Below are positions 1 through 39,777 of a DNA stretch of 39,777 bases, in pieces. The stretch is from positions 1-39,777 of IMG/VR virus record IMGVR_UViG_3300039449_000036; one strand, written 5' to 3'. Each line of letters starts with the position of its first letter. Position 1 is the first letter of the stretch. This DNA is from a virus. The notes beneath the pieces were generated by a model, which was not told the DNA's origin, made no database searches, and worked only from the letters and a program-made list of their open reading frames with translations. The position numbers and the translations under genes are program-made.

Positions 1-1755
1 TTAGTACCCGTCCGGTGTGGTTACTGTCCAGCCACGTCCGCGCAGGGCGTCCACGGCGGTCTGTGCTGCTCCGGTTGTTGTCGAGGCACCTCCTGTGATG
101 TCGAGGACGCCGCTGCTTGTTCCTGCCGCTTCGATAGCTGTCACAAGGTCTGTGTAGGATTGCTGGTTTAGATTTGTGTTGGTGAACGCGTTGGCGTATT
201 TGGTGCATGGGCTATCGCTAAACGGAGAGCCAGTCCCGCCGAAAACGTCAAGCACCGATAAACTAGGGCAGTTAGCGGCGAATAAATCAAAGTCATTAAC
301 TCCAGCAGTATCCCAGTTAGAAACGTCGAGCGCCGTTAACCCGGAACAACTTTGTACGAATGCCCTGAAACTGTTAACTCCAGCAGTATCCCAGTTAGAA
401 ACGTCGAGTACCGCTAAATTGGTGCAGCCTTGTGCGAATGAAATAAAGTCATTAACTCCAGCAGTATCCCAGTTAGAAACGTCGAGTACCGCTAAATTGG
501 TGCAGCCTTGTGCGAATGAAATAAAGTCATTAACTCCAGCAGTATCCCAGTTAGAAACGTCGAGTACCGCTAAATTGGTGCAGTTAGTGACGAATGCCCT
601 GAAACTGTTAACGCTTGATGTATCCCAATTAGAAACGTCAAGCACCGATAAACTAGGGCAGTTAGCGGCGAATGTATTGAAACTGGTAACGCTTGAGGTA
701 TCCCATCTGCTGGCGTCTAGCGCGACTAAATCGGTTCTACTTCTGAACCAGTCCCGCATCACAGTGACCCCCGAAAAACCCCGTGCCGGGCAACGCTGCC
801 CGACCCACTCAACCAACCCATCGACTTCGCGCGAGACCATGCTCCGATTTACTATAACCGTGTGAATATCCGAACCCGGCCCCGCATAGTTCGGGTCGGT
901 CGGTATTTGATACGGGCCTGCCGTTACGTCAATCTCACCGACGATCACGCCCAGCGCCGTGCCCTGCACAAACGTACCGGACCAGCCACCAGCAGGGACA
1001 TCAATGAGCATCGAATCATCTGTGTCATCCAGCACAAGAGCCTGAACGCCACCAACGGTCTGCACGGTGGGCTTAGCAGCAGTGGTGGCTTGTGTCTGGT
1101 CGTTGCCGTTACCAGATTTGTCGATACGGAGTCCGCAGGGGTCGCCCGGCCCGGCCGGCGTAGTGCCGGCGCTCTCTTGAAACAGTGTCGAACCATCGGT
1201 CGAGTCTCCCCAGAAACCATCAGTGCCGTCTGCGAACAGAAGATCCGGAGAAAAATAGGTGGAAAAAGCCCCGCTAGATTTTGCCGCCGCGCCTTCGTCT
1301 GTCCAGGCATACGGGTAATAGGTGAGATCCTGAACTTTCGCCAGGCCGCCATTGGAAAGAAAACCTGGCTCTGCAGCTGAAAAAGGGTCGACAGTGAAAA
1401 GCACCTCTCCATCTGCCCAGCACTTGCCGACCCCATTGCTATAAACAAAAACCAGCGTGCCAGAGCCTTCCATGAATTCACCAAACCCAGAGCCCGGAAT
1501 CGGCTTGGATTTGTCCAGATCGGCCTTAATCACCCAAGTGCCTGAGCTGGAATTGAAGTTTGGAATATCGTTGATGGCTGCGGTTTCTGACAGGCTGGCG
1601 TCAAGCATCAAGCCCTCGCCAACTCCTTCGCTATAATTGAACCGAGGAACATCGGTGCCAGCTGTCTGGGTGTCACCATTGACGTCCTCGTAATCAGCAG
1701 GATCAGGGCGCGAAAAAGTGAACGCAACATTGAACGGGACGGTTTTAAGCGCCAT
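1..1755 (-). CDS. Tail protein with BspA-like (DUF285) leucine-rich repeats
   Basis: 584 aa, likely a distal tail fibre or tail-tip component that contacts the host surface. The first 320 residues are an unfamiliar, probably virion-attachment part. Residues about 330-520 carry seven or so 26-residue repeats with core LDVSNWDT, the BspA/DUF285 leucine-rich repeat signature known from surface adhesins and some phage tails. The repeat is also a 78-bp DNA repeat (bases about 230-720), with one unit duplicated exactly. The C-terminal 60 residues leave the repeat pattern. The ATG overlaps the stop of the upstream tail gene in a TAATG junction, so the two are translationally coupled. It is the last gene of the late operon in this window. 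The repeat family is clear; the receptor-binding role is inferred. Confidence 0.85.
   Translation of the reverse strand: MALKTVPFNVAFTFSRPDPADYEDVNGDTQTAGTDVPRFNYSEGVGEGLMLDASLSETAAINDIPNFNSSSGTWVIKADLDKSKPIPGSGFGEFMEGSGTLVFVYSNGVGKCWADGEVLFTVDPFSAAEPGFLSNGGLAKVQDLTYYPYAWTDEGAAAKSSGAFSTYFSPDLLFADGTDGFWGDSTDGSTLFQESAGTTPAGPGDPCGLRIDKSGNGNDQTQATTAAKPTVQTVGGVQALVLDDTDDSMLIDVPAGGWSGTFVQGTALGVIVGEIDVTAGPYQIPTDPNYAGPGSDIHTVIVNRSMVSREVDGLVEWVGQRCPARGFSGVTVMRDWFRSRTDLVALDASRWDTSSVTSFNTFAANCPSLSVLDVSNWDTSSVNSFRAFVTNCTNLAVLDVSNWDTAGVNDFISFAQGCTNLAVLDVSNWDTAGVNDFISFAQGCTNLAVLDVSNWDTAGVNSFRAFVQSCSGLTALDVSNWDTAGVNDFDLFAANCPSLSVLDVFGGTGSPFSDSPCTKYANAFTNTNLNQQSYTDLVTAIEAAGTSSGVLDITGGASTTTGAAQTAVDALRGRGWTVTTPDGY
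230..720 (-). repeat. Tandem 78-bp repeats encoding 26-aa LRR units
   Basis: The sequence GTATCCCA or a close variant recurs at 308, 386, 464, 542, 620 and 698, exactly 78 bp apart. The units around 386-463 and 464-541 are identical, indicating a recent duplication; the outer ones have drifted. Because 78 is a multiple of three, gain or loss of a unit leaves the reading frame of the tail gene intact. Confidence 0.95.
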
Positions 1756-2387
1756 TACACATCCTCCTGGGCATAGGACTGGGCTACAAAGTCAGCGTAA
1801 AAGGTGGTGCCGAGCAGATCAGGGTGCAGGGACTGGATCAGAGCAATAATTCTGGACTCGCCCCCGGTGAAAGCATCAATGGCCGTCTGCAGGGCCGTGC
1901 TATTTGGGTATTCGCCCTGCTCTACGCCCGTGCCGGTTTGATTCTGGTACAGCTTCAGGGTGCCGCTATCGGACACCCAGAAGTATTCGGTGTCACTGGT
2001 GGCAGACTCCCCGGCGGCAATGCTGGGATAGATCGTTGCGCCAGTTCCGGCCACGCCGCCAAGCTGGCCCAGCAGCCCCTGCAGTTTTCGCATCGCCCGG
2101 GTAAAGATAGCGGCGGTCTCGATGTCCCCCTGAGCCATTTCTGGGATGCCATCGCTGGTGAAGTCACGCTGAACAGCATAGGCACCTGTCTTGCCAGTGC
2201 CGCCGTATGGCGCGGTCAGGGTTAGCTGGGTGTCACTGTCCACCGTGGATACGTCATAGACCAGGCTCACGCCCGCCATGACGAAGCTGTCACCGGCCTG
2301 AACATTGGCCAGCCATTGCGTCCCAGATCCAGACACAACTGGACTACCGTTCACCACCGTGGCGGTGCCCGCTTTATATTGAGCCAT
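1755..2387 (-). CDS. Tail-tip / tail fibre attachment protein
   Basis: 210 aa. Residues 1-75 are a glycine/threonine-rich beta domain (GTATVVNGSPVVSGSGTQWL and a following DTQLTLTAPYGG) of a type seen at the start of many siphophage distal tail proteins. A short helical middle (MRKLQGLLGQLGG) follows, then another beta part. It probably links the tail tip to the LRR protein encoded next. The start has a GGAG about 7 nt upstream, and 12 bp separate it from the large tail protein gene. Function is inferred from position and composition; no catalytic motif is visible. Confidence 0.7.
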   Translation of the reverse strand: MAQYKAGTATVVNGSPVVSGSGTQWLANVQAGDSFVMAGVSLVYDVSTVDSDTQLTLTAPYGGTGKTGAYAVQRDFTSDGIPEMAQGDIETAAIFTRAMRKLQGLLGQLGGVAGTGATIYPSIAAGESATSDTEYFWVSDSGTLKLYQNQTGTGVEQGEYPNSTALQTAIDAFTGGESRIIALIQSLHPDLLGTTFYADFVAQSYAQEDV

Positions 2388-2399
2388 TGGGTACTCCGG

Positions 2400-5300
2400 T
2401 TATTCCTGCATGAAATAGAAATCGCTGAGGTGGGCTTCCGCCTCCATTACCCGGTTACCTGTGGTCACAAGAGAAACCTTAAGGGCATCCCCGGGGCTGA
2501 AGTCGTTTATTGTGTAAGTGCTGGTCAGAGAGAAGGTTTCATCACCCTTCGGCGTACTTATCGTGACCTCATCATTTTCCAGATCAACAAAGCACTCAAC
2601 CCCATAGAACTGCCCCAGCGCCGGGGCAATAACAGCAGCTGGCGGAGCAGTGCCGGTTTCCGTTGTAATAACCCTGGTTTCCGTTGTTACCCCTTGGCGG
2701 AACCTGACACGGTAAGTGGTCGTGAATTCTCTGTCGCTTCCTGATCCCGCATAAGACCAATCGCTCTCCACTTCATATTGCGCCTGGCAGAAGTTGGCTC
2801 CGCTGTCTCTACAGGAAAACAGCTTCATATTCATAATGGTGTTTACATTGTCGCCGGAGCTATATGAGCCGTTTGCAGCATGTCCGAACGAGAAACCCAC
2901 CTTCATTCTGAAGTTAGAGCTGGCCTCTGCCTGGTCAATGATGTACTGGGGAACATAGTGATAAAAATCGACCTTATCGCCATTTCCTGCCGTCTCAAGC
3001 CAAAGGGAATACCTGCCTCTATTTAAAGCTGCACTACCCCCGCCAACCACGCTGAAATTGTCATCAGGCACAAATGCTGTGAGGAAGTTATCGTGAACAT
3101 AGAGCTTCCTGCCGTTGTAGGAATCCACGCCTATTAGTGTGGTTTCCCGGCCAGCAGTAAAATCAGTCCCGTCAAACTTCAGGTATTTCTGATCGCCGTC
3201 ACCAAAGTAGAAGGTTCCATCGTTTTCGATGAATGCTCGCCAGTTGGTGCCATCGTAATACCCCAGATGGGTGGCAGTGAGGTTAAGGCCTGCAGTCGGT
3301 GTATCTCCAAGCCGTGACGGTATGTTTTGCAGGTTGCTGGACCAGTCAGCGCCGGCGGTGGCTGTATCCACCCAGGACGTACCGTTCCAGCGCTTCATTA
3401 CCTTGGTGGTGTCGTTGTACCAGAGGTCGCCCTCTCCTTCGGCAGTAGGTGCGCTTGTGGAAAAGAAGGTGGTGACCTTGCCGTTAGCAGTGGCCTGAGC
3501 ATTTGATGCATCAGACAGAGCCTGAGAAATACCTGAATCCTGAGCATCAACCCAGGATGAACCGTCGAATCGGTAAGGGTGATTGCCGTCATCGGTATCA
3601 AACCATAGGTCACCTTCGCTCATACCACTGGCAGGCTGGGTGGTTTGATAAAATGACTGTATCTTGCCGTCAGCTGTTGATTGGGCAGATGCAGCATCAG
3701 AAAGCGCCTGTGACGCATCCGATGCCGCCTGGTTTAACTGCGAGTATTCACTGCCGCTTATGTCGTTAAGCGAGCCTGGCTTGTCGGTGAGGTTTGCATA
3801 ACCGCTACCGCCGGTGATTGTCACTGCGCCAGAGAAAGCCGCACTACCGTCGCTGTAGACCGCAAACAATGTGACCCCATCGTACTGATAGGTGATCATC
3901 CCGGTTTTACTGTCCGCAGACTTCGGGCCAAGGGTGGCCACCGCATCGCCTACGACGCTTTCAACCTGTCCCGCAACGCTGATCTTCTCCGTGGCGGCAA
4001 GTGTGCCGGTGACGATCTTTGAGGCCGTCAGCTTCACGATCTTGGTGCCTTCGATGGCGTTATCTTCCAGATTCGCATCGATAAAGGCTTTGTCGGCGTC
4101 GGTAACCGTAGCCCAGGGGCTCAAGCCTTCGACCTCGCCGGCCGCAAGGCTCGGAGTGGTGACGCTGAATTCCTGGCTCATGGTGCCCTGTCCGAAGGCG
4201 TCATAGGTCGCGAACCGCAGGAAGTATTCCGTGTTATCTGCCAGGCCAGCTATGACCACAGGCCCGCCATAGGCTTGCGCCACCTGGTTAGCCGGGCCGG
4301 GAGTGAAGCCTGTGGACTGGCTCAACCATACCCGGGTGTCCTTGTAGTCCAGATCCGCCGGCGCGTCATAGTCGATCTGCAGGGACCGGAAACTGGCGGA
4401 CACAGTGATAGCGTCGGGCAATTCTGGCGCCACGTTCTCCACGGCTAATTTCGCGGCCTGTGTGCTCAGTTGGTTCTGCCGCCCCCGGCAGTACACGCGG
4501 CACTCAAACGCACGCCACGCGCCAGCCTGACCCAGCTCCCGGGCATAGTCTTCGGCATTCTTCTCGTAGGTGTAGACAAAAGCGGGATCAACCACCCACT
4601 CCGTGCGCACCAGGGAGCCATCCGCCCAGACTTCCACCTGGTAATCCTTGAAGTACAGATCCAGTGACCCGCGAGAGGCGCCCAGCTGGCCCTCACTGCC
4701 CATTTCCAGCCACTCGGTAACGCTGGTCTTGCGCCACACGAACTTGGCGTCACGGCCACCAAAAACGGCATCGTTGCCCTGCTCGAACAACTCAAGGCCG
4801 TGGACGTTCGGAACCTCCACCACATCATCCACATCCTCATCACCCGGCTCGGCATTCTGGATCTTGGTGGTGGTGATCTCTTGGATCGGCGCATCAGGCA
4901 CGATATTGCCGGACAGGGATACACCACGCGCCCGGATCTCGTAGCTCTTCCCGTCGCTGGGCACCACAAAGCCCACTTCAGGGGAGGCCGGGCCAACCTC
5001 GAACCACCCCTGGTCGCCCTTCTCCCGGTACTCAATGACGGCGTATTTGTAGCTGCTGACGCCGGGCGGCTGGACTGCCACCTCAATGGTAGAAAGGTTG
5101 GCGTTGGCGCTACGTGGGGTGTTGGTAAGCTCGGCCACGGTCACGGAAACCGGGTTTTCTGTCTCTTCCGGAATGTCAGGGGTAACAGCGATGGTGCCGG
5201 TAAGTTGATGGATTACATAGGCTGACTGCCAGACGTTCAGCGGGGTGGGCTGCGGGCTATAAAGAGGTGAAACAATCTCGTTGCTGGAACCCTCATAGAA

Positions 5301-7949
5301 TGAGTAGACGCCAGGGAGAGTAGCCCCCAGAAAGCCGAGGCCGTTGCCGCCACGAGTGCCCTGAAAGCCGGGCACTTCAGATTCACCATAAAAAGCGTGA
5401 AAATTAGATTCAGTCAGGTCACCAGGGATGGCGGTCTCACCATCCATGACAAAATAAAGAGCACCGGGCCCGCCCGGTGCCCCAGTGCCAGGGTAAGCCC
5501 TCGACCAGCTGTTTGCCTGATAGTAATCAGGGGGCACTTCCGCATCGCCACCAGATAGATCAATCAGGCCGTTTTCACCAATGGCAAAGCCTCGACAAAT
5601 GATAGCGAGGCCGGCGCCGGAGTTTCCGCCATCAGAGCCAGGCCCCAGATATGTCAACTCCGCTCCAGGCTGAAGCTGAACAGATGGCAGCTTGCCAAGA
5701 CCGCCGCCGCCATGCCCACTCCCGCCCCAGAGATAGGCGGGCAGCCCCCTCAGTTTTCCGTCCGATACATCAAGGCCGGAACGTGCAGCGCTTACTACCA
5801 GGCCGCCAACCGGCTCCAAATCATAAAAGGAATCTGTGAAATCAAAATCCAATATCTGAATGTATGGGTTGGGGGTGTAGGAACGATAAAACCAGCGGTA
5901 ATTCTCAAAGTTGCTTGCCTGCTGAATGACGCCATCAGACTGGGGCATGGATTCAGCTCGAAGATAACCAGCAAGGCCCTTGTTGTCAGAGTCCCACTTG
6001 AAATAGCGAGCCTCATAGACAGGGTCTGTGGTCAGCTCATCGACGCCCGCGCCACCTGGCTGCCCATTTCCTCGGCCATCCAGGGTGCCGTTGTTCTGGA
6101 AGTAGCCGGCAACGCGGAGCTGCACGTTCTTGGTGAGCGTGACGGTCACATCCCCGTCGATGGTTAAATCCTCCGGGCACCAATAGATGGCAGTTTCATC
6201 AGCAATTGAAGCATGCCCGGCCAGCGTGATGTCTGCCGTAATTCTCCTCTCACCGGCCTCTTCAAGCACCGCGCCAGGGAAGTTGGCCGCACTGATCTCG
6301 GTGCCTTCGCTCTGATACCAGCTCAGCGGCAATGCTGAACCAAACTGGTCCACCGGCAATTCGCTGGCCCGCTGACTGGAGCCAAACAGATCAACGGTGA
6401 CCTTGCCGGTTTGCCAATCCACCTTGACCTGCTGAACCTCGAAGTTCCGGCTCAGGGTCACGTCCACCTGGTCGGTGCTGTAATCCTTAACACAATCCAG
6501 ATTGACCCGGACAATATCGCCGACTTCCAGATCATTGTTCTCAGGGGAAAGCTCAAGGGACGTGCGCAGCGGGGGGCCAGCATAGCGATCCCGCAGGCTG
6601 TCCAGGATGTTCTTGATGGTGGTATAGGTGTGCCGCTCGGCAGAAAGGCCCCGGAATTCAATCTCCAGAGTTTCGGACTGCCCGTTGCGCTCGATAGAGC
6701 CGGAATCAAGCAGACGGTTCACCCGGGTAAAGGCTTCTTTGCGCTGGTTCCAGTTCCAAAACACCAGGATGTCGTTGATCATCCCGCCCATGTCGTGGTT
6801 CAGGGTCGGGGCGCTCAGCACATTGCTTTCATTCAGCTCCCGCGAATAGCCGCTTTGGGAGGGAATCAGGGTCATGCGGCGCAGGCCGAGCTGACCATCC
6901 GAATAGATGGGTGGGTAGCACCCCATGAGCCGGAAAACCTGCTCTTCTACGAACTTCTTACCGCTCTCCTTCTCAACGCCGGACAAAAGGACGGACAGGC
7001 CCTCATCAAAATCATCCAGATCCCAAAGATCGGCGCCAATGTTTAAGTATTCCGATGTGCGGATGAACTCAGGGCCCACGCCCATGTGCCAGTGATCTGG
7101 CAGGTATTCGCCCGGGTATCCGTAAATTGAGCCGGTCAGCAGCGCGTAGGCCAGCATCGGCGCCGGCATGTCCAGGTAGACGTATTCGGTCACCTTGGGC
7201 GCATTGTCGCGCTTTTCGTCTGGGTCCACCTCAATGGTCAGCGGTGTGGTGCCCAGGACGCCACGTGTCACCTGCCTCAGCGTATTGGTGCTTTCATCAA
7301 CCTCCTCGGCCATGGCGATTTCAAAGGCGTCATTCTCGCCTTCAAGTCGCACCAGGCAGATGCTTTTCCCGCTGGCCAGCGTCCGCCCGGAAGGGCTCAC
7401 AGGCTGCTTGACCAGCTTCAGGCCATTGACGGAGTACACCTCAATCTCCGTGTCATCCGCAGCCAGGGAGGCGCTGAGCGTGGTCTCCTTCAGAACAAAT
7501 ATGTCATCACGCATCTGGCGCTGAATATCAGCGCACTTGAAGGTGTATTCCTGCTCTTTGTAAGAGGCGCCCTGAATCAGCTGGGTTTGCACCAGGGTGA
7601 ATGAGGACCAGGACAGCCCAGCAAAGCCCGCGTAATACCGAACCCGCTTGTTCCGCAGACCCTTATCGTCGTTCAACTTGGCCTGCTGCAGCTCGGTCAG
7701 ACCCTCATCCGCAATTCGGATGGTCATGGAGCCAATCTTGCTGTTGGCCTTGTCCGGGTCCAGCTTCTGGCTGGTGCTGTCCACCCGGGTCAGCACGCCA
7801 TCGGTCACATTGGCGCCAGAAAGCCCTTCTATCGGGTGGCTGGTGAAGTAGTGGTAATCCTCGCCGCCAAAATCGAACTCAATAACAAAGCGCGGCTCTC
7901 GGACAGCTTGAGCGTTAAGGGAGCCAAAGGCGCTGTTATGCGTTCTCAT
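2400..7949 (-). CDS. Central tail-tip host-specificity protein (gpJ-like)
   Basis: 1849 aa, the largest protein here. Residues 1-550 look like the hub of a siphophage baseplate. Residues about 560-880 are glycine-rich with many GG and GxG turns (GGSGHGGGGLGK and similar), which resembles a polyglycine or beta-helix receptor-binding domain inserted in the protein. Fibronectin type III-like domains follow at about 940-1040 and 1170-1270, then two related repeats (GDLWFDTDDG... and GDLWYNDTTK...) at about 1430-1530 of a kind common in phage fibre proteins. A C-terminal beta-rich domain completes it. The gene overlaps the upstream tail gene by 14 bp. By position after the tape measure and by architecture it should fill the role of lambda J, fixing host range and starting DNA entry. 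Confidence 0.85.
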   Translation of the reverse strand: MRTHNSAFGSLNAQAVREPRFVIEFDFGGEDYHYFTSHPIEGLSGANVTDGVLTRVDSTSQKLDPDKANSKIGSMTIRIADEGLTELQQAKLNDDKGLRNKRVRYYAGFAGLSWSSFTLVQTQLIQGASYKEQEYTFKCADIQRQMRDDIFVLKETTLSASLAADDTEIEVYSVNGLKLVKQPVSPSGRTLASGKSICLVRLEGENDAFEIAMAEEVDESTNTLRQVTRGVLGTTPLTIEVDPDEKRDNAPKVTEYVYLDMPAPMLAYALLTGSIYGYPGEYLPDHWHMGVGPEFIRTSEYLNIGADLWDLDDFDEGLSVLLSGVEKESGKKFVEEQVFRLMGCYPPIYSDGQLGLRRMTLIPSQSGYSRELNESNVLSAPTLNHDMGGMINDILVFWNWNQRKEAFTRVNRLLDSGSIERNGQSETLEIEFRGLSAERHTYTTIKNILDSLRDRYAGPPLRTSLELSPENNDLEVGDIVRVNLDCVKDYSTDQVDVTLSRNFEVQQVKVDWQTGKVTVDLFGSSQRASELPVDQFGSALPLSWYQSEGTEISAANFPGAVLEEAGERRITADITLAGHASIADETAIYWCPEDLTIDGDVTVTLTKNVQLRVAGYFQNNGTLDGRGNGQPGGAGVDELTTDPVYEARYFKWDSDNKGLAGYLRAESMPQSDGVIQQASNFENYRWFYRSYTPNPYIQILDFDFTDSFYDLEPVGGLVVSAARSGLDVSDGKLRGLPAYLWGGSGHGGGGLGKLPSVQLQPGAELTYLGPGSDGGNSGAGLAIICRGFAIGENGLIDLSGGDAEVPPDYYQANSWSRAYPGTGAPGGPGALYFVMDGETAIPGDLTESNFHAFYGESEVPGFQGTRGGNGLGFLGATLPGVYSFYEGSSNEIVSPLYSPQPTPLNVWQSAYVIHQLTGTIAVTPDIPEETENPVSVTVAELTNTPRSANANLSTIEVAVQPPGVSSYKYAVIEYREKGDQGWFEVGPASPEVGFVVPSDGKSYEIRARGVSLSGNIVPDAPIQEITTTKIQNAEPGDEDVDDVVEVPNVHGLELFEQGNDAVFGGRDAKFVWRKTSVTEWLEMGSEGQLGASRGSLDLYFKDYQVEVWADGSLVRTEWVVDPAFVYTYEKNAEDYARELGQAGAWRAFECRVYCRGRQNQLSTQAAKLAVENVAPELPDAITVSASFRSLQIDYDAPADLDYKDTRVWLSQSTGFTPGPANQVAQAYGGPVVIAGLADNTEYFLRFATYDAFGQGTMSQEFSVTTPSLAAGEVEGLSPWATVTDADKAFIDANLEDNAIEGTKIVKLTASKIVTGTLAATEKISVAGQVESVVGDAVATLGPKSADSKTGMITYQYDGVTLFAVYSDGSAAFSGAVTITGGSGYANLTDKPGSLNDISGSEYSQLNQAASDASQALSDAASAQSTADGKIQSFYQTTQPASGMSEGDLWFDTDDGNHPYRFDGSSWVDAQDSGISQALSDASNAQATANGKVTTFFSTSAPTAEGEGDLWYNDTTKVMKRWNGTSWVDTATAGADWSSNLQNIPSRLGDTPTAGLNLTATHLGYYDGTNWRAFIENDGTFYFGDGDQKYLKFDGTDFTAGRETTLIGVDSYNGRKLYVHDNFLTAFVPDDNFSVVGGGSAALNRGRYSLWLETAGNGDKVDFYHYVPQYIIDQAEASSNFRMKVGFSFGHAANGSYSSGDNVNTIMNMKLFSCRDSGANFCQAQYEVESDWSYAGSGSDREFTTTYRVRFRQGVTTETRVITTETGTAPPAAVIAPALGQFYGVECFVDLENDEVTISTPKGDETFSLTSTYTINDFSPGDALKVSLVTTGNRVMEAEAHLSDFYFMQE

Positions 7950-8346
7950 CGAATACCTTCACTTGCCATGAATAGGAGTAGAACCCAGCGGAATTAACCA
8001 GCCTTTTGGCAGGATTGCCGCGTAATTTGTAGCTAACCGGGGCAACCGGGCTGCCTGGCTCCCCCATCAGGTCCAGGGTGAACGGCTCGCCGGCGGCCAC
8101 GGACATCAGGAACTCACGCATCTGGGCAAGCAGCGTCACATCATCAATGGCCACCGTGCTGAAGCTGTCCCGCTCTTCAATGCGATAGAAAGTGGTGAAA
8201 TCCTTGCCAGACAGCGTGGTGAGGGTGTTTTCCTCGCGGTCAAACGATGGAGACACGCTCTCGATTCCCACTTCCATCTCGTAGGCTTCACCGGCAGTGT
8301 GGCCCGAAATGACGCCTCGCCTTGCCGTGTAAATGATTACCGCCAT
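7936..8346 (-). CDS. Minor tail protein, baseplate assembly
   Basis: 136 aa from the ATG preceded by GGAGAAAG (ideal spacing); the five residues upstream in the open frame would start inside the terminator region and are not needed. The protein is small and beta-rich (MAVIIYTARRGVISGHTAGE...) with the pattern of short tail proteins encoded between tape measure and hub genes. Its end overlaps the hub gene by 14 bp, pointing to co-production. It may be a distal-tail or hub-adapter subunit. No enzyme motif is seen. Confidence 0.65.
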   Translation of the reverse strand: MAVIIYTARRGVISGHTAGEAYEMEVGIESVSPSFDREENTLTTLSGKDFTTFYRIEERDSFSTVAIDDVTLLAQMREFLMSVAAGEPFTLDLMGEPGSPVAPVSYKLRGNPAKRLVNSAGFYSYSWQVKVFDENA

Positions 8347-8361
8347 GCTTTCTCCGGGCAT

Positions 8362-8385
8362 AAAAAAACCCGCCGAAGCGGGTTT
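8362..8385 (-). terminator. Intrinsic terminator after the lipoprotein moron
   Basis: Read on the minus strand, AAACCCGC-TTCG-GCGGGTTT is an 8-bp stem with a UUCG loop followed by a run of T. It lies just past the second lipoprotein gene and just before the ribosome site of the next tail gene, so it ends moron transcripts. Late transcripts modified by Q would read through it. Confidence 0.85.
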
Positions 8386-8403
8386 CTTGGTATTGGGTTC
8401 TGT

Positions 8404-8826
8404 TTACTGCTTCCTAAAGTAATCCTCGCAATGCGGCGCGGCCAACCTTAGCGATTCATCTCTAACGAAATCCGATGCGTGATCTTCATCGCCCAGCGGC
8501 GTCACAGTAATTCCCTTGGCTGATTTATCCACCATGGCGTATGAGCCGTCAGAAAAATAAAGCCTTCCCTGGCTGTATTTCGCCTTACCAACCGCGTCGC
8601 GATGATTCCACGAGTGACAGGTATCAACATAACCATCCGCCGCGATATGCATCGTCATAACGTATGGCCCTAGCCCGCCCGTCCATGTCCCTACAGCATA
8701 GTCAGGCGCGGGCTCCGCTGTGGCGTGGACGTACTGATTGGAATCCATCGGGCCCCAGCCAGGGGCGCATGACGCAAATACAGGGGCAAATAGGACTATC
8801 CAGTATTTACTGGTAAACCGAGTCAT
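8404..8826 (-). CDS. Small predicted lipoprotein (moron)
   Basis: 140 aa. The N-terminus has a positive residue, a hydrophobic stretch and a lipobox FASC, so it should be lipidated at Cys19 and anchored in the outer or inner membrane. The mature part (GTWTGGLGPYVMTMHIAADGYVDTC...) is a small beta-rich domain with three further Cys. It overlaps the upstream lipoprotein gene by 20 bp and is followed by a terminator, so the two form a separate cassette inside the tail operon. Cargo of this kind often alters the lysogen's envelope or blocks superinfection, as Cor and Llp lipoproteins do. That role is an inference, and no named family is assigned. Confidence 0.7.
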   Translation of the reverse strand: MTRFTSKYWIVLFAPVFASCAPGWGPMDSNQYVHATAEPAPDYAVGTWTGGLGPYVMTMHIAADGYVDTCHSWNHRDAVGKAKYSQGRLYFSDGSYAMVDKSAKGITVTPLGDEDHASDFVRDESLRLAAPHCEDYFRKQ

Positions 8827-9364
8827 CAGTCACTTTGAGTTCGTCGTTTTGGAATTTCACCAACAGGGCCCTGAGATCTTTCGCGCCCTCTTGGTCGTAA
8901 TACTGAGGAAATGGCTCACTGCAACCAAGCGGCGTGCACGACTTTATAACCAGCAAGGGCTTGTCCGCCGATGCGCTGAAGATAGAGAACCGGTTTTTCA
9001 TCCCAGGCTGACCCCATGCAGAGCCAATCTCTTTGTCCAACATGTCTTGCCGAGAAACGGCCATCTCGGCCCACTCAAGATACTTATCAATCAACCCCGT
9101 GTACTCCGAGACCCTGTCACGGGAAAACATGATTTTCCTGAAGTAGCTATCGCCGGGTCGGTAGGAGTCCATGTAAACGGTCAGCACATCTTCACCGCCG
9201 ACCACGCCCTGAATGGCGATCTGCGTATGCCGCTCCGAATACTGATTGCTGATGCTGTTGTAATCCATTGCCGGCAAGCTTTCGTTTACCGAAATCGCTC
9301 CCGGCTTCAGGCCGCCGCATGCCGAAATCAGCGCTGCCATAATTGCTATCGCAATAAATTTCAT
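8807..9364 (-). CDS. Predicted lipoprotein (moron)
   Basis: 185 aa with a classic lipobox ISAC at residue 16 after a hydrophobic signal (MKFIAIAIMAALISAC). The ATG has an AAGGAGG 4-5 bases upstream, stronger than most tail-gene sites. The mature protein has two nearby Cys (KSCTPLGC) that may form a disulfide. It sits between tape measure and minor tail genes, where lambda-like phages carry tail genes only, which marks it as an insertion. A promoter-like sequence lies just upstream in the end of the tape measure gene. The function is unknown; expression from the prophage and a surface role are inferred. Confidence 0.7.
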   Translation of the reverse strand: MKFIAIAIMAALISACGGLKPGAISVNESLPAMDYNSISNQYSERHTQIAIQGVVGGEDVLTVYMDSYRPGDSYFRKIMFSRDRVSEYTGLIDKYLEWAEMAVSRQDMLDKEIGSAWGQPGMKNRFSIFSASADKPLLVIKSCTPLGCSEPFPQYYDQEGAKDLRALLVKFQNDELKVTDDSVYQ

Positions 9365-9387
9365 GAACCCTCCTTGTGTTTGGGGTC

Positions 9388-9416
9388 ATGGTATCGCGGT
9401 TTTAGCTGCCGGCCAA
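9388..9416 (-). promoter_or_regulatory. Putative promoter for the lipoprotein cassette
   Basis: On the minus strand TTGGCC, a 17-base spacer and TACCAT lie 24 bases before the first lipoprotein ATG, within the 3' end of the tape measure gene. Both hexamers match the sigma-70 consensus at four of six positions. Together with the terminator at 8362-8385 it would make the two lipoprotein genes an autonomous unit. Confidence 0.4.
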
Positions 9417-12350
9417 TTCTCGGCCTTGGCGGCTGGATCGGTTGATGAGGACATAATCAAGGTCGTTAATCCTCTCCCCCAACTTCCCAACAAGGGTTTC
9501 GGTAAGGCTTTCTTCATCCAGCCCAGTGACTGGGCCCTGAAAATTGATGGTTACACCGCTTCCACCTGCTCCGCCATCCAGCTGGACCGGAGCCGGAGCA
9601 GCAGGAACGGTCTGCACCCCGCCTGAAATCCCACCGCCCCCACCGCCGCCAGCCGAACCGCCCCCGCCAAATTGGGCTGACTTGATCGCCTGTAGGCGGG
9701 CACCGCCTGCTACGATAGCAGCCGCCGCTGCTGCCGCACCCAAAGCGGGGCCGACGAAAGGAATCCCAGACATAGAGTCGTATGCTTTTTGCGCTGATGC
9801 CGGGATGCTGACCAGTGTCTGGGCAATTGCGGCGGCTTTGCCGATCTCAAACATTTTCCGGTTTTCACTGGACATCAGCCCAGTGATTTCGGATAACCCG
9901 GACGCCGCCAGACTTGCCTGCGCAATCCACCGGGCTCGATCCATGCCCTCCATTGCGTCGTTAAAGCGTTTATTCTCTGCCTCTACTGCGGCGTTCCATC
10001 GCGCCTCGTTATCAAACTGCTCCTCTCGGGCGCCATTTAGTATTTCCAGATTTCTTTCATGATGAAGCCTTAGCAGCTCCTCTTCGGTCATGTACTGCTC
10101 AAGCAGCTGTTCCCCACGGTCTATCTTCTTCTGCCGCTCTGCCTCCATTTCGGCGATAATCTCTGCCGCCGCCCGGCGCGATTCCAAGTTTCGCTCTATG
10201 GCGTCCTTCTCGGCCTCATGGGCATCAATAGTGGCGTAAGCCTGCTCGGCAGCACGGATCTGGCTTTGTGTGGCGCCATCGACAGCCAGCTTGTAGAGGT
10301 CCGCCTGGGTGGCGGTCATGCCCAGGGTTTGGGCTTCAAGGTTCAGGGCGTCGATGCGCTTCTGGATGGCGTCGGTGTTGCCAGAGTTGCTGCCACCGCC
10401 AGAGGGCTTATCTTCCGGCTTATCGCCTGCCCCGCTTCCACCACCTTCGGCGATCTCGAACAGCCGGGAGAATGTAGCCCGATAGTCCTCTGCTTTTTGC
10501 TGGACGGTATCCAGCTCTGCACGCAGCTCGATAAGCCGTTTCTTCCAGTTATCCGCACTTCGGTCTTCTGGGTTCCGATCAAGCAGCAACTGGTAACTTT
10601 GGATGCTGTTATACAGACGGATCGCTTCGTCTTGCAGATCCTCGAAGGGCTGCTCCAAGTCCATCAGCTTCTTCTGGGCCTGCGCTGATGTCAGTCGCTC
10701 GAAAGAGCCGGCCAGCTTGTCGATCTCGGAATCCAGATCAACGGCTTTCTCGCTTGCCTCATCAGCACTGGTGGCAAAGTAGCCCAGCGCCAGGACAGCG
10801 GTTGTCACCACCCCTACGGGACCACCCAGGAGGCCCATGGCACCAGATGCTGCCCGGGCGGCAACGCTGGCACGGCCTGATGCTACGGCTGCGGCATTGG
10901 ATGCTGCTGTATGGGCCGCCTGTGCGGATGAAGCCCTGGCCGTAGCCTTGGTGAGATTATCCATGGCGAAGGCATGGGCATTGGTCCCGGCCGTGGCCTT
11001 GGCATCCGCAAGGGCTCGCTGCTGGATGGTCCGGGAAGCAATCAGCTCTGCTTCAGTTCGGCGCGCGATCGCGGCCGTGGCTACGGCCTCAGCTTTCGCG
11101 TCCTCAATGGAAGCCAAAACTGAGCGGCCTTTGGCTGCCGCATAGGAAGCCACCGCCGCCGTGGCGCGCCCAGCTACCAGAACCGCCAGCCCCTCAATCA
11201 CGGCAGACAGCTGCTCTGTGCTCTCTTGAGCCTCACCCAGGGTGTCACCGTACCCAGACCACAAGCGCACCAGGTCGGTAGCTGTCTGTGTGGCTGAGCG
11301 CATCAGTCCTGCTTGAGAGTCGCCAATGCCAATCAGGGCAACGTCTACAGCACTGAAGAACGAATCAATATCACCCTGCAGGGTGTCCAACTGGGCCGCC
11401 GCAGTCTCTGCAGCTTGCCCTGTCGATTGCAGCCGCGATTCCATGTCGCGCAATGCGCTGGAGCCATTGCTCAGAAGAGCAGCAAGCGCGGGGCCTGCCT
11501 CTGCGCCGAACATGGCAACCGCACGGCTAGCCGTTACACCGCTGGCTTCAAGGTCAGCAATAATATCGACAAGGGGCCGGAATTCGCCCGCAGAATTGCG
11601 GACAGAGATGCCAAGATCATCAGCCTGATCCGGCAGCTCATTGAGGATGGCCCGTAGGCCGGTACCTGCACGCTCGCCATTACCGAATGCAGTGGTCAGC
11701 AAGCCAAGGGTGGCAGTAGTGCCCTCAAGGGACTGCCCCAATGCCGCCGCTGTCGGCCCAGCATTACGCATGGCGACCTGCAAACGATCTACGTTCAGGG
11801 CACTGGCGCCAATTGATGCAGTGTAAACATCAACAACGCGGCCGGAATCAGAAGCAGCCAGCTCGAACTGATTCAGGGTGGAGGTTACCAGCTCAGTGGC
11901 TCGCCCCAGCTCTGCCTGACCAGCTTCGGCCAGGCTCAAGACGTTATCCAGCGAGGCCATCTGTTCGGTGGCGCTCTGGCCACTGGATGCAAGTGCATAG
12001 AGGGCTTCGGTGGTTTGCGCGGGGTTGAATCTGGTGGAAGCAGCAGCTCTTAGCGCGGATTCGCTCAACTGATCAAGCTCTTCTGCCGTGGCGCTCGATA
12101 CAGCGCCCACGTTTTTCATGCCCTGCTCGAAGCTGGCTGTTCCCTGAAGGATGGAACGGAAAAACTGAGAAGTGGCGACCGTGGCCAGCGCGGCGCCAAG
12201 CAGCTTCAAGCCACCGGACATCTGATCAGTGGCGCGAGTTACCTTGCCTTCGGTCTGCTCAGCCTGACGACCCAGGCGATCAAGGTGGCGCTGCCCACCT
12301 TCAACTTGGGTGCTATCAACCGCCAGTACCAGTCTTGCCGTTTCGGTCAT
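9402..12350 (-). CDS. Tail tape measure protein
   Basis: 982 aa from the ATG at 12350 (MTETARLVLAVD); the longer frame from 12392 lies inside the chaperone gene. Residues about 80-340 match the TP901-type tape measure core (FEQGMKNVGAVSSATAEELDQL, and LVTSTLNQF). Alanine-rich helices and coiled coils follow, with hydrophobic stretches near GAMGLLGGPVGVVTTAVLALG and near GPALGAAAAAAAIVAGG that are typical for membrane insertion during DNA entry. The C-terminus is glycine-rich and then ends in a short domain. It sets tail length and is packed in the tube lumen. The start overlaps the frameshift product's end by 35 bp, the usual position after the G/GT chaperones. Confidence 0.93.
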   Translation of the reverse strand: MTETARLVLAVDSTQVEGGQRHLDRLGRQAEQTEGKVTRATDQMSGGLKLLGAALATVATSQFFRSILQGTASFEQGMKNVGAVSSATAEELDQLSESALRAAASTRFNPAQTTEALYALASSGQSATEQMASLDNVLSLAEAGQAELGRATELVTSTLNQFELAASDSGRVVDVYTASIGASALNVDRLQVAMRNAGPTAAALGQSLEGTTATLGLLTTAFGNGERAGTGLRAILNELPDQADDLGISVRNSAGEFRPLVDIIADLEASGVTASRAVAMFGAEAGPALAALLSNGSSALRDMESRLQSTGQAAETAAAQLDTLQGDIDSFFSAVDVALIGIGDSQAGLMRSATQTATDLVRLWSGYGDTLGEAQESTEQLSAVIEGLAVLVAGRATAAVASYAAAKGRSVLASIEDAKAEAVATAAIARRTEAELIASRTIQQRALADAKATAGTNAHAFAMDNLTKATARASSAQAAHTAASNAAAVASGRASVAARAASGAMGLLGGPVGVVTTAVLALGYFATSADEASEKAVDLDSEIDKLAGSFERLTSAQAQKKLMDLEQPFEDLQDEAIRLYNSIQSYQLLLDRNPEDRSADNWKKRLIELRAELDTVQQKAEDYRATFSRLFEIAEGGGSGAGDKPEDKPSGGGSNSGNTDAIQKRIDALNLEAQTLGMTATQADLYKLAVDGATQSQIRAAEQAYATIDAHEAEKDAIERNLESRRAAAEIIAEMEAERQKKIDRGEQLLEQYMTEEELLRLHHERNLEILNGAREEQFDNEARWNAAVEAENKRFNDAMEGMDRARWIAQASLAASGLSEITGLMSSENRKMFEIGKAAAIAQTLVSIPASAQKAYDSMSGIPFVGPALGAAAAAAAIVAGGARLQAIKSAQFGGGGSAGGGGGGGISGGVQTVPAAPAPVQLDGGAGGSGVTINFQGPVTGLDEESLTETLVGKLGERINDLDYVLINRSSRQGRELAGS

Positions 12351-13010
12351 GCCAGGCCTTCGCTCTGATTTGATCCAGACGGCGCAACACATCCACCTCC
12401 CAGGGTAGAAGGTGGATTTGCTTCAGTGCTGCCCAGTGATGGATCTCGGTGTAGGTGCAATCGCCCAGCTGACAGAACCACCCCCAGAGGTACTCCATAC
12501 CTTCCGGGGGCGACTCAATCTTCAGGCTCTTGGGTTTCTTGCCGGTTTGCTTCCAGACCTGTTCCAGTCGCTGGCGCTGGCTGGTACCGGTCTTGGCGTC
12601 GGGTAAATCGAGGTCTATTTGCCCTTCCGCCCAGTCGTAGAGTCGCTGGACGGTTTCGTGAAAAAACGGGCATCGTTGGAGGCGTAGCGGTCGATCATGT
12701 CCCGCAGCTGGGGCGCCTCACGCAGAAGCTTCTGGACGTTTTCGGGGGTGCACTCCTCTTCAAAGGACCAGTCACCCACCAGGGCGGCGGTCAGGATCAC
12801 TGTGCGATCCTCTGCTTTCACCTCGCCCTGGCCGGCAATAGCTGCCAGATCGGCCCGATAGGCCTCGGCCTTGGCTTTCTGGAAGCTGTCCGACCATTGA
12901 GACCGGATCACCAGATAGTGTTCGGTCTTTTCCCCTTCCGGGGTGCGCAAGGGCACCTTGATGCCCTCGTTCGCCTTATCCCGGGTGAAAAACGCATCCA
13001 TCCCTACCAT
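12316..13010 (-). CDS. Tail assembly chaperone, -1 frameshift product (gpGT-like)
   Basis: The frame of the downstream 60-codon open stretch (12316-12498, ending in HLLPWEVDVLRRLDQIRAKAW...) stays open upstream through and beyond the chaperone's stop codon. A slip at T TTT TTC (12660-12666) after residue 117 would continue as HETVQRLYDWAEGQ and give a 231-residue fusion. This is the well known tail chaperone arrangement of long-tailed phages. The extension is rich in charged and aromatic residues and ends inside the tape measure start. The open frame and slippery heptamer are seen; frameshifting itself is inferred. Confidence 0.8.
12615..13010 (-). CDS. Tail assembly chaperone (gpG-like)
   Basis: 131 aa, acidic and mostly helical, encoded between the major tail protein and the tape measure as expected for the protein that coats the tape measure before the tube polymerises. 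The start ATG overlaps the stop of the major tail gene (TAATG) and has AAGGTG upstream. The last 14 residues lie after the slippery site and are replaced by a longer extension in the frameshift product. Family assignment rests on position, size and the frameshift pattern rather than on a diagnostic motif. Confidence 0.82.
   Translation of the reverse strand: MVGMDAFFTRDKANEGIKVPLRTPEGEKTEHYLVIRSQWSDSFQKAKAEAYRADLAAIAGQGEVKAEDRTVILTAALVGDWSFEEECTPENVQKLLREAPQLRDMIDRYASNDARFFTKPSSDSTTGRKGK
12660..12666 (-). other. Slippery heptamer T TTT TTC for -1 frameshifting
   Basis: On the minus strand the chaperone codons CGT TTT TTC present T TTT TTC in the zero frame, fitting the X XXY YYZ rule. Slipping back one base allows both tRNAs to re-pair and opens the frame leading to the gpGT-like extension. 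The zero-frame stop lies 42 bases further on. Confidence 0.75.
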
Positions 13011-13948
13011 TACGCGGCACCTTTGGTGATTACGATTTGGCTCTCTTCGGTTTCATCAAAGAGGGCCATGATGTCCAGAGAAATGGTCACCTCGCCTTCG
13101 CCGCTCACGTCCGGCTGCCCGCTGTTGTACTTGATGCGCGGCAGTGTGAAAGCGTAGGCGTTGGTGCCATCACTCAGGGTGAATTCCAGGCTGGATTCAG
13201 TCTCGTTGAGGAACTTCTCGTAGAGCGCCTCGGATTCGAACCAGGCAGTGACGGAGCCGGAAAGGTTGGACTGGGCAATGCTCAGGCAGGCGGCAGTGTC
13301 AGAACCGACTGTAAACAGAGCTTTCAGGCCGTTTTCCAGGGTCAGAGACAGTTCGGTGATGATGGCGATGGCCGAACCGCCCTCCTCGATGGTTCCGGAG
13401 AAACTGTCAAACGGGCTGGATGTGGTCCCCGGGTCATAAGTGGCACCGGCGATAGCGGTCTGGGCCGGAGCATCCATGGAGCGACCAATCAGCCCGAAGT
13501 TGCTGGTGATAATCGCGTTCGGCGATACCGTCAGGTTCCAGGTGTTGAATTCGCAGCCCTTGTAGCGCAGGTACTGGCCAATATCGGCAAAGTGGCGCTC
13601 GATGGTGAATGGCCGGCGGACAACGCCAGCTTTCAGCTCATCGGTGCCTGCAGTAGGGGTGTCTACCTCCCACGTGCCGCAAAGCACCGCCTCCAGCATG
13701 GTGTCGAAGGCGCCGCCGTAGGAGAGCTCACAGTTGATGTCGCCACCGACCTGCTTGTTGCCATGGCGCATGTCAGCGATCTGCCGATCAGGGCGCAGTT
13801 CCTGAGACTGGATGGTCTCCTTGGTCAGAGCCAGCGTGGTGCCGGTCTGCCGGATGGGCGTAAAAACGGGAGTTGCCGGTGTGGTACCGGCAACAGATTC
13901 GGCCACCAGGGCCATAGAGTGGCGAGAGCCATTTGCAGGGCAGCCCAT
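13010..13948 (-). CDS. Major tail (tube) protein
   Basis: 312 aa, predicted to form the rings of the tail tube. It has the beta-rich composition and gene position (between head-completion genes and chaperone) of siphophage tube proteins. The region QSQELRPDRQIADMRHGNKQVGGDINCELSYG is the pattern seen near the N-terminus of this family. The second half, SGTIEEGGSAIAIITELSL onwards, is another beta domain. The ATG is preceded by GGAGG with 7-base spacing. A terminator and a 326-bp gap separate it from the upstream genes, so it may have its own promoter for high expression. Confidence 0.85.
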   Translation of the reverse strand: MGCPANGSRHSMALVAESVAGTTPATPVFTPIRQTGTTLALTKETIQSQELRPDRQIADMRHGNKQVGGDINCELSYGGAFDTMLEAVLCGTWEVDTPTAGTDELKAGVVRRPFTIERHFADIGQYLRYKGCEFNTWNLTVSPNAIITSNFGLIGRSMDAPAQTAIAGATYDPGTTSSPFDSFSGTIEEGGSAIAIITELSLTLENGLKALFTVGSDTAACLSIAQSNLSGSVTAWFESEALYEKFLNETESSLEFTLSDGTNAYAFTLPRIKYNSGQPDVSGEGEVTISLDIMALFDETEESQIVITKGAA

Positions 13949-13975
13949 AGGGAACCTCCATCAAAGGGAAAGCCG

Positions 13976-14258
13976 CGTCTCACGACGTGGGCGTTTGGGC
14001 GTCTCACGACGGCCAATAAAAAAGCCCGCGATTGCGGGCCCAGGGAAATGTTCCCGGGTTCTCTCCCCCGGGAAGTCACACCACTCGATACTTCGCGCTG
14101 ATCAGGCGCTTTTCTGCCCCAGGTGTCGGGGATCTTTGGTCCCAGTAGCTAGCTGGATGGCGCTGGTCTCTTTCTCACCCCAGTCCGCAAGGCTTCCCCC
14201 GGTGCGCGTCTCACCGGCTCGACCAAATCAATGCACCGCGCCCCCACGTCTCACGACG
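13976..14258. repeat. Three 12-bp direct repeats CGTCTCACGACG
   Basis: Exact copies at 13976-13987, 14000-14011 and 14247-14258, all in the same orientation. CGTCTCAC at about 14207 continues differently. The first two are 24 bp apart. They flank the terminator before the major tail gene and are not part of any coding frame I accept. Possible roles are protein binding or a scar of gene loss. Confidence 0.9.
14018..14039 (-). terminator. Intrinsic terminator upstream of the major tail gene
   Basis: On the minus strand, GCCCGC-AATC-GCGGGC followed by six T. It lies downstream of the small gene at 14275-14472 and upstream of the major tail gene, so it would damp or end transcripts from the head-completion genes unless Q-modified. 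Confidence 0.85.
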
Positions 14259-14274
14259 GTAGAGCGCAGCGGCT

Positions 14275-14472
14275 TTAACTGGTTTGAATTTCTGCAGAAA
14301 CAGAGACGATGCTGGTGTACTTGCTGACTCGCTCGCCAATTGTATTTACCTGCATGTTGTTCACATCCACGCCAACCGAATACATATGGCCAGACTCTTC
14401 ATGAAATTCCTGGATAGCCCTCTGGACCTTCTCCTGAAGGCATTTCAGCGACTTATCAATGGTGTAGCTCAC
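14275..14472 (-). CDS. Small hypothetical protein
   Basis: 65 aa (MSYTIDKSLKCLQEKVQRAIQEF...). The GTG at 14472 is chosen because GGAG lies 8 bases before it; the longer frame would begin inside a transcription terminator. A helical first half is followed by a beta-like second half (GVDVNNMQV, KYTSIVSVSAEI). Terminators lie on both sides, so it is an isolated single-gene unit. I do not recognise a family. It may be an accessory tail or head component or cargo. Confidence 0.55.
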   Translation of the reverse strand: MSYTIDKSLKCLQEKVQRAIQEFHEESGHMYSVGVDVNNMQVNTIGERVSKYTSIVSVSAEIQTS

Positions 14473-14486
14473 GGTGTCGGCTCCAT

Positions 14487-14510
14487 AAAAAAGCCCGCTC
14501 AGTGGCGGGC
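14487..14510 (-). terminator. Intrinsic terminator after the tail terminator gene
   Basis: Minus strand GCCCGC-CACTGA-GCGGGC followed by six T, beginning 9 bases past the stop of the gene at 14519-14992. The hairpin stem is nearly the same as the one at 14018-14039. Confidence 0.85.
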
Positions 14511-14518
14511 CGTGGGGT

Positions 14519-14992
14519 TTAGGCAAACGCCCGGTTGATCCAGGCGCTGTAATAAATCGTTATCGAAACGCGGCTCCAGTTATCCACCCGGCGCATCGGG
14601 CTGATGCCGCAAGAGCGAATCAGAACGCAGAGCGGGACGTAAACGCCGTACTCCTGGTCGATGAAATCCAGGTCCAGCGTTTCTGTTTGTGGTGGAGCCT
14701 CGAAACGGGCGCCAGCCTTGAACCGGGCGGCCACTTGATCGGCCTTTGCCAATAGCGGGCTGTCGCCGGTGTTCAGTGGCCAATTCAGGTCAATCTGGAA
14801 GACGCCATCGTGACGGTCTTGGCCGGTATCGCCCAGCGTAGCTACGCCCGGCTGTGCCGGCAGCACATGAACCCGCGCCCAAGGCGTGCCCGTCTCAGGG
14901 TCAAAGTCTTTGCCGGGCTTTGCCCAGGGCAGCCCAAAATCGCCGCTGATCCACGACTGAACCAGAGCGTTGCGAATATCGAGGAATCTCAT
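14519..14992 (-). CDS. Tail terminator protein (DUF4128-like, gpU role)
   Basis: 157 aa. The pattern of an N-terminal helix (MRFLDIRNALVQSWIS), then ARVHVLPAQP, DGVFQIDLNWPLNTGD and a helix LLAKADQVAARFKAG, fits the DUF4128 tail-terminator-like fold that caps the tube and joins it to the head. It follows the neck protein gene with an ATGA overlap (14989-14992), as expected in the head-tail joining cluster. A terminator comes straight after it. Confidence 0.8.
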   Translation of the reverse strand: MRFLDIRNALVQSWISGDFGLPWAKPGKDFDPETGTPWARVHVLPAQPGVATLGDTGQDRHDGVFQIDLNWPLNTGDSPLLAKADQVAARFKAGARFEAPPQTETLDLDFIDQEYGVYVPLCVLIRSCGISPMRRVDNWSRVSITIYYSAWINRAFA

Positions 14993-15393
14993 ACGCGGTT
15001 CTTCCGGGCTTCTTCTTCAAACAGGCGCTTAAACCGGGCCACGTTGCGGCGCAGCATGCCCTCCGGGGCCTTGGTGTGGGACCAGCCATCAAACTCAACG
15101 CGATAGGCGTAGGGCATGTTATTGCTGAGCATGGTGACACTGCCGCCCTGAATGGCCCGCACAATGGCTTCCATTTCGGCGGTGGTGGCACTGCCATCCT
15201 TGTCGGTGCGGCCATTCTCTGCCGATGCGGGGGAGCCTGTTGTGGTTTGCCAGTCACCGCGCAGGCGGCCATCCAGAACCGGGGTGTCCATGATGACCGC
15301 CCGAAACAGCCTCAGCTCAACGCCTCGTGCTGTTTGCTCCATCGAGCGCCCGGCCTTCTTCGAGAATGACCGAACATCCGATGCAAAGCTCAT
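14989..15393 (-). CDS. Neck / tail completion protein (HK97 gp10-like)
   Basis: 134 aa with basic N-terminal helices and a C-terminal helix (RNVARFKRLFEEEARKN). The region VLDGRLRGDWQTT followed by MLSNNMPYAYRVEFDGWSH is typical of the HK97 gp10-type tail-component family that builds the neck. Overlaps of 4 bp on both sides bind it to the head-closure and tail-terminator genes. Confidence 0.8.
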   Translation of the reverse strand: MSFASDVRSFSKKAGRSMEQTARGVELRLFRAVIMDTPVLDGRLRGDWQTTTGSPASAENGRTDKDGSATTAEMEAIVRAIQGGSVTMLSNNMPYAYRVEFDGWSHTKAPEGMLRRNVARFKRLFEEEARKNRV

Positions 15394-15764
15394 TTTCTCA
15401 CCTGAATCTCATGGAGAAGGGTTTGCCCAGCAGGGCGCAGGGTCTTGATGCGAATAATCGTCCAATCAATACCGTCCACGGTGACCGAATCCGTCACTAC
15501 CGGGTCAACGTCAAACGGAGCCAGCAGCAACTTGCGGTCGCTGGTGCGGATCTCGTTACCGGCGGCACGGGAATCACCGGCCTCTTTGATTGAGTAGTTC
15601 AGCAGCACGCCGTTCGGGGTGAAGCTTTCCGGGGTCTGGCCGGTCACATCACCAGTGAGCGGATCTTCTGTGCCGCCCGTTACGCGGGTAATAGTCACCG
15701 GCCGGCCGAACTGCGCCAGAAGCCGCTGCGCTGTGGCCGCCTGTCTGTCGTAAAAGGCACTCAT
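15390..15764 (-). CDS. Head-tail adaptor / head closure protein
   Basis: 124 aa. It starts with FYDRQAATAQRLLAQFGRPVTITR, followed by a beta-barrel with the end VDGIDWTIIRIKTLRPAGQTLLHEIQVRK. This is the usual layout of the SPP1 gp16/HK97 gp7-type stopper that closes the portal after packaging. Short overlaps with both neighbours place it between connector and neck genes. Confidence 0.8.
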   Translation of the reverse strand: MSAFYDRQAATAQRLLAQFGRPVTITRVTGGTEDPLTGDVTGQTPESFTPNGVLLNYSIKEAGDSRAAGNEIRTSDRKLLLAPFDVDPVVTDSVTVDGIDWTIIRIKTLRPAGQTLLHEIQVRK

Positions 15765-16258
15765 GCCCGGACAGCCAACAGCCCACGGGTTACCAAGAAA
15801 TCAGCAAACTGCGCACGGCTGGGCCGCTCAGGGGCCGCCCACATCAGCTTGCCGGTATTCTCGATTTGGCCATACTCCACTTCCAGAACGTCTACCTTCT
15901 CTTTTGTGACCGGCCCTTGGCGCTGGTCTGGCGGGTTTGTCTGGTCGTTGAATATCTCAGCAGCCAAGGCCATCTGGCCATACTCAATACGCGAGGGGAT
16001 GTAGTCGTTTGACTGCAGTTGGCCATCTGTCCACACGTTGGAGCGAGGCCACGCCAGCGCCTGGCCAGCATTGGCCCGGTGACCCTTCCATTTCATCACG
16101 TTCATCTGGACGGCAGCCTGGCGCAGAAGGGCTTCCTGCTCTGCCTCAGTGTCAGGCACGGTCACACCATAGAGGGTGCCGTAATCAGCAAAATCAGCTG
16201 CCGTGGCGTAGCTTTCAGCGTCAGCCTTGCCTGTGCCGTCCTCGATGATAAGGGCCAT
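15761..16258 (-). CDS. Head-tail connector (DnaT_2-domain-like)
   Basis: 165 aa. The start (IIEDGTGKADAESYATAADFADY) and the later helices with WKGHRANAGQALAWPRSNV are the pattern of the phage connector family that databases often label 'DnaT-like ssDNA-binding'. In this position it is a gp6/gp15-type adaptor binding the portal, not a replication protein. It is the first gene after the terminator at 16310-16329. Confidence 0.8.
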   Translation of the reverse strand: MALIIEDGTGKADAESYATAADFADYGTLYGVTVPDTEAEQEALLRQAAVQMNVMKWKGHRANAGQALAWPRSNVWTDGQLQSNDYIPSRIEYGQMALAAEIFNDQTNPPDQRQGPVTKEKVDVLEVEYGQIENTGKLMWAAPERPSRAQFADFLVTRGLLAVRA

Positions 16259-16309
16259 GCCTGCTCCTGCATTCCGGCTTACCAGAATGCCTCAAATTGG
16301 GTAACTGAA

Positions 16310-16329
16310 AAGGGGGCAAATGCCCCCTT
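16310..16329 (-). terminator. Hairpin downstream of the capsid genes
   Basis: AAGGGGGC-AAAT-GCCCCCTT, an 8-bp stem 2 bp past the stop of the gene at 16332-16565. On the minus strand it is followed by TTC, so the T tract is short. It may act as an attenuator or 3' stabiliser that raises capsid mRNA over downstream joining genes. Confidence 0.6.
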
Positions 16330-16331
16330 GT

Positions 16332-16565
16332 TCACTCGCCAGCCTTATCTGCCGGCGCTTTCTTTTCGGCTGGCTTCTTTGCCGGCGCTTTCTTTTCGGT
16401 CACCTTCGGCAGATCCTTTTCGGGGGCTGCGTCTTTGCGACCATTCTCGGGCACAAAACGGGCATCCACAATACGGACGCCGGACTTCTGGGCCAGCGCC
16501 TTCACATCCTCGTTATAGCGAGTGAAGGGGCCGGGCAGATACCAAACAGGCGCTTTATTCGCCAT
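16332..16565 (-). CDS. Small head-region protein with Lys/Ala/Pro tail
   Basis: 77 aa. The first 45 residues are an ordinary small domain (WYLPGPFTRYNEDVKALAQKSGVRIVDARF). The rest is a low-complexity KKAPAKKPAEKKAPADKAGE tail, encoded by a direct DNA repeat (CCGGCGCTTTCTTTTCGG at 16350 and 16380). GGAG lies 9 bases before the ATG. It follows the major capsid gene by 13 bp and could be a capsid-binding or DNA-binding accessory protein. The basic tail is like that of histone or linker segments. No family is recognised. Confidence 0.7.
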   Translation of the reverse strand: MANKAPVWYLPGPFTRYNEDVKALAQKSGVRIVDARFVPENGRKDAAPEKDLPKVTEKKAPAKKPAEKKAPADKAGE

Positions 16566-16578
16566 GGGTCATTACTCC

Positions 16579-17547
16579 TTACTGAGCAGCGTCGCCAACA
16601 GCGATAACGCCTGCAGTGTGTTTCACAGAAGTGGCCACTTGGTCCCAGTTGGTGCCAGTCGCCAGCTCTGCGTCGGTGGGTGACTTGCCGCCGTTCGCTT
16701 CATCCCAGGTGTAACCTTTCAGGCCAAGGCCGAAGGTGTAATCCACCTGCATGGTGGTTTCGATGCGGTCTTTGCCGTTGCTGGTTTCGATGTTGCTGAT
16801 CACATCGCCCCCGTCATGCACGATGGCCGCTGACTCAACCAGGCCCAGCACCTTCTGAAGGTCCGGGGTGCCCGCTTCGGACAATGCCGGTGCATCGGTG
16901 ACAATCACCGCCTTACCCAGAATATCCACAACCTGGACGTTCTGAGCTTGGAACAACTGCGGGGTGTTGGTCAGGTTCTGGCCAATCAGCTTGTGATACA
17001 CGGCGCCGGTCATCACGTTGGTGATGATGTTGCCGCTGTGGTCGCCAAACTTCGCATGTGCTGAGTTCAATGCGCCGTAATCCAGGCCAGCAGAGCCGGA
17101 CACATCGTTGGTGGCATCGCTGTTGTTCTCGATGGCAGCAACCAGTGCCGCAATGGCCGTGTTCAGCTGGTCGGACATGAGCGCTTCCGCAAAGTTACGG
17201 CTAGCCACCTCAATGCCCTCTGCGGTCGGCTTGCGCAACCAGGTCAGCTGGCCCGGCTCAAACAGGATCGGGCCGAAACCACCGGCAACCTTCACGGAGC
17301 TGTGCTTCAGCTGGGTCAGGTCAGTGGCGGACGCGGAGCCATTGGCAGCGTAGCGGTCAACCCGACGCTGAGCACTGTGGATGGCTGCGAAGAAGGATTC
17401 TTGCAGGAAGTCACCATCGAAGCCTTCAGTGGTCAGGCGGATGGAGTTGCGGCTTGCGGCGTTAAATTTTTCCACCATCTGGGCCAGCGTCTCGATGGTT
17501 GCCGGCATGATGTACTGGTTAAACACCTGCATATCGGAAAGTGCCAT
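16579..17547 (-). CDS. Major capsid protein
   Basis: 322 aa. Position after the scaffold gene, size and sequence (VFNQYIMPATIETLAQMVEKFNAAS at the start, then GGFGPILFEPGQLTWLRKP, and ITNVMTGAVYHKLIG) fit the gp13-like class of HK97-fold major capsid proteins. No prohead protease is encoded nearby, matching a scaffold that is a separate protein. GAGG lies about 9 bases before the ATG. Hundreds of copies form the shell. Confidence 0.9.
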   Translation of the reverse strand: MALSDMQVFNQYIMPATIETLAQMVEKFNAASRNSIRLTTEGFDGDFLQESFFAAIHSAQRRVDRYAANGSASATDLTQLKHSSVKVAGGFGPILFEPGQLTWLRKPTAEGIEVASRNFAEALMSDQLNTAIAALVAAIENNSDATNDVSGSAGLDYGALNSAHAKFGDHSGNIITNVMTGAVYHKLIGQNLTNTPQLFQAQNVQVVDILGKAVIVTDAPALSEAGTPDLQKVLGLVESAAIVHDGGDVISNIETSNGKDRIETTMQVDYTFGLGLKGYTWDEANGGKSPTDAELATGTNWDQVATSVKHTAGVIAVGDAAQ

Positions 17548-17558
17548 GATTTGTTACC

Positions 17559-18269
17559 TCAATTATTCAGTTCAGGGAAACGGTTTTTGATTGCGGCTGT
17601 ACGCTCGGAACGATCACCGCCCAAGCTGCCTTTTGTTGCGGCACCGCCGCCATTACCGCCCCCGCTGGCACCGCCACCAGAGGCCTTGGAAGCAACAATC
17701 AGCGGCGCAAAGGCCGGATCGTTGCTGAATTCTGCTTTCAGTTCGTCCACGGTCATCGCGCTGGGTTTGCCCTCGGCATCCAGCACTACGGTGGTCGGCT
17801 TGCCGTCGCGAACCTCCATGGACAAGCGGCTGGTCAGGTGCGGCTGGAGCGCCTTTGCGCTGCCCTGCACTGCAATCTCGGCAGCAATGCCGGACGCCAC
17901 ACCCGTGACCATTTGCTCCTTGAGCCAGGCCTGATGCTGTTCGACCTCGCCTTTCAATTCGGTTTCACGCTTTGACAGCTTTTCCTGCCAGCTCTTTTCC
18001 AGTGCATCCACGTCGCCGGCCTTGCGGCTTTTGTCGTCATTGATAGATGCCAGCTGATCCTCCAGCTCCTTCATGCGCTTGGCGGCTTCCTGTCGCTCCT
18101 GCTTGGCGGTTTTTGTTTCGCCCAGCAGTTTTTCCTGGTGCTCTTTCAGGCGGGCGTTCTCGGCCTGAATTTCGGTGATTTGCTCCGGGGTCAGGCTGCC
18201 GCCGCCACCGTCACCGCCTTCGCCACCGGCGCCTTCACGTTTAATTTGGGGGATCTTGTTGATAAGCAT
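17559..18269 (-). CDS. Capsid scaffolding protein
   Basis: 236 aa, strongly charged and helical. After a glycine-rich start, residues about 28-125 form one long coiled coil (ENARLKEHQEKLLGETKTAKQER and on). A short folded domain (HLTSRLSMEVRDGKPTTVVLD), a glycine-rich linker and a basic C-terminus (DRSERTAAIKNRFPELNN) follow; the last could bind the capsid protein. The gene lies directly upstream of the major capsid gene. Scaffolds of this shape guide shell assembly and then leave. Confidence 0.87.
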   Translation of the reverse strand: MLINKIPQIKREGAGGEGGDGGGGSLTPEQITEIQAENARLKEHQEKLLGETKTAKQERQEAAKRMKELEDQLASINDDKSRKAGDVDALEKSWQEKLSKRETELKGEVEQHQAWLKEQMVTGVASGIAAEIAVQGSAKALQPHLTSRLSMEVRDGKPTTVVLDAEGKPSAMTVDELKAEFSNDPAFAPLIVASKASGGGASGGGNGGGAATKGSLGGDRSERTAAIKNRFPELNN

Positions 18270-18300
18270 TGGTCACTGACCTCTTGGTTTACCCACTGGG

Positions 18301-19380
18301 TTAAACCCCCGCCCGCTCGAATGCCTGCGGCTCAAGCGCCCGCATTTCGTTAAGGGTTAGGGGTTGGAAATTTCGATCTAGCTGCAGCTGCGCGAAACGC
18401 TCTGCATTGATGCCGCCATTGCGAAGCAACTTGCCCCGCGTTGGCCCTACTGCTAAATCCTGGAAAGCGGCTGGCTGTCGCTTCAGCCACTGGTAGTACG
18501 TCAGGTCGGCGTCCACATAACCGTTTTCACTGGATCGGGTGGCGCCTTTGTCGAGGAAGTCCAGCCCGTCATCCAGCTCAGCCACCGTGGTAGAGCGGCA
18601 GCCGATATGCAGGGGCGGCATTGGCCCGTCGCCCACCTCAAACGTCTGCCCATCAAGGCTGCGGCACTGTGTCGTGGTGCGGCTATCCAGCGTGGAAACC
18701 CACCGATAGCCTGTTACCAGGTCGGCATTACGATCCCACGTCTGCTTTCTTGCGGTACTGGCCACATGCTGCACGGCAGTCCGCACAATGGCCTCGGCAT
18801 GGCGCCGGGTTGTTTCCAGCAGGCCGTCTTTGTAACGCAATGCTTTGGTGCCGCGAATCGAGCGGACAATCTCGGCATTGGTCTGGCCCTCGAAAGCGCC
18901 TTGCCTGATGCGATTCTTGACCGCCTCAACTTCGCTGCGAGCCCAGTCTTTAATGAATGGATCGAGCAGTTTGCCGCCCTGGCTGCCACGAACGCTCATA
19001 GGGTCCAGGGTGGCCGCTGACCAGACCGTGGTGATCGCCGGCACCGCAAACGAGGCCGCGCTGACCACGGAATTCAGGTTCCGAGCTTCAAAGCCCGCTT
19101 CGTATTCGGCCAGCTCCTTGAGGCTGCCCAGCAGGCCAGCTATTTGCTTGGCGTAAAGCCCGGTCAGCAGGGTGTCGATCTCTTTTAGCAGCCGGTTCAG
19201 CTTGTCGCGTTTGTAGGCGGCAATTTCAGAGCGAAACAGCAGCTTCTTGCGGATTTCCCGGTCTGCTTCCTTGAGAAAGTCAGCCATCTGCTTGGCTTCG
19301 CCAGACTTTAGGCGCTCAAGGTAAACCGCGTGCCGTACCGTCGAATCAATGAGGGCATCAGGAGTCGCCATCAGCGTCAT
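18301..19380 (-). CDS. Minor head protein (SPP1 gp7 / Mu gpF-like)
   Basis: 359 aa from the ATG at 19380; an ATG at 19371 is equally possible, and the open frame begins with TTG at 19389. The C-terminal motif WVSTLDSRTTTQCRSLDGQ followed by PPLHIGCRSTTVA is diagnostic of the Phage_Mu_F/SPP1 gp7 family, in which the Cys and His residues are conserved. Helical N-terminal two thirds. These proteins bind the portal and travel in the capsid. It overlaps the portal gene. Confidence 0.9.
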   Translation of the reverse strand: MTLMATPDALIDSTVRHAVYLERLKSGEAKQMADFLKEADREIRKKLLFRSEIAAYKRDKLNRLLKEIDTLLTGLYAKQIAGLLGSLKELAEYEAGFEARNLNSVVSAASFAVPAITTVWSAATLDPMSVRGSQGGKLLDPFIKDWARSEVEAVKNRIRQGAFEGQTNAEIVRSIRGTKALRYKDGLLETTRRHAEAIVRTAVQHVASTARKQTWDRNADLVTGYRWVSTLDSRTTTQCRSLDGQTFEVGDGPMPPLHIGCRSTTVAELDDGLDFLDKGATRSSENGYVDADLTYYQWLKRQPAAFQDLAVGPTRGKLLRNGGINAERFAQLQLDRNFQPLTLNEMRALEPQAFERAGV

Positions 19381-20797
19381 CCAGGGCAAGGCCGGTTCCG
19401 CTTTCGCCTACTTCCTCGCGCACTTGGTCGTCAGTCTTTTCTGAATCAATCAGACCAGTGCGGCGCATCCATGCCCACACGTCAGTCTCAGGAACAGCGC
19501 CGCTCATCCAGGCCGCCACAATCTCACGCAGCAACTGGGAATCCAGCGCGTGTTCCACCAGATCCTGATTGAGCAGATAGGACACATCACCAGACGCGCC
19601 CATAAATTCCGCGCACCACTCCAGGCACTTCGTGTAAGCCTCGGAAACATTGGCGGACGCCAGAGACAGAGCTGAGTGCTGTGCAGCATCATCGCTGTTC
19701 ACTTCCGTGGCCGTCTTGATTGCGCTACCGACCTGCATCAGCTTGGCGCCGAGGGCAACCATGCGATTTTCGATCTTTTCCAGCTCTGACTGAATCGCAG
19801 AGTCAGCCGTTACTGTCTCAATGCCGAATTGGCCGCCCTCGGGCAACATGATGGGCGCGCGGGAGCCAACCAGAACGCCCTTGTCTTCCAGCATGTCCAC
19901 CCATTGCTGGGTTAGTCCTGACATCCATGGCTGTGGCTGCCCGGCATAGAAGAGCGCGTTATACCAGTCTGCGCCCACCTGATAGTGTTTTACGTTCTGC
20001 CGTGCCAGATCCACAAGCGGCGCCTTATCGATGCCGCTATCGTTGTTCTGCGCACCTACAAACGTGAACGGGATGCGATCCCATGGGGCACCATTGCCAC
20101 GCTTCGGGGTGTACTGTTCGTAAATCTCCCACGCCGCGCCCTTTTCATTCCCGCGCCAGACGGTGACCTGATAAACGCCTTCAACCAGCTGCAACACTCG
20201 GTACTGTTCGATTTCATCCACGCTGAAACCGTCCGCCGCCACTTCCTCTGCTGTTTCATGCAGCACGACAAGCGACAGAAGATGAGCGCCGCCCACCTTC
20301 GTGGTGCGCCAGTTGGGAATCTGCTCAGCGTCGTACAGAGCAACATTGGCCCGAACAAGCCCGGCGTTCTGATCCGCACGCGAGGCAGGCACATCAGTCT
20401 GTGGGTAGTCAGCCAACAGCCCGGCGCGACCTTTCTGCATCACATCAGCAAGCACTCGCTGGCTTTGCTGGTAAATGCTCACGCCAGCGCCATCAACGTC
20501 TGAATCAACGTATTCAAGGGCGCCGGGCAATTTCAGTTCCGGATCTTTACGGAATACCGCACCGATAAGCCCCTGCAGGGTGTGCCCGGTGACGTTGAAG
20601 AAGCTGGCCCGTTGCTTGTAGCGGTCATAAACGGCTTTCTTCTCGCCAGGGTCTTCTTCCACCGCTGAAGGGTTGGGCAGATACGACTCTCCCTTGGCTT
20701 TGACTTTTTCCTCTCCGGCAACAACGTCCGCGACCAACTCCCAGCTGGGAAGCGCTGCGTTGTAATCGCCTCGTGTGTAGGTAACGTCTTTTGCCAT
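19358..20797 (-). CDS. Portal protein (DUF4055 family)
   Basis: 479 aa. It begins with the pattern W..V.D.V.G...VKAKGESYLPNP and later has YDRYKQRASFFNVTGHTLQGLIGAVFRK, which is characteristic of DUF4055 portal proteins. It forms the dodecameric ring through which DNA is packaged and ejected. A TAATG overlap with the terminase gene (20797) and an overlap with the gp7-like gene keep the packaging genes together. Confidence 0.9.
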   Translation of the reverse strand: MAKDVTYTRGDYNAALPSWELVADVVAGEEKVKAKGESYLPNPSAVEEDPGEKKAVYDRYKQRASFFNVTGHTLQGLIGAVFRKDPELKLPGALEYVDSDVDGAGVSIYQQSQRVLADVMQKGRAGLLADYPQTDVPASRADQNAGLVRANVALYDAEQIPNWRTTKVGGAHLLSLVVLHETAEEVAADGFSVDEIEQYRVLQLVEGVYQVTVWRGNEKGAAWEIYEQYTPKRGNGAPWDRIPFTFVGAQNNDSGIDKAPLVDLARQNVKHYQVGADWYNALFYAGQPQPWMSGLTQQWVDMLEDKGVLVGSRAPIMLPEGGQFGIETVTADSAIQSELEKIENRMVALGAKLMQVGSAIKTATEVNSDDAAQHSALSLASANVSEAYTKCLEWCAEFMGASGDVSYLLNQDLVEHALDSQLLREIVAAWMSGAVPETDVWAWMRRTGLIDSEKTDDQVREEVGESGTGLALDDADGDS

Positions 20798-22119
20798 TAG
20801 TAATTCATTCTCAGCTTGGTGGCAGTGGCCGGCTTGATTACCGGGTAGTCGTGGTGGATGAAGTAGCCGCCGGCGTCGTTCGGGTGGTCCAGATCGCCTT
20901 TCTTGTCTGGCTCGCCGTTATCAGCCCACGGCTGCTGCTCCAGGCTATCCGCATAACCCGGGCATTTATCCGTGTTCACAAGGTAGCGGCGCTCGCCTTT
21001 CGCATTACAAAACATGGCGTTCATGGCGTTTACGCGGTCTTTAACCGGGGGGTTGGCCTTCGGCGCATGCACCGAGAAACCGGCATCCCTGAGCGTTGCA
21101 ATGTCGGTTTTGCTGGCGTTAACGGATTTTCTGGAATCGCCAGAGGCGTCTGGGTAAATGCGAATCTCGCATGTCTTCCAGTATTCGCCGTCCCGGTATT
21201 CCCAGTACCGCTCTTTGATCTTCTGAATCATGTCCGGCGTGTCATAGCCATTCAGAATCTCATCCACCGCCCGGGGCATCTTGTTTCGCTGTACGTGGGT
21301 GACAGCGGCCATCTTTCCCACATTGAAGTCCATGCCGATATACAGCGGCTCACCGCTCTGAACGGTGTCAGAACAGTGATTCAGCGTCTTGTCGAACTGG
21401 TGGTAAACCGTGCCCGAAAGCAGGTTTACAAACTGGCCGTTCAGGTAAGCCCGGATCAGCTCCGGGGTGTAGGCCTCCAGCATGGCGTCAATGTAGTCAT
21501 CCGGCAGGTTCGCTTCATTGTCGAACGTGGACGCCTGGATGATGCCGTAGCGCTTGGCCATTTCCGGCCTGTCACGCAACGACCTGACGAACTGGCGATA
21601 GACGAACTTGAAGCCTTCCGGCGTCGTCGTTACATCAATGCCGTTCTTTACCCCATGCACCTTGTAGCGCATGCGAGCCATAATCTTTCGCCAGGCCTGC
21701 TCTGCCTTCTTCTCGGCAAGCAGGTCCAGCTCATCGACCAAGGCGTGGCCGATCTTGAAGCCAACAATGTTGGCCGGGTCATCAATAGAGCGGCAGATCA
21801 CAGATCCGCGGTACCGGCTGCCACTGTAAACCTCTACTTCGTGGTCGCCCTTCTTGACCTTGACCCGAAGGCCCATTGTCTCGGCAACCTCGCCGATAGT
21901 CGGGTAGAAAATATCCCGTATCAGCGGATAGGTCGGGGCAAAGTAGCCCTGGTTGATTTTCGGGTGCTCGTAGAAATGCGCCAGCATCCCGGTGCAGCCC
22001 ACCCAGGTTTTGCCTGAGCCAAAGCCGGCAACATAGGCCCTGTACTTGTGAGGCAGATTCAGGAACTGGCTTTGCGGGACATTAAGCCCCGTTTTCACCA
22101 CCTTTGCGTGTCCTGGCAT
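20797..22119 (-). CDS. terL: Terminase large subunit
   Basis: 440 aa from the ATG at 22119, which has GAGG 7 bases upstream; the longer open frame begins with GTG inside the small subunit gene. ATPase part: Walker A GFGSGKT (32-38), Walker B ALVDE (126-130), coupling motif VTTTPEG (163-169). RNase H-like nuclease part: GMDFNVGK with Asp264, YPDASGD with Asp324, and HPNDAGG near the end. It cuts the concatemer and powers packaging through the portal. The protein is shorter than many TerL, but all motifs are present. Confidence 0.95.
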   Translation of the reverse strand: MPGHAKVVKTGLNVPQSQFLNLPHKYRAYVAGFGSGKTWVGCTGMLAHFYEHPKINQGYFAPTYPLIRDIFYPTIGEVAETMGLRVKVKKGDHEVEVYSGSRYRGSVICRSIDDPANIVGFKIGHALVDELDLLAEKKAEQAWRKIMARMRYKVHGVKNGIDVTTTPEGFKFVYRQFVRSLRDRPEMAKRYGIIQASTFDNEANLPDDYIDAMLEAYTPELIRAYLNGQFVNLLSGTVYHQFDKTLNHCSDTVQSGEPLYIGMDFNVGKMAAVTHVQRNKMPRAVDEILNGYDTPDMIQKIKERYWEYRDGEYWKTCEIRIYPDASGDSRKSVNASKTDIATLRDAGFSVHAPKANPPVKDRVNAMNAMFCNAKGERRYLVNTDKCPGYADSLEQQPWADNGEPDKKGDLDHPNDAGGYFIHHDYPVIKPATATKLRMNY

Positions 22120-22540
22120 CCTGAACCTCGAAAACAATCTTGGTTGGCGGCAGATCCGCGTCGCCACCAGCAGGGTCAGGGTTGCGCTGCCACTTATCGC
22201 GCTGCCTGTTGTGAAGCCAAGCCAGGCAGGCTGTCGTGTCCGGCGGGTAATGCTCTATGTAAGGCTCAACGACCGGCGAACCTTCGTACTGCATAATCTT
22301 CACAGCCTCATGGCTGTAGCCGCAGGCTCTGCGGTAAAGGCTTTCCACCACATTGGCATCCGCCAAAGTCTTGCCCTTTTTTATGGACTCAAAGAATTCG
22401 GGATGCTTCTTTTTCCAGTTGTTGATGGTTTGCTCTGTCACCTCGAAAAACTCGCCCAGCTCCTTGTCGGTAAGGCCTAGCTTGCAGAGCTTTTCAACCT
22501 GATCAGCGTATTCTGGTTTGTAGCCTGTCCTTCTGGCCAT
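22082..22540 (-). CDS. terS: Terminase small subunit
   Basis: 152 aa from the ATG at 22540 with GGAGG 9 bases before it. An N-terminal helix-turn-helix (LCKLGLTDKELGEFFEVTEQTINNWKKKHPEF) would recognise the pac or cos site. A central oligomerisation helix and a C-terminal charged tail follow. The 3' end overlaps the start of the large subunit gene by 38 bp. Confidence 0.9.
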   Translation of the reverse strand: MARRTGYKPEYADQVEKLCKLGLTDKELGEFFEVTEQTINNWKKKHPEFFESIKKGKTLADANVVESLYRRACGYSHEAVKIMQYEGSPVVEPYIEHYPPDTTACLAWLHNRQRDKWQRNPDPAGGDADLPPTKIVFEVQDARTRKGGENGA

Positions 22541-22591
22541 CACCGATGACCTCCATACCGGCCCCGCCGGCTCACTTCGGGCACCGCCCGG

Positions 22592-22936
22592 TTAATTCCC
22601 CCGCGTTACCTGCGGGTTCTTGTCGATAATCATGGCGTCGAACTTTGGCGCAACACCGTAGATGGCCACCACCAGGGTTAACGCCGCCATCAGCCCGCCG
22701 ATGACGTAAACGCCGCCTCGGACAAAAGCGTTCATTTTGATGACCGTCCGGTTTGTCTCTTCCGAGGTTTCGGCCATGCTCACCAGGTACTGGACAGACT
22801 TCTCCAGATCGCCAACACGGTGAGGCAGCTTTTCTTCTTCCAGGACGCGCAAACGGTGATCTGTCAGCGTGTGCGAGCGCTCCAGGTCGTTTACCCGAAG
22901 CGGAATACTGTCCATGTCATGTGCCTCATGTGTCAT
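22592..22936 (-). CDS. Coiled-coil membrane protein of the lysis cluster (XhlA-like)
   Basis: 114 aa from the ATG at 22936; an ATG at 22915 with GAGG 8 bases upstream is also plausible. A predicted coiled coil (RVNDLERSHTLTDHRLRVLEEEKLPHRVGDLEKSVQYL) precedes one transmembrane helix near GGVYVIGGLMAALTLVVAIYGV and a short C-terminal tail. This resembles the hemolysin XhlA-type phage proteins that assist holins. It lies between the spanins and terminase, so a lysis role fits but is not proved. Confidence 0.65.
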   Translation of the reverse strand: MTHEAHDMDSIPLRVNDLERSHTLTDHRLRVLEEEKLPHRVGDLEKSVQYLVSMAETSEETNRTVIKMNAFVRGGVYVIGGLMAALTLVVAIYGVAPKFDAMIIDKNPQVTRGN

Positions 22937-23043
22937 CCCGGAAACTTCTCCACCACTGCCGAGCCAGGTAGGCCAGCACAAGCCATGAAAATAAAATGAT
23001 GATCGTTGCCAGGACGGCTGCGTGGGCCGTGTCCTGTGCGTAT

Positions 23044-23298
23044 TTACTCAGCCGCGCGGATCGCATCGACCAGTCCGTTATGGCGGGTTGCGCAGTCGTG
23101 GTACTGGCTGGCCCACTGCTTCATGGTGGTCAGCACAGTGCCGGCCTCCCCGTCACTCAGGGTCGGCAGTGTCGCCGGACAGGTCGCCATCAGGTTCTGC
23201 TGGTAGCTGGGAAGCGTCGTTGAGGGCCGCAGCATTGAGCAGCCCGACACCAGCGCCAGGCAGGCACACATTGCGATACACCGGCTTAATGACTTCAC
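23044..23298 (-). CDS. Outer-membrane spanin (Rz1-like lipoprotein)
   Basis: 84 aa. Start GTG with GGGGTG upstream (an ATG lies 8 codons later); signal with lipobox LVSGC, so the mature protein starts at Cys20. Its first half is read in a different frame inside the Rz-like gene, the hallmark of Rz/Rz1 pairs, and it then runs 109 bp past the Rz stop. The mature part is Pro/Thr rich at the start. It would join the inner-membrane spanin across the periplasm to fuse the membranes in the last step of lysis. Confidence 0.85.
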   Translation of the reverse strand: MKSLSRCIAMCACLALVSGCSMLRPSTTLPSYQQNLMATCPATLPTLSDGEAGTVLTTMKQWASQYHDCATRHNGLVDAIRAAE

Positions 23299-23527
23299 GG
23301 GTCACCCCACGGTCGATAACGGTTTGATTGGCCTTCAGGCCGGACAGCTTTTCTTCCACTACCCGGGCCACATCGCTGTGACTCTCCAGGGCCTCATCAA
23401 TGGCGGCGCGGGTTACCCGCTCCCTGAGCAGGTCCAGATTGCCCTCGTACCAGCCTCGAATGGTCCAGCCGCCGAACAGCAGGGCTACCACTGCAGCGAT
23501 ACCAACGATGATGCGTATCTGGCTCAT
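23153..23527 (-). CDS. Inner-membrane spanin (Rz-like)
   Basis: 124 aa from the ATG at 23527 (GGAG 7 bases upstream). One N-terminal transmembrane helix (IRIIVGIAAVVALLFGGW) is followed by a long periplasmic helix (LLRERVTRAAIDEALESHSDVARVVEEKL) and a C-terminal part. This is the type II membrane topology of Rz proteins. The Rz1-like lipoprotein gene is nested in its 3' half. Confidence 0.87.
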   Translation of the reverse strand: MSQIRIIVGIAAVVALLFGGWTIRGWYEGNLDLLRERVTRAAIDEALESHSDVARVVEEKLSGLKANQTVIDRGVTREVIKPVYRNVCLPGAGVGLLNAAALNDASQLPAEPDGDLSGDTADPE

Positions 23528-23736
23528 TTCTGCTCCCGGCGCCACTTCCAGATGCCAACCCCGATGGCCGGCAGGCCGAACACCGTGGCCAGTGCCGCAG
23601 CTGTGCCCGTGGGTACGTCTGGCGGGCTGTCACCGAATACGCGGATGGTCACCCAAGTGGTCAGGGCGATGGCCCAGACGATCACTACGAGGCTCATCAA
23701 GGCGTTCTCGGTGATGAACCGGTACAGGCGGGCCAT
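23524..23736 (-). CDS. Holin (two transmembrane segments)
   Basis: 70 aa from the ATG at 23736, which shares its first base with the endolysin stop (TGATG) and has GGAG upstream. Two hydrophobic segments (SLVVIVWAIALTTWVTIRVF and TAAALATVFGLPAIGVGIW) with a short loop and a basic tail WKWRREQK make a class II type holin. It sits between endolysin and spanins, completing a four-gene lysis set. Confidence 0.82.
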   Translation of the reverse strand: MARLYRFITENALMSLVVIVWAIALTTWVTIRVFGDSPPDVPTGTAAALATVFGLPAIGVGIWKWRREQK

Positions 23737-24116
23737 CAGTAGCTCCACACCCAAGGGCGGGGCCGGCCCGGCTCGTGCTTCAGGTCATCCAGGTGAATGA
23801 ATCGCCCGGCGCCTTTCTGATTGACGCCGATCCCGGTAAAGCCGTGTTTTATGGCCAGCTCAATGATTTTCAGGGCATCGCCGCCACTGACTGCAATATC
23901 AGCAGCCCGACCACTGGCATGCGCCCCCGGGGAGGCCTTGCGGGCCTCAATGGGGTGAGTTGGGTGCCGGTAACCGCTGGTAATGGTCATGGCCCTGCCG
24001 TACTCAGTGCGCAGAGCCTGCAGCTTTTCCATAAAGCCCGGCCTCATGCCGTTTTTACCGGTGTGGGAGCACACGAATTCATGCGGCTGGAAGTTGGCGA
24101 ATCTGTCCCAGTCCAT
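23736..24116 (-). CDS. Endolysin, peptidase M15 (D-Ala-D-Ala type)
   Basis: 126 aa from the ATG at 24116 (GGAG 7 bases upstream). The motif SGYRHP and then GAHASGRAADI with His66 and Asp73, and FIHLDD with His108, give the zinc site of M15 carboxy/endopeptidases that cut cross-links in murein. No signal peptide, so it needs the holin to reach the periplasm. First gene of the late transcript, just past the tandem terminators. Confidence 0.93.
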   Translation of the reverse strand: MDWDRFANFQPHEFVCSHTGKNGMRPGFMEKLQALRTEYGRAMTITSGYRHPTHPIEARKASPGAHASGRAADIAVSGGDALKIIELAIKHGFTGIGVNQKGAGRFIHLDDLKHEPGRPRPWVWSY

Positions 24117-24137
24117 TGCATGCTCCAGAAACAAAAA

Positions 24138-24199
24138 GCCCCGGGCGGTCGGGATACTCCCAACCCATCGGGGCAATAAAAACCCGCCGTAGCGGGTTT
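24138..24199 (-). terminator. Tandem intrinsic terminators (tR'-like)
   Basis: First, AAACCCGC-TACG-GCGGGTTT with a T-rich tail (24176-24199). Second, a larger hairpin with GCCCCG/CGGGGC at its base and a TTTTT tail (24138-24174). Both read on the minus strand between the late promoter and the endolysin gene, so late genes stay off until an antiterminator acts. Confidence 0.8.
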
Positions 24200-24262
24200 G
24201 GGGGAAGGGCCACTTCTTGTTGCAGTTTCCTTTGGGGGCAGGAAACCACAGTGGCAGATTTC

Positions 24263-24290
24263 ATGGTACTTTAGGCTAGACAAGTATCAA
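24263..24290 (-). promoter_or_regulatory. Putative late promoter (pR'-like) with inverted repeat
   Basis: On the minus strand TTGATA, 16 bases, TACCAT. The hexamers match consensus at five and four positions. CTAGACA (24276-24282) and TGTCTAG (24301-24307) form a 7-bp inverted repeat around the -35 hexamer and may be a binding site for the Q-like protein or another regulator. It lies between the Q-like gene and the two terminators. Confidence 0.5.
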
Positions 24291-24318
24291 TGCGTTTAAC
24301 TGTCTAGACGACCAGTGG

Positions 24319-24684
24319 TTATGCGGACATGGCGGCCTGGCCAGAAAGAGCACCATCAATCCACGCCACCGCCTCATTCTTGAGCTGCCCCGCCTTGTCT
24401 TTGCTCACCCCCATAGCTTTACCCAGGGCTCGCAGTGTTTCGTATTCGTGGATATACCAGCCGATAAGGGCGCGCTTGTGCATCTGGCTTTTGCGGTTGC
24501 CCACCATCCCCACCAGCCGGTCAATCAGCATGGCCTCATCGTCTTGCATGGGCTCCTCGCCAACGACGCCGCCCGCCATATCAGCGATTCGCCCCATAAT
24601 CCCGTTGCACTTTGGTGTTCCGCTGCTTGTGCGAACCCACCGGCCCCAGCGCTCCAACTGAAGATCAGTATCAACTGTGCTCAT
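24319..24684 (-). CDS. Late antiterminator (phage 82 Q-like)
   Basis: 121 aa from the ATG at 24684 with AAGGAGAGG upstream. [11 protein letters not shown] near the start, [56 protein letters not shown] at the end (a helix-turn-helix with the closing WIDG helix) fit the phage 82-type Q antiterminators (PF06530). It is the last gene of the early PR operon and lies directly upstream of a promoter and two terminators, the setting in which Q proteins work. It should load on RNA polymerase paused after the late promoter. Confidence 0.82.
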
Positions 24685-25015
24685 CTGCCCTCTCCTTCGC
24701 CGCTTCCAGTAATCGTTTGATAACGTCGATCGCCGTGCCGTTGGTGACCATTTCTGTGCTGCACCGGTAAACCACCCAGCCCAGCAGCTGCGCTTCGCCG
24801 TACTTCTCCAGATCCGCCTGAAACCCGCTTCCCCGGTTATGACGGCCTCCGGTCCAGATGCCGCCCTCCACTTCCACCGCGAACAGCAATTCAGGCCAAG
24901 CGAAGTCAAAGCGCCAGCGGCGGGTCGGGTGGAATCGGTGCTCTCGAACCCATCCCGCTACCTTCTCGGCCCTCAGGTCCAAGGCCAGCGCTTCTTCGCC
25001 TTTGCTCTTCTTCAT
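24671..25015 (-). CDS. VSR/DUF559-like endonuclease of the nin region
   Basis: 114 aa from the ATG at 25015. Motifs: EEALALDL, then [39 protein letters not shown]. The D...EVEGG...K spacing is the PD-(D/E)XK nuclease core of the VSR/DUF559 type. In nin regions such genes often stand where lambda has rap or where others carry RusA, so processing of recombination branches or nicking DNA are options. It overlaps Q by 14 bp and the small Cys-rich gene by 4 bp. Confidence 0.75.
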
Positions 25016-25203
25016 CGGTAAATGCTCCCCGGCTGACTCGGCTCGTTGCTGCCGGTGCAATCCAGCCTGTGATCACTTGCCTTCGGGCAGCGCTTATTGC
25101 CGCATTCCGGGCAAAGAATCATTCTTGCGCCCACCAAGATCAGGCCCAATGGATTGCGCTGGCGTCTTTCGTTCGCGCATCGGTAACACTGGCATTCATT
25201 CAC
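25012..25203 (-). CDS. Small zinc-ribbon-like protein
   Basis: 63 aa, GTG start, ATGA-type overlap with the next gene. Cysteines CQCYRCANE and [19 protein letters not shown] form two or more CxxC knuckles, typical of small phage zinc-binding proteins encoded in nin regions. It probably binds nucleic acid or acts as a structural partner. No specific function can be given. Confidence 0.65.
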
Positions 25204-25447
25204 TTGGCAGATACCCCATGTCAGCGAGAATCATGGTTTTGACGGTTTCAACAAGCGCCAGCGCCTCCGACATCTTCAGGCCTGCATTCCGGTAGCCAAC
25301 CAGATACTGATCATCATCGTTGAGCAGAATCAGAAAGCCCTTCTTGAAATGGCTCGTCTCCGTCTCAGCGCTGTTTAACAGCATGGACTCAAGCGTGATT
25401 CGTGAAGCATCGCCGGCCGCCATTCCGATTCCTGTCACCTTCGCCAT
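25196..25447 (-). CDS. Small hypothetical protein of the early operon
   Basis: 83 aa from the ATG at 25447 (AGGTGG upstream; the GTG at 25456 is less likely). The sequence ITLESMLLNSAETETSHFKKGFLILLNDDDQYLVGYRNAGLKMSEALALVETVKTMIL has an alternating beta then helix layout. I do not recognise a family. Its short spacing to the nuclease gene upstream and overlap with the zinc-ribbon gene indicate co-expression. Confidence 0.6.
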   Translation of the reverse strand: MAKVTGIGMAAGDASRITLESMLLNSAETETSHFKKGFLILLNDDDQYLVGYRNAGLKMSEALALVETVKTMILADMGYLPSE

Positions 25448-25456
25448 AATCGCCAC

Positions 25457-25816
25457 CTACCTGTGATAATTTTCGATAGCCGCCAACGCATCCGCAGGCA
25501 CCGGCAACCAGCCATGCTGGCGGCGGTAGTGCGCCACTAACCGGCCAAATATGGCTTTCTCAATCTCTTTGCGGGTTTCGCCCAGGCCCTGCCCCTTGAA
25601 CAGCGACAGGTCGCCATGGATGCCGCCAGGGCCCTGATGGGCCTCATAACTGAGCGGGATCACGAACCACTGGCCGATGTGCACCTTGTTATGGCGCCCG
25701 GTGCTGCCCACGCAGTGGTGGATGCATGCCGGTCCAAGGCCGATATAGCAGCCAGTCTCAGCCAGCCACTGGTGCCACCGCTTTTGCTCGGCTGTTGGTG
25801 CTTTGCCGCCCTTCAC
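25457..25816 (-). CDS. HNH-like nuclease, possibly Ref-related
   Basis: 119 aa from the GTG at 25816, which overlaps the stop of the small membrane protein; a longer start at 25879 is possible but would overlap that gene entirely. CIHHCVGSTGRHNKVHIGQWFVIPLSYEAHQG followed by GIHG is an HNH-type metal site pattern similar to the phage P1 Ref recombination-enhancement nuclease and DUF968 proteins. It likely nicks or processes DNA in replication or recombination. The C-terminal helix (EKAIFGRLVAHYRRQHGW) is typical of this group. Confidence 0.7.
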   Translation of the reverse strand: MKGGKAPTAEQKRWHQWLAETGCYIGLGPACIHHCVGSTGRHNKVHIGQWFVIPLSYEAHQGPGGIHGDLSLFKGQGLGETRKEIEKAIFGRLVAHYRRQHGWLPVPADALAAIENYHR

Positions 25817-25947
25817 ACCACCCCCAGCGCAGCCAGCTGCAGGACGATTGCCAGGCCGCACAAGGTGGCGCATGCCCATTCACGCACCTCAAGGGCCAGC
25901 AGGGTGCCGAACACCGTGGCCACCAGAACCAGTATTTGCATCGTCAT
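25813..25947 (-). CDS. Very small membrane protein
   Basis: 44 aa, easily missed. The ATG overlaps the NinB stop (ATGA) and has GGAGG 7 bases upstream. It starts MTMQILVLVATVFGTLLALE, a transmembrane segment, then REWACATLCG and LAIVLQLAALGVV, a second hydrophobic part. Two helices fit a hairpin in the inner membrane. No family is recognised. The good ribosome site and perfect fit between ninB and the nuclease gene argue that it is translated. Confidence 0.55.
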   Translation of the reverse strand: MTMQILVLVATVFGTLLALEVREWACATLCGLAIVLQLAALGVV

Positions 25948-26399
25948 TGGCTGGCCTCCCGGTATTCGGCATAGACCGCCTGAGCCTTCTCGCTCCAGTG
26001 GACGCCGTTTTGTGAGCCGTAGCTGTAAATCAGCTCTATCAGCTCGGAGAATTCCGCCTTACGCATCTTGCTGGTGCTGTGGCCGAGCATGACCACGCCG
26101 CCATCAATGCCCATGGCTATGCGGTTTTCACGCTTGAGTGCCGCGGTGAAAACGTCCTTCCATTCCTCCCGGGAGGCCGTGCATTTCTCGCCGTTGATGA
26201 TCAGCGTGCATTGGCAGGCCACGTCCTCGAGCAAGCACCAAAGCTTCGCGTTCTGGTCCAGGGACCGCTTAGGCTCGCGCAAGGCAAGCTCCAGTGATTC
26301 TCGCCCCTTTCTGAACTGCTCGGCCAGCAAGCCTTCCGCATGATCCAGGGCGCGCTTGAAGTTGTCCTCACGCAGCCGGTATACCTTCTCTCTGCTCAT
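25944..26399 (-). CDS. ninB: NinB recombination protein (lambda Orf-like)
   Basis: 151 aa from the ATG at 26399. RSLDQNAKLWCLLEDVACQ, then EEWKDVFTAALKRE and the end helix are characteristic of NinB/Orf, the ssDNA-binding recombination mediator that stands in for RecFOR. The partner annealing protein here is ERF in the opposite operon. It is joined by short overlaps with both neighbours. Confidence 0.88.
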   Translation of the reverse strand: MSREKVYRLREDNFKRALDHAEGLLAEQFRKGRESLELALREPKRSLDQNAKLWCLLEDVACQCTLIINGEKCTASREEWKDVFTAALKRENRIAMGIDGGVVMLGHSTSKMRKAEFSELIELIYSYGSQNGVHWSEKAQAVYAEYREASQ

Positions 26400-26587
26400 G
26401 CGCACCCCCGGTACTTTGGCGTACAGATAACCAGCGCCTGACGCTTCCCAGCCTCAGACTGGGGCACCACGCGCCACCGGTATTCCTCTCCGCTACCGGC
26501 GCGAACAATGACGTGAGCCTTGCCGGTGGTGTTTGTCAGCCACTCCAGCTCTTCCACTGCCGCTTCCGGGTCGGTGAATACGGTCAT
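26396..26587 (-). CDS. Small hypothetical protein
   Basis: 63 aa (MTVFTDPEAAVEELEWLTNTTGKAHVIVRAG...). Mixed helix and beta, no motif. It overlaps ninB by 4 bp and the winged-helix gene upstream by 4 bp, so it is part of the same translational chain. Function unknown. Confidence 0.6.
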   Translation of the reverse strand: MTVFTDPEAAVEELEWLTNTTGKAHVIVRAGSGEEYRWRVVPQSEAGKRQALVICTPKYRGCA

Positions 26588-26844
26588 AACGCCCCCGACA
26601 AAAACTGCGTGATAACGCTCTGCTCATGCTGCGCCACCAGATCCGCCACGTTATTCGGCGCCTGACCCGGCAGGCACCAGCGGGAAAAGCGGCCCTCGCC
26701 TATCAGCTCCACCAAGCCCTTGTCGCGCATGTTGACCAGGACCCACTGGGTTTTCTTGCCAGGCAGGCCCAGGCATTTGGCTATCTCGCCTCGGCTCATG
26801 GGTCCGTCTTCCAGCAGGGTCAGGATTCGATCTGTGTTGGTCAC
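26584..26844 (-). CDS. Winged-helix protein 1
   Basis: 86 aa. TDRILTLLEDGPMSRGEIAKCLGLPGKKTQWVLVNMRDKGLVEL is a clear winged helix-turn-helix with a wing at GEGRFSRWCL. It may be a small DNA-binding regulator or replication accessory. The next gene upstream encodes a second winged-helix protein of similar size, so the pair may have come by duplication or act together. Confidence 0.7.
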   Translation of the reverse strand: MTNTDRILTLLEDGPMSRGEIAKCLGLPGKKTQWVLVNMRDKGLVELIGEGRFSRWCLPGQAPNNVADLVAQHEQSVITQFLSGAL

Positions 26845-27107
26845 GCCGCCCTCCCCGCTTTCCGCGTCATGGCCGCCCGCTGGTTACCGGTGAGCCGGTA
26901 GTTTTTGTTCAGCACGCCGGTTTCCGGGCAGATAACGCGCTGAATGCCAGTGATGTGGCCCAGGTCTTCCAGCTCGCGCAGGCGGCGGCACAGGGTCTGC
27001 ACCATCAGGCCGGTGTCGCGGGCAATGACATTGCGAGTGGCACCAAACTGGCATCCGTACAAGTACTGCCGGATTCTTTCGCGCTGGGTTGCTGCGTTGT
27101 GTTTCAT
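26841..27107 (-). CDS. Winged-helix protein 2
   Basis: 88 aa. QRERIRQYLYGCQFGATRNVIARDTGLMVQTLCRRLRELEDLGHI is a winged helix-turn-helix, followed by ICPETGVLNKNYRL as a wing. Sits between the P-like gene and winged-helix protein 1, with 4-bp overlaps on both sides. Likely DNA-binding; target unknown. Confidence 0.7.
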   Translation of the reverse strand: MKHNAATQRERIRQYLYGCQFGATRNVIARDTGLMVQTLCRRLRELEDLGHITGIQRVICPETGVLNKNYRLTGNQRAAMTRKAGRAA

Positions 27108-27754
27108 GCCACGTCCCCTTTGCTTTCCAGTTGACTGGCCACGCGATCCAGCGCATCGGAGAGGCGCATGTGACCCTGTTTTTTCTCGCTGCCCTTGCGC
27201 ATCACTTCCAGGCAGAGTTTCGGCTTGCCAATCAGGCGCGGCTCCGGCACAAACTCGCTGTGCTCTCCGCTGTTGCTCGCCTCGGTCATGCCCAGCAGCT
27301 TGGCCGGGAATTTCTCAGGCGGGCGGCTCAGGTAGCCCATGAAGCGCTTCACGAACTCGTTACCCTTGAACGGCAAATCCTTGTCGGTGACCTCGCACAG
27401 CTTCATCCAGCCGCCCATGTCCTCGATGGTGGCCATGGTGCGCGGGTCATCGAACACCACGGATTCATAGGGGCCCACAGAGCGGATTGCGCGATCTACC
27501 GCCGACCATGCAGCTAGTGCCCGGCTGTCCCCGTCGCCCTCGATGTGGCGCACAATGTCCGCCGGTTTCGGCGCAAAATCTCCGTGCTTCGGGTCGTTGA
27601 TGTGGGCGGTCAGCCCCTGCTTGATCTGCTCCAGGTCGAAGCGCTGCAGGGCGTTGAAAATCAGGTCCAGGGCGCCGTCAGAAGGCGCCTTGTTGTACAG
27701 CTCGCTGGCCTGCGTCCAGATGGTTACGAATTGCGAATAATCCTGTGGTGTCAT
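27104..27754 (-). CDS. P-like replication protein (DUF6475-like)
   Basis: 216 aa. It begins MTPQDYSQFVTIWTQASELYNKAPSDGALDLIFNALQRFDLEQIKQGLTAHINDPKHGDFAPKPADIVRHI, read here as two segments: a helical N-terminal domain and the FAPKPADIVRHI motif. This pattern is common to phage proteins encoded immediately after the replication initiator, where lambda has the helicase loader P. It overlaps the O-like gene by 1 base (TAATG). The helicase-loading function is inferred from position and family. Confidence 0.75.
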   Translation of the reverse strand: MTPQDYSQFVTIWTQASELYNKAPSDGALDLIFNALQRFDLEQIKQGLTAHINDPKHGDFAPKPADIVRHIEGDGDSRALAAWSAVDRAIRSVGPYESVVFDDPRTMATIEDMGGWMKLCEVTDKDLPFKGNEFVKRFMGYLSRPPEKFPAKLLGMTEASNSGEHSEFVPEPRLIGKPKLCLEVMRKGSEKKQGHMRLSDALDRVASQLESKGDVA

Positions 27755-28515
27755 TACGCCAGCCCTCGCTCTCTTGCCATGCGCTCACCGCGCTCTTGGG
27801 GAGTTTCCTTGCGGCCTTGCTGGGCCTGCCTGTTGCCAGAACGACCAAACCGGTGGGCATTGCGTATCCAGGTATTCATGGCCGCATGCCAATCCTTCAT
27901 CGTTGAGCCTTTGGCTCGGTGGTGGTCACAGAACTGGGGGAATTCGGTAATCAGTGAGACGCCCAGCTCTTCAGCCAAGCGCTTGTTGGTTTCGTTGGGC
28001 TCGAAATCTTCAGGGAGTTGGGCTGCACGTTTCGCTTTCCCCCCTTGGGGGGATACAGGGGGGTTCTTTTCTTTATTCTTCTCTTCTCTTCTCTTCTCTT
28101 CTTTAGGTAACGCACTGGTAACGCTGGCACCGTTACCTTCCCCGTTACCCTCTGCGTTACTTGGGCGTTCCTTAGATTTGTGTGCAGCAACCCTCTTCGC
28201 AGTAGTGGCGCGGGTTTTGGCGGTTTTGCCATTGTGGCGGTCGAAGTTGGGCAGAAATATCGTGCCGCCCTCTTCGCTCATCCAGCCAGCATCAATAACC
28301 GCATCACAGAAACCGGAAACGCAAACATGACGGTCGAGTAACTTTTTGGTAACGGTCGGAGCGTTACCTGTTTCGGTGTGCTGGTCGAACCATGCCCACA
28401 CGCGAAGCAGCTTGCCAACCACGGCATCGGGATCAACGTCCAGGCGCTCGGCAATGGCCCACACTTCCGGCTTCTCGTGGGTGCTGATTTCAAACTTGAT
28501 CCAGTCGCCGGCCAT
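27754..28515 (-). CDS. O-like replication initiator
   Basis: 253 aa. Residues about 5-85 form a winged helix (KPEVWAIAERLDVDPDAVVGKLLRVWAWFDQHTE), a low-complexity hinge (NAEGNGEGNGASVTSALPKEEKRREEKNKEKN) follows, and the C-terminal domain has LPEDFEPNETNKRLAEELGVS and WHAAMNTWIRNAHRF, like DnaT C-terminal regions. The DNA coding for the hinge contains five copies of a heptamer and a polypyrimidine run, as the lambda O gene contains ori. It should bind those repeats and recruit the P-like partner and host helicase. Confidence 0.82.
   Translation of the reverse strand: MAGDWIKFEISTHEKPEVWAIAERLDVDPDAVVGKLLRVWAWFDQHTETGNAPTVTKKLLDRHVCVSGFCDAVIDAGWMSEEGGTIFLPNFDRHNGKTAKTRATTAKRVAAHKSKERPSNAEGNGEGNGASVTSALPKEEKRREEKNKEKNPPVSPQGGKAKRAAQLPEDFEPNETNKRLAEELGVSLITEFPQFCDHHRAKGSTMKDWHAAMNTWIRNAHRFGRSGNRQAQQGRKETPQERGERMARERGLA
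28065..28161. other. Candidate replication origin inside the O-like gene
   Basis: GGTAACG at 28106 and 28117, its complement CGTTACC at 28131 and 28143, and CGTTACT at 28155 lie 11-14 bp apart. Next to them is an AT- and pyrimidine-rich stretch (CTTCT repeats, about 28065-28105) suited to unwinding. A further pair lies at 28348-28354 and 28362-28368. C6 and G6 tracts lie at 28039-28063. This copies the lambda ori plan of iterons plus a weak duplex within O. Confidence 0.6.
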
Positions 28516-28517
28516 GA

Positions 28518-29183
28518 CTACGCAGCCTCCCGCTTACGAAGCAGAGCATCGACGTTGCAGTGGTGGACCTTGAATTCCACTACCCAGACCCATGGGTTGG
28601 CATCCCAGTTGCTGTAGATGGAACCCCACAGACCGCTGAACCAGCCAATCGGATCGTTCACGGCCATATTCGGGAACGGACAGCCCTCTGCCATGCAGTC
28701 GCCACGGTCAATGTCCTGCAACCGCTCCACGCGCACATCGGTGATTTCGAGGGTCAGGCGGGAAGCCCAGCGGGGCATGTGGATTGATGGGCGCCATCCG
28801 TGGCGAAGATTTTCGTCACAGTCGATGTATTCCGGGCGAGGCCCGCCATCGGCTGCGTATTCGCAATATTCTGGAGACTCGTATTTTTCATCGCCGTGGT
28901 GCCAGTACTCTTCGGCTTTCTCCATGGGCAATAGCGGCCCCTGCCAAGCCTCTCTCACATACAGAAGGTCTCCGGGCTGGCCGAATGGACAGGCCTCTCC
29001 AAGCAGCCCCGCCGGCGCGTCAGTGCTTACCGCTGCTTTCCCATCAGCTCTTACGGCTTTCCAGCCAGAACGAAAGCGCGGCGCTGCCACAATGTTTTTT
29101 GCTTCTCGCCGCGTCTGAGTTTTCTGCCCTGCCAGAATGGCCTTCACCATGTCCGTGTTGAAAAGTATCGGTCTTGCTTTCAT
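28518..29183 (-). CDS. ASCH-domain-like protein
   Basis: 221 aa from the ATG at 29183 (GAGGTG upstream). The start KARPILFNTDMVKAILAGQKTQTRR and later PGDLLYVREAWQ, HMPRWASRLTLEITDVRVERLQDI and PWVWVVEF are the pattern of a widespread phage family with an ASCH-like fold thought to bind RNA or modified nucleotides. It sits between the first early gene and the initiator gene, after a hairpin terminator. The exact role is not known. Confidence 0.8.
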   Translation of the reverse strand: MKARPILFNTDMVKAILAGQKTQTRREAKNIVAAPRFRSGWKAVRADGKAAVSTDAPAGLLGEACPFGQPGDLLYVREAWQGPLLPMEKAEEYWHHGDEKYESPEYCEYAADGGPRPEYIDCDENLRHGWRPSIHMPRWASRLTLEITDVRVERLQDIDRGDCMAEGCPFPNMAVNDPIGWFSGLWGSIYSNWDANPWVWVVEFKVHHCNVDALLRKREAA

Positions 29184-29204
29184 AATCACCTCGTCACTTC
29201 AGTG

Positions 29205-29242
29205 AAAAGCCCGGCCTGCCTCCTACAGCTGCCGGGCTTTTT
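29205..29242 (-). terminator. Hairpin after the first early gene (tR1-like)
   Basis: AAAAGCCCGGC and GCCGGGCTTTTT pair across a 15-base loop; it starts right at the stop of the gene at 29245. Because both sides have A/T tails it can work on either strand. Its place between the first and second genes of the early operon recalls tR1 of lambda. Confidence 0.7.
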
Positions 29243-29244
29243 CT

Positions 29245-29838
29245 TTATCGGTTAACTGCTTCCAATTTGCTTGGGGCGCGTGCCGCACCTTCCAGCTTCT
29301 CTATCTGTCCACGGATCACTCCGCGCACCGCCTGGATGCTGTCGCCCTCATTCGCATAAGCGCGATCAATCACCTTCAGCTGCTCGATTGAAAGCTTGTC
29401 CAAGCCATGGAACACCACGTCATTACGGATTCGGTCGGTGATGTTGTCGGCCCGTGCATTGGCCTCCCACGCACAGAAGCCAGCCTCTGCCATTTGGCGG
29501 GCTGTTCTGCTGGGAAAGATGGTTGCTATAGCGGCAGACTGATACGGCTCAGGAAGGGCCGGAATGAACGCCTCAAGCGCAAAGTCAAAGTGCAGCGGGG
29601 ATTCCCGGCAGAACATTTTGCGGATGCGCTCGCAGGCCTGCTTCTCGTTGTGCGTGGGGATGTTCGGGCTCAGGTGGTACTCGGACCAGGCCTTGGCAAT
29701 CTCGATGGCCAGGCGACTCTGGCAAACATCCCGGTCACGTCCAATCGCATCCCAAATAGCGCCCAGCTTTTCGGTGGCTGTGCCGTGCCTTTGGATGCTC
29801 TGGGGTATTTCCCCCATTACTTTGCTGATTGCGTCCAT
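29245..29838 (-). CDS. Hypothetical early protein in the cII position
   Basis: 197 aa, mostly helical (AISKVMGEIPQSIQRHGTATEKLGAIWDAIGRDRDVCQSRLAIEIAKAWSEY...). No helix-turn-helix that I would trust and no catalytic motif. GGAG precedes the ATG by 9 bases. It is the first gene after cro, where lambda-like phages carry cII or a similar regulator, but it is longer than cII and unlike it. Call it an unknown early protein. Confidence 0.65.
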   Translation of the reverse strand: MDAISKVMGEIPQSIQRHGTATEKLGAIWDAIGRDRDVCQSRLAIEIAKAWSEYHLSPNIPTHNEKQACERIRKMFCRESPLHFDFALEAFIPALPEPYQSAAIATIFPSRTARQMAEAGFCAWEANARADNITDRIRNDVVFHGLDKLSIEQLKVIDRAYANEGDSIQAVRGVIRGQIEKLEGAARAPSKLEAVNR

Positions 29839-29973
29839 CTAATCTGGCTCCATGGATGACTTACTTGCTGAAACGTATTTGCTGAATCTTCGGGCCCGAC
29901 TGGGGCCGTGGTCCGTGCAGCGCAAAAACCGGGAGCTGTGCCTGTTGCGACTCAGGTACAGCGTGGCCCGGCT

Positions 29974-30195
29974 TCAGGCGGCGGACTCTTTCTTTTGCGG
30001 AGGAAATACATCCTCAAGAGAGCAATCAGCACCAAGCTCATTCAGGGCATCAACGATCTGCCGAGCCACTTGCAGCCCAGGTTCTCGGTTTCCTGTTTCG
30101 TAGTTGCTGAGACGGGACTGGCGCCAATCAAGATGCGCGCACAGGTCGACCTGCTTTATGCGCGCCTCTTCTCTGATTTGCTGGATGTTGTTCAT
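29974..30195 (-). CDS. cro: Cro-like repressor
   Basis: 73 aa. IREEARIKQVDLCAHLDWRQSRLSNYETGNREPGLQVARQIVDALN is an XRE-type helix-turn-helix; RLSNYETGNREP is the recognition region and resembles that of the CI protein (RIGNYEAGSREP), so both should read the same operators. Divergent from cI, with GGAGG before the ATG. Small size and lack of a peptidase domain fit Cro. Confidence 0.85.
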   Translation of the reverse strand: MNNIQQIREEARIKQVDLCAHLDWRQSRLSNYETGNREPGLQVARQIVDALNELGADCSLEDVFPPQKKESAA

Positions 30196-30219
30196 TGCTT
30201 CCTCCGGGGTAGTGACGCC

Positions 30220-30249
30220 ATTTTAAACACGTTATGTGTTAGCTATCAA
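30220..30249 (-). promoter_or_regulatory. PR-like promoter for cro and the early operon
   Basis: Minus strand TTGATA, 18 bases, TAAAAT: five of six matches in each hexamer. The operator at 30226-30240 fills the spacer, so bound CI or Cro would exclude polymerase. It lies 25 bases before the cro ATG. Confidence 0.75.
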
Positions 30250-30285
30250 CACGGAAAGTGAAGGATGCATATTACAATATGTGAT
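30226..30285. promoter_or_regulatory. Three-operator region (OR-like) between cro and cI
   Basis: Perfect AACACGTTATGTGTT type palindrome at 30226-30240, degenerate copies AACACGGAAAGTGAA at 30248-30262 and ATTACAATATGTGAT at 30271-30285. Starts are 22 and 23 bp apart, about two helical turns. The third overlaps TACAAT (30273-30278), a -10 candidate for cI. Matching sites recur at 32738 and 32762. Confidence 0.7.
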
Positions 30286-30297
30286 ATTTATCCGGGC

Positions 30298-30984
30298 ATG
30301 AGTAATCTGGGTAAAAGAATCAAACACTTCCGAGAGCTGAAAAGGTGGTCTCAGTCCGACCTGGCGCGCGCGTGTGGCTGGGAATCACAGTCTCGAATCG
30401 GGAACTATGAGGCTGGTTCGCGCGAGCCTCCACTGGATGTGCTGCGCCTGATAGCCGGGAAGCTTGGCGTGTCATTAATGGAGTTGCTTGAAGAAGGGCC
30501 CAGCCAAGCGCAGGTTCTCGATTTCCCGGCCACATATGCCGTAGATGAAGAAAAGGAGATGGCGGTCATTCGCCGTTTTGCTATTGCTGGCGGTATGGGC
30601 CAGGGCCAGCTGGCCGAGCAGTTCCCTGATGTAATAGACACCATGCGGGTTAGCAAGGAGTGGCTGAGCCGTAATGTGATCTACTCCAGCCTGGACAATC
30701 TCGCTTTGATTACAGGACTGGGCGACAGCATGGAAGGCACATTCAGTGACGGAGATGTGCTGCTGGTGGATCGAGGGGTGACAGAAGTGAAGCTGGACGC
30801 AGTCTACGTCTTATCCCTGCATGATGAGCTGTACATCAAGAGGCTCCAGCGGCGCCCAGATGGCTCACTGCTTATGATTTCAGACAACGACAAGTACCCT
30901 CCCTATGTTATCGAGAACGGGGACCGTGATGCCTTCAAGGTTGAGGGGAGGGTGTTGTTAGCATGGAACGCAAGGAAACTCTAA
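30298..30984 (+). CDS. cI: CI-like prophage repressor, S24 peptidase type
   Basis: 228 aa from the ATG at 30298 (MSNLGKRIKHFREL). An upstream ATG at 30265 lies before the likely transcription start and is less credible. Residues 5-65 form an XRE helix-turn-helix. AIAGG (95-99) holds an Ala-Gly cleavage site. The S24 domain has Ser144 in GDSMEGTFSDGD and Lys181 in YIKRL, the self-cleavage dyad. DNA damage should thus trigger RecA-aided cleavage and induction. It shares an mRNA with the exported protein gene 17 bp downstream. Confidence 0.9.
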   Translation: MSNLGKRIKHFRELKRWSQSDLARACGWESQSRIGNYEAGSREPPLDVLRLIAGKLGVSLMELLEEGPSQAQVLDFPATYAVDEEKEMAVIRRFAIAGGMGQGQLAEQFPDVIDTMRVSKEWLSRNVIYSSLDNLALITGLGDSMEGTFSDGDVLLVDRGVTEVKLDAVYVLSLHDELYIKRLQRRPDGSLLMISDNDKYPPYVIENGDRDAFKVEGRVLLAWNARKL

Positions 30985-31001
30985 CGGAACAGGGGAAAGC
31001 C

Positions 31002-31562
31002 ATGAAACGGATTATTGTGATTGCCGCTCTAACTTTCGCTTCATCGGCAGCCATGGCTGATGCAACCTTTGCCAAAGGGGCTCTGCCAGCGAAAATCTAT
31101 ATCGATGGATACAAGCAGTACACCGCTGAACTTGAGCGTGCCATAAGGCTTCAAGCCAAGAACCCGCGCTGCGCTGTGGTTCAATATGGAGACGTATCAA
31201 GCAGCAAGAGCCGCCCTGGCGCCCCCGTATTCTTTGTTAATTGCGACGGACATGATGGCAGCACGTTTAATACCTGGTACAGCCTCGGCGACCTAAAGAA
31301 AGGGAGCGCCAAAGTTGCCAGGAGCCTTTCTGCCGAAGCTGTTCGCTCTGCATGCTTCTCTGCAATCAAAGAAAAGCTTAATCAGCCCAATTCTTTCTCC
31401 CCTCATATGCTCGACTATGTGGTTAGCGATATGCCCAACGGACGAAGTCAGGCCCGTATAGGGTTCACGGCCAGTAATGCCTTCGGGACAGAAGCTGATT
31501 ATGCAGGGCGATGCTTGGTTGGCCCGGATCTGCCAGCAGAAGTGACGATTTCCGAGAAGTAG
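31002..31562 (+). CDS. Exported protein co-expressed with cI (rex position)
   Basis: 186 aa from the ATG at 31002, with GGGGAAAGCC before it. Signal peptide MKRIIVIAALTFASSAAMA with AMA cleavage; mature periplasmic protein with four Cys (NPRC, NC, AC, GRC) that may form disulfides. The sequence GYKQYTAELERAIRLQAKNPRC and later SFSPHMLDYVVSDMPNGRSQARIGFTASNAFG is not one I can name. Only 17 bp follow cI, so it is transcribed in the lysogen. Lower GC than its neighbours suggests acquisition. A role in lysogenic conversion or exclusion is inferred. Confidence 0.65.
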   Translation: MKRIIVIAALTFASSAAMADATFAKGALPAKIYIDGYKQYTAELERAIRLQAKNPRCAVVQYGDVSSSKSRPGAPVFFVNCDGHDGSTFNTWYSLGDLKKGSAKVARSLSAEAVRSACFSAIKEKLNQPNSFSPHMLDYVVSDMPNGRSQARIGFTASNAFGTEADYAGRCLVGPDLPAEVTISEK

Positions 31563-31719
31563 CCACAGCGACAGCAAGGTCACGCTCAAGCAGCTATCTG
31601 TGACCGAAGGCGAGTATTTCCTCAAGCCCGGCAACCCGAACTGGCCCGAGCCCATCATTAAGGTGAGCGGGGACTGGTCCATCTGTGGCGTGGTTGTTGG
31701 GAAATACGACCCGATGTGA
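31561..31719 (+). pseudogene. 3' remnant of another S24/LexA-type repressor
   Basis: One frame reads SDSKVTLKQLSVTEGEY, then FLKPGNPNWPEPI, then SGDWSICGVVVGKYDPM and a stop. This is the C-terminal end of a LexA/CI S24 domain (pattern VKRL...YLKPENP.YP...I.GVVVG). It has no start codon, no helix-turn-helix and no catalytic Ser. It lies just after the exported protein gene, in a different frame. The intact cI upstream has a different C-terminus. It looks like the scar of a module swap at the repressor locus. Confidence 0.7.
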
Positions 31720-31742
31720 ACCATTGCTTGAATGGTGTACAC

Positions 31743-31769
31743 AAAAAAGCCCGCTTAAAGCGGGCTTTT
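31743..31769. terminator. Bidirectional terminator between cI operon and toxin-antitoxin pair
   Basis: AAAAAAGCCCGC-TTAAA-GCGGGCTTTT is a strong stem flanked by A and T runs on both sides, so it stops rightward transcripts of the cI operon and leftward transcripts of the toxin-antitoxin genes. Confidence 0.9.
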
Positions 31770-31784
31770 CCATTACGCTAACGC

Positions 31785-32132
31785 TTATGCACAGTTGGCA
31801 ACGTTGGCGTCTTGGTTTTCTGGAACCGTTTTATTTTTTGCCTCAAGCTCCGAGTGCGCCTCGCGGAGAATGCGCTTTTTCTCAGCTTCGACAAACCGAC
31901 GCAGAACCTGCTTCATCAGGGGCTGGTATCCCACCCCGTGAAAGTCGGCAACCAATTTTAACTCTTCAAGAAGATCTGGCTGCATGCGAATAGAAATAGT
32001 CTTCAGCCCAACGGCGTTAGCCACTTGCTCTACACTAAGGTCCGCTTTTTTGGCGCTAGCTTCGTCCAAGCCGAGAGATCCGTCTTCCCATGCTTCCGCA
32101 GTGCCTTCAATGGTCCTTTTACGTGCGCTCAT
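31785..32132 (-). CDS. Antitoxin, BrnA/CopG-like ribbon-helix-helix
   Basis: 115 aa from the ATG at 32132 (AAGGGG upstream); the start at 32156 lacks a ribosome site. KTISIRMQPDLLEELKLVADFHGVGYQPLMKQVLRRFVEAEKK holds the beta strand and two helices of a ribbon-helix-helix, with the GVGYQ..M..VLR pattern of BrnA antitoxins. The C-terminal 25 residues are a polar tail. It is second in the pair; the first encodes a BrnT-like toxin. It would neutralise the toxin and repress the shared promoter. Confidence 0.78.
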   Translation of the reverse strand: MSARKRTIEGTAEAWEDGSLGLDEASAKKADLSVEQVANAVGLKTISIRMQPDLLEELKLVADFHGVGYQPLMKQVLRRFVEAEKKRILREAHSELEAKNKTVPENQDANVANCA

Positions 32133-32165
32133 GCCTTGCACCCCTTTCCATTTCATAATAAATAA

Positions 32166-32462
32166 TCAGCTTGCCAGTTTGCGATAAAGACTTTGACGCT
32201 CTGGCGTTGCATCAAAAGCCGTTTTCAAAACAACTTTTCCATCAATAAACATAAAGGCCACGAACAAATGGCGACCTTTATCTGTTTGCTCAACAAACCA
32301 ATATGTTGGGGGGTTAGTCTTGTGTGATTCTCTGGTGTCTTCAATATAACCAAGAGTTACGTTTGCCAAGCACTCTGCCACCTCAAAGCATTCAACGTTG
32401 TGCTTTACCAACAGCTTTCTTCTTATGCTTTCATCTATGTGAAGGTCTATCCCTGTCCCCAC
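32166..32462 (-). CDS. Toxin, BrnT-like ribonuclease (tentative)
   Basis: 98 aa, GTG start with TAGGAG 9 bases upstream. The order KHNVECFEVAECLAN, YIEDTRESHKTNPPTYWFVEQT, GRHLFVAFMFIDGKVVLKTAFDATPERQSLYRKL follows the compact beta fold of BrnT/DUF4258 toxins (a RelE-like ribonuclease): strand-rich middle and the end ...AT..E...Y. It is followed 34 bp later by the antitoxin gene, the toxin-first order of brnTA. In a prophage it may hold the lysogen or abort infection by other phages. Family call is from pattern only. Confidence 0.65.
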   Translation of the reverse strand: MGTGIDLHIDESIRRKLLVKHNVECFEVAECLANVTLGYIEDTRESHKTNPPTYWFVEQTDKGRHLFVAFMFIDGKVVLKTAFDATPERQSLYRKLAS

Positions 32463-32481
32463 AACGCTGAACTCCTAGTCT

Positions 32482-32527
32482 CTGTATATACGACTTTACC
32501 CCATAAGTGACGCGCACTGTATATACG
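32482..32527 (-). promoter_or_regulatory. Paired CTGTATATACG sites, probable toxin-antitoxin operator
   Basis: Exact copies at 32482-32492 and 32517-32527, 35 bp apart, each with the palindromic core GTATATAC. They lie 20-65 bases before the toxin start, and the TATATA core may double as the -10. Ribbon-helix-helix antitoxins usually bind such paired sites. Confidence 0.55.
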
Positions 32528-32670
32528 GGAGGCCAATTTTGCAAGATTAGACGACAAAGTTACACATTCCGCCGCCCGACAGGCCTGCCGCCTGTTGATT
32601 CGAGCCTTCGCTATGCCAGGGATGGCCAGTATTGCTCTAGAACAACCCTCCCCTACCAGGCCCCGCAAAA

Positions 32671-32686
32671 TTTTCGCTAACGAAAA
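32671..32686. repeat. Inverted repeat TTTTCG-CTAA-CGAAAA
   Basis: Perfect 6-bp arms with a 4-base centre in the divergent control region, 52 bp left of the first PL-like operator. It lacks the GC-rich stem of a terminator and so is more likely a protein site. Confidence 0.5.
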
Positions 32687-32737
32687 CCTTTCTCACTCCG
32701 GTCATTTCGGGCCGACTTTATGTTTTTGCCCAAACTA

Positions 32738-32776
32738 AACACATTTCGTGTTGACCGTATAAACACGTTATGTGAT
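32738..32776 (+). promoter_or_regulatory. PL-like promoter with two CI/Cro operators
   Basis: Operators AACACATTTCGTGTT (32738-32752) and AACACGTTATGTGAT (32762-32776), 24 bp apart, match the palindrome beside cI. TTGACC (32751-32756), 17 bases, and GATTAT (32774-32779) with an extended TG at 32771-32772 make a promoter inside them. It faces the recombination-integrase operon that starts at 32814. Confidence 0.72.
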
Positions 32777-32813
32777 TATGATCCCACGCTAAACGAGCAG
32801 CCCGGAGCCAGAC

Positions 32814-33128
32814 ATGAACTCAGCCCTCAGAAACCAGCAAGCCATGGCCAGCGCGCAAGCGGCCTATGACAACGCCCTGCCGGTGGATGATCTGGATTTC
32901 CTGGACGACGACAAAACCGACTTCGACCGGGAAGAGGAAGAGGCGCTGGCCGAAACCGGAGCTGGCCGGGTTATCGAACCGGAACAGCTTTGGGCAGCCC
33001 TTCGCCGCAAGCCTGAATTCCGGGCCGTTCTGGACACCGTAATCAACGAAATGATGGACGACGAGCGTTACCAGCAGGCCCGCGACGAGCGCATGAAGCT
33101 GGACGCACAACAACGGATGGAGCCGTAA
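32814..33128 (+). CDS. Acidic hypothetical protein, first PL-operon gene
   Basis: 104 aa, very acidic middle (DDLDFLDDDKTDFDREEEEAL) and a helical C-terminal half with alternating charges. GGAG lies 6 bases before the ATG. It has no domain I recognise. First after the promoter, so it is made at once after derepression, and DNA mimicry is a possible role for such acidity, though speculative. Confidence 0.6.
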   Translation: MNSALRNQQAMASAQAAYDNALPVDDLDFLDDDKTDFDREEEEALAETGAGRVIEPEQLWAALRRKPEFRAVLDTVINEMMDDERYQQARDERMKLDAQQRMEP

Positions 33129-33131
33129 GCC

Positions 33132-33410
33132 ATGAGAGACCTTACTACTATCGAGAAAATGACGAAAACCGCAGTGCTCGAAGCCATAGCGATATGCCAG
33201 CCGAGCGCTGCCCGCGACGCGGGCAATCCAATCGAGATGCAGTGGCGCGGCAGATGGCTGCTGGCTATCGACCTGTGTGGCGCTGGGCACCCGGTCACGC
33301 TGGCCTGCTACCGGGGCCAAACGCTGATCTCGGCGGCAATCAACCATCGCTACGGGTTGCCAACTCCGATGCCCATAAAATCCATGCTCTACCCGTCGGA
33401 GGCCGCATGA
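33132..33410 (+). CDS. Hypothetical protein
   Basis: 92 aa (MRDLTTIEKMTKTAVLEAIAICQPSAARDAGNPIEMQWRGRWLLAIDLCGAGHPVTLACYRG, quoted here only for its start MRDLTTIEKM). Helical start, then a beta-rich part. The gene starts 3 bases after the previous stop and ends in an ATGA overlap with the next one. No family known to me. Confidence 0.6.
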   Translation: MRDLTTIEKMTKTAVLEAIAICQPSAARDAGNPIEMQWRGRWLLAIDLCGAGHPVTLACYRGQTLISAAINHRYGLPTPMPIKSMLYPSEAA

Positions 33411-33619
33411 GATACGGAAACATTGTTCTCGGTTCCGCCGTTGCGATGGCTCTACTCGCCATCCTTTGCATGGCCGGGGAAATGGACTACCAGGACGCAC
33501 TGATAAGCGAGCAGCACACCTGCGCCATGGTGCGCGATGGAATCTGGCCCGCAGAGCAGGCCGCAAACATTAACTGCGCCGATCCGGTGCAAGTGGCAAT
33601 TCACGAACGACAGCGCTGA
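33407..33619 (+). CDS. Small membrane-anchored protein
   Basis: 70 aa. The ATG overlaps the previous stop (ATGA) and has GGAGG 4 bases upstream. An N-terminal hydrophobic segment (GNIVLGSAVAMALLAILCMAG) anchors or exports it; the rest has two Cys (HTCAM and INCAD) and would be periplasmic. The arrangement suggests translation coupled with the gene before it. Function unknown. Confidence 0.6.
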   Translation: MRYGNIVLGSAVAMALLAILCMAGEMDYQDALISEQHTCAMVRDGIWPAEQAANINCADPVQVAIHERQR

Positions 33620-33671
33620 TCTGTTGTTTTGCGGGGTCCGCCCCGCCTTTTATTCGAGCAAGGAGCAGAGC

Positions 33672-34406
33672 ATGAGCAACGAACTGGCACAACAGCAGGA
33701 AACCCAGCTTGCACAGCCCACCAGCGAGTCTGCCCAGGTACTGGCAGTCATTGAGCGGGTGGCGGCAAACCCTGACGCCGACATCGACAAGCTGGAGCGC
33801 CTGCTGGATATGCAGGAACGGGTAATGAACCGCAACGCCATGCAGGCATTCAGCGCTGACATGGCGGCCATGCAGGCAGAGCTTCCCACCGTTGCCGAGA
33901 CAGCCAAAGGCCACAACAACGCCAAATATGCGCCGCTGGAGAAGATCAACGAGGTGATCCGCCCGGTGCTGCAAAAGTACGGCTTTGCGGTGACCTTCCG
34001 CACCGAGCAGCAGGACGGCGCAGTCTCCATTACGGCGGTGCTTTCCCACAAGCAGGGCCACCACCAGGAATCCACACTGGTTCTGCCCAACGACACCAGC
34101 GGCAACAAGAACCTGGTGCAGGCCATTGGCTCCACGGTGAGCTACGGCAAGCGCTATGCCTTGTGCGCCCTGCTGAACATCAGCACCGGTGACGATACAG
34201 ACGGAAGGCCACCACAACAGGCCGCCCCCAGCACCCTGACAGCCAAACAGGTAAAGCAACTGCGTGACGCTGCAAAGGTTGCCGGTGTTGATGATGCCTA
34301 CATTTGCGAGAAAGGCGGCGTGGCCGAGATTGAGGACATTCCGGCAGAGCGATTCACCGCAGCCCTGAATCATTTAAAGAAGTTGGCGCAAGGGGGTGGC
34401 AAGTGA
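33672..34406 (+). CDS. erf: ERF-family single-strand annealing protein
   Basis: 244 aa from the ATG at 33672 (AAGGAG upstream). Central ERF core: FSADMAAMQAELPTVAETAKGHNNAKYAPLEKINEVIRPVLQKYGFAVTF, read as successive motifs, then STVSYGKRYALCALLNISTGDD. Such proteins anneal complementary single strands during phage recombination and genome circularisation. A Gln/Pro-rich linker and a C-terminal helix-hairpin-like part (LTAKQVKQLRDAAKVAGV) may contact partners. It overlaps the nuclease gene by 4 bp. Confidence 0.92.
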   Translation: MSNELAQQQETQLAQPTSESAQVLAVIERVAANPDADIDKLERLLDMQERVMNRNAMQAFSADMAAMQAELPTVAETAKGHNNAKYAPLEKINEVIRPVLQKYGFAVTFRTEQQDGAVSITAVLSHKQGHHQESTLVLPNDTSGNKNLVQAIGSTVSYGKRYALCALLNISTGDDTDGRPPQQAAPSTLTAKQVKQLRDAAKVAGVDDAYICEKGGVAEIEDIPAERFTAALNHLKKLAQGGGK

Positions 34407-35200
34407 TCGTCATCGAATGCCAGCAGGGTTCGCTGGAATGGCATCAGGCCCGCGCCGGAGCCATCACGGCCAGCATGTTCACCGTTGCCCGGGAGAAGGT
34501 GGGCACCCTCAACGAACAACAGCAGAAATATGTGAACAGCGTTCTGGCCGGCATGGGCGAGAAGGAAGCGGCAGAGGCTGCCGGTTATCGCTCCGTGCCC
34601 CGCTCTGAGGGCGTCCAGAAGGCGCTGAAAGGTGAGCAAGTGGGCGATTACTCCAACGCCGCCAAAGACTACGCCTTTCGCCTTGCGGTTGAGCGTATCA
34701 GCGGTGAGCCGCTGGACGAAGGCTTTTCCACCTGGGCCATGCGCCGGGGTAACGAATTGGAGCCGGAAGCCCGCGCCGCTCACGAAGCCCGCATCGAAAT
34801 GCTCATTACGCCCACCGGTCTGGTGACCACTGATGACGGCCTGTTCGGTGCCAGCGCGGACGGCCTTATCAACGATGACGGCGGCAGCGAATACAAATGC
34901 CTGGTCGATCCTGCGCGCATCCGCTCAATCATCATCGACCGCGATCTGGAGCAGTTCACCGATCAGATACAGGGCTGCATGTGGCTGACCGGGCGCAAGT
35001 GGTGGCACCACGTCCTCTACTGCCCTGCCCTCAAGCCGGCAGGCAAGGAACTGATTATTCACCCCATGCAGCGGGATGACGATTACATCGAGGCGCTGGA
35101 GGCCGATTTGCTGGCCTTCAACGATCTGGTGGAGCAGTACAAGGCGCAGATTCTCGGCAGCGCCACGGGCATCGAAGAAGCTCGGCTGATGGTCGCCTAA
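34403..35200 (+). CDS. YqaJ-type viral exonuclease with HTH-like insert
   Basis: 265 aa, starting ATG in overlap with erf. YqaJ core: CQQGSLEWHQARAGAITASMF, MRRGNELEPEAR with Glu120, GASADG with Asp153, EYK with Glu163 and Lys165 (PD-(D/E)XK site). Residues about 36-84 (NEQQQKYVNSVLAGMGEKEAAEAAGYRS...) are an extra helical segment that resembles the helix-turn-helix of terminase small subunits. The enzyme would resect dsDNA ends and hand the 3' strand to ERF, like lambda Exo and Beta. Confidence 0.92.
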   Translation: MIVIECQQGSLEWHQARAGAITASMFTVAREKVGTLNEQQQKYVNSVLAGMGEKEAAEAAGYRSVPRSEGVQKALKGEQVGDYSNAAKDYAFRLAVERISGEPLDEGFSTWAMRRGNELEPEARAAHEARIEMLITPTGLVTTDDGLFGASADGLINDDGGSEYKCLVDPARIRSIIIDRDLEQFTDQIQGCMWLTGRKWWHHVLYCPALKPAGKELIIHPMQRDDDYIEALEADLLAFNDLVEQYKAQILGSATGIEEARLMVA

Positions 35201-35212
35201 TTCATGGGCCCA

Positions 35213-35355
35213 GCGGGCGGTGGTTAACACCCGCAGCCAGGGCGCCCGGCTCCTTGCCCCCTCTTAACCACGGAAGGCCGTGGAGATAGCAAAAGGCGCG
35301 AGGGGAGCGAATCTCAGGGCGTGACCTGACCGACTGGCCCGGTCGATAAACGGGC
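35213..35355 (+). other. Structured leader upstream of a small gene
   Basis: CCACGG-AAGG-CCGTGG (35268-35283) is a perfect 6-bp hairpin. GACCG/CGGTC (35328-35344) and GCCCG/CGGGC (35337-35355) overlap and cannot form together, so the RNA may switch. A bulged stem GCGGG/CCCGC lies at about 35213-35234. No gene is evident in 35201-35379. Function unknown. Confidence 0.4.
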
Positions 35356-35379
35356 GTAACAACGGCACAGGAGAGCAGC

Positions 35380-35532
35380 ATGGATCTGGTTTTGATCTTC
35401 CTCCTATGCCTCTGGTTTGGCTGGCCGCCGCCTACCGGTCAGCCATTTAAGAGCGCGGACCACCGGGCGAAACTGGTGGCAGCAATCAGCACAGAGGCAA
35501 CCGCACTGGGTTGGACAGTGTATGGAGCGTAG
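35380..35532 (+). CDS. Very small protein with hydrophobic start
   Basis: 50 aa, ATG with AGGAG 6 bases upstream, among the best ribosome sites of this operon. The N-terminus (MDLVLIFLLCLWFGW) is a probable membrane anchor, the rest (HRAKLVAAISTEATALGWTVYGA) a short amphipathic domain. It lies between structured leader and structured region. Unknown family. Confidence 0.55.
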   Translation: MDLVLIFLLCLWFGWPPPTGQPFKSADHRAKLVAAISTEATALGWTVYGA

Positions 35533-35540
35533 GCAAAGAG

Positions 35541-35810
35541 ATGAACGCAGCGGCTTCTACGCACACGGTAGCCGCCCCGAAAGGGCAAAGATCGTGCCGA
35601 CTGGCCGGCGTAACCGGCCCTCCCCATAGGGGTGCGTTCTGGAAAAAGCTGAGGGATGCGTGTCGGGGCGATGGCCACGGACTCCCGAGAACACCGACAC
35701 CCAGAACGCACCACCTATGCGGTGAATACAGCAATGCACGACGAGCGGAGAGAGCCCGCGCCGGAGACGTACCCGGCCACCGCATCCATAAACAACGGAG
35801 AGAGATATGA
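35541..35810 (+). CDS. Possible small protein overlapping a large hairpin
   Basis: 89 aa from the ATG at 35541 with AGG 7 bases upstream. Its stop overlaps the next ATG (ATGA), as in true neighbours of this operon. But the composition is odd (many Arg, Pro, His, Thr; PTPRTHHLCG), and the DNA forms extensive inverted repeats, with long open frames on the opposite strand too. So it may be a structured RNA rather than, or as well as, a coding gene. Confidence 0.42.
   Translation: MNAAASTHTVAAPKGQRSCRLAGVTGPPHRGAFWKKLRDACRGDGHGLPRTPTPRTHHLCGEYSNARRAERARAGDVPGHRIHKQRREI
35625..35719 (+). ncRNA. Long imperfect hairpin, candidate structured RNA
   Basis: CATAGGGGTGCGTTCTGG (35625-35642) pairs with the complement at 35701-35719, 18 bp with one bulged A. 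Inside, GTGTCGG (35660-35666) pairs with CCGACAC (35694-35700), stacking on the outer stem with a 17-base bulge on the left. GGCCGG-CGTAA-CCGGCC just upstream forms another hairpin. No T run follows, so it is not a terminator. Confidence 0.45.
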
Positions 35811-36061
35811 GTCAATCACTAGAGCAGAGAATCATCGAGGCAGTCAGAGTGCTAGGGCCGTCTCCTTGCGCTGTGATTGCCGCTCACATTGACGAAACGC
35901 CCAGGGCAATCGGTCAAAGGCTCCGCTTTATGGGAGAGGCTGGCCAGATTGTGAAAGTGGGCCTAACCAGCAGTAATGCCGCTATCTGGGCTGAGCGATG
36001 CGACCGGGTCTCAGAGCTTATGCACAAGTTCATCACCAGCCCGTCCGGGGTGCCGCTATGA
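35807..36061 (+). CDS. Winged-helix protein of the PL-like operon
   Basis: 84 aa, GGAGAGAGAT before the ATG. EQRIIEAVRVLGPSPCAVIAAHIDETPRAIGQRLRFMGEAGQIVKVG is a winged helix-turn-helix. The C-terminal part is short. Likely a small DNA-binding regulator. It ends in an ATGA overlap with the next gene. Confidence 0.65.
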   Translation: MSQSLEQRIIEAVRVLGPSPCAVIAAHIDETPRAIGQRLRFMGEAGQIVKVGLTSSNAAIWAERCDRVSELMHKFITSPSGVPL

Positions 36062-36240
36062 AACTCAACCCCGAAACAATCCAGCAACTGGCCGCCCACC
36101 GCATCAAGCCACTGGGCGCCCCTGAAAGGACCATGAAACGAGCCCAGCGCCTGGTGATGGTGAAGGTAGGCAAAGGCAAGACCGTGCCGGTGGCATTGCG
36201 AGAGACAACGGCCTTTGTGGCCAGGGAGACGGACGGCTGA
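36058..36240 (+). CDS. Small basic protein
   Basis: 60 aa with many Lys and Arg (RTMKRAQRLVMVKVGKGKTVPVALR). Overlaps its neighbours on both sides (ATGA and TGATG). It may bind nucleic acid. No family known to me. Confidence 0.55.
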   Translation: MKLNPETIQQLAAHRIKPLGAPERTMKRAQRLVMVKVGKGKTVPVALRETTAFVARETDG

Positions 36241-36395
36241 TGCAGATTCAGAGCTACTCAGCCACGCAGATATGCGTCATGCGCGATAACGGCAGCATCA
36301 TCATGCGCACGATCGTTGACGACAACGAGCAGGGCCGCCAGTGCCTGGTGCGCTGGATAGAGCGATACAAGCAACGCAAGGAGACGGACAAGTGA
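36240..36395 (+). CDS. Very small hypothetical protein
   Basis: 51 aa (MQIQSYSATQICVMRDNG...RWIERYKQRKETDK). The ATG shares a base with the previous stop, and its stop overlaps the GTG of the J-domain gene (GTGA), so it lies in an unbroken coding chain. Mixed beta then basic helix. Unknown function. Confidence 0.6.
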   Translation: MQIQSYSATQICVMRDNGSIIMRTIVDDNEQGRQCLVRWIERYKQRKETDK

Positions 36396-36985
36396 GTGTA
36401 GATGCATTCCCGCTTTGCTGGCCAGCCGGCTGGCCGCGCTGCAAACGGGCCGAGCATGGCAGATTCCAGACTTCATTTGCCAAAGCGCGTGATGGACTGA
36501 TGGAAGAGCTGCGGCTGATGGGGGCCAGGAATATCGTTCTTTCCACGAACATCGAATTGCGCCGGGATGGCCTGCCGTATGCCAACCAGCGTCAGCCTGA
36601 GGATTCCGGCGTGGCGGTCTACTTCCAGCACAAAGGCATGAGCATGACCTTTGCCTGCGACCGCTGGAGGAAAGTGGAAGACAACACCCAGGCCATACGC
36701 AAGACCATCGAAGCATTGCGCGGCATTGAGCGCTGGGGCGCAAGCGACATGATGGAGAGGGCGTTTTCCGGTTTTGCTGCCCTGCCGTCTTCTGCCGCCG
36801 CAAATGCCAGTGCCTGGTGGGCCGTCCTCGGCGTCACCCAGGGCGCGGAATTCGACGCCGTGCGAGCTGCCTACCAGCAAAAGCGGAAGAGCACGCACCC
36901 GGACCATGGCGGCACCACCGAACAGTTCAAAGCCGTGCAGCAGGCATGGCGCCAGTTTCAGGAGCAATACGATGAATGCAATTGA
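36392..36985 (+). CDS. J-domain (DnaJ-like) protein
   Basis: 197 aa from the GTG at 36392. C-terminal J domain, residues about 148-192: WWAVLGVTQGAEFDAVRAAYQQKRKSTHPDHGG with the HPD motif, then FKAVQQAWRQF. It lacks the G/F and zinc regions of full DnaJ. The N-terminal 140 residues form a domain of its own (FPLCWPAGWPRCKRAEHGRF). It should recruit host DnaK, perhaps to remodel a replication or repressor complex. Such proteins are known in many phages. Confidence 0.85.
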   Translation: MSVDAFPLCWPAGWPRCKRAEHGRFQTSFAKARDGLMEELRLMGARNIVLSTNIELRRDGLPYANQRQPEDSGVAVYFQHKGMSMTFACDRWRKVEDNTQAIRKTIEALRGIERWGASDMMERAFSGFAALPSSAAANASAWWAVLGVTQGAEFDAVRAAYQQKRKSTHPDHGGTTEQFKAVQQAWRQFQEQYDECN

Positions 36986-38066
36986 GCTGATAGCAGCCCT
37001 GAAGGGCGCGGACGAAGAAACGGCGATGGAACTGGTTGAGCGGCTTCAGTGCGGAGAGATTGACTGCTCAGTATTGCCCACCGGTAAAGATAATGCAGTC
37101 CAGCAGGCCCAGATATGGGCGCAAGAAGCACGCACCCAGAAAGGGATCGTTGAGGAGATCGGCAAGCTGGTGGGCTGCGCCAACGACTGGGAAATGGTCG
37201 ACGCCATCAAAGCCGCCCTTAGCGCCAATGGTGGGGAGGCGGTGCCGGTGGCATGGGCAGTGTTTGCCGATAGCGGCAACATCAGAATTTGGGGGCAGGA
37301 GAAGCCGGAGGCCTTCCCAGAGGCTGTACCGCTATACCTGAGTCAAACTGTCAAGGAATCCTTGACAGCTCATCTCGAGCCCATTGGATATGCAGACCCA
37401 GACACCCTGACTGACTATCGGGCTGGGGAGAGGCTCCACATCCCGGTTTATCGCCCAGATGCGTCGGCAGAGTGGCAATCTGGCATCCCGGTGTATCTCC
37501 ACCCCGCCCCGCCATCTGTTGCGGTGCCGGACGAAATCCTGACTGGTATTCGCGATGCCCTAAGGATGCTGGACGAAGAATGCGGCGATACCGACCCGCT
37601 GTGCGAACCGGAAGACATGCGGGAATCGTATCCGCTTATCTGGTGCCACCAGAAACTGTTTGCCATTTTGAGTTTGCTCACCGCCGCCCCATCCCCCAAT
37701 CATTCCGGTGATGCCAACGAGGTGTGTGCTGCCCCAGCTTCGTTCGGTAGCGCCGGGGAGTTGGCGGACTGGCTGGATTCTTTCTACGAAACTCTGGATG
37801 ACGGCAGCTTCACGGGTAGCAAGTGGGGCGTAGCTCAGACTGCAGTCAAGGCTGTGCGGGGGCATGACCATATTGCCGACGCCGGGAAGGTGGTGCCGGA
37901 GAACGAGCTGAAAGCGCGTGTCGTGTCTGGCGCACGCGACATGCTGAGAGAGTCCGGCAAGCAATTCCGTGCTATTGGTGATATTGGCCACGCAGCAATG
38001 TGTGAAAACCACGCGGACGAACTGGACCGCCTCCGCACCACTGACGATAAGGCGGAGGGGGTATGA
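36972..38066 (+). CDS. Ea22-like phage protein with repeated substrate-like motifs
   Basis: 364 aa from the ATG at 36972 (GGAG 8 bases before). It holds units such as PVAWAVFADSG...AVPLYLS and PIGYADPD...IPVYLHPAPP, a pattern frequent in accessory proteins of lambda-like phages (Ea22-type). The middle and C-terminal parts are helical. DNA inside the gene contains a perfect 21-base palindrome (37348-37368). Function of the family is unknown; it is dispensable in related phages. Confidence 0.65.
   Translation: MNAIELIAALKGADEETAMELVERLQCGEIDCSVLPTGKDNAVQQAQIWAQEARTQKGIVEEIGKLVGCANDWEMVDAIKAALSANGGEAVPVAWAVFADSGNIRIWGQEKPEAFPEAVPLYLSQTVKESLTAHLEPIGYADPDTLTDYRAGERLHIPVYRPDASAEWQSGIPVYLHPAPPSVAVPDEILTGIRDALRMLDEECGDTDPLCEPEDMRESYPLIWCHQKLFAILSLLTAAPSPNHSGDANEVCAAPASFGSAGELADWLDSFYETLDDGSFTGSKWGVAQTAVKAVRGHDHIADAGKVVPENELKARVVSGARDMLRESGKQFRAIGDIGHAAMCENHADELDRLRTTDDKAEGV
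37348..37368. repeat. Perfect palindrome inside a coding gene
   Basis: CTGTCAAGGA, one central A, then TCCTTGACAG: two exact 10-base arms. In the protein it reads as TVKESLTA in the plain gap between two repeats. It resembles a regulator site more than a terminator, since arms are not GC rich and no T run follows. Confidence 0.85.
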
Positions 38067-38305
38067 GCATGGAGTATATCCGCCGCACTTACGGCGTTCC
38101 GGTGAAGCGGGGGATGCGGGTTCGCATACGGGCGTTCGACGGATGGACGGATGGACGGGTAACAAGCGCCACACATTATGTGGTGGTGGCTCCAGATCAA
38201 TGGCCAAATGCAAGGCTCCGCTATCACCCCACAAACTACAATTTTATTCGGTATCAGGATGACAGCCCCACCCATAACGGAGGTGAGAGCGATGGAAACC
38301 GGTAA
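38063..38305 (+). CDS. Small hypothetical protein
   Basis: 80 aa, ATGA overlap with the preceding gene. EYIRRTYGVPVKRGMRVRI... and RLRYHPT are the pattern of a small beta-barrel phage family seen near recombination genes (RNA or DNA binding possible). It overlaps the next gene by 14 bp. Confidence 0.65.
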   Translation: MSMEYIRRTYGVPVKRGMRVRIRAFDGWTDGRVTSATHYVVVAPDQWPNARLRYHPTNYNFIRYQDDSPTHNGGESDGNR

Positions 38306-38552
38306 ATTGACAGCAAGCACCCACTATGCCTGCCGCGAGATAGCAGCCGAACTCACCGCAGCCAATGCCCGCATTGCAGAGCTTAAGAAGGCGCTAGCCG
38401 ATTTGCATGATGCCGCTGGCGAATACGCTGCCGATCAGTCAGGGGCAACCGATCCACGCTGTGGCATCACTCAGCCGGTCACCGTAGAAGATGCGGAGGC
38501 GCTGAACCATGCGATCAATAAAGCCGCCGCCCTGCTGGAGAAGAAGCCGTGA
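38292..38552 (+). CDS. Small coiled-coil protein
   Basis: 86 aa from the ATG at 38292, with GGAGG 8 bases upstream; the longer open frame upstream is the preceding gene's region. REIAAELTAANARIAELKKALADLHDAAGEYA is a coiled coil. The C-terminal helix includes EDAEALNHAINKAAALLEKK. No specific function. Confidence 0.6.
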   Translation: METGKLTASTHYACREIAAELTAANARIAELKKALADLHDAAGEYAADQSGATDPRCGITQPVTVEDAEALNHAINKAAALLEKKP

Positions 38553-38746
38553 AAGACAACCCAAACCTTGTCACCGAGGAAGAGCTGCTGGCTTGGACGC
38601 ACTTCAAGACCCGGGCGCCCCTGATTCGATGGCTGGACCAGCAGGGCATCGAATACCACAGGGGCGCCGGCGGGCGGGTGTGCACCACCCTGCAGGCCCT
38701 GAATGCCCGTGGCAGCGCCAACGATGACGGCTTGGAGTTTGCCTGA
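38549..38746 (+). CDS. DUF4224 protein, probable excisionase-like factor
   Basis: 65 aa. LVTEEELLAWTHFKTRAPLIRWLDQQGIEYHRGAGGRVCTTLQAL fits DUF4224, a small winged-helix-like family often encoded directly before phage integrases. Its ATGA and TGATG overlaps tie it to both neighbours. Position and size support an Xis-like role in controlling the direction of recombination; this is inferred. Confidence 0.72.
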   Translation: MKDNPNLVTEEELLAWTHFKTRAPLIRWLDQQGIEYHRGAGGRVCTTLQALNARGSANDDGLEFA

Positions 38747-39777
38747 TGGGTCGCGGTCGCAGCACAAGGCGGGATAACAGCCTGCCGGAGTACGTTTACC
38801 GGGTCGCAAGCAAGAACCGGGTTATCTGGCGTGAGTACGCAGGAAAAGGCCAGTTCTCAGGCCAGATAACGCTGGTTTCACCCAATGGCCGTCCCCTGCC
38901 CCATGACGCGCCGCACAGGGACATTCTGGAGGCCTACCAGCGGCAGGTGGCCACCGGCGGCAAGCGCACCCTTGGAAACCTGCTCAGGGACTACATGGCG
39001 GCGCCCAGGGTGGCGCCTATCAAGCCGAAGACCCGGGCGGAATACCTGAAGTACGTGGATGCGATTGCCGCCAAGCCAATGCGCAACGGATCTCGGTTCG
39101 GTGATGTGGCCCTGGAAAAGATTTCCGCCGGCGTGATCGCCAAGTACCGCGACAGCCTGGCCGACAAGCCGACCACGGCAAACAGGCACCTGCAGTTCCT
39201 CTCTGTGGCGTTTGGCTGGGCCATCGAGCAGGAACTGATGGCATCCAACCCGTGCCAGGGTGTGCGCCGGTACCGTCTGGAGGCTCGGACCCGCTATGTG
39301 GAAGACTGGGAGTTTGACCTGGTGCAGGGGCTGGCGCCGGACTATGTGGCCGTGATGATGGAGCTGGCATTTCTGATGCGGGCCCGGAAAGGGGAGATTC
39401 TGGCGCTACGCCGGGAGCATGTAACCGACCGGGGCATTTTTCTGGAGCGCAGCAAGAACAGCGAATCAGAGGTAACCTTGTGGACGCCGCGGCTTCGGGA
39501 TGCCTACAAGGCGGCCACAGCCATCAACCGGGGCGTTATCAGCCCGTGGCTGCTACACGGCAAGGATGGCGACGCTATCAAGCCTGAGGCCTTCTCCACT
39601 GCCTGGCAGCGGCTCATGGCCAAGGCATTGGAAAACGGCCTGAAAGAGCGGTTCACGTTCCACGATCTGAAGGCCAAGGGCCTGACGGATGATTCGGAGC
39701 ATTGGGCGGGGCATAAATCGGAGAGGATGCGGCAGGTTTACCACCGGCTGGCCCGGGAGAAGCAGGCAACCCGGTAG
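38746..39777 (+). CDS. int: Tyrosine-type integrase
   Basis: 343 aa. An N-terminal arm-binding part, a core-binding domain (residues about 75-165), then the catalytic domain with Arg214 (RKGE), Lys237, His306, Lys309 in HDLK where most relatives have HxxR, His323 (AGHKS) and Tyr332 as nucleophile. It starts in TGATG overlap with the DUF4224 gene and has no promoter of its own, so it is expressed from the PL-like operon. The stop is the last base of the window. Integrates and excises the prophage. Confidence 0.95.
   Translation: MGRGRSTRRDNSLPEYVYRVASKNRVIWREYAGKGQFSGQITLVSPNGRPLPHDAPHRDILEAYQRQVATGGKRTLGNLLRDYMAAPRVAPIKPKTRAEYLKYVDAIAAKPMRNGSRFGDVALEKISAGVIAKYRDSLADKPTTANRHLQFLSVAFGWAIEQELMASNPCQGVRRYRLEARTRYVEDWEFDLVQGLAPDYVAVMMELAFLMRARKGEILALRREHVTDRGIFLERSKNSESEVTLWTPRLRDAYKAATAINRGVISPWLLHGKDGDAIKPEAFSTAWQRLMAKALENGLKERFTFHDLKAKGLTDDSEHWAGHKSERMRQVYHRLAREKQATR

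What the first reader, a model, noticed from the sequence alone, without database searches (positions are those of the whole stretch)
230..720. Adhesin-like LRRs with an exact repeat duplication in a tail protein
BspA-type repeats are better known from bacterial and protozoan surface proteins. Here they make the end of a tail protein, and two 78-bp units are identical, implying recent unequal exchange. Copy number changes keep the frame, so this offers a way to vary host contact without a reverse transcriptase system.
Basis: partly seen in the sequence, partly recalled or inferred. Interest (0 to 1): 0.55.

Follow-up and report, generated by a model that had tools for sequence, protein, structure and literature searches.

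The report
Repeat-built tip on phage tail protein
A temperate bacterial virus carries a probable host-binding protein with a stack of near-identical leucine-rich repeats; related viruses carry different numbers and versions of these repeats on a conserved frame, so the stack looks like an evolvable docking surface, although nobody has shown that it binds anything.

Summary
On the minus strand, a 584-aa protein at the distal end of the tail gene cluster carries six 26-aa (78-nt) repeats (window 265-732). Units 3 and 4 are identical over 78/78 nt, inside a 132-nt exact match at lag 78. By sequence they are PARCEL/DUF285 repeats (TIGR02167, 6.2e-30), not Pfam's BspA-type LRR_5; the predicted fold is a leucine-rich-repeat solenoid, closest to solved BspA-like proteins. 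Three siblings share the frame and C-terminal cap but have about three units. In a distant homologous family, 28 distinct arrays hold 3-14 units, always whole 24-aa units. Among pairs with at least 88% flank-plus-cap identity, 23 of 33 differ in number; in the other 10, same-position units are hardly more alike than others. Variation falls on six codons per unit. No reverse transcriptase was found. Against fast switching: five groups of near-identical contigs have identical arrays. So copy number varies between lineages, and was not seen to vary within a population. Receptor binding is inferred. Tail-fibre domain duplication altering host range is already known (T4, OP1).

The parts
1..1755 (-). 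Gene of the 584-aa repeat protein (P0001), last gene of the tail cluster
   Evidence: ORF; start overlaps the stop of the upstream gene (TAATG) with AGGAGG upstream
1255..1755 (-). N-terminal region aa 1-167, shared with L003, L004, L005; presumed virion anchor
   Evidence: alignment A1; anchoring is inferred; pLDDT below 50
733..1254 (-). Beta-rich flank domain, aa 168-341
   Evidence: alignments A2, A4; models
253..732 (-). Array of six 26-aa PARCEL/DUF285 units (655-732, 577-654, 499-576, 421-498, 343-420, 265-342) plus the start of a seventh
421..576 (-). Two identical 78-nt units (units 4 and 3); exact lag-78 match of 132 nt covers 374-583
4..252 (-). Conserved C-terminal cap, aa 502-584
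   Evidence: alignments A1, A2; cap search
1755..2387 (-). Upstream gene, N-terminus matches tail-fibre families
   Evidence: phrog_1980 1.6e-14 and others
2400..7949 (-). 1849-aa protein, probably the central tail-tip protein (by size and position)
   Evidence: only families of unknown function matched; role inferred
9402..12392 (-). Tail tape measure protein
   Evidence: PF10145 1.6e-31; phrog_1533 3.5e-59
33537..34406 (+). Erf-like single-strand annealing protein, candidate agent of exchange between repeats
   Evidence: phrog_155 2.4e-53; PF04404 2.3e-26
34403..35200 (+). RecE-like exonuclease next to Erf
   Evidence: phrog_149 1.1e-30, phrog_434 4.4e-14

Best explanation
The protein is a probable receptor-binding (adhesin) subunit of a temperate, long-tailed phage. 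Its conserved N-terminus presumably attaches it to the tail tip. A beta-rich domain, an LRR solenoid of the PARCEL/DUF285 type and a conserved cap follow. Conserved L, W, F and C residues build the solenoid. A few positions per unit (window unit positions 1, 3, 19, 20, 23, 24, 26; six positions in the distant family) vary and presumably face outward to contact the host surface. Homologous exchange between 78-nt repeats adds or removes whole units without breaking the frame and shuffles variable patches between units. The phage's own Erf annealing protein and exonuclease could carry out that exchange. Over evolutionary time this, with point change at the exposed codons and perhaps swapping of whole arrays between phages, gives a rapidly evolving contact surface; it is not a fast within-population switch. 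Shown: the repeats, the duplication, unit-quantised copy-number differences, concentration of variation, no reverse transcriptase match. Inferred: virion location, anchoring, exposure of the variable residues, binding, the recombination route.
For: Identical units and shared blocks between distant units. Siblings with the same flank domain and cap but about 3 units against 6. Distant family: 28 distinct arrays, all whole numbers of units, 3-14; 23 of 33 close pairs differ in number, and in the 10 others positional orthology is nearly lost (0.741 against 0.720). Variation confined to positions 14, 16, 17, 20, 21, 23 of 24, at the same places as in the window. LRR solenoid in two models, best VIA matches BspA-like LRR proteins (Z 16.2, 3.0 A, 193 residues to 4h09). 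Position after tape measure, large tail protein and tail-fibre gene. Erf and exonuclease in the same phage. Conserved N-terminus with an exchanged C-terminus in L004.
Against: No binding or virion data. Near-identical contigs have identical arrays (5 groups, 14 contigs). Siblings number only three. The distant family has 24-aa units and only 29-36% identity over the module, and some of its genes lie near head, endolysin or terminase genes. Siblings lack Erf, and two have RecT instead. Foldseek gave no PDB match at E <= 0.001. Variable codons are about as variable as synonymous sites, which relaxed constraint would also give.
Confidence: 0.55

Rival explanations
1. Arrays are swapped whole between phages by homologous recombination in the conserved flank domain and cap; internal duplication is minor. 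The protein is still an adhesin, but its diversity comes from cassette exchange.
For: Flanks and caps stay about 90% identical while arrays differ throughout; modules sit behind different N-termini (L007) and in different gene neighbourhoods; L004 has a different C-terminus.
Against: The window has identical adjacent units and shared blocks inside one array; 5 pairs of units differing by at most 1 nt exist inside 3 of the 28 distant arrays; within-array identity (0.781) exceeds same-position between-array identity (0.721).
Confidence: 0.25
2. The array is a structural spacer or stalk: variable residues drift under weak constraint and unit number sets length only, with no role in recognition.
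For: Variable codons vary about as much as third positions of framework codons; no binding evidence exists; PARCEL proteins are often of unknown function (PMC2996958, section 6).
Against: Variation is confined to a few positions per unit at the same places in two clades, as on LRR binding faces; the array is near the C-terminus, usual for phage adhesins (recalled).
Confidence: 0.15
3. The identical units are an assembly artefact.
For: The window is a virus record of unknown read type, and exact tandem repeats are hard to assemble.
Against: Short-read assembly tends to collapse, not add, exact tandem units (recalled); the other units differ from each other and the frame stays open.
Confidence: 0.05

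Closest known systems
PARCEL / DUF285 (PF03382, TIGR02167) repeat proteins
   Same: Profile match well above cut-off; tandem units of 25-26 residues with conserved hydrophobic and variable polar positions; occasional identical units (PMC2996958).
   Different: Sits in a probable phage tail gene, not a lipoprotein or bacterial surface protein; dyad symmetry of the coding DNA not seen per unit; two models show an LRR solenoid, not the amphipathic helices predicted in 2010.
BspA-like / TpLRR cell-surface proteins (4h09, 4fs7, 6mlx)
   Same: Predicted LRR solenoid; best VIA matches.
   Different: Pfam LRR_5 not listed for this protein; sequence identity 12-14% in those matches.
Tail fibres varied by domain duplication (T4 adhesin; Xanthomonas phages OP1, Xp10, Xop411)
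   Same: In-frame duplication of small domains in a tail protein, reported there to change host range (PMC2248197, passages).
   Different: Other domains, not LRR; here no phenotype is known.
Phage proteins annotated as BspA family LRR surface protein or 26-residue repeat (BFVD), and PARCEL ORF 200 of Vibrio phage vB_VhaM_pir03 (PMC7765460)
   Same: Same repeat class in phages.
   Different: Neither a tail location nor copy-number change was described in the passages read.
Diversity-generating retroelement targets and lamprey variable lymphocyte receptors (recalled)
   Same: Works-like comparison only: diversity focused on exposed positions of a constant scaffold; modular LRR units of variable number in the receptors.
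   Different: No reverse transcriptase and no A-biased change here; no relationship to the receptors claimed.

Membership tests
PARCEL / TIGR02167 / DUF285 | Score above the curated cut-offs | tested here: met
   TIGR02167 102.5 bits (cut-off 30), PF03382 70.1 bits (cut-off 25). Siblings L003, L007 only weak (0.021, 0.028); L005 and the three 24-aa-unit proteins tested gave no TIGR02167 match
PARCEL / TIGR02167 / DUF285 | Tandem units of about 25 residues | tested here: met
   Six units of 26 residues; the canonical length in PMC2996958 is 25
PARCEL / TIGR02167 / DUF285 | Dyad symmetry of the coding DNA | tested here: inconclusive
   0 of 6 units above shuffles (lowest p 0.076), but a weak antisense match of the array to itself (28%, 2e-4); the motif method of the paper was not repeated
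BspA-type LRR | Match to Pfam LRR_5 | tested here: not met
   Not among the 10 families listed at E <= 1
BspA-type LRR | LRR solenoid fold like BspA-like proteins | tested here: met
   Predicted models only; VIA Z 16.2 (3.0 A, 193 residues) to 4h09, 16.1 to 4fs7, 15.3 to 6mlx; Foldseek alone not significant
Phage tail receptor-binding protein | Encoded in the tail gene cluster | tested here: met
   Next to a gene with a tail-fibre N-terminus and downstream of the tape measure gene
Phage tail receptor-binding protein | Conserved N-terminus with variable C-terminus | tested here: met
   Four-sequence alignment and L004
Phage tail receptor-binding protein | Present in the virion and binds the host | not testable with these tools
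   Needs proteomics and binding tests
Diversity-generating retroelement target | Reverse transcriptase in the same genome | tested here: not met
   PF00078 absent in the window and in 0 of 16 relatives' records found; the records may be incomplete

The most novel reading that the evidence does not exclude
A widespread phage adhesin cassette: an LRR array between a conserved flank domain and a conserved cap, diversified without a reverse transcriptase by turnover of whole units plus hypervariable exposed codons, so that arrays lose positional orthology while flanks are still about 90% identical. It would be a phage counterpart, in working principle only, of variable lymphocyte receptors, and the window's phage would be a member caught just after a unit duplication.
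Probability: 0.4. Interest if true: 0.7.

Novelty: new variant of a known kind. Interest (0 to 1): 0.48.

Why it matters
If the array is the docking surface, phages can remodel host contact with ordinary homologous recombination on modular repeats, without a retroelement. The conserved flank domain and cap make such arrays easy to find and count, so the link between unit number, unit sequence and host can be tested across metagenomes. It also places PARCEL/DUF285 repeats, often of unknown function, in a setting where a function is guessable.

Tried and rejected
Foreign origin of the array from base composition: the window array is 45.7% G+C against 56-57% in its flanks, but arrays of siblings L005 and L007 are low too (46.5%, 43.2%; L003 53.5%), so this is not evidence of import.

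PARCEL palindromy as the driver: the per-unit test was not above shuffles.

Retroelement: no RVT_1; no bias to A at the variable codons.

Erf as the specific cause: siblings lack Erf, and two of them (L003, L004) have RecT instead.

Relatives in named collections: phages gave 15 records and plasmids 50, none covering 80% of the protein. Butyrivibrio phages Arian and Bo-Finn have a DUF285-like hypothetical protein near terminase genes, not in a clear tail gene. P0001 matched 1 of 17 genomes of the sibling's genus and 2 of 390 of its order at 1e-15, one of the two over aa 173-284 only.

Foldseek against PDB: no match at E <= 0.001; only the VIA second look gave LRR proteins.

Counting choices: of 68 loci, L171 was not entered in the scripts; of the 67 entered, 30 lacked the flank motif in the same open frame (cut by contig ends or diverged) and were dropped; 37 remained, 28 distinct. 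L154 and L156 are two ends of one contig and were not counted as a near-identical group; L118 is cut at its 5' end and was left out of the L117/L119 group.

Literature: searches of the held library listed no paper on LRR or PARCEL arrays in phage tail proteins; the nearest was PMC7765460. This covers only that library and those terms.

Full report
What is there. The window is a virus record of 39,777 bases. It reads as a temperate long-tailed phage: terminase, portal, head, tail terminator, tape measure and tail genes on the minus strand, and repressor, Erf-like annealing protein, exonuclease and integrase on the plus strand. It starts exactly at the stop codon of the repeat gene and ends exactly at the stop codon of the integrase, as a trimmed prophage would. 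The repeat gene (1-1755, minus) starts inside the stop of a gene whose N-terminus matches tail-fibre families (TAATG, with AGGAGG upstream).

The repeats. Six 26-aa units cover aa 342-497. Units 3 and 4 are identical in all 78 bases; the exact match at lag 78 is 132 nt. Other unit pairs share 44 to 65 of 78 bases. A 41-nt block is shared exactly between places five units apart, and a 23-nt block between places three units apart. With the duplicate unit left out, identical codons are clustered in blocks (p = 0.0002 by codon-column permutation); conserved against variable segments may explain part of this. The order of variable patches (FNTFAANC, FRAFVTNC, FISFAQGC, FISFAQGC, FRAFVQSC, FDLFAANC) shows the same patches reused. 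This fits unequal exchange or conversion among units.

What family. The profiles say PARCEL/DUF285. Pfam's BspA-type LRR_5 was not listed, yet matching genes in plasmid records are named 'BspA family leucine-rich repeat surface protein'. A sequence search of solved structures finds F-box/LRR-repeat protein 2 (1.8e-8). Two AlphaFold models, of the whole protein (mean pLDDT 69.9, aa 1-167 below 50) and of the module (74.6, its first 61 residues below 50), give a solenoid with one short strand every 26 residues. Foldseek gave no PDB match at E <= 0.001, but VIA-align ranks LRR proteins first (Z 16.2, 3.0 A, 193 residues, to 4h09; Z 14.0, 3.2 A, 205 residues, to 6mlx with the whole model).

Close relatives. 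L003 (also found as L008 in Alcanivorax sp. DP30), L005 and L007 share the flank domain and cap but have 81-aa arrays, 3.12 units, against 160 aa, 6.15 units, in the window. L004 keeps aa 1-249 and then has another C-terminus. L007 has the module behind another N-terminus. As all three array-bearing siblings have about three units, an increase in the window's lineage is the simpler reading, with four sequences only. No closer relative was found: 1 of 17 genomes of the sibling's genus and 2 of 390 of its order gave a match.

A larger homologous family. A profile of the module found viral contigs with the same flank domain and a similar cap around 24-aa units of the form SFPLIDTSxGTxFxxAWxxCxSLT. 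A search with that cap gave 68 loci. I entered 67; 37 had a complete last module and 28 were distinct. Array lengths were exact multiples: 3 units in 2 arrays, 4 in 4, 5 in 9, 6 in 4, 7 in 2, 8 in 3, 9 in 1, 10 in 2 and 14 in 1. The 172 units give 167 distinct protein sequences. Positions 14, 16, 17, 20, 21 and 23 have entropies of 1.9 to 3.4 bits; W19 and C22 never vary and most others hardly vary, position 11 (1.4 bits) lying between. The window's own variable positions 19, 20, 23 and 24 lie at the same places between the conserved F and C. The variable codons vary at all three bases with no bias to A, and framework codons vary mainly at third positions. This speaks for long-term selection or relaxed constraint and against a retroelement; no reverse transcriptase was found in the window or in 16 relatives' records.

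Tempo. Of 33 pairs with at least 88% flank-plus-cap identity, 23 differ in unit number. In the 10 with equal number (mean flank identity 0.899), same-position units are 0.741 identical and off-position units 0.720, so positional orthology is nearly gone; variable codons are 0.428 and framework codons 0.845 identical. One pair, L107 and L116, keeps orthology (0.89 against 0.76). Against a fast switch: in five groups of near-identical contigs (L107-L111; L137, L032, L145; L117, L119; L028, L029; L162, L163) the arrays are the same. Assemblies give one consensus each, so rare variants would be missed.

Mechanism. Most likely the array is the contact surface of a tail adhesin, and exchange among repeats adds, removes and shuffles units in frame. 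Erf and a RecE-like exonuclease in the same phage could promote it. Siblings L003 and L004 have RecT instead and some records have neither by these searches, so the route is inferred. Whole-array swapping between phages is a serious rival and may act as well. The distant family also sits near tail sheath, head, endolysin and terminase genes, so a virion role other than the tail is possible there.

What is known. Duplication of small tail-fibre domains with host-range change is on record for T4 and OP1 (passages of PMC2248197; primary papers not read). PARCEL repeats were defined in PMC2996958 (section 6 read; passages), which also notes occasional identical blocks. A PARCEL protein in a phage was reported in PMC7765460 (passages). 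A library of predicted viral structures holds phage proteins already named as BspA-family LRR. New here, as far as the searches named under Tried and rejected reach, is the combination: PARCEL-type units in a probable tail adhesin, a fresh unit duplication, and comparative evidence for unit turnover and hypervariable codons on a fixed frame.

Verdict. Observation confirmed; interpretation partly supported. Interesting as a testable adhesin-diversification system; not a new kind of system.

Noticed in passing
L113, ORF ending with the cap at 4001-4246: One ORF carries two repeat arrays, each with its own flank domain and cap: the whole module is duplicated as well as its units.
   Followed up: no
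L081:5968-7260: A similar flank-domain start and a similar C-terminal cap enclose a different LRR type (LTGSIPSLSANTALTQFYCYSNL units), which suggests the frame can host other repeat classes.
   Followed up: no
L138, L154, L135, L022: The 24-aa-unit module lies near head genes (L138), tail sheath (L154), endolysin (L135) and terminase plus a tail-fibre gene (L022), so it is not tied to one virion position.
   Followed up: partly
window 8404-8826 (-): A J517_1871 family lipoprotein (NCBIfam 75.3 bits, cut-off 60) is encoded inside the tail cluster.
   Followed up: no
window 1-3 and 39775-39777: The record begins at the stop codon of the repeat gene and ends at the stop codon of the integrase, so it was cut at gene borders and attachment sites are missing.
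   Followed up: no
window 176-865 (+): An antisense frame is open through the whole array, and its translation weakly matches the repeats themselves (28%, 2e-4), a possible trace of PARCEL palindromy.
   Followed up: partly
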